Positions 1 to 64,000 of a DNA stretch of 64,000 nucleotides are shown here, in pieces (position 1 is the first letter of the stretch; each line of letters starts with the position of its first letter). Source of the DNA: Halapricum desulfuricans (GTDB lineage: Archaea > Halobacteriota > Halobacteria > Halobacteriales > Haloarculaceae); the NCBI RefSeq assembly GCF_017094465.1, contig NZ_CP064791.1:372001-436000 (forward strand), given 5' to 3'. Below the pieces are notes generated by a model. It did not search any database. It saw only the letters and a list, made by a program, of their open reading frames with translations, and was not told the DNA's origin. The position numbers and the translations under genes were made by a program.

Positions 1-165
1 CCGGAGCCAGCGACCGACCTGTCGGATCGCCCAGCTCCCCGCTATCACGGCGACGAGCAGAACGAGCGTCCCGAGCCACCGCTCGGTCGGCGTCGCGAAC
101 AACTGGCCGACGATCGGGAACTCGATCGCCAGCACGCCCCAGTCGACAGCGACCAGCGCGGTCAC
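1..165 (-). CDS. Partial membrane protein, possibly MscS-type mechanosensitive channel (N-terminus)
   Basis: An open frame runs off the left edge. Its GTG start overlaps the ksgA stop as GTGA (162-165), so it is translationally coupled to ksgA. The 55 visible residues contain one clear hydrophobic helix (about residues 33-45, rich in L, V, A and I) after an amphipathic start, followed by basic residues. In haloarchaea the gene after ksgA is often a small mechanosensitive channel, which is why MscS is suggested. The visible part is too short to prove the family. Confidence 0.5.
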   Translation of the reverse strand, partial: MTALVAVDWGVLAIEFPIVGQLFATPTERWLGTLVLLVAVIAGSWAIRQVGRWLR

Positions 166-1007
166 GGATCGCCCACCTCGACCGCGAGCTGCGCGAGCTT
201 CGCGAACTCCGCCGGGGTCACGTCCCCGGCTCGCTTGCTCATGAGATCCTCGGCAGCGGCGTCGACGACCGCGTCAGGATCGTCGAGGCCCGAGATGTGG
301 CCGGTGTTGCGGATCGCGTTACGCATCGTCTTGCGGCGCTGGGTGAAGATGGCTTTCACGAGGTCCATGAATACCTCGTCGCTCGGGACTTCGTACGCCG
401 GCTCGCGCGGGGTCGTCCGGACGATCGCGCTCTCGACGGCCGGCGGCGGCCTGAATGCCGCCTCCGGCACGGGTTCGACCACCTCGATATCGGCGTAATG
501 GCCCGCCGTCACCGACAGTCGACCGTACTCCTCGGTCCCCGGATCGGCGGCCATCCGCTCGGCGAACTCCCGCTGGAACATCAGGACGAGCGGCACACCG
601 TGCGGGAGGAGCCGGAACGTGATCTCGCTGGAGATCCCGTAGGGGAGATTCGAGATCGATGCCGTGAACTCGGGCAACTCGACCGCCAGAGCGTCCCCTT
701 CCAGTACGGTCAACCGTCCGGCGTCGATCTCGGCGGCGAACTCCTCGCGGAGAAACGCCGCCAGATCCGGGTCGCGCTCGACAGCCGTGACGTGCCCGGC
801 GACGGCGAGCAGCCGATCGGTGAGCGCGCCGGTCCCGGCCCCGATTTCGAGAACGTGACCCAGGTCGGCGTCGATCTCGGTCGCGTAGGTGGGTACCCGA
901 TCGAGCACGCGATCGTCGACCAGGAAGTGCTGATCGCGGTCGGGGTTTCCTCCGACGCCGGCACGGGCTAACAGCGCGTCGGGATCGCGAAAGTCGGTGT
1001 CGTCCAT
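162..1007 (-). CDS. ksgA: 16S rRNA (adenine-N6)-dimethyltransferase KsgA/Dim1
   Basis: KsgA dimethylates two adjacent adenines in the 3'-terminal hairpin of 16S rRNA, using SAM, late in small-subunit assembly. The 281-residue product has the family signature: QHFL near residue 26, the SAM-binding EIGAGTG motif near residue 55, and the catalytic NLPY motif near residue 120. The C-terminal part has the usual RRKTMRN helix. The ATG at 1007 was chosen over an in-frame ATG at 1022 because the latter would lie inside the upstream DUF655 gene, whose stop is at 1009-1011. The gene is in one minus-strand unit with DUF655 and the membrane protein that follows. Confidence 0.96.
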   Translation of the reverse strand: MDDTDFRDPDALLARAGVGGNPDRDQHFLVDDRVLDRVPTYATEIDADLGHVLEIGAGTGALTDRLLAVAGHVTAVERDPDLAAFLREEFAAEIDAGRLTVLEGDALAVELPEFTASISNLPYGISSEITFRLLPHGVPLVLMFQREFAERMAADPGTEEYGRLSVTAGHYADIEVVEPVPEAAFRPPPAVESAIVRTTPREPAYEVPSDEVFMDLVKAIFTQRRKTMRNAIRNTGHISGLDDPDAVVDAAAEDLMSKRAGDVTPAEFAKLAQLAVEVGDP

Positions 1008-1008
1008 C

Positions 1009-1578
1009 TTATTCGCTGTCACGGCGGGCGAAGATCCGGTATTTCAGGTCCGTTTCTTCGATCTCTTCGAGAATGCGTTCGACGAGCACGTCCTTCGGAT
1101 CGTGGAGACCGCTGACTCGCGCCTCGATGTCCTCGAAATTCTGGAAGGGGCGGCGTTTGCGTGCTTCGAGGACGTTGTTGCGCAATTTCTTGCCGATCCC
1201 CGGCAGGAGGTTCAGCGCGTGCAGTCGAGTCGTGATCGGCTGGGCGTCGTTGTAGAAATCGACGAACCGCTCGGTATCCGCGTCGACGGTGTCTTCGATT
1301 GCGTACACCAGTTCGGACTGGGCGCCCCCAGAGAGATCCGCGTAGTCGATCTCGTGGGCGCGCTCGACGTCGTCGCCGCGCTCGACAGGGATCCGATCGC
1401 CGATCGAGATGTCGGCGTCATCGGCGAGCACGAGTTCGAACAGTCGAAAGTCGTCGACTGAGACGGCATACGCTAGCGGCTCTTTCTCGTACTGTGGCCG
1501 CTCGTCGTCCGAGCGTCCGTGCGGTAGGTAGTCGAGGACGACGGCTGTCGGTGTGTCGTCGGTGTCCCCGTTGGGCAT
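1009..1578 (-). CDS. DUF655 family protein with helix-hairpin-helix region
   Basis: This 189-residue acidic protein belongs to the archaeal DUF655 family, which is conserved next to rpoF/L21e and ksgA and is presumed to act on RNA or DNA, though its function is unknown. The segment LNLLPGIGKKLRNNVL near residue 125 is a typical helix-hairpin-helix nucleic-acid-binding motif. The gene is first in its unit: a TATA-like box lies 21 bases before the ATG, and ksgA starts 2 bases after the stop codon. In most haloarchaea DUF655 directly follows rpoF; here two divergent genes separate them. Confidence 0.85.
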   Translation of the reverse strand: MPNGDTDDTPTAVVLDYLPHGRSDDERPQYEKEPLAYAVSVDDFRLFELVLADDADISIGDRIPVERGDDVERAHEIDYADLSGGAQSELVYAIEDTVDADTERFVDFYNDAQPITTRLHALNLLPGIGKKLRNNVLEARKRRPFQNFEDIEARVSGLHDPKDVLVERILEEIEETDLKYRIFARRDSE

Positions 1579-1598
1579 GCTCGAACGCTACGACGAGA

Positions 1599-1610
1599 AT
1601 ATACTTAAAG
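1599..1610 (-). promoter_or_regulatory. TATA box for the DUF655-ksgA operon
   Basis: Read on the minus strand the sequence is CTTTAAGTATAT, the only AT-rich block in the region. It ends 21 bases before the ATG at 1578, the spacing expected for a leaderless haloarchaeal transcript. Confidence 0.6.
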
Positions 1611-1627
1611 ACCCGCAGGTCGACCTA

Positions 1628-2635
1628 TCACCATCCGCGGTTGCGTTCGATCGCGCGCCGGGTCCGTGCACCGACGTTCACCAGATGGCAGAGCGGGTTG
1701 CCCGGGTAGACGACCGGGTTCTCGAGGACGCCGACCAGCAGTCCGTCGAACGGCGCGCGGACTTTCGTGGTCTCGGTCTTGAACGGGTTGGCGATCACGC
1801 AGATGACGGCCCCCTCCTCGACGAACGCGCCGCGAGAGACGCGCATGTCGACCAGGCCACCGGTGTCGGCCCGCAGCCAGGTCTTGTCCTCGGCGCCGTC
1901 GACGATCGTCTGCCAGCCCGGCCAGTGGACCACTTCAGCCGAGAGCAGGCCGTACTCGGCGAAGACGCTCGCGACCCCCGACAGCGCGCGGTCGATGAGC
2001 GCCCGCTCGAAGCGGTGGGCCTCCCCCATCTCGACGGTGATCGTCGGCACGCCCGCGTCGCTGGCCTCCCGGCGGAGCGTCCCCGAGGCGCCTTCGGTGT
2101 CGATGATGACGTTCGAGGCGAAGGCGTGTGCCAGCCGGGAGACCGCCTCGTCGTCCATGTCCGCCCGGACGTGAGGCATATTCGAGCGCCCGCGCGTAGA
2201 CGTGTGAAAGTCCACGCACAGATCACACGGCTCGACGAAGTTGCTGAAGATGCGCCGTGCCATCCGTTTGGCGCTGGTGCCGCCGGCCTCGCCCGGAAAC
2301 GCGCGGTTGAGGTCCCGGTCGTAGATCGGGAGGTACCGCTGCTGGGCGATGAAGCCCGGGACGTTCAGTACCGGCAGACAGACCAGCGTCCCGCGCAGAT
2401 CCGAGAGGTCCCACTCGTGGGCGACCTCGCGAACGACCTCGATCCCGTTGAGTTCGTCGCCGTGGACCGCCGCAGTGAGCACGACCGTTGGCCCCGCCCG
2501 CTCGCCGTTGACGATCGTCACCGGCATCCTGACCGAGTCGCCCAGATACGTCTCGCTGACCGTGTACCGAAGGTTCTGGCTCTCCCCGGGATCGACCCGC
2601 CCACCGTCGTAAGTGAACGGTTCGGCGTCGTCCAT
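1628..2635 (-). CDS. Succinylglutamate desuccinylase/aspartoacylase family zinc hydrolase
   Basis: The 335-residue protein is an M14-like zinc-dependent deacylase (AstE/AspA superfamily). The zinc motif HGDE is visible near residue 58, and a later FHT/GEA segment supplies further active-site residues. The C-terminal third looks like the beta-rich domain of this family. It is transcribed divergently from a RimK-RimB fusion gene. These three activities (ATP-grasp ligase, aspartic-protease-like RimB, AstE-like hydrolase) are often encoded together, which suggests a shared peptide or amino-acid-tag pathway. The true substrate is unknown, and amino-acid catabolism by the arginine succinyltransferase route is not supported here. 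Confidence 0.85.
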   Translation of the reverse strand: MDDAEPFTYDGGRVDPGESQNLRYTVSETYLGDSVRMPVTIVNGERAGPTVVLTAAVHGDELNGIEVVREVAHEWDLSDLRGTLVCLPVLNVPGFIAQQRYLPIYDRDLNRAFPGEAGGTSAKRMARRIFSNFVEPCDLCVDFHTSTRGRSNMPHVRADMDDEAVSRLAHAFASNVIIDTEGASGTLRREASDAGVPTITVEMGEAHRFERALIDRALSGVASVFAEYGLLSAEVVHWPGWQTIVDGAEDKTWLRADTGGLVDMRVSRGAFVEEGAVICVIANPFKTETTKVRAPFDGLLVGVLENPVVYPGNPLCHLVNVGARTRRAIERNRGW

Positions 2636-2792
2636 AGCTTCTCTGACGTGTGGCGTGGTGAAACGTGTGACGGGTAGCGCGCCCGAACGGCCCGCCTACC
2701 CGCTGACCGATCACGGTAGGCCACGGATATCGCAGGCGCAGCCGTCGGGACGATCCCGCACCTCTTTGTCAGTCCCTCCCAAGTTCCCGGCC

Positions 2793-4133
2793 ATGAACGA
2801 CGACTCGACCGTCACCGTCGGGGTCCTGAGTCTCCACAACAGCAAGGAGACCAAAGCGATCTGCAACGCCATCGAGGCGCTCGGCCACGACCCGGAGTGG
2901 CTCCGTCGCGAGAATCTGGTCGTCGACATCTCGGACGGTCGTGTCCGACTCGAACCCGCGGTCGATGTCGTCATCAACAGACTCCTGCTCTCGAAGTCGG
3001 GCGTCCCCTGTGAGGAACTCGGGCTGGCGAACACGCTCGCGCACGTTCGGCCGATGCTGAACGAACCCGCCGACACCCTTCGAGCGCTCCACAAGGTGAC
3101 GACGGCGGTGATCCTCTCGCGCGCCGGCATCCGCGTCCCGGACGCGTTGCTGGCCCTAGACTCGGAGCGGCTCAACCGGGCGCTGGCCGAGGGCGGCGAG
3201 GAGGCGGTGTACAAGACCGCGATCGGGACCAACGGCGGCGGGACCTGGAAGGTCGGCCCGAACGATCAGGTCAACGCCCGCGTGGGAAATCGCTACGCCT
3301 TCCTCCAGTCGTTGATCGAGTCACCCGAGGACGAGCACACCCGCGACCTCCGCGTCTACGTCGTCGACGACGCGGTCGTCGGGTCGATGTTCCGGTACGC
3401 CCCCGAGAACGACTGGCGGACCAACGTCGCGCTGGGCGGCCGCGTCGAGGACGCGACGGGCGTCACCCCCGAGGCGGTCCTAGAGACAGCCATCGAGGCC
3501 ACCGCGGCGGTCGGGCTGGACTTCGCCGGGGTCGACCTCGTCGAGGACGACGGCGAGTGGTCGGTCCTGGAGGTCAACCCCACAGCCGGATTCAGAGGGC
3601 TCTTCGAAGCGACCGGCCGCTCGCCCGCGCCGCACATCGCGCGCCTGGGGATCGAACGCGCCGGCGGGCGCGTCGACGCCGACCGGATCGACTCGCTGGC
3701 GACCGTCTTCGACGACTCGACGCCTACCTGCAAACCCGAGGCGATCCGACCCGACGCCCGCGAGACCCAGACCATCGGCTACATCGAGGAGGTCATGGTC
3801 AGCGGGACCAGCGGGTCGAAGACCGTCCGAGCGAAATCAGACACCGGCGCGACCCGGACGAGCATCGACACGGCGCTGGCGGCCGACATCGGTGCCGGGC
3901 CGATCAAGTCCATCACGAAAGTCAGGTCGGGCAGTCGAAAAGCCAGCAAGAGCCGGCCGGTCGTCGACCTCGTGGTCGCCGTCGGGGGGAGCCGCCACAC
4001 CGTTACCGCCAGCGTCGAGGACCGCAGTCACATGACGTATCCCCTGTTGCTCGGGCGCGACATCCTCCGGAACTACCAGGTGGACGTCAGCCGACAGGTC
4101 GACGCCGAAGCCGAAGACGACGAAGAAGAGTGA
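2793..4133 (+). CDS. RimK-type ATP-grasp ligase fused to RimB-like ATP-dependent zinc protease domain
   Basis: The 446-residue product has an ATP-grasp ligase domain (residues about 1-300) of the RimK type, which adds glutamate or another amino acid to a peptide or small molecule. The segments GTNGGGTWKVG and EVNPTAGFRG mark nucleotide and metal binding. Residues about 320-435 form a retropepsin-like domain: AKSDTGATRTSID carries the aspartic-protease DTGA motif, and PLLLGRDIL is the typical strand after it. This matches the RimB/'ATP-dependent zinc protease' family, normally a separate gene. The ATG at 2793 was chosen because residues before it are not conserved-looking. The stop abuts the rpoF stop tail to tail. 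Confidence 0.85.
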   Translation: MNDDSTVTVGVLSLHNSKETKAICNAIEALGHDPEWLRRENLVVDISDGRVRLEPAVDVVINRLLLSKSGVPCEELGLANTLAHVRPMLNEPADTLRALHKVTTAVILSRAGIRVPDALLALDSERLNRALAEGGEEAVYKTAIGTNGGGTWKVGPNDQVNARVGNRYAFLQSLIESPEDEHTRDLRVYVVDDAVVGSMFRYAPENDWRTNVALGGRVEDATGVTPEAVLETAIEATAAVGLDFAGVDLVEDDGEWSVLEVNPTAGFRGLFEATGRSPAPHIARLGIERAGGRVDADRIDSLATVFDDSTPTCKPEAIRPDARETQTIGYIEEVMVSGTSGSKTVRAKSDTGATRTSIDTALAADIGAGPIKSITKVRSGSRKASKSRPVVDLVVAVGGSRHTVTASVEDRSHMTYPLLLGRDILRNYQVDVSRQVDAEAEDDEEE

Positions 4134-4490
4134 TCACACGTACTTCGCGACGACGTTGAGAATGTCGTCGAGTTCCTCGCCCGACAGCGAGTATCGCTCC
4201 TGGGCGAAGACCGAGCGCAGTTCGTCCCGGTCCTCGGGCAGCAGGTTGGCGATCTTGTAGGCGGTCGCCTCGTCGACCTTCTCCAGGTCCCGGAGTTCGG
4301 CGACGAACTCCTCGGACTCTTCGACATCGAGAGTCGCGAAGCGGTTGACGTGCTCGACAGCACGGGTGAGTTCGTAGCGCATCTCCCGGTCCTCGTCGAG
4401 GGCGCGCTCGCGCTCGATATCTTCGAGGACTTCCTTGGCCTCGGCGAGGGTGAGATACTCCTCTTCGAGCTTTTCCTTGAAGATCGTCAT
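4134..4490 (-). CDS. rpoF: DNA-directed RNA polymerase subunit F (Rpb4)
   Basis: Rpb4/F pairs with subunit E (Rpb7) to form the stalk of archaeal RNA polymerase, which helps open complex formation and binds nascent RNA. The 118-residue protein is the usual size and is almost all helical, with the conserved LTLAEAKEVLEDI start and the ATAYKIANLLPEDRDELRSVF segment. It sits 3 bases downstream of the L21e gene and is probably co-transcribed with it. Confidence 0.95.
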   Translation of the reverse strand: MTIFKEKLEEEYLTLAEAKEVLEDIERERALDEDREMRYELTRAVEHVNRFATLDVEESEEFVAELRDLEKVDEATAYKIANLLPEDRDELRSVFAQERYSLSGEELDDILNVVAKYV

Positions 4491-4493
4491 CGC

Positions 4494-4784
4494 TTACTCC
4501 TGTCGTCGGAGGTGCGCGGCCTTGACGATCAGCGTCTTCTCGACGCCGTCGTCTCTGATCTGGACCTGGTAGGCTTTCCCCTGCGTGCCGACGACCGTCC
4601 CGGTGTGGCCGTTGAAGCGCGGGTGGAACCGGCCCTCAGCGACGCTGGGATCGATCGCGAGGTGGACGACGTCGCCGTCCTCGAACTGCTCGACGGCGCG
4701 CTGTGGCGGCGATGTCCCCCGATCGCGGGGGTCGTTTTTGAGCTTGTTCCGCGTTCCCTCGAGTGGACCGTTCGAACTGGGCAT
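4494..4784 (-). CDS. rpl21e: 50S ribosomal protein L21e
   Basis: The 96-residue protein is a component of the large ribosomal subunit. Family features are the N-terminal basic [14 protein letters not shown] segment and the SH3-like core around [14 protein letters not shown] and [11 protein letters not shown]. The ATG at 4784 is used because a TATA-like element lies 27 bases upstream and the residues before it resemble nothing in the family. rpoF follows directly, the normal archaeal order. Confidence 0.96.
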
Positions 4785-4810
4785 TCTTGCCGTCCGGTAG
4801 TCCGGTCGGG

Positions 4811-4820
4811 CATATAAAAC
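4811..4820 (-). promoter_or_regulatory. TATA box for L21e-rpoF
   Basis: The minus-strand sequence GTTTTATATG is a strong TATA-like element centred about 30 bases before the L21e ATG at 4784, consistent with a leaderless transcript. Confidence 0.65.
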
Positions 4821-4878
4821 GTGCGTTCCGCTACCGTTGTGGTCCGTCGTGACACGCGAGCCGCGGCGCAAAAACAGC

Positions 4879-5145
4879 CTACACTCGGCCGACGTTCTCG
4901 ACGGAGACGCTCTCGACGTCCTCGACCTCGCCGAAGGCTTCCTCGACGGATTCGGTACCGCCGGACTCGTCGGGGACGATCACGGTCGGCAACAGCGCGA
5001 CCAGGCCGAAGGCGACCTCGTCACGCTCGAAGCCGTTGATCTTCGCACCCTCGGGGAGGGACTGTTCGAGACGCTCCTGGAGGGCGTCCAGGTCGACGTC
5101 CGGGCTGTTCGGCATGACCTTGATTTTGGCAGCGACTTTTCCCAT
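4879..5145 (-). CDS. aef1B: Translation elongation factor 1-beta
   Basis: aEF-1beta is the guanine-nucleotide exchange factor for aEF-1alpha during translation elongation. The 88-residue protein has the family start ([18 protein letters not shown]) and a ferredoxin-like fold of alternating helices and strands, ending in a C-terminal strand rich in V and E. It follows the small zinc-ribbon gene by 2 bases, so the two are one transcript; this pair is conserved in haloarchaea. The start at 5145 fits the family length better than the upstream ATG. Confidence 0.93.
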
Positions 5146-5147
5146 GG

Positions 5148-5327
5148 TTATGGTCCCGTGAACCCGCAGTCGGGGCACTCATAGAGGTTGCTCTGCTTGC
5201 GGCACTTCGCACAGCGGTAGATCTGGTGTCCGCATTCGGGACACGTGAACGCGGCGGCGTTCGTGCCGGTGACGTTGATCCCGCACGAAATGCACTTTTG
5301 CCGGCGCTTTTGCTGGCTCTCGCTCAT
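5148..5327 (-). CDS. Zinc-finger microprotein, HVO_2753-like
   Basis: The 59-residue protein carries four paired-cysteine motifs in order: CISCG, CPECG, CAKC and CPDCG, enough for two zinc sites. It matches the haloarchaeal HVO_2753-type double zinc-ribbon proteins, which are linked in Haloferax to swarming and biofilm behaviour (from memory). It is first in the operon with aEF-1beta, with a TATA-like block about 26 bases before the ATG at 5327. An 80-bp palindromic repeat lies just upstream. Its binding partner, nucleic acid or protein, cannot be told from sequence. Confidence 0.88.
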
Positions 5328-5352
5328 CCGTACACGTTCTTTCACATCGCGG

Positions 5353-5360
5353 CTTTTAAC
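5353..5360 (-). promoter_or_regulatory. TATA-like element for the zinc-finger/aEF-1beta operon
   Basis: The minus-strand sequence GTTAAAAG lies 26 bases before the ATG at 5327. The 80-bp palindrome at 5369-5448 begins 9 bases further upstream, so it abuts this promoter. Confidence 0.5.
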
Positions 5361-5368
5361 GGTTGCTA

Positions 5369-5448
5369 ATACTGGTTGCGATACGTTCGGACAGATATTC
5401 GGCACGCTGTCGTGCCGCATCATTTCGAAATGGTATCGCCACCAGTAT
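5369..5448 (-). repeat. 80-bp palindromic repeat, copy A
   Basis: This element has 16-bp terminal inverted repeats (ATACTGGTGGCGATAC at the end near 5448 and its near-complement near 5369) and a second inner stem on the same symmetry axis (CGGCAC/GTGCCG around 5401-5418). Copy B at 11629-11708 is also exactly 80 bp and differs at 13 positions (about 84% identity). Two of the differences are compensatory pairs that keep the stems. No target-site duplication is obvious. It lies between two divergent genes. It could be a miniature mobile element or a structured RNA. Confidence 0.8.
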
Positions 5449-5526
5449 ACGCGCGATGCGGCCCACCGAGGTCGACGCCGTCAGGTCAGCGCTAGGCTTT
5501 TGCTCGCCGCGCGGTGAGATTCGACA

Positions 5527-5970
5527 ATGAGCCACAGTCACGGCGACGGGATCAGCGAGAGCGTCCAGATGTACCTCAAGGAGATCTACCTGCTCTCTCG
5601 TGGAGGCGACTACGCCAAGACCGGCGAGTTAGCCCAGCGGCTGGACGTCTCGCCGCCGAGCGTCACCGAGATGTTCGGCCGGCTAGAGGAGAACGGGCTG
5701 CTGGAATACGAGAAACGGCGCGGCGCGGTCCTGACCGACGAGGGCGAATCTCGCGCGCGACGGCTCCTGCGCAAACACTGCCGCATCGAACGCTTTCTCG
5801 TCGAACATCTCGGCGTCGAGGAGGGATTCCACGAGGAGGCGTGCCGACTCGAACACGTCATGAGCGACGAGGTCGCGAACCGACTCGACCGTTACGTCGA
5901 ACTTGAAGACGACTGTCCGGACTGTTACGACCCCGAGCGCCAGCACTGCTCGAAACTCGACGTGGCCTGA
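5527..5970 (+). CDS. DtxR/MntR-family metal-dependent transcriptional regulator
   Basis: The 147-residue protein is a metal-responsive repressor of the DtxR family (SirR/Idr in haloarchaea). Residues about 10-65 form the winged helix-turn-helix with the diagnostic DVSPPSVTEMFGRLEENGLL recognition helix. Residues 75-135 are the dimerization and metal-binding domain (RHCRIERFL-like helix, then FHEEACRLEHVMSDE, which supplies E, C and H ligands). The tail has CPDCYDPERQHC, an extra cysteine cluster common in haloarchaeal members that may sense metal or redox state. The metal, iron or manganese, cannot be decided from sequence, and no transporter gene is adjacent. Confidence 0.9.
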   Translation: MSHSHGDGISESVQMYLKEIYLLSRGGDYAKTGELAQRLDVSPPSVTEMFGRLEENGLLEYEKRRGAVLTDEGESRARRLLRKHCRIERFLVEHLGVEEGFHEEACRLEHVMSDEVANRLDRYVELEDDCPDCYDPERQHCSKLDVA

Positions 5971-6040
5971 TCGGGGCTGGGCCGCCAGCAAAAGACGTCC
6001 CGTCGGACCTATCAGTCCGAAATTCATTGTCTGACGGTAC

Positions 6041-6046
6041 TTTATC
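6041..6046 (+). promoter_or_regulatory. TATA-like element before the coiled-coil gene
   Basis: TTTATC lies 25 bases before the ATG at 6071, in a GC-rich background, and fits a leaderless start. Confidence 0.45.
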
Positions 6047-6070
6047 TCCCTGCGACACGAGAACGGACAC

Positions 6071-6490
6071 ATGAGCAGCGAGTCCCAAGAGCCGAATCCG
6101 AACGCCGAAGCCGAGGAAACGCCCGACTCCGGCGGCGATCCAGCCGCCGAAGACGCGAGGAGCCCCCCCGCGTTGACGATCGCACTGCCGGACGGGAGCG
6201 AGAGCGTCTCCGACGCGATCGTCACCAACAGGGAGATGCTCCGAGAGCCACAGGAACACGGACTGGCGACCGATCAGGATATCACGCATCTCTCCAAGGC
6301 GATGGAGGGGCTCTCCTCGAGCGTCGAGGAAGTCAAGCACGAACACGACAAAAGCGAGTCCGAGATCGACGAGTTGCGGGCGGTCGTGGAGCGACAGCGG
6401 CGACAGATCGACGAACTGCAGTCGATGGTCACCTCGCTCGCGGACATCCTGGGGACCGAAGCCGAGTGGGAAACGTTCGAAGACGAATGA
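6071..6490 (+). CDS. Hypothetical acidic coiled-coil protein
   Basis: This 139-residue protein is not assigned to a family. Residues 1-40 are low-complexity, rich in E, P, S and D, and probably disordered. A short folded segment follows (about 35-75, LTIALPDGSESVSDAIV). Residues about 80-130 are a strong heptad coiled coil (LSKAMEGLSSSVEEVKHEHD and the following helix with R, Q and E repeats), suggesting dimerization. The tnpB element begins immediately after its stop codon, so the insertion left the reading frame intact. Confidence 0.75.
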   Translation: MSSESQEPNPNAEAEETPDSGGDPAAEDARSPPALTIALPDGSESVSDAIVTNREMLREPQEHGLATDQDITHLSKAMEGLSSSVEEVKHEHDKSESEIDELRAVVERQRRQIDELQSMVTSLADILGTEAEWETFEDE

Positions 6491-6496
6491 CATCCT

Positions 6497-6516
6497 CCCC
6501 GGCGTGAACGTCGGGG
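6497..6516 (-). repeat. Right-end hairpin of the tnpB element, candidate end of omegaRNA
   Basis: CCCCGGCG (6497-6504) pairs with CGTCGGGG (6509-6516) across a TGAA loop, with one G-T wobble. Hairpins at this position, just past the tnpB 3' end, are typical of IS200/IS605 right ends and of the guide-RNA scaffold that overlaps the tnpB tail. If so, the guide would be copied from the sequence below 6491, the 3' end of the coiled-coil gene. Confidence 0.5.
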
Positions 6517-6542
6517 TTTCCTCCGTGGGAGTCTCAACCGGT

Positions 6543-7883
6543 CTACGACTCGCCGGAGGCAACATTCCCGTCACGGTGGACGGTACTCGGGTCTGTGCGC
6601 TGTTCTTTGGGACGGTGAGAGCGTGGTGACTCCGACCAGTCGTGGTCGTCCCACTCAAACCGCACGGGCCGTGCCATCGGCCTGACCGCTTCCTCTGTGT
6701 GCCGCTCTAGGAATGTTTCCGACGCTGTAAGGTCGGCGTGCCCCTCGAACCCACACGGACAGGTGAGTGTGTCCTGATGCCGTGTCGTTCGGTCTGTCGA
6801 ACCACACTGCGGGCATTCCTGACTGGTCCACGCCTCTGACTGGACTTCGACCGTGATACCGTATTCTTCGGCAGTACAGACCAGTCGCTCGGTGAATTGC
6901 TTGAATGCCCAGAAGTTATGGGTCTTGGCGTTTGTCTCGACCGACCAATGCGTGTCCAGTACGTCGGTCAACCCGCCGATATACAGTGTGTCCACGCCTT
7001 CGGCGTACAGTCGTTCCAACAGGTCACGACACAACGCTTCCTGAGCGTGGTCCCGGCGACGAGTCCGTTTCTGGTACAGTCGCCGGATACGCTTGCTACT
7101 GTATCGGCCTTCTTCGAGTTTCGACTGTAACCGGGCGATTTCTCGCGTCGTGTCGCGGAATCGCTGGAACAACTCGCGGCCTTCGTACAGGTATTGCTCG
7201 CCGGTCGTGGTGGTACAGGCGACGAGATTGTTTGCACCAATGTCCAGAGCGGCCTTTTCATCGGCCAGTGGAGTATCCCGTGTCTCGTCAGAAACAGTCA
7301 CGGGTTGCGAAGCCCTGAACGTGCTATCAGTCTCGTCGTACCACAGGTCTAACCGACCCTGTTTCTCGTACTCGGGCCAGTTCGGGTCGCCAGTGATTTC
7401 CAGACGGAGACGCCCAGTGTGGTCGTATCGGTCTTTCAATTCACTCCCGACCAGTATTTCGAGTCGGGAGCGTTCGCCCCATTCGACGGTGTACGACGTG
7501 TTGCGGATGACGGTATGGAGTTTGCGGCCCTCGTCTTTGTTGCCCCAGAATCCCGGTGGTTCCGGGTATTCAGTGACGGACGTATCCGAATCGTCGTGAT
7601 ACGCTTTCTTGTTCTCGAAGAATCCGCGCCATGCTTCGGAGTTCTTCCGTATCACCTGTTGGGCGGTGGACGCACCGAGGACGCCTTTGTATTTGCCTTC
7701 GAGTCGGCCTGTATCGGCGTCCCACACGTCTTCGTTTTCGTATCCGCCTTCGTCGTTGTACCGCATGAGGCGTTCGTAGTTGACTTCGTTCCAGAGAGCG
7801 GCGGAAGCGTCCAACAGGTCGCGTAGCAGTTGCTCTCCGGTATCGGAGAGCGGTCGCACGGCGAACGTGTTGGTACGCTTCAC
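6543..7883 (-). CDS. tnpB: TnpB-family RNA-guided nuclease homologue with altered RuvC-II motif
   Basis: The 446-residue protein is a TnpB (IS1341-type OrfB), ancestor-like relative of Cas12. It starts at GTG (7883). RuvC-I is DIGANN with Asp214. The four-cysteine zinc ribbon CPQC...CPCG is near residues 355-377. RuvC-III is HADLTAS with Asp384. The RuvC-II position, normally a glutamate in an IxxExL-like strand, reads YIGGL (glycine at residue 303). A glutamate at 350 (SEAW, just before the zinc ribbon) might substitute. It may therefore be inactive, or use a rearranged active site. Full length suggests it is not simply decayed. Confidence 0.9.
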
Positions 7884-7925
7884 GACGACAGATTATTATA
7901 CTTTTAGTCTTAAAGTCTTTTCGTC
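7884..7925. promoter_or_regulatory. Bidirectional promoter between tnpB and the RHH microgene
   Basis: This 42-bp spacer is strongly AT-rich (TTATTATACTTTTAGTCTTA core) in a GC-rich surround. It provides TATA-like boxes for both directions at leaderless spacing: AGTATAATAA toward tnpB and TTTTAGTC toward 7926. The two divergent promoters overlap, so binding by the RHH protein would be expected to affect both genes. Confidence 0.55.
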
Positions 7926-8069
7926 ATGCGTCCCAACATCGATATTTCACACACGCTCGGTGGCCGAGTCAAAGACTACGCAGAAGCGAACGATTTGGAC
8001 CTCTCGGAAGGCTATGCAGAGGTGTTAAAAGCAGGTCTGGAAGCGTTGGAGACTCAGAACCAGCAGTAA
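7926..8069 (+). CDS. Ribbon-helix-helix-like microprotein divergent from tnpB
   Basis: A 47-residue open frame runs from the ATG at 7926 to the TAA at 8067-8069. The layout is a short N-terminal strand (residues 1-8), then GGRVKDYAEANDLDLSEGYA and VLKAGLEALE, which fits the strand-helix-helix of CopG/Arc-type DNA-binding proteins. It shares a 42-bp promoter region with tnpB. I infer a role in repressing tnpB or its own promoter. It is too short for an enzymatic function. Its lower-GC start codon region matches the tnpB promoter rather than the host background. Confidence 0.7.
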   Translation: MRPNIDISHTLGGRVKDYAEANDLDLSEGYAEVLKAGLEALETQNQQ

Positions 8070-8105
8070 CACGACGGTTTCCCACCGGAGCTTACGCGAT
8101 TCACG

Positions 8106-8170
8106 CCCGCCGTGAACAGCGTGGCGTCGAAGACGCCACGGGCAGTCGGCCGTAGGCCGACGACGGCGGG
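8106..8170. other. Perfect three-way-junction fold, candidate structured RNA or element end
   Basis: The closing stem CCCGCCGT (8106-8113) pairs exactly with ACGGCGGG (8163-8170). Inside it are two perfect hairpins: CGTGGCGTC-GAA-GACGCCACG (8120-8140) and GTCGGCC-GTA-GGCCGAC (8145-8161). No open reading frame explains it. It lies between the RHH microgene and aroC, so it may be the left end of the tnpB element, a non-coding RNA or an aroC leader. Strand cannot be told from symmetry. Confidence 0.6.
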
Positions 8171-8224
8171 ACTCTCTCGCTGTTGAAAGGTAGGGACTGC
8201 CGCTAGGACCTCGTGCGGTCGATT

Positions 8225-8240
8225 CGGGACGTGCGTCCCG
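8225..8240. repeat. Hairpin in the aroC upstream region
   Basis: CGGGACG (8225-8231) and CGTCCCG (8234-8240) form a perfect 7-bp stem with a 2-base loop, about 65 bases before the aroC start. It could be a terminator-like or protein-binding site. No T-tract follows. Confidence 0.4.
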
Positions 8241-8304
8241 CAGTCCGTATGCAGTCACTCGCAGAGTGGTGCTTTCAAATGGCCCCGTCCCCCAGAGAGT
8301 GATA

Positions 8305-9552
8305 ATGAACGGCAACAGTTTCGGTCGTCTCTTCCAGGTGACGACCTTCGGGGAGAGCCACGGCGAAGCGATGGGCTGCACGGTCTCGGGGGTTCCGGCG
8401 GGCGTGGAACTCGACGAGGCGGACATCCAGACGGATCTCGACCGGCGCAAACCCGGCCAGTCGATGATCACGACCTCCCGCGGCGAGCCGGACAAGGTCT
8501 CGATCAAATCCGGCCTGCAGGACGGGTACACGACGGGGACGCCGATTGGGATGGTCATCCAGAACAAGGACGCCCGCTCGGGCAAGTACGAGCCGTTCGT
8601 CACCGCGCCACGGCCCAGCCACGGCGACTTCACCTACTCGGCGAAGTTCGGCACGCGCAACTGGGGCGGTGGCGGCCGCTCCTCCGCCCGGGAGACCGTC
8701 AACTGGGTCGCTGCCGGCGCGATCGCGAAACAGGTCCTCGAACAGAGTGACTACGACATCCGTATCAAAGCCCACGTCTGCCAGCTGGGCGACATCGAGG
8801 CCCCCGACGTGAGCTTCGAGCAGATCCTCGAACACTCAGAGGAGAACGAAGTCCGGTGTGCCGACCCCGAGACCGCCGAACGGATGCGCGAACTCGCCGA
8901 CGAGTATCAGAAAGCCGGCGATTCCATCGGCGGCGCGATCTACTTCGAGATGCAGGGGGTGCCTCGGGGACTCGGCGCGCCGCGGTTCGACAGTTTCCCC
9001 TCGCGGATGGCCCAGCTTATGTACTCGATTCCCGCGGTCAACGACTTCGAGTACGGCATCGGCCGGGAAGCCCGAACGACGGCCGGCAGCGAGTACAACG
9101 AGGACTGGAAATTTGAGGGGGAGTCGCGAAGCGACTCGGAACCGTCGAGCGGCGACGAGCCGCGAGACAGAGGCGACCCGACGCCCGTCGGCAACGACCA
9201 CGGCGGTATCCAGGGCGGGATCACGACCGGCGATCCGATATACGGCGAGGTGACCTGGCATCCGCCGGTCTCGATCCCGAAAAAGCAGGAGACCGTCGAC
9301 TGGGAGACCGGCGAACGCAAGGAGATCCAGGTCGTCGGCCGCCACGACCCGACGCTGCCCCCACGGGCGGTCCCGGTCGTCGAGGCGCTGTTGTACAGCA
9401 CGGTGCTTGACTTCATGCTGCTCGACGGGCGGATCAACCCCGACCGGCTGGACGATCAGCCCGGCGAGTACGACACCGAGTATCACCCCTCGAGTCCGGT
9501 CAACGATCCCGAGGACGCCGACACGCACGCCGAAAGCGTCGACGAAGACTAG
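8305..9552 (+). CDS. aroC: Chorismate synthase
   Basis: AroC converts 5-enolpyruvylshikimate-3-phosphate to chorismate with reduced FMN, the last common step to aromatic amino acids. Family signatures are SFGRLFQVTTFGESHG at the start, RKPGQS near residue 50, the GGGGRSSARET loop near residue 130, and HGGIQGGI near residue 300. The product is 415 residues, longer than usual, because about 20 low-complexity residues (S, D, R, E rich) are inserted just before the TPVGNDHGG segment, encoded by hairpin-forming DNA at 9121-9163. The start at 8305 matches the family N-terminus. Its stop shares a CTAG with the convergent lipoprotein stop. Confidence 0.95.
   Translation: MNGNSFGRLFQVTTFGESHGEAMGCTVSGVPAGVELDEADIQTDLDRRKPGQSMITTSRGEPDKVSIKSGLQDGYTTGTPIGMVIQNKDARSGKYEPFVTAPRPSHGDFTYSAKFGTRNWGGGGRSSARETVNWVAAGAIAKQVLEQSDYDIRIKAHVCQLGDIEAPDVSFEQILEHSEENEVRCADPETAERMRELADEYQKAGDSIGGAIYFEMQGVPRGLGAPRFDSFPSRMAQLMYSIPAVNDFEYGIGREARTTAGSEYNEDWKFEGESRSDSEPSSGDEPRDRGDPTPVGNDHGGIQGGITTGDPIYGEVTWHPPVSIPKKQETVDWETGERKEIQVVGRHDPTLPPRAVPVVEALLYSTVLDFMLLDGRINPDRLDDQPGEYDTEYHPSSPVNDPEDADTHAESVDED
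9121..9163 (+). repeat. In-frame hairpin insert within aroC
   Basis: GAGTCGC-GAA-GCGACTC (9121-9137) is a perfect hairpin with a GAA triloop, followed by a weaker stem GCGGC/GCCGC (9149-9163). It encodes an S/D/E/R-rich stretch absent from the conserved core of chorismate synthases and keeps the reading frame. The arrangement resembles the paired hairpins at 8120-8161 and 24101-24152. Confidence 0.55.
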
Positions 9553-10580
9553 TCGCGCCGATCGATTGTCGCCCGATACGCCCGCTCGAGGTACCTGAAC
9601 CGTCGTCGTTTGTCGTCGTTCTCGTATCCGACGACCGACTCGACACCGTGTTTGTCAGTTCGGAGGATCACCCGCTTGATACCGTCTTCGAAAAACGGGA
9701 GCGTGTTTCGGAAGCCACGCGTAGTCGCCGCCTGTTCGCGGATGACTCGCTCGTCCGCTCGATCGATCGGTTCGACGGTGAGCGTCTCCGGCTCGGGATG
9801 CTTGTCGTCAGTCCACTCGGGCATTGTGACTGTCACCGTCTCGCCCTCGTGGCTCACCTGGACATCGTCATCAGGCGTGAGTTCAATCGGTGGTGCGTCG
9901 ATGTCGAACAGCGCGCCGTGGTTGATCCCGTCGACCCAGTCTCCGGTGAACGCATAGCGCCCCCCGCCGAGTCGAGGGACGAACGGCGATTCAGGGTCGT
10001 CTTCAGAGTCGTCAGCCCATCCGCGGGAGAGATCGAGTGACCACGACCACGACCAGTCAGTCCGCTGGCTCGGTGGTAGGTTCATAGCGAACGGGTACCA
10101 GATCCCGCTGACGATGTACCACGTTCCGTCGACAAGTTTGTACACGCTCCACGAGCCACCAGCACCCGAGACCGTCGTCTCGCTCAGGTTATAGAAGGTG
10201 AAGTCGATCGTTGCCGGGAGTCCGACCTGCTCTGTTGAGGGTTTGATGAATGTCGGCGTCTCGGAATTGGCCTCGTGATACCAGACGGTTCGTTCTTCGT
10301 CCGGTAATGGGGGTGGTGACGCACTCTTAAATCGCGTCTCCATTGCCGGCCCGTCAAGATTCGGATCCCGTTGTTCGGGTTTCGAGACGTCGTCCGGAAC
10401 CACGGCGTCCGACTCCTCTGCTGTCGTCGTTTCGGTCGGCGAGTCGGTTTGGGTGGGTGTCGTGGACTGAGTGCCCACCGGTGTCTTCGAAGATGTCGTA
10501 CTGTTCTCATTGGAGGTCAAGCAGCCGGTTAGCCCGACTGTCGCGCCAGCGAGGGCCGAAAGCAGGCGTCGTCGTCGCAT
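9549..10580 (-). CDS. Hypothetical Tat-type lipoprotein
   Basis: The 343-residue protein starts with MRRRRLLSALAG and a lipobox LTGC, a twin-arginine lipoprotein signal usual in haloarchaea, so it should be lipid-anchored on the outer face of the membrane at Cys20. A T/S/E/P-rich linker (about residues 22-70) spans the surface layer. The rest is a beta-rich globular domain with many tryptophans and no motif I recognise. The start at 10580 was chosen because the signal peptide begins there and a TATA-like box lies 23 bases upstream. Its stop overlaps the aroC stop. Confidence 0.8.
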   Translation of the reverse strand: MRRRRLLSALAGATVGLTGCLTSNENSTTSSKTPVGTQSTTPTQTDSPTETTTAEESDAVVPDDVSKPEQRDPNLDGPAMETRFKSASPPPLPDEERTVWYHEANSETPTFIKPSTEQVGLPATIDFTFYNLSETTVSGAGGSWSVYKLVDGTWYIVSGIWYPFAMNLPPSQRTDWSWSWSLDLSRGWADDSEDDPESPFVPRLGGGRYAFTGDWVDGINHGALFDIDAPPIELTPDDDVQVSHEGETVTVTMPEWTDDKHPEPETLTVEPIDRADERVIREQAATTRGFRNTLPFFEDGIKRVILRTDKHGVESVVGYENDDKRRRFRYLERAYRATIDRRD

Positions 10581-10602
10581 AGCCGGTGCTCCGTCGAACA
10601 CC

Positions 10603-10610
10603 CATATATG
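10603..10610 (-). promoter_or_regulatory. TATA box for the lipoprotein gene
   Basis: The minus-strand CATATATG lies 23 bases before the ATG at 10580, supporting that start and a leaderless mRNA. Confidence 0.55.
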
Positions 10611-10674
10611 CTTTCTTCTTCTTTCCGACACCCTAAATACAAGCAGCCACTAACGGAAGCGCCAGTCGAGCCGA

Positions 10675-10908
10675 TCAATCAGCGTCCTGCGAGGCGAATT
10701 CAGCCTTCACGGTCCGCCAGCGTCGTCGGGCACAGACGATCGCATCGAAGAAGACGACGACGAGGCCGGCGATGGCGATCCACTTCAGCGGCGGGAACTG
10801 TTCGAACGCCGGCGTGGAGTTCGCGACGAGCACGAACAGGATGATGTATCCGAACCGGGCGATCCGGCGGGCCGTCAGGAGGTTGGACCCGTTCAGCGAG
10901 TCGGCCAT
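10675..10908 (-). CDS. Hypothetical small membrane protein, two transmembrane helices
   Basis: The 77-residue protein has two hydrophobic segments, about residues 16-30 (FGYIILFVLVANS) and 43-58 (WIAIAGLVVVFFDAIV), separated by a short loop. The tail is basic (CARRRWRTVK). I do not recognise the family. The ATG at 10908 places the first helix near the N-terminus and avoids overlap with the divergent glycosylase gene. Confidence 0.6.
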   Translation of the reverse strand: MADSLNGSNLLTARRIARFGYIILFVLVANSTPAFEQFPPLKWIAIAGLVVVFFDAIVCARRRWRTVKAEFASQDAD

Positions 10909-10999
10909 ACCCGTCGTTAGAAATCGACTGACAAGAACCTGTGGGGGAAGAGAGTACCGCGACCGGGTCGGTTTTGCCCGTCCGGCCGGACACGGACGT

Positions 11000-11629
11000 A
11001 TGGACGCAAACCAGGAGTCACCGTACAACCCGTTCGGGATGGACGAGTCGTGTCAGAACTGTCCCGAACTGGCCGAGAGCCGGACGCAGGTCGTCCACGG
11101 CTACGGCGACGTGAGCGCGGAGTTCGCGTTCGTCGGCGGCTACCCCGACAGCGGGGCCGACGAAATCGGGATTCCCTTTATGGGTGCGGGCCGGGAGACG
11201 ATGCTCGAAATCCTGCGGGCGACCGGATTCACCGAGTCGCCGCTGGAGACGACCGAACCCGAACTGGACAACGCCGTGCTGACCTACGCCGCGCGGTGTC
11301 ACCACCCCGACCGGGAGCCGACAGAAAAGGAGTTCAGCGCGTGTGAGTTGTATCTCACCAGCGAACTCCGGATGATCAACCCCGAGATCATCGTCGGCGT
11401 CGGCCAGCACGCCCTGGAGGCGCTGGCCTGGGAGTACACCACCCGCGACGCCGAGGAGTTCGACGTTGAGGCTGAGCACGCCACGACCGTCCACGGACGC
11501 GGGTTCGACATCGTGCCGATGATCGAGCCGCCCGAACAGACCGACGCCCAGACCGACGCGCTGATCGAGCACATGCTCGACGTGCTGGGCCGGGACTACC
11601 GACAGACGAAGGGGCGCCGTGGTCGCTGA
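11000..11629 (+). CDS. Family 4 uracil-DNA glycosylase, [4Fe-4S]
   Basis: This 209-residue enzyme removes uracil from DNA to start base-excision repair. The family 4 signs are the cluster cysteines (CQNC near residue 16, later Cys in AARCHHP and EFSAC) and motif A in the form GYPDSGADEIGIPFMG, which normally reads GEAPGxxE. The second catalytic motif, normally HPS, is not clear; the region reads MIEPPEQTD, so the protein is a divergent member. The stop codon's final base is also the first base of palindromic repeat copy B. Confidence 0.85.
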   Translation: MDANQESPYNPFGMDESCQNCPELAESRTQVVHGYGDVSAEFAFVGGYPDSGADEIGIPFMGAGRETMLEILRATGFTESPLETTEPELDNAVLTYAARCHHPDREPTEKEFSACELYLTSELRMINPEIIVGVGQHALEALAWEYTTRDAEEFDVEAEHATTVHGRGFDIVPMIEPPEQTDAQTDALIEHMLDVLGRDYRQTKGRRGR

Positions 11630-11708
11630 TACTGGTGGCTATACCATTTCGAACTGATCCGACACGACGGTGTGTCGGATGTCTGTACGAACGCATAGCC
11701 ACCAGTAT
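11629..11708 (+). repeat. 80-bp palindromic repeat, copy B
   Basis: This copy has the same 80-bp length and symmetric layout as copy A at 5369-5448, in the opposite orientation. The outer stem is ATACTGGTGGCTATAC pairing with GCATAGCCACCAGTAT, with one A-C mismatch. The inner stem is CCGACAC/GTGTCGG (11659-11678). It starts on the last base of the glycosylase stop codon. Relative to copy A, paired changes G-C to T-A (element positions 12/69) and G-C to A-T (34/47) preserve pairing. Confidence 0.8.
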
Positions 11709-11828
11709 GAGAGGCCGCCAGGTTCGGTGCGACCGCTGGCAGCGTGGGGGCTGTGATCGCCGATGGACGCGGGGAGTCGCGAGCGCCGTTTGGCAAGCGT
11801 TATGCCGGGCGGGGAAGTCACGTCAGGT

Positions 11829-13418
11829 ATGAACGTCGTAGTCACGGATGCTGTCGACGACGCGGGCCTGGCCCGGTTGCGTCAGGCGGGTCACGACGTC
11901 GAACTGGCCACGGACGCCGACCGCGAGGAGTTGCTCGAAGCGGTCGCAGACGCCCACGCACTGATCGTCCGATCGGGGACGACCGTCGACGAGGAACTGC
12001 TCGATGCCGCGCCCGAACTCGTCATCGTCGGGCGCGCGGGAATCGGTATCGACAACATCGACGTCGAGGCCGCGACCGACCGCGGGGTCGTCGTCGCGAA
12101 CGCACCGGACAGCAACGTCCGGGCGACGGCCGAACACGCGGTTGCCCTCTCCTTTGCGGCCGCCCGGAAGATCCCGCAGGGGCACATGCAGCTGAAAGAC
12201 GGCTACTGGGCGAAAGGGGACATCCTCGGCTCGGAGTTCAACGGCAAGACGCTGGGGGTCGTCGGACTGGGCCGGATCGGCCAGGAGGTCGCGAAACGGC
12301 TCGGCAACCTGGAGATGGACCTGGTGGCGTACGATCCGTATCTCAGCGAAGAGCGGGCCCGACAGCTGGGCGTCGAGCTGGTCGAGGACATCGAGACCTG
12401 CTTCCAGAAGGCCGATTTCGTCACGCTACACACGCCCAAGACGGCCGAGACGGACAACTTCGTCGACGAGGAGCTGCTGGCCGAACTGGAAGACGGCTAT
12501 CTGATCAACTGTGCCCGGGGCGGACTGGTCGACGAGCAAGCGCTGGCGGAGGCCGTCGAGGACGAGATCCTCTACGGGGCGGCCGTCGACGTCTTCGACG
12601 AGGAGCCGGTCGATCCGGACAACCCGTTGCTGGCGGCCGAAAACGTGATCGTGACCCCCCACATCGCCGCCAACACCGAATCGGCGAAACAGAACGTCTC
12701 GATCAGCATCGCCGATCAGATCATCGCGGCCTTCGACGACGAGATCGTCACGAACGCCGTCAACGCGCCCTCGTCGGGGGAAGACATCTACCCGACGATC
12801 CGGCCGTACGTCCGGATCGCCGAGACGGCGGGCAAGATCGCGATGCAGTTGCTGGGCGGACACATCGAGTCGGTCGAGATCACGTACGCCGGCGAGATCG
12901 CCGAGGAGACCGTCGACGTCGTGACCGCCAGTGCGCTCCAGGGCGTGTTCGCACCGCTGGAGTGGCAGGCCAACGCGATCAACGCCGAACGGATCGCCGA
13001 GGAGCGCGGCGTCGAGGTCACCGAGTCGAAGACCCGACAGATCGAGGACTTCAACAACCTCGTGACCGTCGAGGTCAGCGACGGCGACCACACCGTCACC
13101 GTCGAGGGGACCCAGTTCGCGGGCGACGACCCGCGCATCGTCCGCATCCAGGGCTACCGCGTCGAGGCGATCCCCCACGGCCACATGCTCGTCGTCCGCA
13201 ACCGTGACGAGCCCGGCGTCATCGGGTATATCGGCTCGATTATGGGGGAGTACGACGTCAATATCGCGGGGATGTTCAACAACCGCGAATCGCGCGGCGG
13301 CGAAGCGCTCACAGTCTACAACCTCGACAGCGCGCCCAGCGAGGAGCTGCTCGCGGAGCTTCGAGGGGACGACCGCATCGTCGAGACGACGCACATCTCC
13401 CTGGACAACGGCGAGTAG
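11829..13418 (+). CDS. serA: D-3-phosphoglycerate dehydrogenase
   Basis: SerA oxidizes 3-phosphoglycerate to 3-phosphohydroxypyruvate with NAD, the first step of serine synthesis. The 529-residue length is that of the long form: substrate and NAD domains (residues 1-310) with the GLGRIGQEVAKRL dinucleotide motif near residue 145 and the catalytic TPHIAANT near residue 277, then an intervening domain (about 315-450) and an ACT regulatory domain (about 455-525, RNRDEPGVIGYIG). Allosteric control by serine is likely from the ACT domain. The start at 11829 matches the conserved N-terminus. Confidence 0.95.
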   Translation: MNVVVTDAVDDAGLARLRQAGHDVELATDADREELLEAVADAHALIVRSGTTVDEELLDAAPELVIVGRAGIGIDNIDVEAATDRGVVVANAPDSNVRATAEHAVALSFAAARKIPQGHMQLKDGYWAKGDILGSEFNGKTLGVVGLGRIGQEVAKRLGNLEMDLVAYDPYLSEERARQLGVELVEDIETCFQKADFVTLHTPKTAETDNFVDEELLAELEDGYLINCARGGLVDEQALAEAVEDEILYGAAVDVFDEEPVDPDNPLLAAENVIVTPHIAANTESAKQNVSISIADQIIAAFDDEIVTNAVNAPSSGEDIYPTIRPYVRIAETAGKIAMQLLGGHIESVEITYAGEIAEETVDVVTASALQGVFAPLEWQANAINAERIAEERGVEVTESKTRQIEDFNNLVTVEVSDGDHTVTVEGTQFAGDDPRIVRIQGYRVEAIPHGHMLVVRNRDEPGVIGYIGSIMGEYDVNIAGMFNNRESRGGEALTVYNLDSAPSEELLAELRGDDRIVETTHISLDNGE

Positions 13419-13490
13419 GCAGGTTCGCCCGGGTACGGGTCGACTCGAGCGGGACTCCGATTCTCTCGAATGATTCTGGCTCGGTGGTGT

Positions 13491-13501
13491 TTTTTATATA
13501 T
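13491..13501 (+). promoter_or_regulatory. TATA box for the receiver/PAS sensor kinase gene
   Basis: TTTTTATATAT ends 24 bases before the ATG at 13525. It is the clearest TATA element in this part and fits a leaderless or near-leaderless transcript. Confidence 0.65.
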
Positions 13502-13524
13502 GGGTCGAAACACAAAGACAGACA

Positions 13525-15369
13525 ATGGGTGGTCCACCGGCAGTCGAGACGCTGCACGCGCTGTTTGTCGATCCGGACGGGCGGATCACGCCCGTGCTGG
13601 ATCACCTGGAGGAGTGTTCAGTACCTGTCGAGACCCAGTCAGTGCCATCGGTGTCAGCGGCCGTCGAGGCAGTCCGAAACGAGCACGTGGACCTACTGGT
13701 CGTGCTCGGGGCTCGGGAGACCGACGCCGAGCCGGCGGTCGACGGGATCGACGCGTACGACCGGGCACGCGAGGCGGTGGACGTACCGATCGCCGTCTAC
13801 GATTACAACTGGGACAACAAACAGCTGAAAGCAGCGCTCGAACGCAATATCCACACGATCAAAGGCGTCCCCGAGGCGCCGAAGCTCGTCTGTCGACAGT
13901 TGCGAAGCGCCGCGGGAATGGAAGTCGACCCACGAACGGACAGCGAACTGCTCGAATCGCTGCTCGAGTACTACCCCCATCAGTTGTTTTTGAAGGACGA
14001 CGTTGGCCGGTTCGAGGGGGCAAGCGCGAAGACGGCCGAGGAGTTCGGCCTCACTCGGTCGGAAATCGTCGGTCTGACCGACTACGACATTCTGGACCCG
14101 GAGACCGCGAGGGCGACCTATCGGGAGGAGCAGGCACTGCTCGAAAGCGGTGACCCGGACATCGAGCGCATCGAACACTACGTCGACGACCAGGGCCGGG
14201 ATCGGTGGGTGTCGATCACGAAAGCGCCACGGTACGACGAGGCCGGCGAGCCGATCGGGATCGTCGGTTCGAGCCGGGACGTGACCGAGGAAAAGCGCAA
14301 GGAGTACATGGTCAGAGAGGTCCACGCCGCCACGGAGCGGCTCGTCCGCATGGAGTCGAAAGCCGACATCGGAAAGACAGCGATGGAGCTGACAGCGGAC
14401 ATTCCCGTCGTCTCGCGGATACAGGTCGTGCTGAGCGACGCGACGAACGACCCGGAACCACTCGCGATCGACGGTGGCGACTCGCTGTACGAGAGCTACC
14501 ACGAGCAGTTCGAGCGCGTGATAGAGACTGACCAGCCGCAGTATCTGACGACGGACGGACGGACTGCGGACGTATACTCCGACGAGCGGGACGTCTCGAT
14601 CGCGATCCTGCCGCTCGACGAGCACGGGGCGCTCGGATTCGCCGCGGACGGAGAGACGTTCACCGAGTTCGGCATCGACCTGGCGAATATTCTGGCATCG
14701 AGCCTGGAGGCGGCACTCGACCGGGCCGAGCGCGAGCGCGAACTCGCCGGCCAGAACGAGCGCCTCGAGGAGTTCGCCAGCATCGTCAGCCACGATCTGC
14801 GAAACCCGCTGAACGTCGCCAGCGCCTCGACCGAGTTGCTCGCCGAGGAGACGGATTCCGAGCATATCGACCGAATCGACAGCGCGCTCGAACGGATGGA
14901 GCACCTCATCGAAGCGCTGCTGACACTCGCCCGCCGGGGACAGATCGTCGGCGAGACCCAGCCCGTCTCGCTCGACGCTGTCGCGAACGACGCCTGGAAG
15001 GTCGTCGAAACGCCAGACGCGACGTTGGTCGTCGAGGACTCGATGACCGTCATGGCCGACCGGGACCGACTGATCGAGATGCTGGAAAACCTCTTTCGCA
15101 ACGCTATCGAACACGGCCGCCGGGACGCGACGGTCCGGGTCGGTACCCACGGCGAGGGATTCTACGTCGCCGACGACGGTGACGGGGTCGACCCGGACGT
15201 CCGGCAGAAGGTCTTCGAGATGGGGTACTCACAGGCCCCGGACGGAACCGGCTACGGGCTGTACATCGTCTCGACGATCGCACAGGCCCACGGCTGGGAT
15301 GTGACAGTTACCGACTCCGCTGACGGCGGCGCACGCTTCGAATTCGGGGGCGTGTCAGTCCGGAACTAG
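13525..15369 (+). CDS. Sensor histidine kinase with receiver-like, PAS and GAF-like domains
   Basis: The 614-residue soluble kinase has no membrane helix. Residues 1-125 look like a degenerate receiver domain (strand LLVVLGA near residue 55, no clear phosphoacceptor set). Residues about 135-260 are a PAS domain ending in IVGSSRDVTEEK. Residues about 260-400 are a GAF-like sensor region. HisKA follows with SHDLRNP (phosphoacceptor His about 423), then an ATPase domain with NLFRNAIEHG (about 524) and DDGDGVD (about 552). The input is probably cytoplasmic (redox, light or a ligand). No response regulator is adjacent. Confidence 0.9.
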   Translation: MGGPPAVETLHALFVDPDGRITPVLDHLEECSVPVETQSVPSVSAAVEAVRNEHVDLLVVLGARETDAEPAVDGIDAYDRAREAVDVPIAVYDYNWDNKQLKAALERNIHTIKGVPEAPKLVCRQLRSAAGMEVDPRTDSELLESLLEYYPHQLFLKDDVGRFEGASAKTAEEFGLTRSEIVGLTDYDILDPETARATYREEQALLESGDPDIERIEHYVDDQGRDRWVSITKAPRYDEAGEPIGIVGSSRDVTEEKRKEYMVREVHAATERLVRMESKADIGKTAMELTADIPVVSRIQVVLSDATNDPEPLAIDGGDSLYESYHEQFERVIETDQPQYLTTDGRTADVYSDERDVSIAILPLDEHGALGFAADGETFTEFGIDLANILASSLEAALDRAERERELAGQNERLEEFASIVSHDLRNPLNVASASTELLAEETDSEHIDRIDSALERMEHLIEALLTLARRGQIVGETQPVSLDAVANDAWKVVETPDATLVVEDSMTVMADRDRLIEMLENLFRNAIEHGRRDATVRVGTHGEGFYVADDGDGVDPDVRQKVFEMGYSQAPDGTGYGLYIVSTIAQAHGWDVTVTDSADGGARFEFGGVSVRN

Positions 15370-15602
15370 TCCCGGCCGGCTGTGATTCCGTCGTCTTCGG
15401 CCGTCCAGACGAACGTCTCGTCCGGTCGGGTCGCGCGACGTAACCGATCCCGCATCGCGTCGATCCAGCGTGTATCGGTGGACTCGCGAGTTTCGTCCGT
15501 CGTGTCGTCGCTCCCAGTAGGTCCGGATTCGTCGCTGGCGTGGGTGTCCGAAAGTGTGATCCCGGCCGTTCGGTCTTCGGCGGAGCCCTCCTGTGCCGCC
15601 AT
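15366..15602 (-). CDS. Hypothetical small acidic protein
   Basis: The 78-residue product is T, D, E and S rich for residues 1-45 and probably disordered there. A short basic amphipathic segment follows (WIDAMRDRLRRATRP) and a small terminal strand region. I know no family. The stop shares CTAG with the convergent kinase stop. A TATA-like TTTATGC lies about 27 bases before the ATG at 15602, which supports the gene being real. Confidence 0.5.
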   Translation of the reverse strand: MAAQEGSAEDRTAGITLSDTHASDESGPTGSDDTTDETRESTDTRWIDAMRDRLRRATRPDETFVWTAEDDGITAGRD

Positions 15603-15760
15603 ATGGAGTGGTGTGTTATACAGTAGCATAAAACGCCGTCAGACGCACGTCAGCGGCGGGTAGAGTCACGGGTTCCGTGGACACGCTGGTGACGGGATGG
15701 CTCGGTTCCGGCACGCCAGCGACGGGGAGGATCGAAGCCGGCCCGCCAGCGTCGACGTCA

Positions 15761-17026
15761 CTACTCGGCGAGATGATCGAGTACGGCGTCGGTCTCGTCG
15801 GGGACGGGTTCGGGTTCGCTGCCGGCTGCCGCCGCGGCGTCGGGGTCCTTCAACAGGTGACCGGTCGTGAGACAGACGACCTGTTCGTCAGCCTCGATGA
15901 CGCCCTCGTGACGGAGCTTGCGCAGGCCGGCGACCGAGGCTGCCGAGGCGGGTTCGACGCCGACGCCTTCGCCAGCCAGGTCGCGCTGTGCGGCCGTGAT
16001 CTCCTCGTCGGAGACCGCGACGGCGGTCCCACCCGTCTCGCGGATCCCCGGGAGCGCCTTCGGCGCGTTGACCGGGTTGCCGATCCGTATCGCCGTCGCG
16101 ATCGTCTCGACGTCTTCCCAGCGTTCGATGCCCTCCCAGCCTTCCTCGATCGCCTCGACCATCGGCGCCGAGCCCGCGGCCTGGACGCCGGTCAGTTTCG
16201 GTACGTCAGACTCGTCGAGTGCGCCGCTCTCGACCAGTTCACGGAAGGCCTTGTACAGCGCTGCGGTGTTGCCCGCGTTGCCGACAGGCAGGACGATCCG
16301 ATCGGGGTAGGCCCCCTCCTCGGCGTGGAACTGCTCCAGGATTTCGAGGCCGATCGTCTTCTGACCCTCCAGGCGGAAGGGGTTCAGCGAGTTCAGCAGG
16401 TACGCCTCCCCGCGATCCGCGAGGTCCTGGACGATGTCCAGACAGCGATCGAAGTTGCCGTCGACCTCGAGGATGCGTGCGCCGTGGAGACTCGCCTGAG
16501 CGATCTTGCCCGCGGCGACCTTACCGGCCGGGAGGAGCACCAGCGTTTCGAGGTCGGCACGTGCGCCGTAGGCCGACAGCGCCGCCGAGGTGTTGCCCGT
16601 CGACGCACAGGCGAGTCGGTCGACGCCGACTTTCTCGGCGACGCGAACGCCGACGGTCATCCCGCGGTCCTTGAACGAACCGGTCGGGTTCATCCCTTCG
16701 TGTTTGATGCGGAGTCGCTCGACGCCGAGGTCGTCTTCCAGGCGGGGCACGTCGTGCAGTGGCGTCCCGCCTTCGGGCAGCGAGACGCCCTCCTCGAAGG
16801 GGAGCGCGGCGTCGTACCGCCAGACGCCGTCGGCGATCGCGGCCGAATCGAAATCCTCGAAGGTCGGCAGATCGGCGTAGCGCACTTCGAGCAGTCCGCC
16901 ACACGAATCGCAGGTATAGCGGATCCCCTCGAACGGCGCGAACGTCTCACCACACTCGATGCAGGTCAGCCAGACGCCGTCGTCGGCGACTTCGGGTTCG
17001 GGCTCGTCGAGTTGCAGGTCAGCCAT
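15761..17026 (-). CDS. thrC: Threonine synthase
   Basis: ThrC converts O-phosphohomoserine to threonine with pyridoxal phosphate. The 421-residue protein has an N-terminal zinc ribbon (CIECG...CDSCG, residues about 22-43), typical of archaeal and plant-like members. The PLP lysine lies in the GSFKDRG motif near residue 117. STGNTSAALSAYGARA forms the phosphate-side loop. The C-terminal TTGHLLKDP segment matches the family. It is monocistronic, with a gap of about 65 bases to the flavoprotein gene upstream. Confidence 0.95.
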   Translation of the reverse strand: MADLQLDEPEPEVADDGVWLTCIECGETFAPFEGIRYTCDSCGGLLEVRYADLPTFEDFDSAAIADGVWRYDAALPFEEGVSLPEGGTPLHDVPRLEDDLGVERLRIKHEGMNPTGSFKDRGMTVGVRVAEKVGVDRLACASTGNTSAALSAYGARADLETLVLLPAGKVAAGKIAQASLHGARILEVDGNFDRCLDIVQDLADRGEAYLLNSLNPFRLEGQKTIGLEILEQFHAEEGAYPDRIVLPVGNAGNTAALYKAFRELVESGALDESDVPKLTGVQAAGSAPMVEAIEEGWEGIERWEDVETIATAIRIGNPVNAPKALPGIRETGGTAVAVSDEEITAAQRDLAGEGVGVEPASAASVAGLRKLRHEGVIEADEQVVCLTTGHLLKDPDAAAAAGSEPEPVPDETDAVLDHLAE

Positions 17027-17092
17027 TACCGGAGAGACGTGCCGCTGGAGAAAAAGGGGCAGGATTTGCGGCCGGGGCCGGACGCCTCGGAG

Positions 17093-18325
17093 TCAGGTGC
17101 GCAGGTAGTTGACTGCGAACTTCGCCAGGAGGGGTGCGTCGCCGGGATGGAGCAGTTTCGAGATCGCACGCCAGCTCCCCTCGTTGGCCCGTCGCATCGT
17201 CTGGAGATCGAGCTGGTCGAGGTCGCGCATGAACTGATCGTAGCGGTCGTTCGGCGCGAAATACATCAGCTCGGTCATGAACAGCCGCGAGTCCATCTTC
17301 GGGGCGACCGTCTCGTGCCAGAGATCGTCGTAGACGGAGATGTTCTCGGCGGACGTATCGGGGTCGTCGGGCGTCAGGCAGTGATCGACCGTGATCGCGG
17401 CGGCGCGAGCGGATTGCATGCCCTTGTTGATCCCCTCACCCCATAGCGGGTCGATCGTCGGCACGGTGTCACCGATCGCCATGAAGTTGTCCGTGCTCAG
17501 GCCGGTCGGCGACTGGATGTGCGCCGACCCGCGGTGTTGCTTGCCCTCGATTGGTTCGGCGTCTTCGAACCGCGGATCGGTTTCGAGCCAGTGTTGCAGG
17601 TAGCCGTCGATAGTCCGGTCGGCACTGGCGTGTTGCCGGTACTGATCGTTCTGAATGTAGCAGACTCCGACCTTGGCGGTGTCCTCGCCGGTGTGGAAGA
17701 TCCAGGCGTAGCCGCCGGGCGCGTACTCGTGGTCGAGCCGGAGCATCATCGCGTCGTTGAGGTCGGCGTGCTCGGGATGATCGAGGTCGACGCCCTCGAA
17801 CTCCTGTTCGATCCCGATCGCCTGCTTCTCGCGCTGCAAGTCGCTGACGCCGAGCGCCTTGGCGAGCGGGGCCGCCGGCCCGGTCGCGTCGATCACCACG
17901 TCGCCGTAGACCTCCTGATCGCCGTTGTACTCGACGCCGACGATCTCTCCGTCGTCCATGACGGGACCGGACACGCGGGCGTCGAAGCGGTATTCGGCAC
18001 CGTTCTCTCGGCTGGCCTCGACGAGGAACTGCTTGAAGTCGGCGAACTCCAGGACTGCGCCGGCCTGCGGCTGTTCGAAGTGGTGGTTCGGCGATTCGAG
18101 GACGACGCTGTCGGTGAACTGCATCACGACGTCGTCGGGGACGTTGAACGCGGTGAGCATCGACGGGAACGTCCCCCCGGTCGATTTGTTGCTCTGGCGC
18201 GGGAACTGCGACTCCGGTTCGGTCTCCAGCACGACGACGTCGTACCCCCTCGCGGCGATGTCGCGTGCGGATTGGGCGCCGGCCGGACCGGCCCCGGCGA
18301 CAACCACGTCGAAGCGGTCGGACAT
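17093..18325 (-). CDS. Geranylgeranyl reductase family FAD-dependent oxidoreductase
   Basis: The 410-residue flavoprotein begins with a Rossmann GAGPAGAQSARDIAARG motif binding FAD, and has the downstream VIDATGPAAPLA and AIGDTVPTIDPLWGEGIN segments of the PHBH-like geranylgeranyl reductase family. Members saturate the isoprenoid chains of archaeal lipids or of quinones. Several paralogues occur per haloarchaeal genome, so the exact substrate (archaetidyl lipid, menaquinone side chain or other) is uncertain. The nearest quinone genes are about 6 kb away. Confidence 0.85.
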   Translation of the reverse strand: MSDRFDVVVAGAGPAGAQSARDIAARGYDVVVLETEPESQFPRQSNKSTGGTFPSMLTAFNVPDDVVMQFTDSVVLESPNHHFEQPQAGAVLEFADFKQFLVEASRENGAEYRFDARVSGPVMDDGEIVGVEYNGDQEVYGDVVIDATGPAAPLAKALGVSDLQREKQAIGIEQEFEGVDLDHPEHADLNDAMMLRLDHEYAPGGYAWIFHTGEDTAKVGVCYIQNDQYRQHASADRTIDGYLQHWLETDPRFEDAEPIEGKQHRGSAHIQSPTGLSTDNFMAIGDTVPTIDPLWGEGINKGMQSARAAAITVDHCLTPDDPDTSAENISVYDDLWHETVAPKMDSRLFMTELMYFAPNDRYDQFMRDLDQLDLQTMRRANEGSWRAISKLLHPGDAPLLAKFAVNYLRT

Positions 18326-18454
18326 GAATTAGTTAACACGGAGAGCAATTCATAACCCTTTCCACTTCCGGAGGGCGGTTCCCACGAATCCCATAGTCGG
18401 GGGTTGCCGGAACCGGACGGTAACTTCAAGCGTCTCCCGACCACCGTTTCGGAC

Positions 18455-19444
18455 ATGGAACTGGGATACGTCCCGCTGGGACGCACGGGCCTACAGGTGA
18501 GCGAGCTCGCGTTCGGGACCTGGCGGTTCGGCCGCAAGACCGACCAGGATTCGATCGAGATCCCCGAAGAACGGGCCTACGAGCTACTGGATGCCTACGA
18601 GGAGGCGGGCGGGCGGTTCATCGACACCGCCGACATCTACGGCGACGGCGACAGCGAGCGCTGGATCGGCAACTGGCTCGCCCAGCGCGACCGCAGCGAG
18701 TACGTCATCGCCTCGAAGGTCTACTGGCCGACACGGGAGGACAACCCCAACTTCAGCGGCCTCTCGCGGACCCACGTCCGCCGGCAGGTCGATGCGATTC
18801 TCGACCGCCTCGGGACGGACTACCTCGATGTCCTGTACATCCACCGCTGGGACGACGCCACGCCGGCCGAGCAGCTGATGCGCACGCTCAACGGTGTCGT
18901 CGAGGACGGGAAAGTCAACTTCCTCGGAGCCTCGACGCACGTCCCCGACGCCTGGCATATCGCCAAGGCCAACGAAATCGCCGAGCGCTACGGTTTCGAG
19001 CCGTTCACCGTCTCTCAGCCGCGCTATAATCTCGTCAACCGCGAGGTCGAGGACACCTATCTGGACATGTGCGCCGACTACGGGATCGAACTCGTCCCGT
19101 GGAGCCCGCTTGGGCAGGGCGTTCTGACGGGGAAATACAGCCGTGAGGACATGCCGGAGGACTCGACGGCCTCGGAAGACGAAGGCTGGGAAGAGTACTA
19201 CCTGACCGAGGAGAACTTCCAGGTGGTCGACGAGGTCCGGGCGGTCGCCGAGGAAGTCGACGCCACGCCCGCCCAGGTCAGCCTGGCCTGGCTGATGCAC
19301 CACCAGAGCGTCGCGGCACCGATCGTCGGCGCACGAACCGTCGACCAACTCGAGGAAAACCTCGGCGCGGCCACCGTCGAGTTGAGCGGCGAGCAGTTCG
19401 AGCGACTGGCCGAGGCGAAAGCGTCGCCGCTCGAGGGGATCTGA
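18455..19444 (+). CDS. Aldo/keto reductase (first)
   Basis: This 329-residue NADPH-dependent oxidoreductase is of the AKR superfamily. The catalytic tetrad is visible: Asp in FIDTADIYGDGD with the Tyr following it, Lys in IASKVYW, and His in LYIHRWDD. The cofactor-binding end GARTVDQLEENLGA is typical. The start at 18455 gives the canonical MELGYVPLGRTGLQVSEL opening. The substrate is unknown. It is single, with no operon partner. Confidence 0.9.
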   Translation: MELGYVPLGRTGLQVSELAFGTWRFGRKTDQDSIEIPEERAYELLDAYEEAGGRFIDTADIYGDGDSERWIGNWLAQRDRSEYVIASKVYWPTREDNPNFSGLSRTHVRRQVDAILDRLGTDYLDVLYIHRWDDATPAEQLMRTLNGVVEDGKVNFLGASTHVPDAWHIAKANEIAERYGFEPFTVSQPRYNLVNREVEDTYLDMCADYGIELVPWSPLGQGVLTGKYSREDMPEDSTASEDEGWEEYYLTEENFQVVDEVRAVAEEVDATPAQVSLAWLMHHQSVAAPIVGARTVDQLEENLGAATVELSGEQFERLAEAKASPLEGI

Positions 19445-19755
19445 TCGGTACTTCTCAAGCAAGGTCGCTGATCGGTTGGAGGAGCACGAGCCGTGCCGGC
19501 ACTGTCCGTACTGCTCCGAACGCGTTCGGACGTCTTTGAGAGCCAAACCATAAAATAGCACTGTCAGCCCGCGTGCCGTCGAACGGGATATAGGGGTAGC
19601 ACGGGAACTGGACACCGCGGTCCCGAGACGGGGCTCCGCTATCGCCCTCTTCTGCAAGCACGCTGTAATTCTTGTAGGTCAAAACTCACTAAATCGTGAT
19701 GATCTAGTTACTAATTCATGTAATATAACACATCAGATATTGACAATAGTCTGAC
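19445..19755. other. Intergenic stretch at the edge of a lower-GC island
   Basis: No convincing gene is seen. Composition changes from GC-rich to AT-rich near 19680, marking the left side of the ParA/kinase island. The last 70 bases hold several overlapping short repeats (GTTACTAATTCATGTAAT, TAATATAACACATCAGATATTGACA), which might be promoter or partition-site sequence for parA. A short open frame with a CRHCPYC stretch (19443-19550) was seen but lacks a start or context. Confidence 0.4.
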
Positions 19756-19772
19756 GTAACACTAAGTGTCAC
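19756..19772. promoter_or_regulatory. Inverted-repeat operator candidate before parA
   Basis: GTAACACT-A-AGTGTCAC is a near-perfect 17-bp palindrome ending 21 bases before the parA ATG at 19794. The site is where an autoregulating ParA-operon repressor would bind, possibly the partner protein encoded downstream. It could also be a centromere-like repeat. Confidence 0.45.
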
Positions 19773-19793
19773 ATCCACATTTGTACAGTTTGT

Positions 19794-20591
19794 ATGGCAG
19801 ATCCGGTCCGAATTGCCGTGAGCAATCAAAAAGGGGGTGTGGGAAAGACCGCCGTCGCGATTAACGTCGCCGGAGCGCTGAACGACAGGGGACACGATGT
19901 CCTATTCGTCGATCTGGATCCACAGGGGAACGCGACGGAGAATCTCGGAATGCGGGAGGTCTACGACGAGGGCCCGCCATCGCTGTTCGATGTCTTGAGC
20001 GACGCCGAGAACCGACATCACATGGCTGATCTGGTGAGAGAACACGAGGAAATGGATGTCGTTCCATCGAACATCGATATGACGGCAGTCGAACCGGAAC
20101 TCACACTTTCGCGACGGTCGGGTCAACAGCTGTCGCTGGCGCTCGAACACGTCGAGGATAGGTATGACTACGTCATCATCGACTGTCCACCGTTCCTGGG
20201 GAACCTCATGGACAACGCACTGTACGCAGCACAGAATACGCTCATCCCCGCGCTGGCGGAAACCACGAGCAAACGGGCCTTCGAACTGCTGTTCGATCAC
20301 ATCTCGGCGCTGGAGAAAGACTACAACATCCAGATCCGGGATCGAGGGGTCGTGATCAACCGGATCGACGTACGGAAGAACCAGGCACGTGAGATGGTGT
20401 CCTGGATAGAGGACGCATTCGACGATACGCCGGTCTGGAAAGTCAGGGAGCGCGCGTCGGTGCAGCGTGCCATGACCAACGGTGGTTCGCTGTTCGTTGA
20501 GGCTCCGCAGTGTGATCAGCTAGCTGCGTTTCGAGATATCGCGCGCGGTCTGGACAGCCAGTTCCAACGACGGAAGGTGAGCCATGACTGA
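19794..20591 (+). CDS. ParA/Soj-family partition ATPase
   Basis: The 265-residue protein is a deviant Walker-A ATPase of the ParA family. The P-loop is KGGVGKT at residues about 14-20, the second ATP motif is VDLDPQGNAT near residue 40, and IIDCPP follows near residue 130. Such proteins move plasmids or chromosomal cargo over the nucleoid. The next gene overlaps its 3' end by 8 bases, and a kinase gene follows with an ATGA overlap, so the three are one transcript. The location in a lower-GC island suggests plasmid or integrated-element origin. No plasmid replication gene is in the window. Confidence 0.92.
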   Translation: MADPVRIAVSNQKGGVGKTAVAINVAGALNDRGHDVLFVDLDPQGNATENLGMREVYDEGPPSLFDVLSDAENRHHMADLVREHEEMDVVPSNIDMTAVEPELTLSRRSGQQLSLALEHVEDRYDYVIIDCPPFLGNLMDNALYAAQNTLIPALAETTSKRAFELLFDHISALEKDYNIQIRDRGVVINRIDVRKNQAREMVSWIEDAFDDTPVWKVRERASVQRAMTNGGSLFVEAPQCDQLAAFRDIARGLDSQFQRRKVSHD

Positions 20592-20982
20592 CGACCGATC
20601 CGAGCGACTGCGCAAGCGACGCAAGCGGTCGACGGAAGCCGTCGAACGGCAGCACGATGGATCGGCCGATCGGGGAGATTCGTCCCAGCCGGATCGAAAG
20701 CGGTCGTATTCGTCAGGAAATGACGACGCCGATACCTCGGCGTCGGACGATGGAGGGGCAATCAAAGAAGAACAGGTTGGGACATATATGTATCTGCCCG
20801 AGACGCAAACGAAAGAATTGCGTCGCCTCTACAACGTCTTAAAGGCGGAATACGAGTTTAAATACGACGACGACTTCGAAAAGAACCGGCATTTCTACCC
20901 GCTGGTGGTTCAATACGGCCTGGAGCAACTGGATGAGCTGAGTGCTTCGGAAATACGAACCCGCCTCGAAGAGATACCATGA
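20584..20982 (+). CDS. ParA-partner protein, hypothetical
   Basis: The 132-residue protein has a basic start (RLRKRRKRS, residues 8-16), an unstructured D/S/G-rich middle (about 20-58), and a helical C-terminal domain (about 65-130) with conserved-looking YLPETQTKELRRLYNVLKAEY. The layout of a basic tail plus a helical domain is what ParB-like or centromere-binding adaptors show, and the basic tail could stimulate the ParA ATPase. I do not recognise a named family. It overlaps both neighbours (8 bases with parA, ATGA with the kinase). Confidence 0.75.
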   Translation: MTDDRSERLRKRRKRSTEAVERQHDGSADRGDSSQPDRKRSYSSGNDDADTSASDDGGAIKEEQVGTYMYLPETQTKELRRLYNVLKAEYEFKYDDDFEKNRHFYPLVVQYGLEQLDELSASEIRTRLEEIP

Positions 20983-22733
20983 GTCTCAGCCCCGGTATGA
21001 TAGCAGGGGACGGCTCGATTTTGACCGGCATGAAGCTGATACTGCTCGTCTCCATTGCGGTGGGGATCTCGGCTGCGGCCCTTGCCTACCGCGAACGGCC
21101 GGAGCCGGGTTCCACTCCCTTGATATTTCTCCTCGCTGGCCAGTCATGGTGGTCGATCACGATATTGTTCCGAATCAGCACCGTCGATCCGGGGAGGGAA
21201 CTCTTTTGGCTCAAACTCTCGTGGATCGGAACGGTCGTAATTCCAGTCGCGTGGCTATTTTTCTGTCTAGAGTATACCGGCCACCACCGGTACGTCCGGG
21301 CTCGATATATCGCTCTCGCATCGGTGATACCGGCGCTCACTGCGGTGATCAGTCTCACAAACGGCTACCATCAGTTGTTGTATCTGGACACGAACACGAT
21401 AGAGCACGGTTCGGTTCTTGTGGGAACGCCCGGCGTCTGGTACTGGGTGATTGCGGGCTATACGTACCTTCTGGGGGTGTCAGGAGCGATACCGCTGTTG
21501 GAGGTTATCACAGACGAACCCGATATGTTCCGGGGTCAGAGTCTCACCCTCTTGCTCGGATTAAGTGTCCCGTGGGCGACTAATCTCCTCTATTTATTCG
21601 GGGCGTTTCCGACCGCCGGCATCGATCCGACGCCTGCGGCATTCGCTGTCTCCGGCGTTGCATATCTCGGCGCAATAACTCGATTTCAGCTCTTCGAAGC
21701 GAATCCGGCACCGATCAGAGAAGCGCGTTTCACGGTCTTCGAACGGATGCAAAACGGTGCGATCGTCGTCGACAGCCGAAAGAACATCGTGAAAATGAAC
21801 GCGCAGGCTGAACAGATACTCAACAGGCGTTCGAGTGAGATACTCGGTACTCATATCGGAGAGTTCATTCCACATATCAATACCATTCTCGGGAAGCAGT
21901 CTAGCCGATTGATATTCCGACCCGAGGATACGATTGCGGCCTACGACATCTCGGTGAATAAACTCACCAATTTCCGTGATCAGACGACCGGCTGGATAAT
22001 CACGCTCCATGATATAAGCGAGCATATCCAACAGCAGCAGCGGCTGGAGGTTCTCAATCGGGTGTTTCGACACAATGTTCGTACGAATACACAGGTGATT
22101 ATCGGGAAATCGGAGTTTCTGGCCAAACATAACAGTAAGGCTGCGGCGAAAACCATTCAGGAAAACGCCCTGGAGATCGAGGACATAAGCCAGAAGGCTC
22201 GGACGATTCTCGAGATGTTCGAACATAGTAGAGACAGGATGCAAGGTATGTCGCTTGAGAGATGCCTGAACAGTTGCGTCTCAACGATACGAGACCAATA
22301 TCCGGACGTGACGATCGAGACTGATCTACACAGAGAGCCAATCTACGTTAGTAGCGTCCTGGAGAATGTATTCATCAACCTCCTCGAGAACGCCGCCGAG
22401 CACAATACGAACTCCGATCCTCGCATCTGGATCGACACCCACACGACGGAAGAACAGGCGCGGATTACCGTTGCGGATAACGGTCCCGGAATCGACGACC
22501 AAGAACTCGCGCTACTCAAAGAAGGCAAAGAAACGCCGCTCGAGCACGGGACTGGCTTCGGACTTGCGATCATCATCTGGGGGACGGCAATCGCCGACGG
22601 GGAGATTACGTTCGAAAACAACAACCCAACAGGATTGATTGTCACTGTCGAAGTTCCACGATATCACGAGCCCGATAAGACGGAAGGCTCTCCGCCCCTG
22701 CAGGAGGGTACGCGCCCGACGGATGGGGAGTAG
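20979..22733 (+). CDS. Sensor histidine kinase with N-terminal 7TM domain
   Basis: The 584-residue kinase starts with about seven transmembrane helices (residues about 17-230; hydrophobic runs such as LILLVSIAVGISAAALAY and VVIPVAWLFFCLEY). Then comes a PAS domain (about 240-345), a HisKA-like helix with the haloarchaeal motif VFRHNVRTN (His about 365), and an ATPase domain with NLLENAAEHN (about 466) and NGPGI. The ATG overlaps the preceding stop as ATGA, so it is translationally coupled to the ParA operon. This is an unusual pairing. AT-rich codon use is unlike the surrounding genes. Confidence 0.88.
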   Translation: MSLSPGMIAGDGSILTGMKLILLVSIAVGISAAALAYRERPEPGSTPLIFLLAGQSWWSITILFRISTVDPGRELFWLKLSWIGTVVIPVAWLFFCLEYTGHHRYVRARYIALASVIPALTAVISLTNGYHQLLYLDTNTIEHGSVLVGTPGVWYWVIAGYTYLLGVSGAIPLLEVITDEPDMFRGQSLTLLLGLSVPWATNLLYLFGAFPTAGIDPTPAAFAVSGVAYLGAITRFQLFEANPAPIREARFTVFERMQNGAIVVDSRKNIVKMNAQAEQILNRRSSEILGTHIGEFIPHINTILGKQSSRLIFRPEDTIAAYDISVNKLTNFRDQTTGWIITLHDISEHIQQQQRLEVLNRVFRHNVRTNTQVIIGKSEFLAKHNSKAAAKTIQENALEIEDISQKARTILEMFEHSRDRMQGMSLERCLNSCVSTIRDQYPDVTIETDLHREPIYVSSVLENVFINLLENAAEHNTNSDPRIWIDTHTTEEQARITVADNGPGIDDQELALLKEGKETPLEHGTGFGLAIIIWGTAIADGEITFENNNPTGLIVTVEVPRYHEPDKTEGSPPLQEGTRPTDGE

Positions 22734-22833
22734 CGTGGCAGTCCAGTGATTCCGTAAGTGAGCACCGAGATCGCCCAGGATGAGCCGTGATGACGGGATA
22801 CCGTCGGCGAGGTGTGCTTTTAGCTCGGTTCGG

Positions 22834-23772
22834 CTACAGCACGTACGAGGCGAGAATCAGTCCTCCTAATACGGGCATCCGAGTGAATTCACCAGCGACG
22901 GACAAGAATCGCTCGTTCTCGACCCGGCCCAAGAGCGCGATGATTCCGACCAGACTGAGCAGTCCGGTGGAGAGAAAAACTGCCGAGGCGATGGTCAGGT
23001 GTCCACTACTCGTGGCCAGCCCGATCATCGCCGCAATGAGGGAAGCGATGCCATAGAGCACGTGCCTGGTCCGGGCGACCCCAACAGCGACCGGGAGCGT
23101 CGAAACGCCGCTCTCGAGGTCACTTTCGATATCCCGAACGTTCGAAATTTCGCTACAGATGAACGTTCCAAGGGTTAAATAGCCGAATACGATCCACGCA
23201 GTCGGGGTAATCGCTGCGCCTGCGAACGCGATCGGGAGGAAGACGATCGTTAGCGACCATGCGACCGCGATGGTCGCTGAACTGACGACGAGAACGTCCT
23301 TCAATCTCCTGAACGGTGTCTCGACGACGGGGACCCGACCGAGGGCGTACGACACCCAAGCGACTCCCGGGACGAGGCTGATCGCGAGCGCAATGGGGCC
23401 GCCCAGGACGGACAGTGCGACAGCGCCACCGTAGGCAATGGCTGCGAATACGTACAGCACGCCGTGGTACTGTCGGACGAACGCAGTCCGCTGTGGGTTC
23501 GACGCTGCATCGGTACTGAGGTCCGCCAACCGATCGCTTGCGTAGATGGCAAAAGTTAGTAACCCGACAACGGCGGGCGCTGGACTCAGCGGGAGCGACA
23601 GCAGGAGCTGAACCATGAGTACCTCCAGTGCTGCCAGAACAGCGAGGTACGCCGAACTGTACTCCAGTGCTTTCCACACTCTTCTTAATTGCGCCACTGA
23701 CCATCCGGCGATCCGATTCACTGAGCCTGTTCGAGAGGCAGTTTCTGACCAGTTGCTCGGTTCAGTTGCCAT
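22834..23772 (-). CDS. UbiA-family prenyltransferase, substrate unknown
   Basis: The 312-residue integral membrane protein has eight or nine hydrophobic segments. Its two Asp-rich prenyl-diphosphate motifs are the first as YASDRLADLSTD (near residue 70) and the second as NVRDIESDLESG (near residue 205). Members transfer polyprenyl groups to aromatic or lipid acceptors. It differs from the MenA gene 0.7 kb to the right, and the first motif is less canonical than MenA's. I chose the ATG at 23772 because the residues before it are cysteine/arginine rich and unlike the family. Its strand is opposite to the ParA operon. Confidence 0.8.
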   Translation of the reverse strand: MATEPSNWSETASRTGSVNRIAGWSVAQLRRVWKALEYSSAYLAVLAALEVLMVQLLLSLPLSPAPAVVGLLTFAIYASDRLADLSTDAASNPQRTAFVRQYHGVLYVFAAIAYGGAVALSVLGGPIALAISLVPGVAWVSYALGRVPVVETPFRRLKDVLVVSSATIAVAWSLTIVFLPIAFAGAAITPTAWIVFGYLTLGTFICSEISNVRDIESDLESGVSTLPVAVGVARTRHVLYGIASLIAAMIGLATSSGHLTIASAVFLSTGLLSLVGIIALLGRVENERFLSVAGEFTRMPVLGGLILASYVL

Positions 23773-24445
23773 GCTTTCCCACCCGGGATTGTGAGGGGGC
23801 CCCCGTCTGTGATACGTTCGCCGAAGACATCGACACACTCGACAGCTGTCTTATCTGTCTATTAGACGGGCTCCGCGGACGAGTTGCCATAGTATGCCAC
23901 TCGTCATACGGCCATATAAATTCACCTATTTTTAGTAGTAGTTTTACATCAATACGTTCAAATTTCTACAATCTATCACAGACGTTTCTTCGATCCGAGA
24001 TGGTTTGGATCGGGTCGAGACACGCGTTCAGAACGTCTCGATAGGAGGCCAAGAACAGATCTATCTTGATTCAGCGAGAGAATCTCGTCGTCGGGTGGTT
24101 CGAGAGAGCGGAGCTCTCTCGTCATTTGCTCGCGGGCGACGAAGCCGCCCGCTCGCAGGTTCGTATTGTTATGCGGTCAATTCAACCCATCTCGGCGAGC
24201 AGGACTCATCTATTCTGTCGCCACTTGTGCCGTTCCTGGACTGTCTCTTTCTCTCAGGATGTGGTTCTCTTTGCTGTGTTGAATAGATGCTGAGTCACGG
24301 TGAGGAGGGACGCTCTCTCCATCCTTCGCTCGTTACCCCTCGCACGGGTACAGGCGTGCACGAGAGCGCACCCAGCGTACGCCGCTTCGAATTCTGTGCT
24401 GGAGATCCACAGCGGCTTTGACGGCACCGCCCTAACACGCCGGCA
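23773..24445. other. Non-coding or degraded stretch between UbiA and menA
   Basis: The stretch is about 670 bases without a supportable gene. The first part is AT-rich and contains a TATA-like CATATAAAT (23913-23921), which on the minus strand could serve the UbiA gene with a leader of about 120 bases. The middle holds the paired hairpins at 24101-24152. On the minus strand a short frame (24254-24556) is open but has no family features. The area could be the decayed right side of the ParA island, possibly including a relic insertion sequence. Confidence 0.45.
24101..24152. repeat. Paired GC-rich hairpins in the UbiA-menA gap
   Basis: CGAGAGAGC-GGA-GCTCTCTCG (24101-24121) is perfect. The second, GCGGGCGAC-GAA-GCCGCCCGC (24132-24152), has one mismatch. 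Both have triloops of the GNA kind. The layout of two hairpins about 11 bases apart resembles the one inside aroC. Confidence 0.5.
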
Positions 24446-25387
24446 ATGAGTACTGCAGACGTCTCCCGGCGGAAGGCCTGGCTGATGGCCGCCCGGCCAC
24501 AGACGCTGCCCGCCGGCACCGCGCCGGTCGTCGTGGGCGTCGGGCTGGCGATCCACGCCGGCGTCTTCGCGCTCCTGCCCGCGCTTTCGGCGCTGGTCGG
24601 CGCGCTACTGATCCAGATCGGGACCAACTTCGCCAACGACTACTACGACGCCGTCAAGGGGGCGGACACCGAGGATCGCGAGGGGTTCACCCGCGTCACC
24701 GCGGGCGGGCTGATCGAACCCGAGCGCGTCAAGCAGGCGATGATCGCCACCTACGGACTGGCCGTGCTCGTCGGCGTCTACCTGGTCGCGATCGGCGGCG
24801 TGCCGATCCTCGTCGTCGGCCTCTCCTCGATCGTCGCCGGAGTGCTGTACACCGGCGGTCCCTACCCCTACGGCTACCGCGGGCTGGGCGATCTGTTCGT
24901 GTTCGTCTACTTCGGTGTCATCGCCGTCACGGGTACCTACTACGTCCAGGCCGTCGAGAACATGGCCGCCGTGGGGCTGTTCCCGCTGGGGCTGCCGACG
25001 GGGAGCGTCACCGTCGACGCGGTCGTTGCAAGTCTCGCGGCGGCCGCGCTCTCGACGTGCGTGCTCGTCGTCAACAACATCCGCGACATCGAGACCGACC
25101 GCGAGACCGGCAAGCGGACGCTGGCGGTCATCCTCGGCTATCGCGGCGCACGCGCCGAGTACCTCCTGCTGATGGGAATGGGTTATACCGTTCCAGTGAT
25201 CTTCGCACTCGAGCCAGAATACGGCCTGCCTGCGCTGGCACCGTTGCTGTCGCTGCCGCTCGCGGCCCGCGTGACGAAGACGGTCCTGACAGAGACGAGC
25301 GGCGAGGCGCTCAACCCGGCGCTTGAAAGCACCGGCCAGGCGATGATCGCACACGCTCTGCTGTTTGCCGTGGGGCTGGCAGCATGA
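24446..25387 (+). CDS. menA: 1,4-dihydroxy-2-naphthoate polyprenyltransferase
   Basis: MenA attaches the polyprenyl chain to dihydroxynaphthoate in menaquinone synthesis, in the membrane. The 313-residue protein has about eight hydrophobic helices and both prenyl-diphosphate motifs: NFANDYYDAVKGAD (near residue 55) and NNIRDIETDRETG (near residue 208). menC starts inside the last four bases (ATGA, 25384-25387), so menA-menC-menE form one coupled operon. menB, menD, menF and the methyltransferase are not in the window. Confidence 0.93.
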   Translation: MSTADVSRRKAWLMAARPQTLPAGTAPVVVGVGLAIHAGVFALLPALSALVGALLIQIGTNFANDYYDAVKGADTEDREGFTRVTAGGLIEPERVKQAMIATYGLAVLVGVYLVAIGGVPILVVGLSSIVAGVLYTGGPYPYGYRGLGDLFVFVYFGVIAVTGTYYVQAVENMAAVGLFPLGLPTGSVTVDAVVASLAAAALSTCVLVVNNIRDIETDRETGKRTLAVILGYRGARAEYLLLMGMGYTVPVIFALEPEYGLPALAPLLSLPLAARVTKTVLTETSGEALNPALESTGQAMIAHALLFAVGLAA

Positions 25388-26439
25388 ATATCGACCCGTT
25401 CGCGCTTGAGCTGGCCGATCCGCTCGCGACGGCCGCGGGGACGATCGACGCCCGCGAGGGATTCACCGTCACTTACCGCCACCGCGGCCAGCGGGGCGTC
25501 GGCGAGGCGACACCGCTACCGGGCTGGACGGAGTCGATCGAGGCATGTCGCGAGGCCCTCGATCGCGCGGCCGCGGCCGCCGACGAAGACGCCAGCGAAC
25601 GCGACGGCTCGGGTCACGGGGCGGCGCTACTCGAACTCGATGCCGCCGAGACGCCCGCTGCGCGCCATGGCTTCGCGACCGCGTTGCTGGACGCCGACGC
25701 CCGCGCTGACGACGTCCCGCTGTATCAGTGGTTCGACGCCGATGTGGGGACGGTCTCGTCGGTGCCGGTGAACGCGACGATCGGCGACGCGCCGGTCGAA
25801 AAGACTGTCGAAGCCGCCGAGGAGGCAGTCGAAGCGGGCTTCGAGGCACTGAAGTGCAAGGTCGGCGCGCGATCGGTCGCCGAGGACGGTCGGCGGCTCC
25901 GGGCCGTCCGCGAGGCCGTTGACAAGGGCGTCGCACTGCGGGCGGACGCCAACGCCGCCTACGACCGCGAGACGGCTCGCGAGGCTCTCGAAGCGTTCGC
26001 GAGCGCGGGCGTCTCCTACGTCGAACAGCCGCTGGCCGCCGACGATCTGGCCGGCCACCGCGAGTTGCGAGAGATGGGCGTCGATATCGCCATCGACGAG
26101 GGCCTGGCCGAGCACACGGTCGGGGAGGTTCTCGACGCAGACGCCGCGGACGTGCTGGTCCTCAAGCCGATGGTCCTCGGCGGGCCGGGAAACGCCCACA
26201 CGCTGGCGATGCGCGCCCGCGAGCGCGGGGTCGAACCGGTCGTGACGACGACTGTCGACGCGGTAATCGCCCGGACTGCCGCGGTTCACGTCGCCGCCGC
26301 TATTCCCGACGTGCGGGCCTGTGGCCTGGCGACGGCCGACCGGCTGGCCGAGGATCTCTGGCCCGATCCGTGTCCAGTCGCAGACGGGACGATCGCCGTC
26401 CCGCAATCGCCGGGGCTCGGCGTGGAGGTGGAGCCGTGA
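25384..26439 (+). CDS. menC: o-Succinylbenzoate synthase
   Basis: MenC dehydrates SHCHC to o-succinylbenzoate for menaquinone. The 351-residue enolase-superfamily barrel shows the catalytic LKCKVG lysines (near residue 157), metal ligands in RADANAAYD (about 186), SYVEQPL (about 215) and AIDEGLAEH (about 238), and the second-side lysine in LVLKPMVLGG (about 260). The position between menA and menE, with overlaps on both sides, identifies it over other enolase-family dehydratases. Confidence 0.93.
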   Translation: MNIDPFALELADPLATAAGTIDAREGFTVTYRHRGQRGVGEATPLPGWTESIEACREALDRAAAAADEDASERDGSGHGAALLELDAAETPAARHGFATALLDADARADDVPLYQWFDADVGTVSSVPVNATIGDAPVEKTVEAAEEAVEAGFEALKCKVGARSVAEDGRRLRAVREAVDKGVALRADANAAYDRETAREALEAFASAGVSYVEQPLAADDLAGHRELREMGVDIAIDEGLAEHTVGEVLDADAADVLVLKPMVLGGPGNAHTLAMRARERGVEPVVTTTVDAVIARTAAVHVAAAIPDVRACGLATADRLAEDLWPDPCPVADGTIAVPQSPGLGVEVEP

Positions 26440-27932
26440 CCGACCGCTGGCCCCGCTACGATCTGTTGACCCACCGGGCGAGGACGACGCCCGATCGGAC
26501 CGCGCTGATCGATGCCGACACCGGCCGGGAGTGGACCGTCCGGGAACTCGACAGCGGGATCGACGAACTCGCGGCCGGCCTGGAGTCGATCGGCGTCTCG
26601 CTGGGGACGCGCGTCGGACTCGTGCTCCCCACTCGTCCCGTGTTCGTCCGGCTCGTCCATGCTGTCGCCCGCCTCGGCGGCGTGCTCGTCCCGCTGAACG
26701 TCGAGAAGCCGACCGACGCGCTGGCCGCCCAGGCCGAGCGCGCGGCCGTGGACGTGCTGATCTGCGGGGCCGAGACCGCCGAGGCGGCCCGCGAACTCGA
26801 CGTTGGGACGACGGTCTCGGTCGACCGACCTGACGACACAGCCGGGACCGCCGAGGTCCGACAACTTCCCGACGCCGATCCCGAGGGCTTCGTCCCGATC
26901 AGTCGCGATCCCGACGCCCTCGCGGTGATCATGTTCACCTCGGGGACGACGGGCGAACCGAAAGGCGTCAGGCTGACCCGCCGGAACCTGCTGGCCAGCG
27001 CCGAGGCCTCGGCGTACCGGCTCGGCGTCGCGCCCGACGATCGGTGGCTGTGCTGTCTCCCGATGTATCACATGGGCGGGCTCGCGCCGATCGTCCGGAC
27101 TGCCCTGTACGGCACCACGCTGGTCGTCCAGCGCGAGTTCGACGCCGAGGTGACCGGGGCGGTCATCGACGAAAGGACGATCACCGGTGTCTCGCTGGTT
27201 CCGACGATGCTGGACCGGATGCTCGATGCGGGGTGGGAGCCGCCGGCCGCTCTCGATACGGTACTGCTCGGGGGTGCACGGGCTTCGGAGTCGTTGCTCG
27301 ATCGCGCGATCGATCGGGACGTTCCCGTCTCCCCGACCTACGGGACCACCGAGACGGCCTCCCAGATCGCTACTGCGCGCCCCGAGCAGGCGGCCGTGCA
27401 CCCGGGCTCGGTCGGCCAGCCGCTGGTCAACACGACTGTCCGAATACTCGCCGACGACAGGCCTGCCGAGTCAGGCGAAGTCGGCGAACTCGTCGTCTCT
27501 GGCCCGACGGTGACGCCCGGATATCTCGAGGAGGACCGGACCGCTGAAGCGTTCGACGAGGCTGGACTGCACACGGGCGATCTAGGCTACAGAGATGCCG
27601 ACGGGCGGCTCTGGATCGAGGGGCGACGCGGCGATCGGATTGTCTCCGGCGGCGAGAACGTCGATCCCGAGACGGTGGCGGCAGCCATCCGCAAGCACCC
27701 GGATGTCGAGGACGCCGCGGTCGTCGGCCTCTCCGATCCGGAGTGGGGCGAGCGCGTCGCCGCGCTGGTCGTCGGGGGCGTCGAGCCCGAGACGGTCGAG
27801 GCACACTGCCGGGACCGCCTGGCCGTTTTCGAGGTCCCGAAGACGATTGCCGTCGCCGCCGAACTGCCCCGAACTGCGTCCGGGACGGTCGACCGGGACG
27901 CTGTCGAGGAGATCCTTTCCAGTGAGCAGTGA
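26436..27932 (+). CDS. menE: o-Succinylbenzoate-CoA ligase
   Basis: MenE activates o-succinylbenzoate with ATP and CoA. The 498-residue adenylate-forming enzyme has the P-loop FTSGTTGEPKG (about residue 167), the SPTYGTTETAS motif (about 302), and HTGDLGYRDADG with the GRRGDRIVSGGENV hinge (about 390). The GTG at 26436 overlaps the menC stop as GTGA and gives a natural N-terminus; an ATG far inside menC is unlikely. The A10 motif, which normally carries the catalytic lysine as SGK, reads PRTASGTVDR (Thr about 484). Confidence 0.92.
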   Translation: MTDRWPRYDLLTHRARTTPDRTALIDADTGREWTVRELDSGIDELAAGLESIGVSLGTRVGLVLPTRPVFVRLVHAVARLGGVLVPLNVEKPTDALAAQAERAAVDVLICGAETAEAARELDVGTTVSVDRPDDTAGTAEVRQLPDADPEGFVPISRDPDALAVIMFTSGTTGEPKGVRLTRRNLLASAEASAYRLGVAPDDRWLCCLPMYHMGGLAPIVRTALYGTTLVVQREFDAEVTGAVIDERTITGVSLVPTMLDRMLDAGWEPPAALDTVLLGGARASESLLDRAIDRDVPVSPTYGTTETASQIATARPEQAAVHPGSVGQPLVNTTVRILADDRPAESGEVGELVVSGPTVTPGYLEEDRTAEAFDEAGLHTGDLGYRDADGRLWIEGRRGDRIVSGGENVDPETVAAAIRKHPDVEDAAVVGLSDPEWGERVAALVVGGVEPETVEAHCRDRLAVFEVPKTIAVAAELPRTASGTVDRDAVEEILSSEQ

Positions 27933-27980
27933 GCGCGATTTCCGGGCGGACGCCCGTGCGTGTCGATCCCGTCCCGGTGC

Positions 27981-27998
27981 GGTGGCTTTTTTGCCACC
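27981..27998 (+). terminator. Hairpin with T6 loop after menE
   Basis: GGTGGC-TTTTTT-GCCACC forms a 6-bp stem with an all-T loop, 48 bases after the menE stop and 18 bases before the next ATG. T-tracts promote archaeal termination, so this may end the men operon. It might instead form part of the next gene's promoter region. Confidence 0.35.
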
Positions 27999-28016
27999 CT
28001 CACCCACCCCCGACAT

Positions 28017-28790
28017 ATGAGCGACGACCTGGCAGGTGTCGGTCGCGTCCACGTCGTCGGCGACGGAGTCGATGCGCCCGCGGACGCGGCGGCAGTCCCC
28101 GATAGAGACGCCGCGGACGTCGTCGTCGCGGTCGGCGAGTCCGCACTGCTGGAACTCGCCCGAGAAGGGTGTTCGACCCCAATCTTGCCGGTCGATGCGG
28201 GAACCGGCGTCCGATCGGTGCCCCGCGACCGTCTCGACGCTGCCTTCGATAGCGTCCGGGACGGCCGTGCGAGCGAACTCGAACTCCCCGTCTTCGGGGC
28301 CGATATCGACGGACAGCGCCGCGGGCGGGCGTTGTTCGACGTGATGCTCGTCACCGAGGAGGCGGCCCACATCTCGGAGTTCGAACTCGAAACCCCCACC
28401 GACCGGATCGCACAGTTCCGCGCCGACGGGTTCGTGCTCGCGACCGCTGGCGGCACCAGTGGGTACGCCCGCCGACTCGACGCCCCAGTGTTCGCGCCGG
28501 AGACGCGGGCGGCGGCGGTCGTCCCCGTGGCCGCGTTCGCCACCTCGCTCGACCAGTGGGTCGTGCCGGTCCCCGATCGCGGTCCGGTTCTCGACGGACG
28601 GGTCGCCCGCGAGGAAGCCGGCGTCACGCTGCTGGTCGACGATCGAGACGTGGGCCGGGTCCCGCCGCTGACGCCGATCACGATCGGCGTCGTCGACGCG
28701 CTCCGACTCTACCGCGTTCCGGAGAGTCAGTCCTGCTTTGCGGGGGTCGAGGGCTCTCCCCGGGAAGGTTCGCCGGTAGAAACATCTTAA
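28017..28790 (+). CDS. NAD kinase-like protein with degenerate motifs
   Basis: The 257-residue protein has the layout of ATP-NAD kinases, but the signatures are eroded. The nucleotide motif, normally GGDGT, reads VAVGESAL (near residue 37), and the second motif, normally TPTGSTAY, reads ATAGGTSGYA (near residue 142). DVMLVTEEAAHISEFELET (about 108-126) and the sandwich-like strands that follow support the fold. Loss of the catalytic Asp makes normal NAD phosphorylation doubtful. Haloarchaea often carry such a paralogue beside a true NadK. Confidence 0.65.
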   Translation: MSDDLAGVGRVHVVGDGVDAPADAAAVPDRDAADVVVAVGESALLELAREGCSTPILPVDAGTGVRSVPRDRLDAAFDSVRDGRASELELPVFGADIDGQRRGRALFDVMLVTEEAAHISEFELETPTDRIAQFRADGFVLATAGGTSGYARRLDAPVFAPETRAAAVVPVAAFATSLDQWVVPVPDRGPVLDGRVAREEAGVTLLVDDRDVGRVPPLTPITIGVVDALRLYRVPESQSCFAGVEGSPREGSPVETS

Positions 28791-28816
28791 TATGCGCCTG
28801 GCTCGCAGATGCGCAC

Positions 28817-29272
28817 ATGTCAGCGCCAGCCTATCAGCTCCCCGGGCCGCTCGGCGCCGTCGACGCCGTGCTCGGCGGGGCGGGGACCGTCGAGTACCTC
28901 CTGCTCGGTCTCCTGGTCGTCAACGTCGTCACGCGGCTGCTCGCACATCGCAAACACGTCAGCGAGGCCGGCGACGACACGGAGCGCCTGTCGCGCCATC
29001 CCCTGCACGTCGCCTCGAACGTCGCACTGGTACTCACTGTGTTCTACTATACGACGCTCGACCAGCACGGCGGGATCGTCGCCTCGACGCTGATTGTCGG
29101 GCTGTTCATCACGGACTTCTTCGAGTTCGAGGCTCGCAACGCTGAACTCCGACGTGGCGTCGATCTGGACGCCCCGAAGGGCGCGATCGGTGCCTCCGTG
29201 CTCGCGTTGCTGTACGTCGGCTATCTCAGTCTCTTCCAGTTCGTCGCGCCGGTCTGGTCGGCGATCGTCTAG
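28817..29272 (+). CDS. Hypothetical membrane protein, four helices (haloarchaeal DUF)
   Basis: The 151-residue protein has hydrophobic helices near residues 25-42, 65-82, 88-105 and 122-145, with a charged loop KHVSEAGDDTERLSRHP that could bind metal or face the cytoplasm. It is a conserved haloarchaeal type without known function. Its stop shares CTAG with the convergent photolyase stop. The start at 28817 was chosen as the first ATG after the NAD-kinase-like gene that gives a compact protein. Confidence 0.7.
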   Translation: MSAPAYQLPGPLGAVDAVLGGAGTVEYLLLGLLVVNVVTRLLAHRKHVSEAGDDTERLSRHPLHVASNVALVLTVFYYTTLDQHGGIVASTLIVGLFITDFFEFEARNAELRRGVDLDAPKGAIGASVLALLYVGYLSLFQFVAPVWSAIV

Positions 29273-30669
29273 CTCTCCCCGCGTGCCGTCTCGAACATCT
29301 CGATCGCCGCCTCTCTTCGCTCGCTGTGATCGACGATCGGATCCGGATACTCCGGGGCTGCGTTTCGTCGCTGGGTGAGCGACGCCTCGTGCCAGGAGTG
29401 GATGATCTCCGGGTCAGCCTCTCGGAGTTCGGGCACGTAGCGTTTGATGTACTCGGCGTCGGGATCGTAGCGCTCGCCCTGTGTCATCGGGTTGAAGATC
29501 CGGAAGTACGGCTGGGCGTCGGTCCCCGTCGAGGCCGCCCACTGCCAGCCGCCGTTGTCGTTTGCGGTGTCGTGATCGACCAGTTTCTCCCGGAACCACT
29601 CGTAGCCCACCCGCCAGTCCACCAGCAGATCCTTCGTCAGAAAGGAGGCGACGATCATCCGCACGCGGTTGTGCATATACGCCTCCTCGCGTAGCTGGCG
29701 CATCCCCGCGTCGACGATCGGATAGCCCGTTCGCCCCGCTTTCCAGGCCTGGATGGCGTCCTCGTCTTCCCGCCAGTCGATCTCCTGCTCGTACTCTTTG
29801 TAGTTCTCGGTGACGACCTCGGGGTTGAAATACAGCACCTGCGTGTAGAACTCTCGCCAGGCTAGCTGGTCCTGAAACTCCTCGACTGATTCGAGTCGAT
29901 CCCCGTCGACGCCGCGTTTGGCCCCCTCGGTCGACTCGTACACCTCCCGGATCCCGATCGTGCCGAACTTCAGGTGCGCCGAGAGCCGCGAGGTACACGC
30001 CTCGGCGGGGTAGTCCCGGCGCTCCTCGTAGCGGTAGATGTCGTCCTCACAGAACTCCTCGAGACGCTCGCGCGCTTCGGCGGTGCTCGCGGGCGGAATC
30101 GCGGCTTCCGGTTCCTCGAAACCTAGTTCATCGAGCGTCGGGACCGGCTCGTCGTCGGAGATATCGGCCAGCTGCTCTCGATCGGGCGGATCGACCGTGG
30201 GGTGTTTCTCACGGTCGTGCCACTTGCGGCCGAAGTAGGTGAACACCGAGTAGGGGTCGCCGTCGTTCGTGCGGATCGCGCCGGGTTCGTGACAGACCGC
30301 GTCGTGGACGGCCTCGCGGGCGACCCCGACCGCGTCCAGTGCCTGCCGAACGTCGGTATCGCGCTCGCGAGCGAGTCCGGAGTAGTCCCGGGCCCAGGTG
30401 ACCGCGTCAGCGTCGAACCGCTCGGCGAGGTCGGGCAGCACCTCGCGAGGGTCACCCTCGCGGATCAGCAGGTCGCTCCCTCGCGACCGGTACGCCTCGC
30501 GCAGCGATCCGAGCGCGTCGAGCATGAACGCGACCCGTGGCGGTCCGGCCTGTTCGAGCACGTTCCGGTCAAAGACGAACACCGGGACGATCGGCCCGTC
30601 CGCGTCGGCCTCGACCAGTGGTCGGTTGTCGGCCACCCGGAGGTCACGTCGATGCCAGTGAATGCGCAT
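29269..30669 (-). CDS. phr: Cryptochrome/photolyase family protein
   Basis: The 466-residue flavoprotein repairs cyclobutane pyrimidine dimers with blue light. The N-terminal antenna domain starts with RIHWHRRDLRVADN. The C-terminal FAD domain contains WREFYTQVLYFNPE (near residue 280), MRQLREEAYMHNRVRM (about 325), and DTANDNGGWQWAASTGTDAQ (near residue 375), which is diagnostic for DNA photolyases. DNA repair is the likely role in a sunlit brine organism, though a cryptochrome role cannot be excluded. Confidence 0.93.
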   Translation of the reverse strand: MRIHWHRRDLRVADNRPLVEADADGPIVPVFVFDRNVLEQAGPPRVAFMLDALGSLREAYRSRGSDLLIREGDPREVLPDLAERFDADAVTWARDYSGLARERDTDVRQALDAVGVAREAVHDAVCHEPGAIRTNDGDPYSVFTYFGRKWHDREKHPTVDPPDREQLADISDDEPVPTLDELGFEEPEAAIPPASTAEARERLEEFCEDDIYRYEERRDYPAEACTSRLSAHLKFGTIGIREVYESTEGAKRGVDGDRLESVEEFQDQLAWREFYTQVLYFNPEVVTENYKEYEQEIDWREDEDAIQAWKAGRTGYPIVDAGMRQLREEAYMHNRVRMIVASFLTKDLLVDWRVGYEWFREKLVDHDTANDNGGWQWAASTGTDAQPYFRIFNPMTQGERYDPDAEYIKRYVPELREADPEIIHSWHEASLTQRRNAAPEYPDPIVDHSERREAAIEMFETARGES

Positions 30670-30799
30670 ACCGCTCTATCGTCCCGCGCCCTTCTGAAAG
30701 CACCGCCAAACTGTTGGGGCGTCGATCCCGCACGCTCGTGGGCTACCGCGCGCTCGCTCGCTGCCAATGCTTTTGCCAGCCTGGCACGATCACCGAAGC

Positions 30800-31570
30800 A
30801 TGACTGTCGAGGTCGAGCGCTCCGAACGGGTCGTGATCTGCACGCTCGCGAACCCCGACGGACGCAACGCGCTCACGGCCGAGACCGCGACGCAACTCGC
30901 CGATGGGATCACCGGACTGGAAGACAGCGACGCCCGCTGTGTGCTCCTCCGGGGCGAAGGCGAGACGTTCTGTGCCAGCGGTGACGTCGGCGCACACGTT
31001 GGCCGCGCTCGTGGCGAGCTCGACGGGGCGGCCTGGCGAGACCGCCTCGAAGCGGTCGGCGACGCCGTCGCTGCCGTCTACGAGTGCCCGTTGCCGACCG
31101 TCGCTGCCGTCGAGGGGGCGGCCTTCGGCGCGGGGGCGGCGCTCGCGCTGGCCTGTGATCTCCGGATCGCCAGCGCTAGGGGTGCGATTGGATTCGGGTT
31201 CCGTCGGTTCGGGCTCGCAGCGACCGCCGGGGCGACGTACCTTCTCCCGCGGATCGTCGCCCCCGACACCGCGTTACAGCTGTTGTACACGGGAGAGCTG
31301 GTCGGCGCCGAGCGGGCGGCCGAACTGGGGCTGTTCACCGACGTCCACCCGGTCGAGACCTTCGAGGACGAGCTCGTGTCGCTGCTGGCGACGCTGTCGA
31401 CCGGCCCTCGTGACGCGCTGATCGCCGCGAAGAATCTCCTCCGTGCGGAGCACGTCGATCTACGGCGGACACTGGATCGAGAACTCGAAACGGCGTCCCG
31501 ACTGGCCGATACAGACGACTTCCACGAGGGCGTCACCGCGTTCGTGACTGAGCGAGAACCGGAGTTCTAG
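30800..31570 (+). CDS. Enoyl-CoA hydratase/isomerase family protein
   Basis: The 256-residue crotonase-fold protein has the first oxyanion loop FCASGDV (near residue 66) and the second AAFGAGAALALACDLRIAS (near residue 110). The FGLAATAGATYLLPRIV segment fits the family. The usual active-site glutamates of hydratases are not obvious, so it could be an isomerase or another crotonase. It may act in fatty-acid or amino-acid catabolism. The start at 30800 is preferred to an upstream ATG that gives an atypical tail. Confidence 0.85.
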   Translation: MTVEVERSERVVICTLANPDGRNALTAETATQLADGITGLEDSDARCVLLRGEGETFCASGDVGAHVGRARGELDGAAWRDRLEAVGDAVAAVYECPLPTVAAVEGAAFGAGAALALACDLRIASARGAIGFGFRRFGLAATAGATYLLPRIVAPDTALQLLYTGELVGAERAAELGLFTDVHPVETFEDELVSLLATLSTGPRDALIAAKNLLRAEHVDLRRTLDRELETASRLADTDDFHEGVTAFVTEREPEF

Positions 31571-31845
31571 ATCTTCGATTCGGCGTCTTCGGCCAGTTCC
31601 TGCATGCGCTTGCCGATGCGACCGGCGTCGGAGAACTCGTCTTCGCTCATCGCGGTGGCCAGGGCGTTCCCGAGCACGAACACGGCGTGTTTGTGCTCGC
31701 TTTTGGACTTGTGGACGTCCGCCGGCGTGACATCAAGCTCCTCGTATGGATCGAACAGCCCGTCTTTGACGTGGTCCTGTTCGCGGAAGTACTCCATGAT
31801 GGTGACCATGTGCTCGTGGAGTTCTAAGAGCTCGTCTTTGTGCAT
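31567..31845 (-). CDS. UPF0058 family protein
   Basis: The 92-residue acidic helical protein matches the archaeal UPF0058 family. Conserved-looking blocks are MHKDELLELHEHMV at the start, FDPYEELDVTP (about 31) and HKSKSEHKHAVFVLGNAL (about 44-61), in which several His and Glu could bind metal. Function is unknown. The start at 31845 agrees with a TATA-like CTTAAG at 31874-31879, about 30 bases upstream. The stop is convergent with the hydratase gene. Confidence 0.85.
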   Translation of the reverse strand: MHKDELLELHEHMVTIMEYFREQDHVKDGLFDPYEELDVTPADVHKSKSEHKHAVFVLGNALATAMSEDEFSDAGRIGKRMQELAEDAESKI

Positions 31846-31999
31846 TCGTGTACTCCAATTGGATAGACGACGGCTTAAGGATTGCCCGGCAGGGACTACC
31901 AGACTGCTGTTCAATCGGGATTCAGCCACAATCCCCAGCCGTTCCACGATTGTCGACCAATCTGAATACTGTACTCGGCCAAAGATATCCTCGATGACC

Positions 32000-32215
32000 T
32001 TAGAACACGTACTCGTCGTCGTGGCCCATCATCCCGTCGTCTTCCAGTCCGGGCTCCTCGTCTTCGTCGATCGGCCCGCTGGTTTTGTACGCTTTCAGTC
32101 CTGTCGAGAGCAGGTCTTCGATCGCTTCCTCGCGGTTGAGGAACTCGCCTTTCTCGACGAGCTGGGCGATCTGCATCTCCAGGTGCTCCGGTACGTTGAT
32201 CTCTACTTTCGCCAT
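32000..32215 (-). CDS. CopG-like ribbon-helix-helix small protein (DUF7120 type)
   Basis: The 71-residue protein has an N-terminal strand (AKVEINVPEHL), two helices (MQIAQLVEKGEFLNREEAIEDLLSTG region), then a D/E-rich tail ending GMMGHDDEYVF. The first 45 residues are typical of RHH transcription factors of the CopG/MetJ kind. The acidic tail with methionines is a feature of this haloarchaeal family. No toxin-like partner adjoins it. A TATA-like GCTTAAATGC lies 28 bases before the ATG. Confidence 0.8.
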   Translation of the reverse strand: MAKVEINVPEHLEMQIAQLVEKGEFLNREEAIEDLLSTGLKAYKTSGPIDEDEEPGLEDDGMMGHDDEYVF

Positions 32216-32242
32216 CTGACTGTTCCCCGCTTCGCCTGAGGG

Positions 32243-32252
32243 GCATTTAAGC
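32243..32252 (-). promoter_or_regulatory. TATA box for the CopG-like gene
   Basis: The minus-strand GCTTAAATGC lies 28 bases before the ATG at 32215, a typical leaderless arrangement. Confidence 0.5.
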
Positions 32253-32394
32253 TTGACGGGGTTCTAGGATCGCTCGGACGGCTGTTACCACCCTCCACTC
32301 ACGGCGTTTTCACCGTCCGCCGCTGGTCGCTCAGCTCCGGCCCCGTGAACCCTTGCCCCAACGCTGATACCGTTCTTACTCGAATCGGAGTGGT

Positions 32395-33369
32395 ATGGAG
32401 TATACCACTCTCGGGAGCACGGGGATGTCCGTGAGCAAGATCGCACTGGGCTGTATGAGCTTCGGGACCGGCGAACCCTGGATGCTCGATGGCGACGACG
32501 CGCGCGAGCTGATCGAGCGAGCCATCGATCTGGGCGTGAACTTCTTCGACACTGCCAACGTCTACTCGAACGGTGAGAGCGAGGCAATTCTCGGCGACGT
32601 GCTGGGCGAGTACGATCGCGACGAGCAGGTCGTCGCCACCAAGGTCCGCTTTTCCTACGGCGAATCCCATCCGAATGCCGACGGCCTTTCCCGGAAGACG
32701 ATCGAACAGGAACTCCAACACAGCCTCGATCGGCTCGGTATGGAGACGATCGACCTCTATCAGACCCACCGCGTCGACCCGGAGACGCCCATCGAGACGA
32801 CCCTGCGAACGATGGACGATCTGATCTCACGGGGGAAGATTCGCCATATCGGAACCTCCTCGATGTGGGCCCACCAGCTGGCCGAGCGACTGCGGACGGC
32901 CGAACGGCTCGACCTGCCCCGCTTCGAGACGATGCAAAACCACTACCACCCCGCCTATCGGGAGGACGAGCGTGACCTTCTGCCGATCACCGAACGAGAA
33001 AACATGGGCGTAATTCCGTGGGGGCCGCTCGGACAGGGCTTTCTCGCACGGCCGTTCGATCGACTCGAGGCGACCGAGCGTGGCGATCCCGAGAATTACC
33101 ACAACCCCACCCCCGAGTACGTCGAGGGCGGCGGCAAGGAGATCAACGAGCGCGTTCAGGAACTGGCCGAAGAGAAAGGCGTCACGATGGCACAGATCGC
33201 GCTGGCCTGGCAGTTCGAAAACGAATACGTCACCGCTCCGATCGTCGGCACGACGAGTATCCAACACCTCGAAGAGGCCGTCGAAGCCCTGGAGATCGAT
33301 CTGACCGACTCGGAGATGAACTATCTGGACGCCCCCTACGAGCCACAACCGGTGATGGCGATCGACTGA
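32395..33369 (+). CDS. Aldo/keto reductase (second)
   Basis: This 324-residue AKR has a visible tetrad: Asp and Tyr in FFDTANVYSNGESE, Lys in VATKVRF, His in LYQTHRVD. The C-terminal TTSIQHLEEAVEALEI segment binds NADPH. It belongs to the YajO/potassium-channel-beta-like group by its MEYTTLGSTGMSVSKI start, unlike the gene at 18455. It is upstream of the glycerol-phosphate genes, but separated by a 370-base gap, so co-transcription is not supported. Confidence 0.9.
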   Translation: MEYTTLGSTGMSVSKIALGCMSFGTGEPWMLDGDDARELIERAIDLGVNFFDTANVYSNGESEAILGDVLGEYDRDEQVVATKVRFSYGESHPNADGLSRKTIEQELQHSLDRLGMETIDLYQTHRVDPETPIETTLRTMDDLISRGKIRHIGTSSMWAHQLAERLRTAERLDLPRFETMQNHYHPAYREDERDLLPITERENMGVIPWGPLGQGFLARPFDRLEATERGDPENYHNPTPEYVEGGGKEINERVQELAEEKGVTMAQIALAWQFENEYVTAPIVGTTSIQHLEEAVEALEIDLTDSEMNYLDAPYEPQPVMAID

Positions 33370-33741
33370 CCTCGGTGACCGCCGGCCGTGACACGCTGAA
33401 AACGGCCGCCATCTCGTGTCGTATACCCCATGGACTGGCAGCAGACAGTCTAGTGCTGTTGTCCACAACTACGTCCCGTCTCTGTTGGAGGCTGTTGTGA
33501 TGACTGTCGCCATTCGCCACGAAGATGGTCCGATAGCGTGGTTGTGTACTATTCAGACACAACCACTCTGGCCGTGATCGGAGATAACTCAACAATCGGC
33601 CGACGAAACGCCGAAAATACTCTTTGCGCGATCTCTTGCCCCTACGAAACAGTCGATTATGTTCAATACAATTCTTTACCACTAACTGGGGTAGCGCACG
33701 TAAACTAAAGTGGGGTGATTACCAAGCCCCGACGAGAACCG
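33370..33741. other. Upstream region of the glp operon
   Basis: This 372-base gap has no gene I can support. It is AT-richer from about 33600 on and contains a perfect hairpin at 33538-33566. A TATA-like GTAAACTAAAG lies near 33701-33711, about 30 bases before the glpA ATG. Glycerol-dependent control sites are expected here, but none can be identified by sequence alone. Confidence 0.45.
33538..33566. repeat. Perfect 10-bp inverted repeat before glpA
   Basis: GTGGTTGTGT (33538-33547) and ACACAACCAC (33557-33566) flank a 9-base spacer. It could be an operator or an end-of-transcript structure for the preceding aldo/keto reductase. It is about 175 bases upstream of the glpA start. Confidence 0.45.
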
Positions 33742-35436
33742 ATGAGTGAACCATCGACGATTGTCATCGGGGGCGGCGCGACCGGCGTCGGGACCGCCCG
33801 CGATCTCGCGATGCGCGGGATCGACGTGACCCTCCTGGAGAAGGGGAACCTGACCCACGGGACGTCCGGCCGGATGCACGGGATGCTCCACAGCGGTGGC
33901 CGGTACGCCGTCACGGACCAGCACAGCGCGGAAGACTGCATGACGGAGAATCGGATCCTCCGGGACATCGCCTCTCACTGCGTCGAGATGACCGGCGGCC
34001 TGTTCGTCCAGATGCCCGAGGACGACGACGAGTACTTCCAGCAGAAACTAGAGGGGTGCCGTGAGTGCGACATTCCCGCCGAGGTACTGTCCGCCGAGGA
34101 GGTTCTGGAGATGGAGCCGTACCTCTCGGAGGACCTCGAACGAGCGATACACGTGCCGGACGGGGCGATCGACCCCTTCCGTCTCTGTGTCGCAAACGCC
34201 GTCAGCGCGGAGAACCACGGAGCCCGGATCGAGACCCACTCGGAAGTGACCGATCTCCTGACCGAGGACGGCGAGGTCGTCGGCGTCGAGGTCGAGCACA
34301 AGTCCGGTTCGGGGAGCCGTGTCCACGGCGCTGCCGGCGAAACCGAGGAGATCTACGCCGACCACGTCGTCAACGCCGCGGGGGCGTGGGCCGGCGAGAT
34401 CGGCGCGATGGCCGGCGTCGACGTCGAGGTCATTCCGTCGAAAGGCGTCATGACGATCATGAACGTCCGACAGGTCGACATGGTGATCAACCGCTGCAAG
34501 CCCCGGGGCAACGCCGACATCATCGTCCCCCACGAGACGACGGCGATCCTCGGGACGACTGACGAAGAGGTCGAGGACCCGGAGGACTTTCCCGAGGAGA
34601 AAACGGAGGTCGACTTCCTCATCGAGGAGATGTCGAAGATGGCGCCGATCCTTGAGGAGTCCAGAACGCTGCGTTCGTACTGGGGGGTCCGCCCGCTGTA
34701 CGAGCCGCCGGGAACTGGGACTGAAGATACCGAGCAGGTCACGCGAGACTACTTCCTGCTCGACCACACCGAACGCGACGGGCTCGACGGCCTCTCGACG
34801 ATCGTCGGCGGCAAGTTCGTCACCTACCGGAAGATGGCCGAGGCCACCGCCGATCACGTCTGTGAGCTGCTCGGCGTCGACGCCGAGTGTCGGACCGCCG
34901 ACGAACCGCTTCCGGGTAGTGAAGACGGGGCGATCCTCTCGGACGCGATGGACCGCTACGGCCTGCGGTCGCCGCTGGCCCGACGCAACAAACAGCGACT
35001 CGGCAGCCGATACGACGACGTGCTTTCGGGGGCCGACCCCAATCCCGTCGTCTGTGACTGCGAGGGCGTGACCCGCGCCGAGGTCCAGGACGCCATCGAG
35101 AGCGCCGGCACTGACCTCAACTCGGTGCGCCAGCAGACCCGCGCGTCGATGGGGACCTGCCAGGGGGGGAACTGTTCGCATCGACTCGCCGCGGAGCTCC
35201 ATCCCGAGTACGGCGAGGCGGCCGCTCGGGCCGCGCTCGAAGAACTGTACCAGGAGCGCTGGAAGGGCCAGCGCCACGCCCTCTGGGGCGAGCAACTGGA
35301 TCAGGCGACGCTCAACCACGCGCTGCACGCGAGTACGATGAACCGCGATCGCGACCCCACAGACGTCAGCGTCGACTTCGAGTCGTTCGACGCTGGTCGT
35401 GCCGTGGCCGACGGGGGTGAGTCCGATGGCGATTGA
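33742..35436 (+). CDS. glpA: Anaerobic glycerol-3-phosphate dehydrogenase subunit A
   Basis: GlpA is the FAD-containing catalytic subunit that oxidizes glycerol-3-phosphate to dihydroxyacetone phosphate, passing electrons through GlpB/GlpC to menaquinone. The 564-residue protein has the FAD motif [19 protein letters not shown] at the N-terminus and [17 protein letters not shown] (about 43-59). Its C-terminal extension has cysteines ([13 protein letters not shown] and [12 protein letters not shown]) matching the [2Fe-2S]-like BFD domain of the anaerobic form. The ATG at 33742 removes a leader-like N-tail. glpB overlaps by 11 bases. Confidence 0.94.
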
Positions 35437-36688
35437 AGACGACGTGCTGGTGATCGGTGGCGGTATCGCCGGTCTCACGAGCGCCATCGCGGCCGCGGAG
35501 ACGGGCGCACGCACGCGGCTGGTCACCTACAAGCAGAGCACGCTCGGGAACGCGAGCGGTCTCGTCGACGTGCTCGGCTACGCACCGGGCGACGACGCGC
35601 CGCGTGCCGATCCGTACGACGCGCTCGCGGAACTCCCCGCCGAGCATCCCTACAGCAAGGTCGGGGCCGACGCCGTCCGCGAGGGGCTGGCGCTGTTCGA
35701 CGATGCCGTCGGGGACGACTACCTCGGGAACCACTCGGAGGCGAACGCGCTGGTAGCGACCCACGCCGGCTCGGTCAAACCGACGGCACGATACCCGCGC
35801 TCGGCCGCCCCGGGACTCGTCAGCGACGACCGGGACATGCTGCTTGTCGGCATCGACAGCGTCACCGGCTTCGACGCGCCGATGGCCGCCGACCACCTGT
35901 CGGCCGCCGGCGTCCCCTTCGACGTGCGCGGCGAGACTGTCCGCTTCCCCAAATCGTTCCCGCAGGACGCGGACGTGACCCGCTACGCCCGGGCACTCGA
36001 TCGCGACGAGTCGGTCGACGACGGGACCGTTCGGGAAGTGCTTGCCGACCGCGTCGAGGCCGTCCTCGAAGACGAGCGCCGCGTCGGCTTCCCGGCGGTG
36101 CTGGGCGACTCTCGTCACGAGGTCGTCCGGACGGAGTTACAGGACCGGCTCGGCGTCGACGTCTTCGAAGTGCCCACCGGGCCGCCGAGTCTCCCGGGAT
36201 TGCGGCTGGAAGACGCCCTCTACGACGCGGCCGAGGACGCCGGCGTCCGGATCACGTCGGGCAACCCGATCGTCGACTACGATGCCGACGGCGGCCGGGT
36301 CGAACAGGTGCTCATGGACCGGATGGGCTCGGAGGTTGCCTACGAGGCCCAGCAGTACGTGCTGGCGACTGGCGGCCCCGTCGGCGGTGGGATCGAGTCC
36401 GACCGGGGCGGCGTCGAGGAGTCGATCTTCGGCCTGCCGGTCGAGCACCCCGACGACCGCTACGAGTGGTTCGAGGACGACGTCTGGGGCGATCACGCCT
36501 ACACCGAGTTCGGCGTCTCCGTCGACGAGGACCTGCGCCCGGTCGCGGGCGAGGACGCACAGTTCGAGAACCTTCGTGCCGCCGGCAACGTGATCGGCGG
36601 CTACGACTTCGCCACCGAGAAATCCGGCAGTGGCGTCTCGCTGGCCACAGGGTACGTGGCCGGCAGTGAGGCAGGTGAGTTGATATGA
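35426..36688 (+). CDS. glpB: Anaerobic glycerol-3-phosphate dehydrogenase subunit B
   Basis: The 420-residue second flavin subunit begins with [19 protein letters not shown]. It has the [18 protein letters not shown] segment near residue 34 and a C-terminal FAD-site [23 protein letters not shown]. GlpB transfers electrons from GlpA to the Fe-S subunit. It overlaps glpA by 11 bases and glpC by 4 (ATGA), so the three are coupled. Confidence 0.93.
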
Positions 36689-38010
36689 GCAAACAAGCAG
36701 AATCCGAGACGTTCGATCCCGTGGATCTGTTCCCGGACGCGACGGAGATGGACCTCCGTCCGGGAGTCGACAAGTGTGACAAGAACAGCAACTGCGAGAC
36801 GGTCTGTCCGGTTGCGGAAGTCAACGAGGACTTCCCGGGGCCGAAGTTCCAGGGGCCCGAACAGTGGCGGCTCACCCGCAAGGGCGACATCGAGTTCGAC
36901 GAGTCCGTCGACAAGTGTCTGAACTGCATGCGGTGTGATACCGCCTGTACGAACGACGTGCCGCTGGGGCAGATGCACAACGTCGCCCGGGCGAACTACG
37001 TCGACAACCAGATGAGCCACGCCTCCCGGGAGTTCCTCCGCAACAAGATGCTGGCCAACTACGGCACGCTGGGGAAACTCGGGAGTATGATGCCCCGGAT
37101 CTCGAACGCCGTCTTCGGGCTCGGGGCGACGCGCTGGCTCAACGAGAAGCTGCTCGGCTTCCCGAGCGAGCGCTCGTTCCCCGATTTCGCAACCCAGACG
37201 TTCCGCGGCTGGTGGAGCGACCGCGGCGGCGACGCCACCTCGGCCGAACGGGCTCGCGAAGCCCGCGAGGCACGCGGCGAGACCGGCGAGGACAAGAAGG
37301 TCGCGTTCTTCCACGGCTGTTACGCCAACTACCACCAGACCGAGGTCGCCAAGTCGATGGTCCGGCTCTACGAGTCGCTGGGCTACGAGATCGCGGTGCC
37401 CGAACAGAGCTGCTGTGGCACGCCGATGTTCGCGAACGGGATGCTTGAGGACGCCCGCGGGGTCGCCGAGGGCAACGTCGACACCTTCGGCGCGCTCGTT
37501 GAGGACGGCTACGATCTGATCGCGACCTGCACCTCCTGTTCGATGGCCCTGCGCAAGGAGTACCCCGAACTGTTCGACATCGACGGGGTCGACGAGGTCG
37601 CCGCACACATGTTCGACGCGGTCGAGTACCTCCGGGTCAACGAGGACCTCGAAGCCGAACTCGCCGGTGCCGACGTCGACTTCCCGGCGATGACCTACCA
37701 CGCCCCCTGTCACGGCGAGGTCATGGGCGTCGAGGGGATCGTCACCGAACTCCTCGCGGACGTCGACGGCGTCGAACTCGACGACACGGGCGACGTCTGC
37801 TGTGGCCTGGCCGGCACGTACGGCTGGAAAGACGAGAAGTACGACGACTCGATGGAGATCGGCGCGGAGATGTTCGAGGCCTTCGAGGAGGCCCCGGGCG
37901 AGGTCGCGCTGACGGAGTGTCCGATGTGCAGCGCCCAGATCGAACACGGCACCGGATACGAGGTCAAACACCCGATGCAACTCCTCGAGACGGCGCTGGT
38001 GGAGTCGTAG
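36685..38010 (+). CDS. glpC: Anaerobic glycerol-3-phosphate dehydrogenase subunit C
   Basis: The 441-residue iron-sulfur subunit anchors the complex and reduces menaquinone. It has two [4Fe-4S] motifs near the N-terminus (CDKNSNCETVCP, about 32-43, and CLNCMRCDTACT, about 75-86). Two CCG-type cysteine domains follow in the C-terminal half (CCGTPM near residue 238; CCGLAGTYGW near 372). No glycerol kinase gene is nearby. The link to menA-menC-menE is functional, not positional. Confidence 0.92.
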   Translation: MSKQAESETFDPVDLFPDATEMDLRPGVDKCDKNSNCETVCPVAEVNEDFPGPKFQGPEQWRLTRKGDIEFDESVDKCLNCMRCDTACTNDVPLGQMHNVARANYVDNQMSHASREFLRNKMLANYGTLGKLGSMMPRISNAVFGLGATRWLNEKLLGFPSERSFPDFATQTFRGWWSDRGGDATSAERAREAREARGETGEDKKVAFFHGCYANYHQTEVAKSMVRLYESLGYEIAVPEQSCCGTPMFANGMLEDARGVAEGNVDTFGALVEDGYDLIATCTSCSMALRKEYPELFDIDGVDEVAAHMFDAVEYLRVNEDLEAELAGADVDFPAMTYHAPCHGEVMGVEGIVTELLADVDGVELDDTGDVCCGLAGTYGWKDEKYDDSMEIGAEMFEAFEEAPGEVALTECPMCSAQIEHGTGYEVKHPMQLLETALVES

Positions 38011-38015
38011 CCCCG

Positions 38016-39023
38016 TCAGGACTCGCTGCGATAATCACTCAGGTGCGGATGGCGCTCGTCGGCCAGCAACGTACCGACCTCGGCCAGTAGCCCCACCACG
38101 ACGGGACCGGCGATGACGCCGACGACGCCGATCGAGAGGATGCCACCGACGAAGCCGATGAAGTAGAGGCTCCCCGGCATCTTTGCCGTGAGCGCGGCCA
38201 GCTGCGGTCGGATGAGCGCGTCGGGCAGAAATCCGATCAGGACGAGTCCGAGCACGGTGACCACGATCGCGCCGGTCGTGTTCCCGGCGGCGACCTCGAA
38301 CCCGGCGATCGCCACCACGAGCACGCTCGGCCCGATGATCGGAACGAACTGGAGGATCCCGCTGACGACTGCCAGCGAGAACGCCGGTTCGTATCCGAGT
38401 GCCCAGAACAGGACGAACGCGACGAGAAACGTCCCGAGCGAGGTCGCCGCCTGGAGCACGTAGATCGCGTACAGCGTCGCTCGCAGCCGCTCGTGCAAGG
38501 CCATCACGACGCCGTGATACTCCCGAGGGATCGGACGCAACAGCGCGCTGGTGACCTCGTCCGATTTGACCAGCAGCGCGTACACCAGCAGCACGAACAG
38601 GAAGAACTTGAATCCCAGCGCCGGTGTCGAGCCGGCGATCGAGATCGCAAGCGACTCACCGACTTCTGCGGCCTGTGAACTGATTTCCCCCAAGGTGAGC
38701 GTGTAGGTCATCCCCGCGCCCTCGAGGGTCACCTCGTCCGGCACCGTCTCCAACAACGCGGTCAGATCGCTCCGTCGCACGTAGAGGACGATCACGACCG
38801 GCAACACGACCAGCGCAACCGCGACGAACGCCAGGGTCGTGCTCACTGCTGCCGCCGTTCGCCGCCCGAATCCACGATCGACGAGTCCCTCCCGGAGTGG
38901 ATAGAGCACGTACGCGACCGTGATCGCGAAGAATATCGTGCCGAACACGGCTCCCAGGATGACTGTCGACAACGCTCCCAACACCACCAGCAATCCTGCC
39001 AGGACCGTCACGCGTCGGACCAT
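38016..39023 (-). CDS. AI-2E family transporter
   Basis: The 335-residue membrane protein has about eight hydrophobic segments with the PerM/AI-2E layout, including a long soluble segment after the third helix and the closing GVVGVIAGPVVVGLLAEV. Family members are permeases or sodium-related antiporters, and a role in autoinducer export is not certain. The ATG at 39023 was preferred to 39062 because a TATA-like GGTTTAGTC lies about 25 bases upstream of it. Confidence 0.8.
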   Translation of the reverse strand: MVRRVTVLAGLLVVLGALSTVILGAVFGTIFFAITVAYVLYPLREGLVDRGFGRRTAAAVSTTLAFVAVALVVLPVVIVLYVRRSDLTALLETVPDEVTLEGAGMTYTLTLGEISSQAAEVGESLAISIAGSTPALGFKFFLFVLLVYALLVKSDEVTSALLRPIPREYHGVVMALHERLRATLYAIYVLQAATSLGTFLVAFVLFWALGYEPAFSLAVVSGILQFVPIIGPSVLVVAIAGFEVAAGNTTGAIVVTVLGLVLIGFLPDALIRPQLAALTAKMPGSLYFIGFVGGILSIGVVGVIAGPVVVGLLAEVGTLLADERHPHLSDYRSES

Positions 39024-39163
39024 ACCGTCCGTTTCGCCAGACCGGACTAAACCGTTTTCCACCCAATCCCGGATTATCGACCATGAAGGTATCAGATTTG
39101 AGACAAAATATCCCCGTATATCGAGGGGGAACGTTTTCCAGTACTGGGATGCATAGCAGAGAT

Positions 39164-39799
39164 ATGGAATCAGAACAGCAGGGTCTCGGTGGTGACCACT
39201 CTATTGTCGAACTCGAACCGGACGACCTCGGTGGCTACGAGCTGTTCGTCACGCTCGGTCGATTGGTGACGCCCCGACCGGTCGGGTGGATCTCGACGAC
39301 GAGCGAGGACGGTCAGGACAACGTCGCACCCTACAGTTTCGTGACGCCCGCGTCCGTCGACCCGCCCGTCGTGGTCTTTACCGCCACCGACCACCAGGAC
39401 GGGACGATGAAAGACACCGCGCGCAACGCCATCGACACCGGCGAGTTCGTCTACAACGTCTTCACTGCCGGACTGCTGGAGGAGATGAACGACAGCGCCG
39501 CGGACGTCGATGTCTCGGAGTTCGAGGCCGCCGACATCAAGCACACCGAGAGTGAGGTCGTCGACCCCAAGCGCGTGGTCGGATGCCCGGCCTGGCTGGA
39601 ATGCACTGTCCGAGAGACGATGGAAATCGAGGGCACGCAGGTCATCTTCGGCGATGTCGAGCATCTGGGGATCCGCGAGGACTATCTCGACGACGCTGAT
39701 CTGCCCGATGTCGAGCACATCGAACAGCGCGTGCTCGGCCATCTCATCGACGAGCACTACACCCGGATGGAACTGCTCGAAAAGCAACAGCCGGAGTAG
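39164..39799 (+). CDS. Flavin reductase family protein (FMN-binding)
   Basis: The 211-residue protein matches the flavin reductase-like domain: LGRLVTPRPVGWISTTSEDG (near residue 28), NVAPYSFVTPASVDPP (about 47) and YNVFTAGLLEEMN (about 95). It may use FMN to reduce small molecules or supply reduced flavin to a monooxygenase. The ATG at 39164 follows two other in-frame ATGs (39083, 39149); the family start favours the shortest. It is transcribed away from the AI-2E gene. Confidence 0.85.
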   Translation: MESEQQGLGGDHSIVELEPDDLGGYELFVTLGRLVTPRPVGWISTTSEDGQDNVAPYSFVTPASVDPPVVVFTATDHQDGTMKDTARNAIDTGEFVYNVFTAGLLEEMNDSAADVDVSEFEAADIKHTESEVVDPKRVVGCPAWLECTVRETMEIEGTQVIFGDVEHLGIREDYLDDADLPDVEHIEQRVLGHLIDEHYTRMELLEKQQPE

Positions 39800-39826
39800 C
39801 CGCCCGGCAGACGGCCGGCGGCAGTC

Positions 39827-41197
39827 TCAGGTCGGCAGTCGAATCGTCACGACGGTTCCCTCCGGTTCGTTGTCCGCGACCGAGATCGTCCCGTTCGATC
39901 GGACGACGAGCTGTCTGACCAGGAAGAGCCCGACCCCGGTCCCGTGAAACAGCGGCGTCTCGTCGGCGACACCACAGAGGAGTTCGCGCTCTATCTCCGG
40001 CAGTCCCGGTCCGGTGTCGGCGATATCGATTTCGATCGCCGACTGGTCCTCCCGGACCGTCACGGACACGGTCGGATCGTCGCCGTGGCGGATCGCGTTG
40101 TCGAGCAGCTCGGCGATCGCCCGCTCGAACCCGGGAATAACCGCCGCGTGTGCCGCTTCGGGGATCTCGACTGACACGGCCGCGTCGGCGTGTGTTTCGA
40201 GCACGTCCGCACGGGCAGTCTCGACCAGGATCGTAATATCTCGTCTCGTCGTCTCGGTCGGTCCACGGAGCAATTCCGTGAGCGATCGTTCCTTCTCGGC
40301 CTGTTGCAGCAGCGAGTCGGTCCGATCGAGTATCGTCTCGACGGCGTCTTTGGCGTCGGCACGCTCCCACCGCAGCAGTTCGGCCTGCCCCTGTATCACG
40401 GTCAGCGCGTTGCGGAGATTGTGCCGCAGGATCCGTTCCAGGATCGCTAGCTGCTGGTCCCGACGCTTTCGGTCGGTCACGTCCCGTGTGAACCCCGTTA
40501 TGATGCGCTCGCCGTCGGAGCGTTCGTCGAGCAACCGGGCGTTCATCGACAGCCAGCGCTGCTGTCCGCTGGCGGTCAGTGCCCGGTATTCGAACTCCTC
40601 GACGATCCCATTTTCCAGCAGTCGGTCGAGGAACTCCGCCCGTCGCTGTGGCTCGACGTACAGGTCTTTTTCGAGGTCATTGTATGCCGCTATTGCCCCC
40701 TGCGGGCTGTCGTATCCGAGCATCGCCGCCAGCTTGTGGTTGATAGACAGCACGCGCCCGTCGGTCGTCGTTCGGAACACGCCAACTGGCGCGACTTCGA
40801 GCAGGCCCTCGGACGCTTCGAGCTTCGTCGCCGAACTCTGGGGTTCGAGCCGACAGTGCACCCGAGAGACGGCCCCGTCGGAACTCGTCTCCGGATGGAG
40901 GTCAAGGGTTATCGGCAGCGCCGTGCCGTCGCTCGCGCGAACCGCGATCGCACACGAATCGACGTCCCCGTCGGCGGCGCTGTCGAACGCGTCTTCGAAC
41001 ACGTCGCGATCTCCCCCGGACACCAGTTCGACGAACGGGCGACCAGCGATATCCACGCGATCGCGGCCGGTCAGCGCGACCCACTCGTCGTCGACAAACC
41101 GAACGGATCCGTCCGTATCGAGCGACTGAAAAGCGACGGCGACGCCGTGATCGTCCCGCTGTCGGTCACCTCTCGAATCGCATGGACGATCAGTCAT
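39827..41197 (-). CDS. PAS-domain sensor histidine kinase
   Basis: This 456-residue soluble kinase has two PAS domains (about residues 20-115 and 130-245), a dimerization helix with LRHNLRNALTVI (His near residue 255), and an ATPase domain with LLDNAIRHGD (near residue 360) and DTGPGLP (near residue 393). The motif set is the usual haloarchaeal one. A TATA-like element at about 41236-41250 (TTTTTATGTATT on the minus strand) would give a leader of about 15 bases. No response regulator is adjacent. It lies between the flavin reductase and the hydrogenase operon. Confidence 0.88.
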   Translation of the reverse strand: MTDRPCDSRGDRQRDDHGVAVAFQSLDTDGSVRFVDDEWVALTGRDRVDIAGRPFVELVSGGDRDVFEDAFDSAADGDVDSCAIAVRASDGTALPITLDLHPETSSDGAVSRVHCRLEPQSSATKLEASEGLLEVAPVGVFRTTTDGRVLSINHKLAAMLGYDSPQGAIAAYNDLEKDLYVEPQRRAEFLDRLLENGIVEEFEYRALTASGQQRWLSMNARLLDERSDGERIITGFTRDVTDRKRRDQQLAILERILRHNLRNALTVIQGQAELLRWERADAKDAVETILDRTDSLLQQAEKERSLTELLRGPTETTRRDITILVETARADVLETHADAAVSVEIPEAAHAAVIPGFERAIAELLDNAIRHGDDPTVSVTVREDQSAIEIDIADTGPGLPEIERELLCGVADETPLFHGTGVGLFLVRQLVVRSNGTISVADNEPEGTVVTIRLPT

Positions 41198-41284
41198 GCG
41201 CTACCTAGGCGTGCTCCCTGTATGAAGGTGGCGAATACATAAAAAATATCTATCAACACCGCAGACCAGCGGACTGCGGTTCGA

Positions 41285-41758
41285 TCACGCCGCCAGCAAC
41301 TGCCGTTCGATCTCCTCGCCGATATCGTCGATCAGGTCGGGCAGGGCCTCGCGGACGGGATCGGTCATCCCCTCGCCGTACTCGAATGGGTCGGCGACCT
41401 CGATTGCGTAGATCGTGATCCCGGGCATCGACTCGCCCATGGCTTCTCCGAGCGTCGTCAGCGTCCCCAGGCCGACGTTGTGGGTCGCCAGCCCGCCGCT
41501 CTCTTTGTCGGGTTCGACGGCCTGGGGATCGAAGACGTACCAGTCGCCGGGCTCGCCGTCCTCGGTCACGATCGAGTCGACGATACAGACCTGGTCGTGG
41601 CCGCTCAGCTCGTCGATGAGCATGAGCCGCCCCGAGTTCATCGTCTCGAAGGCCACATCCGGGCTGTCGAGCCGCGTCTCGAGGGCCGCAACGACCTCCA
41701 GCCCGACGATGTCGTCGCGTTTGATCTCGTTGCCGATTCCCAGTACGAGGGTGTCCAT
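41285..41758 (-). CDS. [NiFe]-hydrogenase maturation protease (for the HydL-type large subunit)
   Basis: The 157-residue endopeptidase clips the C-terminal tail from the large subunit after nickel insertion. The HybD/HyaD family start LVLGIGNEIKRDDIVG (residues 4-19) contains the metal-binding Glu/Asp, and DSIVTEDGEPGDWYVF (about 65) supplies a second acidic ligand. HNVGL (about 95) supplies the His. The gene is last in the minus-strand hydrogenase operon, 2 bases after the large-subunit gene. The start at 41758 excludes an unrelated tail upstream. Confidence 0.9.
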   Translation of the reverse strand: MDTLVLGIGNEIKRDDIVGLEVVAALETRLDSPDVAFETMNSGRLMLIDELSGHDQVCIVDSIVTEDGEPGDWYVFDPQAVEPDKESGGLATHNVGLGTLTTLGEAMGESMPGITIYAIEVADPFEYGEGMTDPVREALPDLIDDIGEEIERQLLAA

Positions 41759-41760
41759 GG

Positions 41761-43179
41761 CTATCGGGAGACCTCGTCGAGCACCTGGCCGTCCTGTTCG
41801 AGCGTGACCTCCAGGGGCATGTCGCCGATCGCGTGGGTCGAACAGGACAAACAGGGGTCGTAACACCGGATGACGCTTTCCATCTTGTTGAGGATGTCCT
41901 CCGGGATCTCGGGGCCGTCGACGAACCGCTCGGCCGCGGTCCGGACGCCCTTGTTCATCGCCCCGTTGTTGTGGGTGGTGGCGACGATGAAGTCGGCGTT
42001 CGTGACCGTCCCGTTGTCGTCGACGTCGTACTCGTGGATGAGCGTGCCCCGCGGGGCCTCGATGACGCCGACGCCGTTCGTCTTCTCGGGTTTGGTCGGG
42101 ACATTCGGGATCCCCTCGTAGATGTCGTCGTCTTCGAGCAACTCACGGATGCGCTCGATGCAGTAGAGGATCTCGATGAGTCGCGCCCAGTGGTAGTACG
42201 TCGAGCGCTCGTGGACGGGCCCGTCGGCGGCGTCCATATACCGTTCGAACTCCTCGTTTGCCTGTGGCGTGTCGAGTTGCTCGACCGCGTTGAGTCGCCC
42301 CAGCGGGCCGACCCGATACTGGCCGTTCTCGAAGCCCCGTTCCCTGTAGTAGGGGAACTTGAGGTAGCTCCACTCCTTAGAGCGTTCGCCGATGATGTCG
42401 GCGTACTCGCCGTCGTCGATCTCCTCCAGCAGGTCGCCCTGTTCGTCGACGAGCCGGATGTCGCCGTCGTAGTGTTCGAGTCCGCCGTCCGAATCGACCA
42501 GGCCCATGTAGCCGGTCTCGTAGGTGGCGTAATCCAGCGTGTCGTCGTCCATCTCCGCGAAGATCTCCCGGAGGAGATCGATCGTCTCGCGGACGTACGT
42601 ATCCAGGTCCTCTGACTGTTCGAGCAACTGCTGGCCGTCCTCGCGGTCCAGGGTGTTGGTGACGCCGCCGCCGATCGCGAAGTCCGGGTGGACCTTCTTG
42701 TCACCCAGCGCCGCGATGACGTCCTGGCCGAAGCTCCGAAGGTCGATCCCACGTTCGGCGAGCTGGGGGTTCTCGTCCAGGACGCCCTCGATGTTGCGTT
42801 TCTCCGGGTCGGCGTCGTAGCCCAGCACCAGATCGGGGCTGGAGAGATAGAAGAAACTGAGCGCGTGGCTCTGCAGGACCTGTCCCATGTGGAGCAGTTC
42901 CCGCAGTTTGTACGCGCCCTCGGGGATCTCGACGTCGGCGATCTCGTCGAGCGCCTTCGCCGCGGCCAGCTGGTGGCTGACCGGACAGATCCCACAGATA
43001 CGGGCGGTGATTTCGGGCATCTCCCAGACGGGCCGGCCCTCGACGAACTCCTCGAAGCCACGGAACTCCGTGACGTGGAACTGCGTGTCTTCGACCTGCC
43101 CGTCGTCGTCCAACTCGATCGTGATCTTGCCGTGACCTTCGACCCGCGTGACCGGGTCGATGACTTGCTTCTTGCTCAT
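41761..43179 (-). CDS. [NiFe]-hydrogenase large subunit (HydL/HoxH-like, group 3)
   Basis: The 472-residue subunit holds the Ni-Fe active site. The four nickel cysteines are in RICGICPVSH (Cys62, Cys65) and DPCLSCSTH (Cys443, Cys446). A 23-residue tail follows His449 and should be removed by the adjacent protease. The size and short CSTH end fit soluble group 3 enzymes. It partners the small subunit 4 bases upstream. With the diaphorase genes it should oxidize or evolve H2 coupled to NAD(P)(H), and perhaps ferredoxin. Confidence 0.93.
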   Translation of the reverse strand: MSKKQVIDPVTRVEGHGKITIELDDDGQVEDTQFHVTEFRGFEEFVEGRPVWEMPEITARICGICPVSHQLAAAKALDEIADVEIPEGAYKLRELLHMGQVLQSHALSFFYLSSPDLVLGYDADPEKRNIEGVLDENPQLAERGIDLRSFGQDVIAALGDKKVHPDFAIGGGVTNTLDREDGQQLLEQSEDLDTYVRETIDLLREIFAEMDDDTLDYATYETGYMGLVDSDGGLEHYDGDIRLVDEQGDLLEEIDDGEYADIIGERSKEWSYLKFPYYRERGFENGQYRVGPLGRLNAVEQLDTPQANEEFERYMDAADGPVHERSTYYHWARLIEILYCIERIRELLEDDDIYEGIPNVPTKPEKTNGVGVIEAPRGTLIHEYDVDDNGTVTNADFIVATTHNNGAMNKGVRTAAERFVDGPEIPEDILNKMESVIRCYDPCLSCSTHAIGDMPLEVTLEQDGQVLDEVSR

Positions 43180-43183
43180 TGTT

Positions 43184-43750
43184 TTAGTCGTACTGGAGTT
43201 TTTCGTCGACGATTTCGGGCTGCTCGCCGTCGAGCAGTGCTTCGATACCGTGGGCCATGACCTCCGCGTCGGGCGGACACCCCGGGATGTAGACGTCGAC
43301 GTCGATGTACTCGTCGAGCGGCCGGGCGTCCTCCAGCAGCGCCGGCACCGGCACGTCGTCGCGCGGACTCTCGCTTTCTTCGTCGGCCTTGTCCAGATAG
43401 ACCTCGTCGATCATCTCGTCGGGATCGTCGTCGTTGCGCAGGGACATGATCCCGCGCAGGGCCGCACAGTCACCCCACGCGACGACCGTGTCGCAGTTCT
43501 CGCGCAACTCCTCGGCGACCTCGATGTTCTCCTCGTTTGTGACGACGCCCTCAGCGATCCCGATGTCGGCCTCGGGGACGCCCTTCTCGTCGACGATCAT
43601 GTGACTGGCCTCGAACTTGACGTCCTCGAGCAGGTCGACCAGGTCGTGGTCGATGTTCAGAAACTCCATGTGACAGCCCGAGCAGCCGCCGAGACACACC
43701 GTCGCGACGGTCGCCCGGTCGTCCTCTGTCTGGGCAGTTGCCTGGCTCAT
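43184..43750 (-). CDS. [NiFe]-hydrogenase small subunit (HydS/HoxY-like)
   Basis: The 188-residue protein carries the proximal [4Fe-4S] cluster: the CSGCH motif near residue 23, GDCAALRG (about 93) and PGCPPDAEV (about 156). It lacks the extra clusters of longer small subunits, as in HoxY. Its ATG overlaps the NuoG-like gene stop by 4 bases, which supports coupled synthesis. It has no Tat signal, so the enzyme is cytoplasmic. Confidence 0.92.
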   Translation of the reverse strand: MSQATAQTEDDRATVATVCLGGCSGCHMEFLNIDHDLVDLLEDVKFEASHMIVDEKGVPEADIGIAEGVVTNEENIEVAEELRENCDTVVAWGDCAALRGIMSLRNDDDPDEMIDEVYLDKADEESESPRDDVPVPALLEDARPLDEYIDVDVYIPGCPPDAEVMAHGIEALLDGEQPEIVDEKLQYD

Positions 43751-45618
43751 GGTTTCACCTCCAGGATGTCGCCCTCGGCAAGTTCCGAGAGCACCTCCCG
43801 GTCGGAGTCGATCGCGACCCGCGGATCGAGCACTCGAGCGAGTTCGCGGTCGGTCCCGCTTGCGTCGGTGACCGTGCCCGAACGCTCGAACCAGTCAAGC
43901 GACGGGAGCACGATGTCAGCGGCCTTCGTCAGGATCGACTCGCGGGTGGCCTGGACGATCACGGTGTCGGCCGTGCGGGCGACCTCCACCATCCGATCGA
44001 GATCGTCCTCGCGGTCGTCGGCGGCGAAGAGATAGGCCACCTCGGCGTCGTCGTGCAGGTCGTCCGCGCCGATGCCGTCGACGAAGGAGTTGACGCGGTC
44101 GGGCAGACTCAGGACCTTGCTGTCGGTCATCGCCGCCAGCGCGTAGGCGTTGATGAGCGTGTCCTCCTCTTCGATCTCGGGGCCGAGGATGATGATACTG
44201 ATCCCGCCGTCCTCCAGGGCCGGGACGGCGTTGATCAGCGTCTCGGTGTCCGAGTCCGCTAGCGCCGAGGCGTCGTCCTCGACGACCTCGACGGAGTCCT
44301 CGGTGAGCCGGCTCAGCGCCGAGCCGGACTCGATGGAGGCGTCGGACTTCGAGGCGAACCGGTCCTCGTCGGCGTCGACGCTGACCAGGGTCGCGCCGTC
44401 TTTGGCCGCCCGGCGGACGTACGACGCCGCAACCGGGTGGGTGTCGACGATACTCGTGTCGAAGACGGCGACGGCTTCGGCGTCAAGCACGGCTTCGGGG
44501 CCGCTCGCCCGGAGGTTGCCGGCGTGTTCGTTGAACAACGGGGCGACTTTCTCGGCGATCCGCCGCTCGTCGGTCGCGCGTTTGGCCCCGGGCACCTCCA
44601 GGGACGCGTCGTAAGCGTCCATCGACGCCGCGAACGCCTCGGTGACCTCCGTGGGGAGCCGACTCGAAGCGACCGCGTTGATCGTGTCGGCGTCGTCGAG
44701 CGATTCGCGAGCCCGCTCGATCGCCGTCTCGACATCGACGCTGTCGCCGCGGACCGACGGCTCGTCGATGCGCTCGCGACTGTCGCCTAGGAGACCGAAC
44801 CGACCCATCTCACAGAGCTGGCCGGCGTCGGCGCCGTCCTCGACGCCTTCAATCTTGACGATCCGGCCGGAGTTGGTGTACACCTCGAGTTCGCAGCCGA
44901 GGCTGCACTCCGTGCAGGCGGTCGTGACGACGTCACACTCCTCCTCGCGGCCGCGGTAGGCGCTCTGGTTGGTGTAGATCGCCCCGGTCGGACACGCTTG
45001 TGCGCACGCGCCGCAGGAAATGCACGACGACTCCCCGAGCGCGACGCCGTCGTCAGCGACGATTTCGGTCTCCAGACCGCGATCTTTGAACGTCAGCGTG
45101 TCGTTACCGACGACTTCGTCGCAGGTCCGGACACAGCGGCCACAGAGCACGCACCGATCGAGATCGAGCGTGATCTCACTGTGGGAGGTGTCGACCTCGA
45201 TGTCGTTGTACTCGAGGGGGTATTCGCAGGCGTCCAGACCCGCCTCGTTGAACAGGTCCTCGAGTTCGCAGTCGCCCTCCATCTCGCAGTACATGCAGTA
45301 GTGGTTCTGCTCGGAGAACATCAGCTCCAGAATCGTCCGACGGTGGTCCCACAGGTCGTCGGTATCGACCTCGATCTCCATGCCGTCCTGGACGGTCGTC
45401 GTACAGGCGGTCTCGGTGCGCTTGCCGTCGATCTCGACGAGACACATCCGGCAGCCGCCGACGTTGGTGAGCGGTTCGTGTTCACAGAGGGTCGGAATCT
45501 CGATGTCGGCCTCTCGCGCCGCTTCGAGTATCGTCTGTCCCTCGCGTGCCTGTACGTCCTGACCGTTGATTTCGAGAGCGACGCCGGGTTCGGCCTCGCT
45601 CTGTGTTGCCTTGCTCAT
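43747..45618 (-). CDS. NuoG-like (HydA/HoxU plus molybdopterin-type domain) hydrogenase electron-transfer subunit
   Basis: The 623-residue protein begins with a plant-type [2Fe-2S] domain (CEHEPLTNVGGCRMC, near residues 44-58) and an His-ligated [4Fe-4S] segment (HYCMYCEMEGDC, about 115). Two [4Fe-4S] motifs follow (CVLCGRCVRTC and CISCGACAQACPTG, about 160-215). After this HoxU-like part comes a molybdopterin-type Fe-S motif CTECSLGC and a 370-residue domain related to NuoG/formate dehydrogenase, without visible pterin-cysteine or selenocysteine. Most HoxU proteins lack this domain. It probably wires clusters and docks the hydrogenase module. Confidence 0.88.
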   Translation of the reverse strand: MSKATQSEAEPGVALEINGQDVQAREGQTILEAAREADIEIPTLCEHEPLTNVGGCRMCLVEIDGKRTETACTTTVQDGMEIEVDTDDLWDHRRTILELMFSEQNHYCMYCEMEGDCELEDLFNEAGLDACEYPLEYNDIEVDTSHSEITLDLDRCVLCGRCVRTCDEVVGNDTLTFKDRGLETEIVADDGVALGESSCISCGACAQACPTGAIYTNQSAYRGREEECDVVTTACTECSLGCELEVYTNSGRIVKIEGVEDGADAGQLCEMGRFGLLGDSRERIDEPSVRGDSVDVETAIERARESLDDADTINAVASSRLPTEVTEAFAASMDAYDASLEVPGAKRATDERRIAEKVAPLFNEHAGNLRASGPEAVLDAEAVAVFDTSIVDTHPVAASYVRRAAKDGATLVSVDADEDRFASKSDASIESGSALSRLTEDSVEVVEDDASALADSDTETLINAVPALEDGGISIIILGPEIEEEDTLINAYALAAMTDSKVLSLPDRVNSFVDGIGADDLHDDAEVAYLFAADDREDDLDRMVEVARTADTVIVQATRESILTKAADIVLPSLDWFERSGTVTDASGTDRELARVLDPRVAIDSDREVLSELAEGDILEVKP

Positions 45619-45622
45619 GGTA

Positions 45623-47506
45623 TCACGCCCGCTGACTGATGGCGTCGATCGGACACGCCTCGACACACTGCCCACAGCCGATACACGTCTCGGGATCGAT
45701 CTCGTGGGTCTCGCCCTGTTCGCCGTCGATCGCGTCGACCGGACAGGCGTTCAGACACTGCTGGCAGCCGACACACTCCGCGGCGGCGATCTTGTAGGTG
45801 CCGGCATGCGATCCGCCGCCGAGTTCGCACTCGCCGGCCGGACACTCGTCGTCGTAGATGTGCGCCTCGTACTCCTCCTCGAAGTGTTCGAGCGTACTCA
45901 ACACCGGGTTCGGAGCCGTCTTGCCGAGCCCACACAGCGATCCCTCGGTGATCGTGTCCCCGAGGTCACGCAGTCGCTCGATGTCGCCCGGCTTGCCCTC
46001 GCCGTTCGTGATCCGCTCGAGGATGTCGAGCATCTTCTTCGTCCCGATCCGGCAGGTCGGGCACTTCCCGCAGGACTCGTCCTGGGTGAAATCCAGGAAG
46101 AATCGCGCGACGTCGACCATACAGGTCTCGTCGTCCATCACGACCAGCCCGCCGGAGCCGAGCATCGCACCCTCCTCCTGCAGGGAGTCGAAGGTGACCG
46201 GCATGTCGAGGTGCTTCTCGGCGAGACAGCCGCCGGAGGGGCCGCCGATCTGGACAGCCTTGAACTCCGAATCGCCCTCCATGCCGCCGGCGACCTCGAT
46301 GATCTCTTCGAGGGTCAGTCCCATCGGGATCTCCATCAGCCCCGTCGCCGAGACGTCCCCGGAGACGGCGAAGGTCTTCGTTCCGGCGCTGTCCTCGGTA
46401 CCGTACTGACGGAACCACTCGGCGCCGTTGTCGATGATCAGCGGGACGTTGCTCAGCGTCTCGACGTTGTTGATCGTCGTCGGCTGGTCGTTCAGCCCGG
46501 ACTGGGCGGGATAGGGCGGGCGCGGCGTCGGTCGACCGGCCTGGCCTTCGATGGAGGCCATCAGCGCCGTCTCCTCGCCGCAGACGAAGGCCCCGGCACC
46601 CTGTTCGATCCCGAAGTCGAAGTCGAAGCCGGTCCCGAGGATGTCCTCGCCGAGGTACCCCTCCTCGTAGGCGGTGTCGATCGCCTGCTCGATCCGTTCG
46701 ATAGCGAGAGGGTATTCCGCGCGAATGTAGATATATCCCTGATTGGCGCCGGTGGCGTAGCCGGCGATGACCATCCCCTCGATGACCCGGTGGGGATCGC
46801 CCTCGACGAGACAGCGGTCCATGAACGCGCCGGGGTCGCCTTCGTCACAGTTGGCGATGACGTACTTCTCCTCGCTGTCGGCGTCGTTGGCGAACTTCCA
46901 CTTGGTCCCGGTCGGGAACCCGCCGCCGCCGCGACCGCGGAGGCCGGCGTCTTCGACTTCCTCGTAGACCTCTTTGGGATCCATCTCCGAGAGGGCCGTC
47001 TCGAGGGCGTCGTAGCCGTCGCGGAGCCGGTACTCCTCGACGCTTTCGGGATCGATGTCCCCGCAGTTGCCGAGCGCAAGTCGGTTTTGCTCGGTGTAGA
47101 AGGAGATGTCGTCTGTCCGGGACTGTCGGTTGCCCTCCGCGTCTTCGAAACACAGCTCGTCGATGATCTCGCCGCTCTTGATCGTCCGTTCGACGATATC
47201 TTCGACGTCCTCGACCCCGACCTGCGTGTACAGGACGTGCATGGGATCGATTCGAACGAGCGGGCCGAGTTCACAGAAACCGTGACAGCCGCTCGCTTTC
47301 GTCTCGATGCCCAGTTCGTCGAGGTTGCCGTCGCCGTAGGACAGGGCAACGTCGTCGCTGCTTTCGAGCGCGCTGATTTCTTCCGCGAGGGCGTCGTACA
47401 CCTCGTCGGAACCGGACGACACGCAGCCGGTTCCCTGACAGACGACGACGCGGACGTTACCGTCGACCGTGTCTGGATCGGACGGGCGCTGAATGCTCTG
47501 TGACAT
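45623..47506 (-). CDS. NuoF-like diaphorase subunit, HydB type with ferredoxin domains
   Basis: The 627-residue protein oxidizes or reduces NAD(H) with FMN. Domains in order: a thioredoxin-like [2Fe-2S] domain with CQGTGC and CHGFC (about 23-75); the NuoF FMN/NAD core with GRGGGGFPTGTKW (about 175) and ANCDEGDPGAFMD (about 200); the N3-type [4Fe-4S] motif SCGKCPTC; a bridge HIYDDECPAGEC; and two [4Fe-4S] ferredoxin motifs CVGCQQCLNACP and CIGCGQCVEACP. The last parts are as in HydB of electron-bifurcating hydrogenases and are absent from cyanobacterial HoxF. It follows the NuoE-like gene by 2 bases. Confidence 0.93.
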   Translation of the reverse strand: MSQSIQRPSDPDTVDGNVRVVVCQGTGCVSSGSDEVYDALAEEISALESSDDVALSYGDGNLDELGIETKASGCHGFCELGPLVRIDPMHVLYTQVGVEDVEDIVERTIKSGEIIDELCFEDAEGNRQSRTDDISFYTEQNRLALGNCGDIDPESVEEYRLRDGYDALETALSEMDPKEVYEEVEDAGLRGRGGGGFPTGTKWKFANDADSEEKYVIANCDEGDPGAFMDRCLVEGDPHRVIEGMVIAGYATGANQGYIYIRAEYPLAIERIEQAIDTAYEEGYLGEDILGTGFDFDFGIEQGAGAFVCGEETALMASIEGQAGRPTPRPPYPAQSGLNDQPTTINNVETLSNVPLIIDNGAEWFRQYGTEDSAGTKTFAVSGDVSATGLMEIPMGLTLEEIIEVAGGMEGDSEFKAVQIGGPSGGCLAEKHLDMPVTFDSLQEEGAMLGSGGLVVMDDETCMVDVARFFLDFTQDESCGKCPTCRIGTKKMLDILERITNGEGKPGDIERLRDLGDTITEGSLCGLGKTAPNPVLSTLEHFEEEYEAHIYDDECPAGECELGGGSHAGTYKIAAAECVGCQQCLNACPVDAIDGEQGETHEIDPETCIGCGQCVEACPIDAISQRA

Positions 47507-47508
47507 GG

Positions 47509-48084
47509 TTAGGCCTCCTCGTCGGTGTATTCATCGATAATTTCGGGTGCGTTTTCGGCCTCGATCGGTCCGTGGACGTCGTCGTCGACGACGACGACCG
47601 GTGCGAGGCCACACGCCCCCACACAGCGGACGTGTTCGATCGTGAACTGCCCGTCGTCGGTGACCTCCCCGGTCTCGACGTCCAGCTCCTCCTGGAGGTT
47701 CTCGGAGATGTCGTCCGCCCCCTTGACGTGACAGGCCGTCCCGGTACAGACCTTGACGCTGTGCTCGCCACGCGGCTCGAAGTAGAACTGCGAGTAGAAC
47801 GACGCAGTTCCGAACACCCGGGCGATCGTCGTGTCACACTCCTCGGCGATCACCTGCATCGAAAACCGCGGCAGGTAGCCGTACTCGTTCTGTACTGCCT
47901 GTAGCGACGGAATGATTCCACCTTCCCCGTCCGCGTGCGGCGCGACCAGCGACCGGACGGTTTCGACTTCCTCGTCACAGACGTCGTCGATGCCTGCGTC
48001 CGCCGGGATGATCCCCGAGTCGTCACCGTCCACGTCGGCGTCCGACCCGCGGACCGACTGCTTGATCGAGTCTAGCGATGCCAT
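47509..48084 (-). CDS. NuoE-like [2Fe-2S] subunit (HydC type)
   Basis: The 191-residue protein has the NuoE fold: a helical N-terminal region (about 30-110; GGIIPSLQAVQNEYGYLP) and a thioredoxin-like domain with four cysteines (CTGTAC at about 118-123 and CVGAC at about 157-161) that bind one [2Fe-2S] cluster. It passes electrons between FMN and the other clusters. It is first in the minus-strand operon, so transcription begins upstream of 48084. A TATA-like CTTTAGGA is about 25-32 bases upstream. Confidence 0.93.
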   Translation of the reverse strand: MASLDSIKQSVRGSDADVDGDDSGIIPADAGIDDVCDEEVETVRSLVAPHADGEGGIIPSLQAVQNEYGYLPRFSMQVIAEECDTTIARVFGTASFYSQFYFEPRGEHSVKVCTGTACHVKGADDISENLQEELDVETGEVTDDGQFTIEHVRCVGACGLAPVVVVDDDVHGPIEAENAPEIIDEYTDEEA

Positions 48085-48320
48085 CCTACAACTCCCTAAG
48101 TCTTACTCCTAAAGCAATGCTGTCCGCATTCTCAACGCCTGAAAACATATTTGTTAGAATATGAAGGACTGATACGAACTGCCATGGAAAAACAGGCAAG
48201 ATTCGCCGCTAGAATCTGACGATGGCGGTTTCGAGAGCCGTTAATTTTGCATCAGTAGAATTTTCAACAAGTGGGAACAATCACCGGAGTTAGGCGCTCT
48301 GACCGTGACTGTACGGTACG
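48085..48320. other. Divergent control region between the two hydrogenase operons
   Basis: About 240 bases without a gene separate the two operons. The minus-strand promoter is near 48108-48116. The middle is AT-rich (GTTAGAATATGAAGG, TTAATTTTGCATCAG). A short frame of 11 codons (48184-48219) is present but is not supportable as a gene. Common control sites for anaerobic or H2 regulation are likely here, though none can be named. Confidence 0.4.
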
Positions 48321-48340
48321 GGCCGACAGAACTGTCGGCC
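48321..48340. promoter_or_regulatory. Perfect inverted repeat before the group 3b operon
   Basis: GGCCGACAG-AA-CTGTCGGCC is a 9-bp perfect repeat ending 12 bases before the ATG at 48352. It lies where a repressor could block transcription or a stem could control translation. Confidence 0.5.
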
Positions 48341-48351
48341 GGGTGGATGGC

Positions 48352-48567
48352 ATGAAAACACTCGCAAAACCGGATTTCGAGACGTTGATCGACGGGCTGA
48401 TCGACGACGAGCCACGATCCGTCGTCGGGCCACAGCGGCGAAACGGGCAGTACGTCTTCGAGGAGCTTGACTCGGCCGGCGACCTGGCGCTCGAATACGA
48501 CCTGACGGTTCGGGAACGGGGACGAACGACGCGTCTCGTCCAGTCCGACGGAGGTACAGGCCAATGA
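48352..48567 (+). CDS. Stand-alone N-terminal domain of the hydrogenase beta subunit (duplicate)
   Basis: This 71-residue protein closely resembles residues 1-55 of the next gene product. Shared blocks are KPDFETLID/KPEFEALLD, SVVG/DVVG, QYVFEELDSAGDLALEYDLT and KYVFDDLRSAADLALEYDVT. It ends with a different basic tail. Its stop overlaps the next ATG as ATGA, so it is co-translated. It has no cysteines and therefore no cluster. It could be an accessory or assembly partner of the complex, or a decayed duplicate. Confidence 0.8.
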   Translation: MKTLAKPDFETLIDGLIDDEPRSVVGPQRRNGQYVFEELDSAGDLALEYDLTVRERGRTTRLVQSDGGTGQ

Positions 48568-49613
48568 AAGTCATCGATAAACCGGAATTTGAGGCGTTAC
48601 TGGACGAAACGATCGCGTCTGACCGGCGAGACGTCGTCGGCGTTCAGGACGACGGCGAAAAGTACGTCTTCGACGACCTGCGGTCAGCGGCGGATCTTGC
48701 GCTCGAGTACGACGTGACGATGCTGTCCCCGAAAAAGTATCTCATGCCACAGCGCGAGACGATTCTGGAATATCGCGACACGGACGGGGAGTTCGAATGG
48801 CGAGCGAAGGCGGAGCCGGACGGGAAGGTCATCGTCGGGATTCATCCCTACGATCTCGTCGCGATCGAGCAACTCGACAAGATCTTCATCGACACGCTCC
48901 GGGACGAGCCCTACCGGCAAAAGCGCGAGAACTCGCTGCTCATCGGGGCGAACATGCAGGACGCCAGCGAGACGGCCTTCGCCGCCAGCATGGGGACGGC
49001 CACGACCGATTCGGGCTACGACCTCATGTTGACGGACTTGGGCGAGACGTACGCAGTCAACATCGGGACGCTGGAGGGTAAGGAGTTCCTCAATTCGGCG
49101 GACGTCAGGAAGGCCACGGCCCAGGAGGTCCAGGAAGTCGAGCGGATCGAGCAGGAGGATGTCCCCGACCTGTTTGAACGGGAACTCGACTTCTCACCGG
49201 CGTTGCTACCGACGATTCTGGAAGAGAACTACGACAACATGGAGTTCTGGGAGGACTACTCCGAGAAGTGTCTCTCCTGTGGCACCTGCAACATGGTCTG
49301 TCCGACGTGCTACTGTTTCAGCGTGGACATGATTCGCGATCTCGGAACGAACAGCGGCCGGGAGTCTCGCCGGTGGGACGGCTGCCTGCTGGAGGACTTC
49401 GCGTCGGTCGCCGGTGACGAGAACTTCCGGGAGGAAGTCGCCGAGCGCCACCGCCATCGGTTCATGCGGAAGGGGTGGTACATCTACGAACGGTACGGCG
49501 ACATCGCGTGTATCGGCTGTGGCCGGTGCACCTCCGAATGTGTCGCCGACGTCGCCGATCCGTGTGACGTCTACAACAAACTTCACCAGGAGGTGCAGGC
49601 CCATGCGCAGTAG
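48564..49613 (+). CDS. hydB: Group 3b hydrogenase (sulfhydrogenase-like) beta subunit, Fe-S
   Basis: The 349-residue subunit carries two [4Fe-4S] clusters through CLSCGTCNMVCPTC (about residues 238-251) and CIGCGRCTSECVADV (about 315-329). It matches the beta (HydB) subunit of soluble NADP-linked hydrogenases and of anaerobic sulfite reductase A-type proteins. It conducts electrons between the FAD subunit and the [NiFe] module. It is followed with an 11-base overlap by the gamma gene. Confidence 0.9.
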   Translation: MKVIDKPEFEALLDETIASDRRDVVGVQDDGEKYVFDDLRSAADLALEYDVTMLSPKKYLMPQRETILEYRDTDGEFEWRAKAEPDGKVIVGIHPYDLVAIEQLDKIFIDTLRDEPYRQKRENSLLIGANMQDASETAFAASMGTATTDSGYDLMLTDLGETYAVNIGTLEGKEFLNSADVRKATAQEVQEVERIEQEDVPDLFERELDFSPALLPTILEENYDNMEFWEDYSEKCLSCGTCNMVCPTCYCFSVDMIRDLGTNSGRESRRWDGCLLEDFASVAGDENFREEVAERHRHRFMRKGWYIYERYGDIACIGCGRCTSECVADVADPCDVYNKLHQEVQAHAQ

Positions 49614-50463
49614 TACGACGGCGAAATTCGATATCGGCGAAAACGAGTATCAACCGGTCAACGGCCTCATCACGAGGACTCGGCCGTTCACCGGGGCCGA
49701 CAAGCTCTTCGAGATCCAGCTGCCGGACGGCGAAGAACTCGGCCACCAGCCCGGCCAGTTCGTCCAGCTGCTCGTTCCGGGCGTCGGCGAAGCGCCGTTC
49801 TCGGTCACCTCCTCGCCGACCAAACCCGGGCCCTTCGAACTGACGATCCGGGCCGTCGGCAACGTAACGAGAGCGTTACACAACATGGAACCGGGAGACA
49901 CAGTCGGAATCCGGGGCCCCTACGGAAGCGGATTCGATCCGGACGTGTTCGAAGGTGAGGACATCCTGTTCATCGCCGGCGGCATCGGGCTGGCACCGCT
50001 CCGGTCGATGATCAACTACACGCTCGACGAGCGCGAACGGTTCGGGGAGTTGACGACGGTCTACGGCTGCAAAGAGCCGGTGGAGCAGCTCTACCCGGAC
50101 GAACTGGAGGAATGGGCCGAGGGTGACGCGATGGAGTATTTCGAGACAGTCGATCAGTGCCCGCAGGACCAGGAGTGGGACGGCCCGACGGGAGTCATCA
50201 CGAGCATCATCCCGGAGGTCGACATCGACGTCGAGACGACGAAAGTGCTGGTCTGTGGGCCGCCAGTGATGTACAAGTTCGTCCTCCAGGAACTGGACGA
50301 GATGGGCGTCCCGGACGGGAACATTTACCTCTCGCTTGAGCGCAACATGCACTGTGGCCGTGGCCTCTGTGGCCACTGTCAGATCAACGAACTGTATGTC
50401 TGTACGGACGGTCCGGTGTTCCACTATCCGGTGGTCCGTGACAAACAGGAGGCAGAGGTATGA
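49603..50463 (+). CDS. hydG: Group 3b hydrogenase gamma subunit, FAD/NAD(P)-binding
   Basis: The 286-residue flavoprotein reduces or oxidizes NAD(P). Its FAD domain ends with PGQFVQLLVPG and EAPFSVTS (about 45-70). The NAD(P) domain has FIAGGIGLAPLRSM (near residue 124) and KVLVCGPPVMYKFV (near residue 216). The C-terminal CGRGLCGHC...YVC motif binds a [2Fe-2S] cluster. It matches HydG/HyhG and dihydroorotate-dehydrogenase-B electron-transfer proteins. The start at 49603 uses the ATG inside the end of hydB. Confidence 0.92.
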   Translation: MRSSTTAKFDIGENEYQPVNGLITRTRPFTGADKLFEIQLPDGEELGHQPGQFVQLLVPGVGEAPFSVTSSPTKPGPFELTIRAVGNVTRALHNMEPGDTVGIRGPYGSGFDPDVFEGEDILFIAGGIGLAPLRSMINYTLDERERFGELTTVYGCKEPVEQLYPDELEEWAEGDAMEYFETVDQCPQDQEWDGPTGVITSIIPEVDIDVETTKVLVCGPPVMYKFVLQELDEMGVPDGNIYLSLERNMHCGRGLCGHCQINELYVCTDGPVFHYPVVRDKQEAEV

Positions 50464-51263
50464 CCTCGAAGCCGAAAGTCGCCTTCTTCGACTTCGCCGG
50501 GTGCGAGGGCGATCAACTCGAAATCATCAACCTCGAGGAGCGCCTGCTCGACCTCGTTGAGGTCGTCGAGGTGGTCAGCTTCCGGGAAGCGATGTCCGAA
50601 CACAGCGACGACTACGAGATTGCCTTCGTCGAGGGATCGATCACGACCCCCCACGACGTCGAACGGCTCGAAGAAGTACGGTCGAACGCCGACACCGTCA
50701 TCGCTATCGGATCCTGTGCGGCGTTCGGCGGGATCAACTCGATTCGGAACGAGCAGGACTTCGAGACGGTCACGGAACGGGCCTACGGCGAGGACGCGGC
50801 GATGTTCGACGACCCGGACGCGGAACTGTTCGATTCGTTCGCACAAGCCCAGCCCGCCAAAGCCTTCGTCGAGGTCGAGTACGAGGTTCCCGGCTGCCCG
50901 ATCGACGGCGAGGAATTCATCCAGACGGTCACCGCCATCCTGCAGGGCGGCGATCCGTCGCTGGCGAACCACCCCGTCTGCGTCGACTGCAAGCTCGCGG
51001 AGAACACGTGCGCGTTCGACCGGGACGAGATCTGTCTCGGCCCCATCACGCGCGGCGGCGGCTGCGATGCGACCTGTGTCTCGCAGGGCACCCGTTGCTG
51101 GGGCTGCCGTGGACTGGTCGACAACCCCGCCGAGGACGCCTACAGCGAGGTGCTGCAGGAATACGGGGTGACCACCGACGAACTGCTCAACGAGTTCACC
51201 CTCTACTGGAGCTGGCAGCGTGAACACGGGCCACAGGCCGACATGCAGGAGGTCGAACAATGA
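50460..51263 (+). CDS. hydD: Group 3b hydrogenase delta (small) subunit with Asp in the proximal cluster motif
   Basis: The 267-residue small subunit should hold three Fe-S clusters. The proximal cluster motif, usually CxxC, reads AGCEGDQLE with Cys15 and Asp18. Later ligands are GSCAAFGG (about 82) and PGCPID (about 144). Two further clusters are served by CVDCKLAENTC, EICLGP, and CDATC...CWGC (about 177-220). It overlaps gamma and alpha by 4 bases each. A Cys-to-Asp exchange near the active site would alter cluster ligation. Confidence 0.9.
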   Translation: MTSKPKVAFFDFAGCEGDQLEIINLEERLLDLVEVVEVVSFREAMSEHSDDYEIAFVEGSITTPHDVERLEEVRSNADTVIAIGSCAAFGGINSIRNEQDFETVTERAYGEDAAMFDDPDAELFDSFAQAQPAKAFVEVEYEVPGCPIDGEEFIQTVTAILQGGDPSLANHPVCVDCKLAENTCAFDRDEICLGPITRGGGCDATCVSQGTRCWGCRGLVDNPAEDAYSEVLQEYGVTTDELLNEFTLYWSWQREHGPQADMQEVEQ

Positions 51264-52582
51264 GTCAGAACATCGATATCGAGGGCAATCTCGTCACGCG
51301 CGTCGAAGGGCACGGCGAAATCGTCGTCAACGCCACGGACGGACAGCTCGAGGCGTGTGAATGGCACGTGGTCGAATCGCCCCGGTTTTTCGAGTCGATG
51401 GTCGTCGGCCGGGACTGGGACGAGATTCACCACATCGTCTCGCGGATCTGTGGCATCTGTTCGGTCACGCATACGATGACCGGGTTGAAGGCTGTCGAGG
51501 ACGCGATGGACGTCGAGCTGTCCGAACAGGACGTCAAACTGCGCAAACTCGCACTGGCCGGCGAGACGCTCCAGAGCCACGTCCTGCACCTGGGCTATCT
51601 CGCCTTGCCGGACCTCGTCGGCGAGAAATCCGTCGTGCCGATGGCCAACACGCACGAGGAGGAAGTCAAGACGGTCATCCGGCTGCACAAACTCGGCAAC
51701 GAGTTGATCGAGACCGTCGCCGGGCGGTCGACCCACGCCCAGCGGACGATCCCCGGTGGCTTCTCGCAGCTTCCCCGCGAGGCCGAGCTCCGGGACCTCC
51801 GGGCCTCGCTGGAGGGGTCCTGGAACGACGTCGAGACAGTCGTGGATCTCGTCCTGTCGCTCGCGGACGAACTCCCCGAGTTCACCCGCGAGACGGAGTT
51901 CATCTCGCTGACCGACCCCGACGAGTACGCCCTCTATGAGGGGGTGCCGTATTCCTCGGACACGGGCGAACTCGACCTCGCGGACTACCGGGAGATCGTC
52001 AACGAGCACGTCGTCGAACAGTCGACGGCGAAGTTCACGAAACACGACCGCGACTCCTACATGGTCGGGGCGCTGGCTCGGTTCAACAACAACTACGAGC
52101 AGCTGGGACCGATGGCGACGGCCGTCGCCGACCGTTTCGGCCTCAAACCGGTCTGTCACAACCCCTATCTGAACAACGTGGCCCAGCTTATCGAGACGGC
52201 CCACCTCATCGAGCATTCGATCGAGTTGATCGACTCGCTTCTCGAATCCGGGCTCGAGGCGCAATCCGACTACCACAAACCCGACGTCGACGTGACGGCG
52301 GGCCAGGGCGTAGGGGCGATCGAAGCGCCGCGTGGCATCCTCTTTCACGAGTACGCCCTCGACGAGACGGGCACGGCCCTCGAGGGCAACTGCGTGATCC
52401 CCACCAACCAGAATCACGCCAACATCCAGCTGGACATGGAGCGACTGGTCCCGACGATCATCGAACGACCCCAAGAGGAGATCGAACACACGCTGGAAAT
52501 GCTGGTCCGGGCGTACGACCCCTGCATCTCCTGTTCGACGCACTATCTCGACGTCGAATTCGTCGACACACAGCCCGAATAA
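51260..52582 (+). CDS. hydA: Group 3b [NiFe]-hydrogenase alpha (large) subunit
   Basis: The 440-residue subunit binds the Ni-Fe site through RICGICSVTH (Cys64, Cys67) and DPCISCSTH (Cys422, Cys425). The 12-residue tail after His428 should be removed by the next gene's protease. The gene order beta-gamma-delta-alpha is that of the archaeal NADP-linked sulfhydrogenases. Likely reaction: reversible H2 oxidation with NADP(H), possibly also sulfur reduction. Confidence 0.94.
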   Translation: MSQNIDIEGNLVTRVEGHGEIVVNATDGQLEACEWHVVESPRFFESMVVGRDWDEIHHIVSRICGICSVTHTMTGLKAVEDAMDVELSEQDVKLRKLALAGETLQSHVLHLGYLALPDLVGEKSVVPMANTHEEEVKTVIRLHKLGNELIETVAGRSTHAQRTIPGGFSQLPREAELRDLRASLEGSWNDVETVVDLVLSLADELPEFTRETEFISLTDPDEYALYEGVPYSSDTGELDLADYREIVNEHVVEQSTAKFTKHDRDSYMVGALARFNNNYEQLGPMATAVADRFGLKPVCHNPYLNNVAQLIETAHLIEHSIELIDSLLESGLEAQSDYHKPDVDVTAGQGVGAIEAPRGILFHEYALDETGTALEGNCVIPTNQNHANIQLDMERLVPTIIERPQEEIEHTLEMLVRAYDPCISCSTHYLDVEFVDTQPE

Positions 52583-53031
52583 TGACAGGCTGTGACGCCG
52601 TGATCGCGCTCGGCAACCCCTTTCGGCGGGACGACGGCGTCGGATCGCTACTACTTGACCGTCTCAGGGACCGGGAGCTACCGGACGTGGAGCTGGTCGA
52701 TCTGGGTGATCCCGGGTTCCGGTTGATTCACGTCCTCGCCGACTACTCGTCGGTGGTGATCGTCGACGCGGTCGATTTCGGTGCCGAGCCGGGCACCTTC
52801 GAGGTGTTCGATCCAGCCGACACCGAGACGGTACGGACAGAACGGAGTTCGCACAAGACGGACGTCTTCGAGTTACTCGAGGTCGCTGACACCGTCGAAG
52901 GCCCGACCGCCGTCCGGGTGTTCGGCGTCCAGCCCGCGTCGATCGACTTCGGCGACGAACTCACCGACGAGGTGGCGACGGCACTCCCGTCGGCGACAGA
53001 TGCGCTCGTCGAGACAATACAGACGGGTTGA
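52582..53031 (+). CDS. [NiFe]-hydrogenase maturation protease (for HydA)
   Basis: The 149-residue HybD/HyaD-type protease begins with IALGNPFRRDDGVGSLLLD (metal ligand Asp near residue 16), has VVIVDAVDFGAEPG (about 55) and SSHKTDVFELLE (about 91). It begins on the last base of the hydA stop codon, so the two are coupled. The window thus has one dedicated protease for each hydrogenase. Confidence 0.9.
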   Translation: MTGCDAVIALGNPFRRDDGVGSLLLDRLRDRELPDVELVDLGDPGFRLIHVLADYSSVVIVDAVDFGAEPGTFEVFDPADTETVRTERSSHKTDVFELLEVADTVEGPTAVRVFGVQPASIDFGDELTDEVATALPSATDALVETIQTG

Positions 53032-53044
53032 TCTGGCGACAGTG

Positions 53045-53725
53045 TCAGGGCGCGACGCCGACAGTCAGCAGCGTCCCGTGTTCGCGGAAGTGTTCGACCA
53101 TCGCCTCGCGCGTGTCCCAGTCTTCGGTGGGGAACGATTCAGCCGGGGGGATCTCGACCTCTCGGTCCGGAATCTCGTCCTGCTCGGCGACGTAGAAGCC
53201 GGCCTCCCGGAAACGCTCGCGATACTCCCGACGCGACCAGCGGGTCATCTCGACGTCGACGTACTCCGTCCACTCCGCGGTGTGGGGGTTGTCGGCGTGG
53301 AAGTCCACCGCACAGTAGAAGGTGCCGCCCGACCGCAGGATGCGCCGGATCTCCTCTAAGGCCGCTATCGGGTCGCTCGCGTAGTAGAACGCCTCCATCG
53401 AGAAGACGTGATCGATACTGTCGGTCTCGAAGGGAAGGTGCTCGAAGTCGCCGACCAGAAAGCCGACTCCGGGGTCGTCGGTGTACGCCCGCGCGTTGCG
53501 GACCATCTCCGGCGAGCCGTCGAGGCCGTAGGCCCGACCGGCCCCGCCGGCCGCCTGCATCGCGCGGGCGGCGTAGCCGCTGCCACAGCCCAGATCGAGG
53601 ACCGTCTCACCTTCTTCAATCGGCATCCGGGCCAGCGCGTGCTTTGCCGTGTGCCAGTGCCGTTCCTCCATTCCCCTGTCGCGGCCGTCGGCCGCCCACT
53701 CGTCGAACTCCTCGCGAACGCTCAT
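53045..53725 (-). CDS. Class I SAM-dependent methyltransferase
   Basis: The 226-residue enzyme has the SAM motif VLDLGCGSGYAARAM (about residue 42) and the acidic motif YGLDGSPEMV (about 62). The DHVFSMEAFYYASDP segment (near residue 107) resembles UbiE/MenG-like methyltransferases of small molecules. A role in menaquinone methylation is conceivable, but nothing here proves it. It is convergent with the hydrogenase protease gene. Confidence 0.85.
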   Translation of the reverse strand: MSVREEFDEWAADGRDRGMEERHWHTAKHALARMPIEEGETVLDLGCGSGYAARAMQAAGGAGRAYGLDGSPEMVRNARAYTDDPGVGFLVGDFEHLPFETDSIDHVFSMEAFYYASDPIAALEEIRRILRSGGTFYCAVDFHADNPHTAEWTEYVDVEMTRWSRREYRERFREAGFYVAEQDEIPDREVEIPPAESFPTEDWDTREAMVEHFREHGTLLTVGVAP

Positions 53726-53971
53726 ACGGTACCCCTGGACCGCGGCGGTGAAAACGGGTTCGACTGTCGATTTTCAGTTCGGTTGACGACGGTTCCCGAC
53801 CCCTTCATTTCGTGTGGAAGGTGGGATAAATATCTCTCTATAGCTTCATATACCCCGAAGAGCTGCGTTTCGGGTGCGTCCGGTGGAACGCTGTCGCCCC
53901 TTGCTTCCGATGGAACGCGGCCCCAGCCGGGAACCCGAACCGGTTTGTGGCGCGGCGTCGATGGATCTCCT

Positions 53972-54397
53972 ATGGCTCGGACGATCCCGCGGTTCAGGTT
54001 CGACGACGTCGCCCAGCAGTTCGTCGGCGGATTCCTGCTCGCGGGCCCGTTCGTCGTCACCGAGGAGGTGTGGGATCTGGCCGAGAACATGACCAACTGG
54101 CACGCGCTGTTCATCGTCGGAATCGTCGTTGCGATCGGCTACGGGGCGTTGTACGAGGCCGACGACGACCGCGATCCCGAGAGCGAACCCGAAGTGGCCG
54201 GGATTCCGTTACGATTCGTCTCGCTGATGTCGATCTCGTTTGGCTCGGTCGTGATCCTGTCGTTCGTCGTCACTGCTCCCGATCAGTTCCTCGGGGATTT
54301 GGCGGCTCGCGAACGGGCGATCGTCACCGCTCGGGCCGTCGCCGTCGGCGCGATCTTCAGCGTCGTCGGGGCCGCGACCGCCGATTCGGTGTTCTGA
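53972..54397 (+). CDS. DUF2391-type integral membrane protein
   Basis: The 141-residue protein has four hydrophobic segments (about residues 14-30, 42-60, 78-98 and 115-135). The start with RFRFDDVAQQFVGGFLLAGPFVVTEEVW matches the DUF2391 membrane family. Function is unknown. The ATG at 53972 gives the family N-terminus. A TATA-like block (GATAAATATC, about 53825) is 140 bases upstream, so the transcript may have a leader. Confidence 0.75.
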   Translation: MARTIPRFRFDDVAQQFVGGFLLAGPFVVTEEVWDLAENMTNWHALFIVGIVVAIGYGALYEADDDRDPESEPEVAGIPLRFVSLMSISFGSVVILSFVVTAPDQFLGDLAARERAIVTARAVAVGAIFSVVGAATADSVF

Positions 54398-54400
54398 TCG

Positions 54401-54658
54401 TCAGGCCGCGCCGTCGCCGTAGGTCTCTTCGAGGTATTCGATGATGTCGCTGCTCTCGGGCATTCCCTCGATGCCGTTGTCGGGATCGACCAGCACGGGG
54501 ACGCCGGTCTGGCCGCTGATCTCCTCGACTTCGCTTCGCTTGCTGTGACTCGACGGGACCTCGTGGGACACGTAGTCGAGTCCGAGTTCGTCGAGTTTCG
54601 TCGTGACCTTCGCGCAGTAGGGACAGCCCGAAAGTTCGTATAGTTCGAGGTTACTCAT
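54401..54658 (-). CDS. Glutaredoxin-like small protein (CPYC)
   Basis: The 85-residue thioredoxin-fold protein has CPYC at residues 12-15, SGQTGVPVLVDPD (about 48) with the cis-proline, and the C-terminal SSDIIEYLEETYG helix. It should act as a thiol-disulfide reductant in the cytoplasm. In haloarchaea the reducing partner would be gamma-glutamylcysteine. The start at 54658 discards an unrelated N-terminal stretch. Confidence 0.88.
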   Translation of the reverse strand: MSNLELYELSGCPYCAKVTTKLDELGLDYVSHEVPSSHSKRSEVEEISGQTGVPVLVDPDNGIEGMPESSDIIEYLEETYGDGAA

Positions 54659-54708
54659 CGGGGATGCGTATGGGTCGGAATCAAAAGAGTCCAGCGGTGG
54701 CGGGAGTA

Positions 54709-56148
54709 TCAGACAGTTGCTTCGAGAATCCCGCTGGTGCGGACGTAGAAGTACAGCACGAACGCCGCGGCCATCAGCCACTGACCGACGTGGACATCTC
54801 GCCATTCACCGTTCGCGGCTTTGACGATCGGATAGGAAATGATCCCGGCGGCGATCCCGTAGGCGATCGAGTAGGTGAGCGGCATAATGATGATCGTCAG
54901 TCCGGCTGGGACCGCGTGTGTGAGATTGTTCCACTGAATGTCGACGACGTTGCGAAGCATCAGCAGTGCGACGACAACGAGCGCGATGTGAGACGCGTAC
55001 AGCGGGATAATCGTCGCAAGCGGGACAACGACTAGCGCTAGCAGGAAGAGGATCCCGATCACGAGCGCGGTCATACCGGTTCGGCCACCCTCTTCGACGC
55101 CAGTCGCCGATTCGATGTAGGTCGTCACTGTGGAGGTGCCGAGAATACCACCGGCGGTCGTACCGACGGCATCGGCCATCAGCGGCTTGTCGATATCGGG
55201 CATATTGCCGTCCTCGTCGAGCATATCACCGGCTTGTCCGACGCCGACGAGTGTCCCGGCGGTGTCGAAGAAGTCGACGAAGAAGAAGGTGAAGACGATC
55301 AGCGCGAAAGTCAGCCCCTCGACGTTCTGGAGCCCTTCGATGAAGGCGCCGACGAGCGGCGTGATGTCGTACTGCGCTCCGGTGAAGGCCGATGGCTGGA
55401 ACGAGCCATTTTTCACGAACTCACCGGCCACGACACCCGGACTCACGACACCCACAAACGTCAGCACGATACCAGCGAGCGTCGTCGTGATGATCCCGAT
55501 AACGATCGATCCCGGAAAACCACGAACATACAGTGCGAGCGTGAAGAATAGTCCAACGACAGAGAGGATGGCAAGCGGGCTAGATGCGATATTACCGAGG
55601 GTGACGAGTGTCGCAGGGTCGTTGACGACGATACCCATCTCCTGTAGCCCGATGATCCCGAGGAATAGCCCGATCCCCGTTCCGACACCGAACTTCACCG
55701 GCTGTGGGAACAGTTTAATGATGTACTCCCGTGCGCCGATCGCCGTCAGAATGATGAAGATTACACCCTCGACGACGACAGCGGCAAGCGCCGTCTCCCA
55801 GGGGACGCCAAGTTGCCCGATGACGGTGAACGCGAAGAAGGCGTTCAGACCCAGGCCCGGCGCCTGGCCGAACGGCCGGTTCGCGTAGAACGCCATCACG
55901 AAAATAGCGACGGCGGCAGCCAGTATCGTGACGACTGTCAGCATCTGCTGGACTTCACCGGGCGTGTACCCCTCAATCGCGATCCCCGGTTTCCCGTCCT
56001 CACCTGGGAACATCGTCATAATGGCCGGATTCACGACCACGATATAGCTCATCGCCAAGAAGGTCGTAATCCCGGCGACGATCTCCGTTCTGAGGTCGGT
56101 CCCGTGCTCCTCGAACCCGAAGTAATCCGCGAGTGTCTCCCGTACCAT
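54709..56148 (-). CDS. NCS2-family nucleobase permease (AzgA-like)
   Basis: The 479-residue transporter has about 12-14 hydrophobic segments. The start ADYFGFEEHGTDLRTEIVAGITTF and the motif NAFFAFTVIGQLGVPW (about 103) match guanine/hypoxanthine permeases of the AzgA group, with a DFFDTAGTLVGVG segment in the middle (about 298). Uptake of purines is the likely role. It stands by nucleobase phosphoribosyltransferase genes. The ATG at 56148 fits the haloarchaeal family better than the one at 56178, although TATA-like elements exist for both. Confidence 0.88.
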   Translation of the reverse strand: MVRETLADYFGFEEHGTDLRTEIVAGITTFLAMSYIVVVNPAIMTMFPGEDGKPGIAIEGYTPGEVQQMLTVVTILAAAVAIFVMAFYANRPFGQAPGLGLNAFFAFTVIGQLGVPWETALAAVVVEGVIFIILTAIGAREYIIKLFPQPVKFGVGTGIGLFLGIIGLQEMGIVVNDPATLVTLGNIASSPLAILSVVGLFFTLALYVRGFPGSIVIGIITTTLAGIVLTFVGVVSPGVVAGEFVKNGSFQPSAFTGAQYDITPLVGAFIEGLQNVEGLTFALIVFTFFFVDFFDTAGTLVGVGQAGDMLDEDGNMPDIDKPLMADAVGTTAGGILGTSTVTTYIESATGVEEGGRTGMTALVIGILFLLALVVVPLATIIPLYASHIALVVVALLMLRNVVDIQWNNLTHAVPAGLTIIIMPLTYSIAYGIAAGIISYPIVKAANGEWRDVHVGQWLMAAAFVLYFYVRTSGILEATV

Positions 56149-56273
56149 GTTACACAAACGAGCATATAACTCGGCCATGGTTTATGTCTTTATAGATATA
56201 TTGCCGATTCTATTCACGAACTTGGATATATTCTCCCTCAGAAGCGCTGGCATCGATCTCAGGAACGACTCGA

Positions 56274-56984
56274 TTACGTACTCGTCAGCGCCACGACTGG
56301 GGCGTCGGTGGCCTCGCGGACGGTCTCGATGCCCTCGCTGTCGGCGGCGACCAGCACAGCAGCGCCGACCACCTCGGCGTCGACCTGATCAGCGATATCC
56401 ATCAGGAGCCGCTGAGTCTCCCCCGAGCGGACGATGTCGTCGACGACGAGCACGCGCTCGCCGGACTCGATCGCGTTTGCGGGCAGTGAGTAGGTCAACT
56501 CGATGCCGGGCGTGACGCGCTGGCGGGTCTCGACGAACTCCTCGACGGCCGTCTCGCGGGACTTCTTGGCGTAGGCGGTGCGGGCGCCGTAGTACCGCGC
56601 GACTGCCGAGGCGAAGGTGATCCCGTCGGTCGCGGCGGTCAACACCACGTCCGGGCGGTCGAAGCCGACGTCTTCCGCAACGACGACCGCCGCGGCGTCA
56701 AGCAGCGTCTGATCGAAGACGAGGTCCGTGTTGTCGACGTACCCCTCCTCGTCAGTCCGGAGCCGCGCGTCCAGTTCCTCTGCGACCAGTTCCCGCCCGA
56801 ACCCGGCGACGACTTCGCGGGCGCGATCGAGTCCGGGGAGGACGTGGCCGTTGACGTAGCGATTCAGATCGCCGGCTGGCAGGCCGGTCTCGGCCGCCAG
56901 TTCGTCGTAGGTCAGCGACTCCTTGCGCGCCCGCAGAATCTCGACGGCGCGCAATTGGAGGGTGGCCTTCTCGACGCGATTCAT
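56274..56984 (-). CDS. gfcR: GfcR-type transcriptional regulator (PRT-like)
   Basis: The 236-residue protein fuses an N-terminal helix-turn-helix (residues about 8-50; YDELAAETGLPAGDLNRYVNG) to a type I phosphoribosyltransferase domain with the PRPP loop VLVVDDIVRSGE (near residue 185). In haloarchaea this is GfcR, a regulator of sugar-catabolism genes once annotated as orotate phosphoribosyltransferase. The true pyrE is the next gene. It probably senses a phosphorylated metabolite in the PRT pocket. Confidence 0.9.
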   Translation of the reverse strand: MNRVEKATLQLRAVEILRARKESLTYDELAAETGLPAGDLNRYVNGHVLPGLDRAREVVAGFGRELVAEELDARLRTDEEGYVDNTDLVFDQTLLDAAAVVVAEDVGFDRPDVVLTAATDGITFASAVARYYGARTAYAKKSRETAVEEFVETRQRVTPGIELTYSLPANAIESGERVLVVDDIVRSGETQRLLMDIADQVDAEVVGAAVLVAADSEGIETVREATDAPVVALTST

Positions 56985-57099
56985 ACTCCCGCGTTGCTAC
57001 GTCCCGAATATGAATATATCGGTTGTAAGAATAGTGGAAATAGACACGAGTGTGGAACAGACGGCTGTGGAGGTCACCGGATGGACCTTCGAGCAAGTG

Positions 57100-57630
57100 C
57101 TAGTTTCTGTCCGCGAGCAACTGCGAGGCGGTCACGAGCGACTCCAGTTGCAGGTCGTGCTCGGCGAGGTTCTCGGTCGCGCCTTCCTGGCGATCGACGA
57201 CGACGAACACGCGCTCGACGACGGCCCCGGCCTCGCGCAGGGCCGCTGCGGCGTCGATCGCGCTCTGGCCGGTGGTGGCGATGTCTTCCAGGATGATGAC
57301 TTCCTCGCCGTCCTCCAGGTCGCCTTCGATCAGGTTGGCGGTGCCGTACTCCTTCTGCTGTTTGCGCGCGATGACGTAGGGCCGGCCGGTCTCGACGCTG
57401 GTGACGGCGACGATCGGCACCGCACCGAGTGCGACGCCGGCCAGTTTCGGCCCCGCCGAGCCGAGCCGGTCGGCGAACGACTGTGCGATCAGATCCAGAC
57501 AGTGGGGGTCGGTCTCAAAGAGGTACTTGTCGACGTAGTAGTCGCTCGTCCCGCCGTGGGAGAGCTCGAACTCGCCGAACTTGACGGCCTCGGCCGCGCG
57601 CAGCGCGTCGATGAGTCGCTGGGTGTCCAT
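57100..57630 (-). CDS. pyrE: Orotate phosphoribosyltransferase
   Basis: PyrE joins orotate to PRPP to form OMP in pyrimidine synthesis. The 176-residue protein has the substrate-side [20 protein letters not shown] (near residue 17), the [18 protein letters not shown] segment, and the PRPP loop [13 protein letters not shown] (near residue 120). The size is normal. It lies between the GfcR gene and a divergently transcribed Sua5 gene. Confidence 0.93.
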
Positions 57631-57710
57631 ACTATCGGGTGGTCCGGCGTTCCGGTAATACCCATCGGATTCCCCCGAACTTTTGTCCGCGAGCGCCCCA
57701 CCTCCGGTCG

Positions 57711-58289
57711 ATGACTGACCTCGATGCGGCCGCGGCGGCGATCGAGTCCGGCGAGCTAGTCGTCTACCCGACCGAGACGGTGTACGGACTCGGTGCCGAC
57801 GCGCTCGACCCGGCGGCCGTCGAGGCCGTCTTCGAGGCCAAGGGCCGCGACCGGGAGCAACCGATCTCGCTTGCCGTGCCCGACGCCAAGACCGCGCTCG
57901 AATACACCGCGCCGACCACGACCGAGCGGGTGTTTATGCACGAGTTTCTCCCCGGTCCGGTGACGATGCTGGTCGACCGCCGCGAGATGGTCCCGGACGT
58001 GCTCACGGCGGGTCGCGAGCAGGTCGGCCTCCGGATCCCCGACCACGAACTCGCCCTCGAACTGCTGGGGCGCGTCGAGCCGATCACCGCAACCAGCGCG
58101 AACGTCAGCGGCCAGCCGAGCGCCCGTCGGGTGGCCGATCTCGACGCGATCACGGAGTCGGCGTCGGTCGTCCTTGAGGGGGGCGAGACCGCCGGCACCG
58201 GGAGCACGGTCGTCGACGTCGAGGCCGGCGAGATCCACCGCCGCGGTGCCAACGCGGACGCCGTCGAGGCCTGGCTGGATGAACGATAA
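57711..58289 (+). CDS. L-threonylcarbamoyladenylate synthase (Sua5/YrdC/YciO)
   Basis: The 192-residue enzyme makes threonylcarbamoyl-AMP, used for the t6A37 tRNA modification. The signature [17 protein letters not shown] (about 18-34) and [13 protein letters not shown] (about 45), plus the later [10 protein letters not shown] (about 127), are standard. It is the short form without the C-terminal Sua5 domain. The start at 57711 follows from the family N-terminus. Confidence 0.93.
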
Positions 58290-58311
58290 CCGCTCGCTTT
58301 CGCATGGCCGA

Positions 58312-58968
58312 TCACCCCAACAGCGAGCGCAGCGACCGCGTCTGGACGCCACAACCCTCGCGATACTCACAGGCCTGGCACTTCTGGCGGTTTTCGGTCC
58401 GGCTCGGCGGTCCGTCGATCGAGTCGGCGGTCCGCAGCGCGGCCCGGTACTGTGACCGGCGCCGCGCCGACAGCTCGATCTCCCGTATCACGCCGTAGGC
58501 CGGATACTCGGCGAACGCCCGCTCGACCGACTGTTCGCGCTCCCAGGACAGCGCCAGCGCGGCCGCGACGAGATGGACTGACTGCGGTTCCCAGACGCCC
58601 TGCTCGGGCGGCCGACCGGCGAACACCAGCGACGGCGCGAGCGGCTGTTCGAGCACCTTGTGAGCGACCCCTCGAGCGTCCTTCCCTTCGAGCATCGCGT
58701 CCCGGGCCGGCGGATCGACGAGTTGCTCCCAGGCGTCCAGCCCGGCCTTGTGACAGCCGACTCGCGACCGGAACGTCGTGGGCGTCACCTCGATCGGCGC
58801 CGCGAGCAGTGCTGTCTCGTCCGCCAGCAACTCGTCGTACTCGAAGGCCACCTGTCGTCGATCCGCTACGCCGTCGGGGATCGATTCCCCGAGGTCGGGA
58901 TCGCGCTGTCGATAGTACAGCTTGCGGGGACAGTACGCGGCGGTCGCGACGTCGCGAAACGAGTGCAT
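58312..58968 (-). CDS. Cas4-like Fe-S protein, nuclease core uncertain
   Basis: The 218-residue protein has the Cas4 cysteine pattern: one N-terminal (AAYCPRKLYY, Cys13) and three C-terminal (CQACEYREGC, Cys197, 200 and 206), enough for a [4Fe-4S] cluster. The PD-(D/E)xK nuclease residues expected in the middle are not evident; the region reads LVFAGRPPEQGVWEPQSVHLVAAALAL, without an ExK. There is no CRISPR array or cas gene nearby. It could be an inactive Cas4 paralogue with a DNA-binding or repair role. Confidence 0.75.
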   Translation of the reverse strand: MHSFRDVATAAYCPRKLYYRQRDPDLGESIPDGVADRRQVAFEYDELLADETALLAAPIEVTPTTFRSRVGCHKAGLDAWEQLVDPPARDAMLEGKDARGVAHKVLEQPLAPSLVFAGRPPEQGVWEPQSVHLVAAALALSWEREQSVERAFAEYPAYGVIREIELSARRRSQYRAALRTADSIDGPPSRTENRQKCQACEYREGCGVQTRSLRSLLG

Positions 58969-59000
58969 ACCACGCGTGGGCCGGAATCGTGTATAAACCT

Positions 59001-59603
59001 CTAGAAGGAAACGTCGACTTCCATGTCCTCAGTGGCCTCTTCGAGCCCGTCTTCCTGGACGCTCGCTGTGTGCTGGATCGAGAGGTCAGCGTCGGTGAGC
59101 ACCTCCTCGAAGGCCGTCCGGTAGCGCTGGCTCGTCCGGCGGGCGCGGTTCTGGGCGGCCGCCACGCGCCGATAGCGGTCGATCGCCCCCTCGTCGGCGT
59201 CCAGCTCCGCAGCGATGGTTTCCTCGTCGGCGTCTTCGACTAACAGGTCCCGGAGCGTCGCCAGTTCGAACGGCGCGTCGGTGTCGCTCTCGCCGACCAG
59301 ATGGAGATCCATCCGCGCGATACGGACTGTCTCCGGGTCGAGGTCGAGTTCCGACGCGAGCGCTTCGTCATTTGCACCCTCGTAAAACCCCCGAACGATC
59401 CGAACGAGTGTCGCCGTCTCACAGTCGGTCTCGAAGTCGTACCGCTGTCGCATCTCCCCGATCACCTCGACCAACCGATCGTCAACGGCCCCTTCGTCGG
59501 CGTCGGTCAGTGACCCCCGCTCCTCCTTCTGCCGTTCGGTGACCGTCTCCTCTTCGGCAACGTCGACGAAGATATCCCGGAGCTGTTCGGTCTTCTCGTC
59601 CAT
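59001..59603 (-). CDS. Conditioned-medium-induced protein 4-like protein
   Basis: The 200-residue acidic protein resembles the haloarchaeal 'conditioned medium-induced protein 4' family, known from work on growth-phase signals. It has a helical middle (YDFETDCETATLVRIVRGFYEGANDEALASELDLD) with a helix-turn-helix-like portion (about residues 75-100) and a second similar part (ETIAAELDADEGAIDRYRRV, about 128-147). A DNA-binding role is possible. The start at 59603 removes an unlikely 46-residue prefix. Confidence 0.7.
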   Translation of the reverse strand: MDEKTEQLRDIFVDVAEEETVTERQKEERGSLTDADEGAVDDRLVEVIGEMRQRYDFETDCETATLVRIVRGFYEGANDEALASELDLDPETVRIARMDLHLVGESDTDAPFELATLRDLLVEDADEETIAAELDADEGAIDRYRRVAAAQNRARRTSQRYRTAFEEVLTDADLSIQHTASVQEDGLEEATEDMEVDVSF

Positions 59604-59737
59604 CGGACCGATACACGACGATCCGGGCGTAAAAACCCATCCCCTGTTTTCATCGGACGGGATCGGAAACGATGCGGGGGATCCGGATCGTTCCACAGAT
59701 CGCGCACGAGAACGGCCCGCGCAGCACTGGCCCGTCG

Positions 59738-60412
59738 TCACGTCGTTCGGAAGGCGCGGTCGCCGGCGTCGCCCAGTCCCGGAATGATGTAGCCGTCGTC
59801 GTCGAGGTGGTCGTCGATGGCGACCGAGAGCACGTCGATATCGGGGAACTGCTCGTTCAGCCGGACCAGGCCTTCGGGGGCGCTGACGGCCGCGAGCACG
59901 AGCAGTCGCTCGGGATCGCCCATCCCCTGGACGTGTTCCAGGACGGTCGCCATCGTCGAGCCGGTCGCGAGCATCGGGTCGGCGACGATGACCGTGTCTT
60001 CCGGGTGGATCTCCGGAAGCTTCACGTAGTCGACTTCGATGTCGAACTCGCCGGTATCGTCCATCCCGCCGGACTCGTCGCGGCTGGCGGAGATGACGCC
60101 CTGGCGCGCGCGGGGGAACGCCTTGAGCAGTCCCTCGACGAACGGCGTCGCCGCCCGGAGGACGTTGATGATCACGACGTCGTCCATGCCGACGACGCGC
60201 TCGCCGGTGGTCTCGGTCAGCGGCGTCTGGACGCTCTCGTAAGCCGTCTCCATGACGCCGTCGATGATCTCGTAGCCACAGATCCGGCCGAGCTTCACCA
60301 GCCCTTTCCGGAACGCGACCTGTTCGGTCTCGACGCTTCGCAACTGTGTGAGGGTGTGTTTCGCCAGCGCATGCGTGACCACTTTCGCCTCGCCTCGGTC
60401 TTCGATCGTCAT
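59738..60412 (-). CDS. upp: Uracil phosphoribosyltransferase
   Basis: Upp salvages uracil to UMP with PRPP. The 224-residue protein has the PRPP site [18 protein letters not shown] (near residue 140) and the C-terminal uracil-site [10 protein letters not shown] typical of the family. Together with the NCS2 permease 4 kb away it forms a nucleobase salvage neighbourhood. The start at 60412 gives the family-like [14 protein letters not shown] beginning. Confidence 0.94.
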
Positions 60413-60461
60413 ATGCGAGCCAGGGTCAGCGACGGGCAAATAACTGACGAGAGCGATCCGT

Positions 60462-61154
60462 CTAGCCGTCGTACTCGACGCCCAGCTCTTCGAGCAGAGT
60501 TCGGGCGGCCGCTGCCGACGAGGGCGGTCCGCGACCGGTCACCAGGTCGCCGTCGACAGTGACGCTGGTGTCTTCGTCGAGTTCGGCGTCCCAGTCGGCA
60601 CCGGCGGCTTTGACCTCGTCTTCGACCCAGTAGGGGAGCTTTCGGCCGTCCGGCAGCCGATCGTGCTCGTCGACGATCCCCTCTTCCCAGGCGTTGGGGA
60701 AACCGGTTACCGAGCGCCCTTTGGCCAGGATATCGCCCGACGCATCGCGTGTAAACGCCAGGATCCCGACCGTGTGACAGACGACCATGGCCTTCCCGTC
60801 CTCGCCCTCGACGGCAGTCCGGAGGGCTTTCCGGGCGTGTGTGTCCTGATTGACGTCCCACTCCGTGCCGTGACCGCCGGGGAAGACGACCGCGTCGAAC
60901 GCGCCGGGATCGACCGCCGCGAGCGGTTCGGGATCGTTCAGCCGCTCGTCGTTTTCGTGGACGTCCTTGACCAGCGCAGCAGTCTCCTCGTCCACCTCGT
61001 CGGTGTCGATCGATCGTTCGTCGAGTACCGCCGGTCCGCCGGACGGCGTCGCGACGGTCACGTCCAGCCCGGCGTCGTCGAGCGTCGTGAGCGGCTCGAT
61101 ACATTCCTCGCCCCAGTAGCCGTGTTCGCTAACGATGAACAGTGCGGATGGCAT
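60462..61154 (-). CDS. DJ-1/PfpI family protein (Hsp31-like)
   Basis: The 230-residue protein has the nucleophile elbow [10 protein letters not shown] (Cys near residue 126) with a nearby acidic residue in [13 protein letters not shown] at the start, and GGHGTEWDV (about 96). It is close to the HchA/Hsp31 branch of the class I amidotransferase-like fold, which has glyoxalase or chaperone activity. It is monocistronic, about 50 bases upstream of upp on the same strand. Confidence 0.87.
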
Positions 61155-61336
61155 CACGGGCCACTTCGGGCGGCAGTCGGTTGTATCCCTGGTTTCCGGA
61201 AAATGTCCGACTGCGTTCGAACGGCCGACGCCGACCCGAACGCTGCCGGAAGGGTTAACCTCGCTGAAGCCGAATACGCGTCCCACAATGGACCGGACGG
61301 GTCGGTCGAGCGTACCCAGCGTATCCGTGTACAACC

Positions 61337-62041
61337 ATGTCTGACATCGAAGAGAGCGTCTCCGGGTTCAAGATCCGGGGCGGCTGGGCGGACATTGTCG
61401 AGCACGGCGAGCGCCTCACGCGGGCGCTGAAAGACATCGCCGAACAGGAAGACGTCGAGGTCGACGCCGACGCCCTCGAGGAGTTCGACGAGTGGCGGCC
61501 CAAGAGCCACGAACGGCTCGACGAGGACGTCAGCGAGAAGACTGCCGAGCAGGCCAGCGTCGGCGAGGGCAAAGGCGAGAAGAAAGGGAAAGACCCTGAC
61601 GAGGACCTCCAGACGGCCGGCGAGAAGCTCAGCGAGTCCTACGAGAACCTCGACGACCCCGACGAGGCCGTCGACAAGTGGGGCGAGTCGATCGATTACG
61701 TCACCCGCGCCGCTGACTCGGCCAGTCGGAAGGCCCTCCGAAAGGTCGAGGACACGGTCTACCAGAACGTGATGACTCAGCTCGCACCGTACTACTTCGA
61801 TAACGAACTGATCAGCGCCAATCTCAGGCGCGTCAGCGATGGAGATCCCGAATACGTCTTCGAGGTCAACGTCAACGACGACGACCTGAAGATCAGGGTC
61901 TCCAATCAGCTGGCCGACTACGAGCAGGAGGTCGACCGCTGGCATATCGACGCCGAGAAGGAGACCGCGGCGCCCGAGGCGGCCGAGGGCATCGAGATCC
62001 CTGAGCGGAACTACGACGACGCCGATCCGCGAAACACCTGA
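61337..62041 (+). CDS. DUF5828 family protein
   Basis: The 234-residue very acidic haloarchaeal protein has no known function. A conserved-looking start (VSGFKIRGGWADIVEHGERLTRAL) is followed by an E/D/K-rich linker (residues about 55-105) and a globular C-terminal part (VYQNVMTQLAPYYFDNELISANL, about 135-185). It may be soluble and halophile-specific. It is single, followed by the PiT transporter gene 70 bases later. Confidence 0.8.
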   Translation: MSDIEESVSGFKIRGGWADIVEHGERLTRALKDIAEQEDVEVDADALEEFDEWRPKSHERLDEDVSEKTAEQASVGEGKGEKKGKDPDEDLQTAGEKLSESYENLDDPDEAVDKWGESIDYVTRAADSASRKALRKVEDTVYQNVMTQLAPYYFDNELISANLRRVSDGDPEYVFEVNVNDDDLKIRVSNQLADYEQEVDRWHIDAEKETAAPEAAEGIEIPERNYDDADPRNT

Positions 62042-62110
62042 TCTGCACGGTCACCCGTTCCCTCGCCGAGAGCGGTAGGCTATTGTCCGGCGACCGCAAA
62101 CGCACATACA

Positions 62111-63301
62111 ATGGTAGAGGCGACGCTGCTGGCAACGCTGGCTGTCGCGACGCTCGCGAGTCTGTTCATGGCGTGGGCAATCGGCGCCGGCTCCTCGGGA
62201 TCGACCCCGTTTGCCCCCGCGGTCGGGGCCAACGCGATCTCGGTGCTCCGGGCCGGGTTTCTGGTCGGCATCCTCGGGTTTGCCGGGGCGACGCTCCAGG
62301 GCGCGAACGTCTCCGAAGCCGTCGGGCAGGAACTGATCGGCGGCGTCACGCTCTCGCCCGCCGGGGCGACGCTGGCGCTGCTTTTGGCCGCCGGGCTGGT
62401 GGCGTTCGGCGTGTTCACGGGCTATCCGATCGCGACGGCCTTTACCGTCACCGGCGCAGTCGTCGGCATCGGACTGGCCGCCGGTGGCGTCCCGGCGTGG
62501 GCGAAATACCAGGAGATCGTCGCGCTGTGGGTCGCCACACCCTTCGTCGGTGGCGGGATCGCCTACGGCGTCGCGAAGACGCTCCGGGATCAGCGCGTCC
62601 CGGAACGGCTCGCGGTCCCCGCGCTCGCGGGGCTCGTCGCAATCGTCCTCGCGAACGTCAACTTCGTCTTGTTCGGTGGTCCGGGCGAACAGTCCTCGAT
62701 CGCCGTCGAGGCTGCCGCCACTCTCGGAGCGAGTTCGCTCGCCGGTCGAGTGGGCGTTTCGGTCGCGTTCGCGCTGGCCGTCGCCGCTCTCCTGTACCGG
62801 GACCTGCGCGTCGACGCCGCGGCCGGCCAGCGTCACTTCCTGCTTGCCCTCGGCGGACTGGTCGCCTTCTCGGCGGGCGGCAGCCAGGTCGGACTGGCGA
62901 TCGGGCCGCTCCTGCCGTTGCTCGGCCCGGAAACCGGCGTCGAGGTCCCGATCTCGACCGTGCTCGTCTTCGGCGGACTCGGGCTGCTCGCAGGTTCGTG
63001 GACAGGTGCACCCCGGATGATCAAGGCGATCGCCCAGGACTACTCCTCGCTGGGACCGCGCCGCTCGATCGCTGCGTTGATCCCCAGTTTCGCGATCGCA
63101 CAGATCGCCGTCTTCTTCGGCATCCCCGTCTCGTTCAACGAGATCATCGTCAGTGCGATCATCGGCAGCGGCTACGCGGCCGGTGGCGGCGCGGTCAGCG
63201 GCGAAAAGATGGCCAAGACGGTCCTGGCGTGGATCGGGTCGCTCGCACTGGCGCTCGGACTCGGCTACGGCCTGTTCACCGTCTGGACCGTCGTGGTGTA
63301 A
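62111..63301 (+). CDS. pitA: PiT-family inorganic phosphate transporter
   Basis: The 396-residue membrane protein has about ten hydrophobic helices and the internal duplication of the PiT family. N-terminal half: MAWAIGAGSSGSTPFAPAVGANAIS, where the usual GANDVANA motif is altered to SGSTPFAPAVGANA. C-terminal half: SGEKMAKTVLAWIGS. It imports phosphate, probably with Na+ or H+. The next gene is convergent, with no gap at the end. Confidence 0.9.
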   Translation: MVEATLLATLAVATLASLFMAWAIGAGSSGSTPFAPAVGANAISVLRAGFLVGILGFAGATLQGANVSEAVGQELIGGVTLSPAGATLALLLAAGLVAFGVFTGYPIATAFTVTGAVVGIGLAAGGVPAWAKYQEIVALWVATPFVGGGIAYGVAKTLRDQRVPERLAVPALAGLVAIVLANVNFVLFGGPGEQSSIAVEAAATLGASSLAGRVGVSVAFALAVAALLYRDLRVDAAAGQRHFLLALGGLVAFSAGGSQVGLAIGPLLPLLGPETGVEVPISTVLVFGGLGLLAGSWTGAPRMIKAIAQDYSSLGPRRSIAALIPSFAIAQIAVFFGIPVSFNEIIVSAIIGSGYAAGGGAVSGEKMAKTVLAWIGSLALALGLGYGLFTVWTVVV

Positions 63302-64000
63302 TCACTCGGGCGACTCGTCGCTGTCGCCTTCGGTGGATTCAATCTCCTCGCGGTCTTCCTCAATCCGGGTGATTCGGGCCTTCATGATCCGAGTGTTCTC
63401 GACCTGTTCGACGCGGATCTCGACGCCGTCGTACGCGATAATCTCCCCTTCCTCGACCAGTCGGCCGACGCGGTTGAAGATGAACCCGGCCAGCGTCTCG
63501 AACTCCTCGCCCTCGGGGATGTCGATGTCCAGCGCTTCGTTGACCTCCTCGATGTTGACCTCGCCTTTCACCGTCGCGGTGTCGTCGTCGATGAACTCGA
63601 TCGGCTCTTCCTCGCTCCCTTCCAGGATTTCGCCGACGATCTCCTCTGTGAGGTCCTCCATCGTCACGATGCCTTCGGTGGTGCCGAACTCGTCGATGAC
63701 GACGACCATGTGCATGCGGTTTTTCCGCATCTCCTTGAGGAGGTCGTCGACGTTCTTGCTCTCGGGGACGTGCAGCGTCGGCTCGATGAGATCAGCCAGT
63801 TCGAGTTCCTCGTTCTCGCCGTAGTTGAGGTCCCGCACGAGATCGCGGATGTGTACGACGCCGATGACGTTGTCGAGGCTCCCCTCGTAGACCGGCAGCC
63901 GAGCGTGACCGCTCTGGATGCAGGTCTCGATGGCCTCCGCGATATCCGCGTCCTTGGAGACGGCTGTGACGTCCAGTCGCGGCGTCATGACCTCCTTCGC
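63302..64000 (-). CDS. CBS/CorC-domain hemolysin-family protein, partial
   Basis: The C-terminal 232 codons of a gene that runs off the right end (the frame stays open to base 64000). MTPRLDVTAVSKDADIAEA begins the first CBS domain, with HIRDLVRDL following, and VVVIDEFGTTEGIVTMEDLTEEIVGEI closes the CBS pair. A CorC/HlyC-type domain (about 150-215) is next, then an acidic tail. The missing N-terminus should hold the CNNM membrane domain. Magnesium/cobalt transport or efflux is the usual role. Confidence 0.85.
   Translation of the reverse strand, partial: AKEVMTPRLDVTAVSKDADIAEAIETCIQSGHARLPVYEGSLDNVIGVVHIRDLVRDLNYGENEELELADLIEPTLHVPESKNVDDLLKEMRKNRMHMVVVIDEFGTTEGIVTMEDLTEEIVGEILEGSEEEPIEFIDDDTATVKGEVNIEEVNEALDIDIPEGEEFETLAGFIFNRVGRLVEEGEIIAYDGVEIRVEQVENTRIMKARITRIEEDREEIESTEGDSDESPE

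Follow-up and report, generated by a model that had tools for sequence, protein, structure and literature searches.

The window analysed here, which comprises 64,000 nucleotides of the Halapricum desulfuricans genome (contig NZ_CP064791.1, positions 372,001 to 436,000), contains two palindromes, A and B, lying 6.2 kb apart in inverted relative orientation, with 82% identity across 88 nt. They had been placed at 5369-5448 and 11629-11708 in an initial annotation, and they are indeed present there. Copy B sits on the TGA stop codon of a gene of the uracil-DNA-glycosylase superfamily and duplicates that stop, and an IS1341-type TnpB gene is located between the two copies (6543-7883, minus strand).

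Both palindromes had been described as exactly 80 bp long. A palindrome of this length exists, but the element proper measures 78 bp, and the outer A...T belongs to flanking TNA repeats (Table 1). A direct comparison of the 78-bp cores confirmed the 13 differences between A and B as well as the two compensatory pairs, 11/68 (G-C to T-A) and 33/46 (G-C to A-T), which are 12/69 and 34/47 in the 80-bp numbering. The stability z scores range from -6.2 to -8.7 for RNA folding and from -4.7 to -7.7 for DNA folding, and none of 200 shuffled sequences was equally stable. A scan of the window with R2, a covariance model built from 42 diverse copies that include A and B, gave exactly two matches, B (E = 2e-22) and A (E = 5e-20), the next one being at E = 0.16.

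Table 1. Coordinates of copies A and B and of their parts in the window
Feature	Positions	Strand	Evidence or remark
Copy A, complete 78-bp element TACTGGTGGCGATAC...GTATCGCAACCAGTA	5370..5447	-	R2 80.4 bits, E 5.1e-20, full length 1-78
Left flank of A, TAA, decayed target duplication	5367..5369	.	TAA / TAC non-identical
Right flank of A, TAC, decayed target duplication	5448..5450	.	flank reading
Copy B, complete 78-bp element TACTGGTGGCTATAC...GCATAGCCACCAGTA	11630..11707	+	R2 88.9 bits, E 2.2e-22, full length
Left target duplication of B, TGA, the stop codon of the uracil-DNA-glycosylase-superfamily gene (gene end 11629)	11627..11629	+	
Right target duplication of B, TGA	11708..11710	.	
Outer stem / terminal inverted repeat of B, left arm, pairing with 11693-11707	11630..11644	+	fold, covariation, R2
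Outer stem / terminal inverted repeat of B, right arm	11693..11707	+	fold, covariation, R2
Inner stem of B, left arm, element positions 28-37	11657..11666	+	covariation, R2
Inner stem of B, right arm, element positions 42-51	11671..11680	+	covariation, R2

Repeated mobility of the 78-bp element across the Halobacteriales

The end motif of the element occurs in pairs, at a constant spacing of 62 bp between repeat starts, that are dispersed over the chromosome of H. desulfuricans. A DNA search of this genome found about 15 full copies, and R2 gave 46 strand-wise matches, which amount to roughly 25 elements because one palindrome may match on both strands. Some congeners carry dozens of copies: R1 matches, again counted by strand, number 143 in G001, 126 in G005 and 91 in G002, and are few in G003 and G004. 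The family was matched in 69 of 146 genomes of the host family, a group that includes Haloarcula and Halomicrobium (as seen from coordinates in common with named plasmids), and in 73 of 391 genomes of the host class. In a phylum-wide sample of 393 genomes, the 18 that matched all belong to one order, the same as that of the host. Members were found in several families of the Halobacteriales, with six copies (12 matches over two strands) in Haloquadratum walsbyi C23. In the genomes G001, G072 and G188, multiple copies were tied at the top score and are apparently identical, and the plasmid pair pLC1Hm-01 / pHmuk01 has few TSD-flanked copies. A strict-pattern scan of genome contigs returned three loci, all from SHR40, and a search for a viral vehicle in phages and IMG/VR found no match to the element.

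With the border set at TACTG...CAGTA, 45 of 54 copies from three genomes had identical 3-bp flanks, and the same was true of 106 of 121 sampled copies, as opposed to 4, 3, 3 and 1 of the 121 when the flanks were read 3, 6, 9 and 12 bp further out as a control. Being direct repeats, these 3-bp flanks do not belong to the palindrome. With the single exception of one TGT, the matched flanks have the form TNA (TCA 51, TGA 39, TAA 9, TTA 6). The lengths of end-paired, TNA-flanked elements are concentrated at 78 bp (97 elements, with 12 at 79 bp, 5 at 77 bp and 4 at 80 bp), and copies in other families, C23 included, are almost all 78 bp long with TNA duplications. The five C23 copies that we read all carry 3-bp TNA duplications, and each consists of 78 bp plus a pairing A/T, which makes 80.

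Two copies in G001 (L139 and L144) are nested in a 79-bp sister element and read GGTTGTAA-(78 bp)-TAAGTCTG. Deletion of 78 + 3 bp, that is, of the copy plus one TAA, restores 79-bp elements that are 2 or 4 bases off an intact copy and are themselves flanked by TCA. Furthermore, the site of A is without the element in G001 and G005, that of B in G001, G002 and G005, and that of a further copy, 2092k, in G005, in each case with conserved flanks; the spacers at these orthologous sites are too diverged for base-exact junctions, and only the nested cases provide exact empty sites. Hence, the element has moved repeatedly across the Halobacteriales. Of the "selection or mobility" suggested in the initial annotation, mobility is borne out by target duplications, by exact empty sites in the nested cases and by empty orthologous sites, and the covariation of the fold holds on a larger set of copies. 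The covariance-model search of haloarchaea proposed there as a check yielded many copies with covarying stems, in addition to target duplications and empty sites. At one intergenic site (G000:C1:2092731 versus G002:C12:169379, L115), H. desulfuricans carries a GGTGGC-type element and the congener a GCCGGC-type element of a different subfamily.

Several other palindromes and derivatives were encountered. Hairpins of 79 bp (TACGGTSGGTTGTA... or TACGGATTATTGTA...) form a second family; they show the same TNA duplications and often adjoin 78-bp elements with the TNA in common; they are found at L015:1404-1482, in L139 and L144, and on pHmuk01 at L230:4602-4680 and L231:19164-19242, and they are probably moved by the same machinery as the 78-bp elements. 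Halomicrobium plasmids carry a third palindrome, likewise dispersed and 84 bp long (TATAGTAAC...ACTATA), at L227:49638-49721, L230:21346-21429, L230:37442-37525, L231:30965-31048, L232:15141-15224 and L233:19194-19277; it has no 3-bp duplication and is possibly TA-targeted. At L268:4939-4962, a 24-bp derivative is made up of the two ends only (TACTGTCGGCTATAGTCGACAGTA), with TCA on both sides. Single-end remnants near the middle of L207, L209, L214, L217, L267 and L270 retain about 14-20 bp of one end, mostly beside TNA, which suggests one-sided deletions of recurrent extent.

Gene context, covariation and what the palindromes are

When genes were called from ORFs and codon composition, almost all of 53 copies proved intergenic; they occur in all gene orientations, 8 of them between divergent genes. 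Seventeen of the 53 start exactly at a stop codon, as B does. Judged by the TNA sites available in the same gaps, 9.2 of 38 copies would be expected to start at a stop codon, whereas 16 did so. Read simply, TNA-type stop codons serve as targets, and the protein stays intact when such a codon is duplicated. As the TNA specificity covers TGA and TAA stops and the protein is spared, most of the excess at stop codons needs no function.

Pairing is kept in 91.1% of cells across the 42 diverse copies, and 19 of the 25 pairs change on both sides. Both-side changes amount to 138 cells, compared to 50.8 after shuffling (0 of 500 shuffles reached the observed value) and to 9-27 cells in slid controls; these counts are inflated by the kinship of the copies, which were recognised by their ends, the inner stem not being used. 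The covariation is real in both stems, the outer repeat (where pair 6 appears as G-C, C-G and T-A) and the inner stem, but does not by itself show that there is an RNA. In the outer stem it is compatible with recognition of the ends by one enzyme, and in the inner stem it hints that the full hairpin may matter. In an alignment of 108 unique 78-mers, the inner stem had 56 G.T versus 20 A.C on the strand with CATTTCGAA first, and the outer stem had 29 of each, such that a possible strand asymmetry is confined to the inner stem.

We regard it as very probable that A and B are copies of a transposable element that is exactly 78 bp long, carries no gene and is non-autonomous. It has terminal inverted repeats of 15 bp (TACTGNNGGCTRTA...) and, inside them, a hairpin that covaries, and it duplicates its 3-bp target TNA, which in most cases is TGA or TCA. 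The very stable fold and the strong covariation could also be expected of a structured RNA, either a small RNA or an element for processing or stability in the 3′-UTR, kept by selection on its fold. In co-directional contexts there was moreover an excess of G.U over A.C on the transcribed strand (18 versus 7), but this excess is small and comes from related copies. The copies carry target duplications, nest in other elements, occur in all gene orientations and are missing from orthologous sites in congeners, and the covariance models of Rfam 15 gave no match to the element; a structured RNA is therefore highly improbable. For the same reasons, namely the lack of an Rfam match and positions that differ between related species, the proposal of a protein-binding or RNA-functional site in the internal loop finds no support. 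A fixed bidirectional terminator or regulator-binding palindrome at gene ends might account for the roughly one third of the 53 copies that begin exactly at a stop codon, but TNA targeting explains most of that excess, several copies lie between divergent genes, and the sites are not conserved, so that we give this reading slightly less credence still. Finally, the proximity and inverted arrangement of A and B might have resulted from a recent local duplication of one palindrome that has no wider family. This is refuted by the many copies genome-wide and in related genera, and the idea that the similarity is confined to two recent duplicates gives way to a dispersed family in many genomes.

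How the element may move

A parent transposon sharing the ends of the element was searched for in several ways. None of the end motifs lacking a partner at 78 bp that were inspected in G000, G001, G005, G188 and G072 terminated a longer coding element; they were degraded 78-mers, remnants of a single end or chance matches. At the sampled loci, TNA-flanked paired ends 400-3000 bp apart delimited only spans built of 78-mers, and long end-to-end spans of 780, 1098 and 1491 bp were made up either of two separate elements or of a single one interrupted by an ISH8-like IS. The sampled DDE_Tnp_1 loci of G000, G001, G005 and C23 have other ends, none of them shared with the 78-bp element, and G005, which carries dozens of copies, yielded no more than two DDE_Tnp_1 matches, both weak. 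PF13359 was absent from all four of these genomes. A parent may nevertheless exist, as the search covered sampled stretches, DDE_Tnp_1 and PF13359. At L245:1008-2498, an ISH8-like IS with a 10-bp duplication (CTTTACGAAC) interrupts a 78-bp element, and the whole arrangement lies within a larger TIR-flanked segment of 1.9 kb.

The likeliest mechanism, which we favour with some reservation, is a double-strand transposase acting in trans with a 3-nt stagger. Such an enzyme would bind both ends of the element, cut with the 3-nt stagger and insert it at TNA. Surviving insertions would then be mainly intergenic, often exactly on a stop codon regenerated by the duplication, and the paired changes would represent subfamilies whose two arms changed together, either because one enzyme has to fit both ends, or because the folded hairpin or cruciform plays a part in movement, or both. 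A plain model of recognition of the terminal inverted repeats, however, does not require covariation of the inner stem. The main rival is a chromosomal enzyme that recognises the folded hairpin and moves it, as RAYT does with REP palindromes, instead of an end-sharing transposon. The absence of such a transposon from the samples examined, the fixed length, the covariation in both stems and the scarcity of DDE_Tnp_1 matches in G005 speak for this, but the 3-bp duplications are near universal here, unlike in RAYT/IS200-type transposition. Single-strand transposition of that type makes no target duplications, and we consider this rival rather unlikely. In a tentative variant, to which we would give a similarly small chance, the whole 78-bp hairpin is the substrate, and a host-encoded enzyme moves the cruciform or folded single strand and joins it with a 3-nt stagger at TNA. 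If true, such a system would transpose without an autonomous transposon that shares its ends, and it would account for why the length is fixed and both stems covary.

Relation to known repeats

Like REP palindromes with their RAYT enzymes, the 78-bp elements are abundant, gene-less and extragenic, and their movement by an unlinked enzyme is possible. However, REPs are much shorter and lack flanking 3-bp duplications, and the 3-bp duplications present here set the element apart from REP/BIME sequences with RAYT. It is short, multi-copy and dispersed, without coding capacity, and has terminal inverted repeats and a target-site duplication. In being short, non-coding, mostly intergenic single hairpins with such repeats and duplications, the copies resemble prokaryotic MITEs such as Correia elements, RUP and ERIC (PMC10969869), but they are much shorter than typical MITEs, their length is fixed across families, their inner stem covaries, and their parent transposon was not found in the samples examined. 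IS605-type transposons and the haloarchaeal PATEs have palindromic ends and the same hosts, and a TnpB gene is present between A and B. Both groups, however, cause no target duplications, as listed for IS605-type elements, and are without terminal inverted repeats (PMC3119063), whereas the 78-bp element has both features.

The closest counterpart is found in H. walsbyi C23, where the SMR-B repeats (HqIRS41 of 80 bp, and HqIRS40) were described as inverted repeats unrelated to known transposons with an "enigmatic" mobilisation, and SMRs as making no target duplications (PMC3119063). HqIRS41 resembles the present family in its 80 bp (78 plus the flanking A...T), its terminal inverted repeats, the absence of genes and the low copy number in C23, and, judged by its published description, it is probably the same element. 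It was described without target duplications, whereas the five C23 copies all have them; if the outer A...T was counted into the repeat, this would hide the 3-bp duplications. On the point of target duplications the five C23 copies read disagree with the published account, so that we do not claim membership in SMR-B as described. The earlier remark that no named family was known for the palindrome was only partly right, given that the Haloquadratum SMR-B repeats are probably, by their description, the same family; a search of the open-access literature found no later description of it.

Our analysis proposes a likely identity for one "enigmatic" small mobile repeat of haloarchaea, sets its borders exactly and adds a target duplication, and it indicates that such elements are widespread in the Halobacteriales and not a curiosity of Haloquadratum. 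With its fixed length and covarying stems, the 78-bp element is among the smallest mobile DNAs, and because it combines these properties at so small a size, the question of what moves it is directly testable. More generally, compensatory changes in genomic palindromes can stem from transposon subfamilies and not from RNA function.
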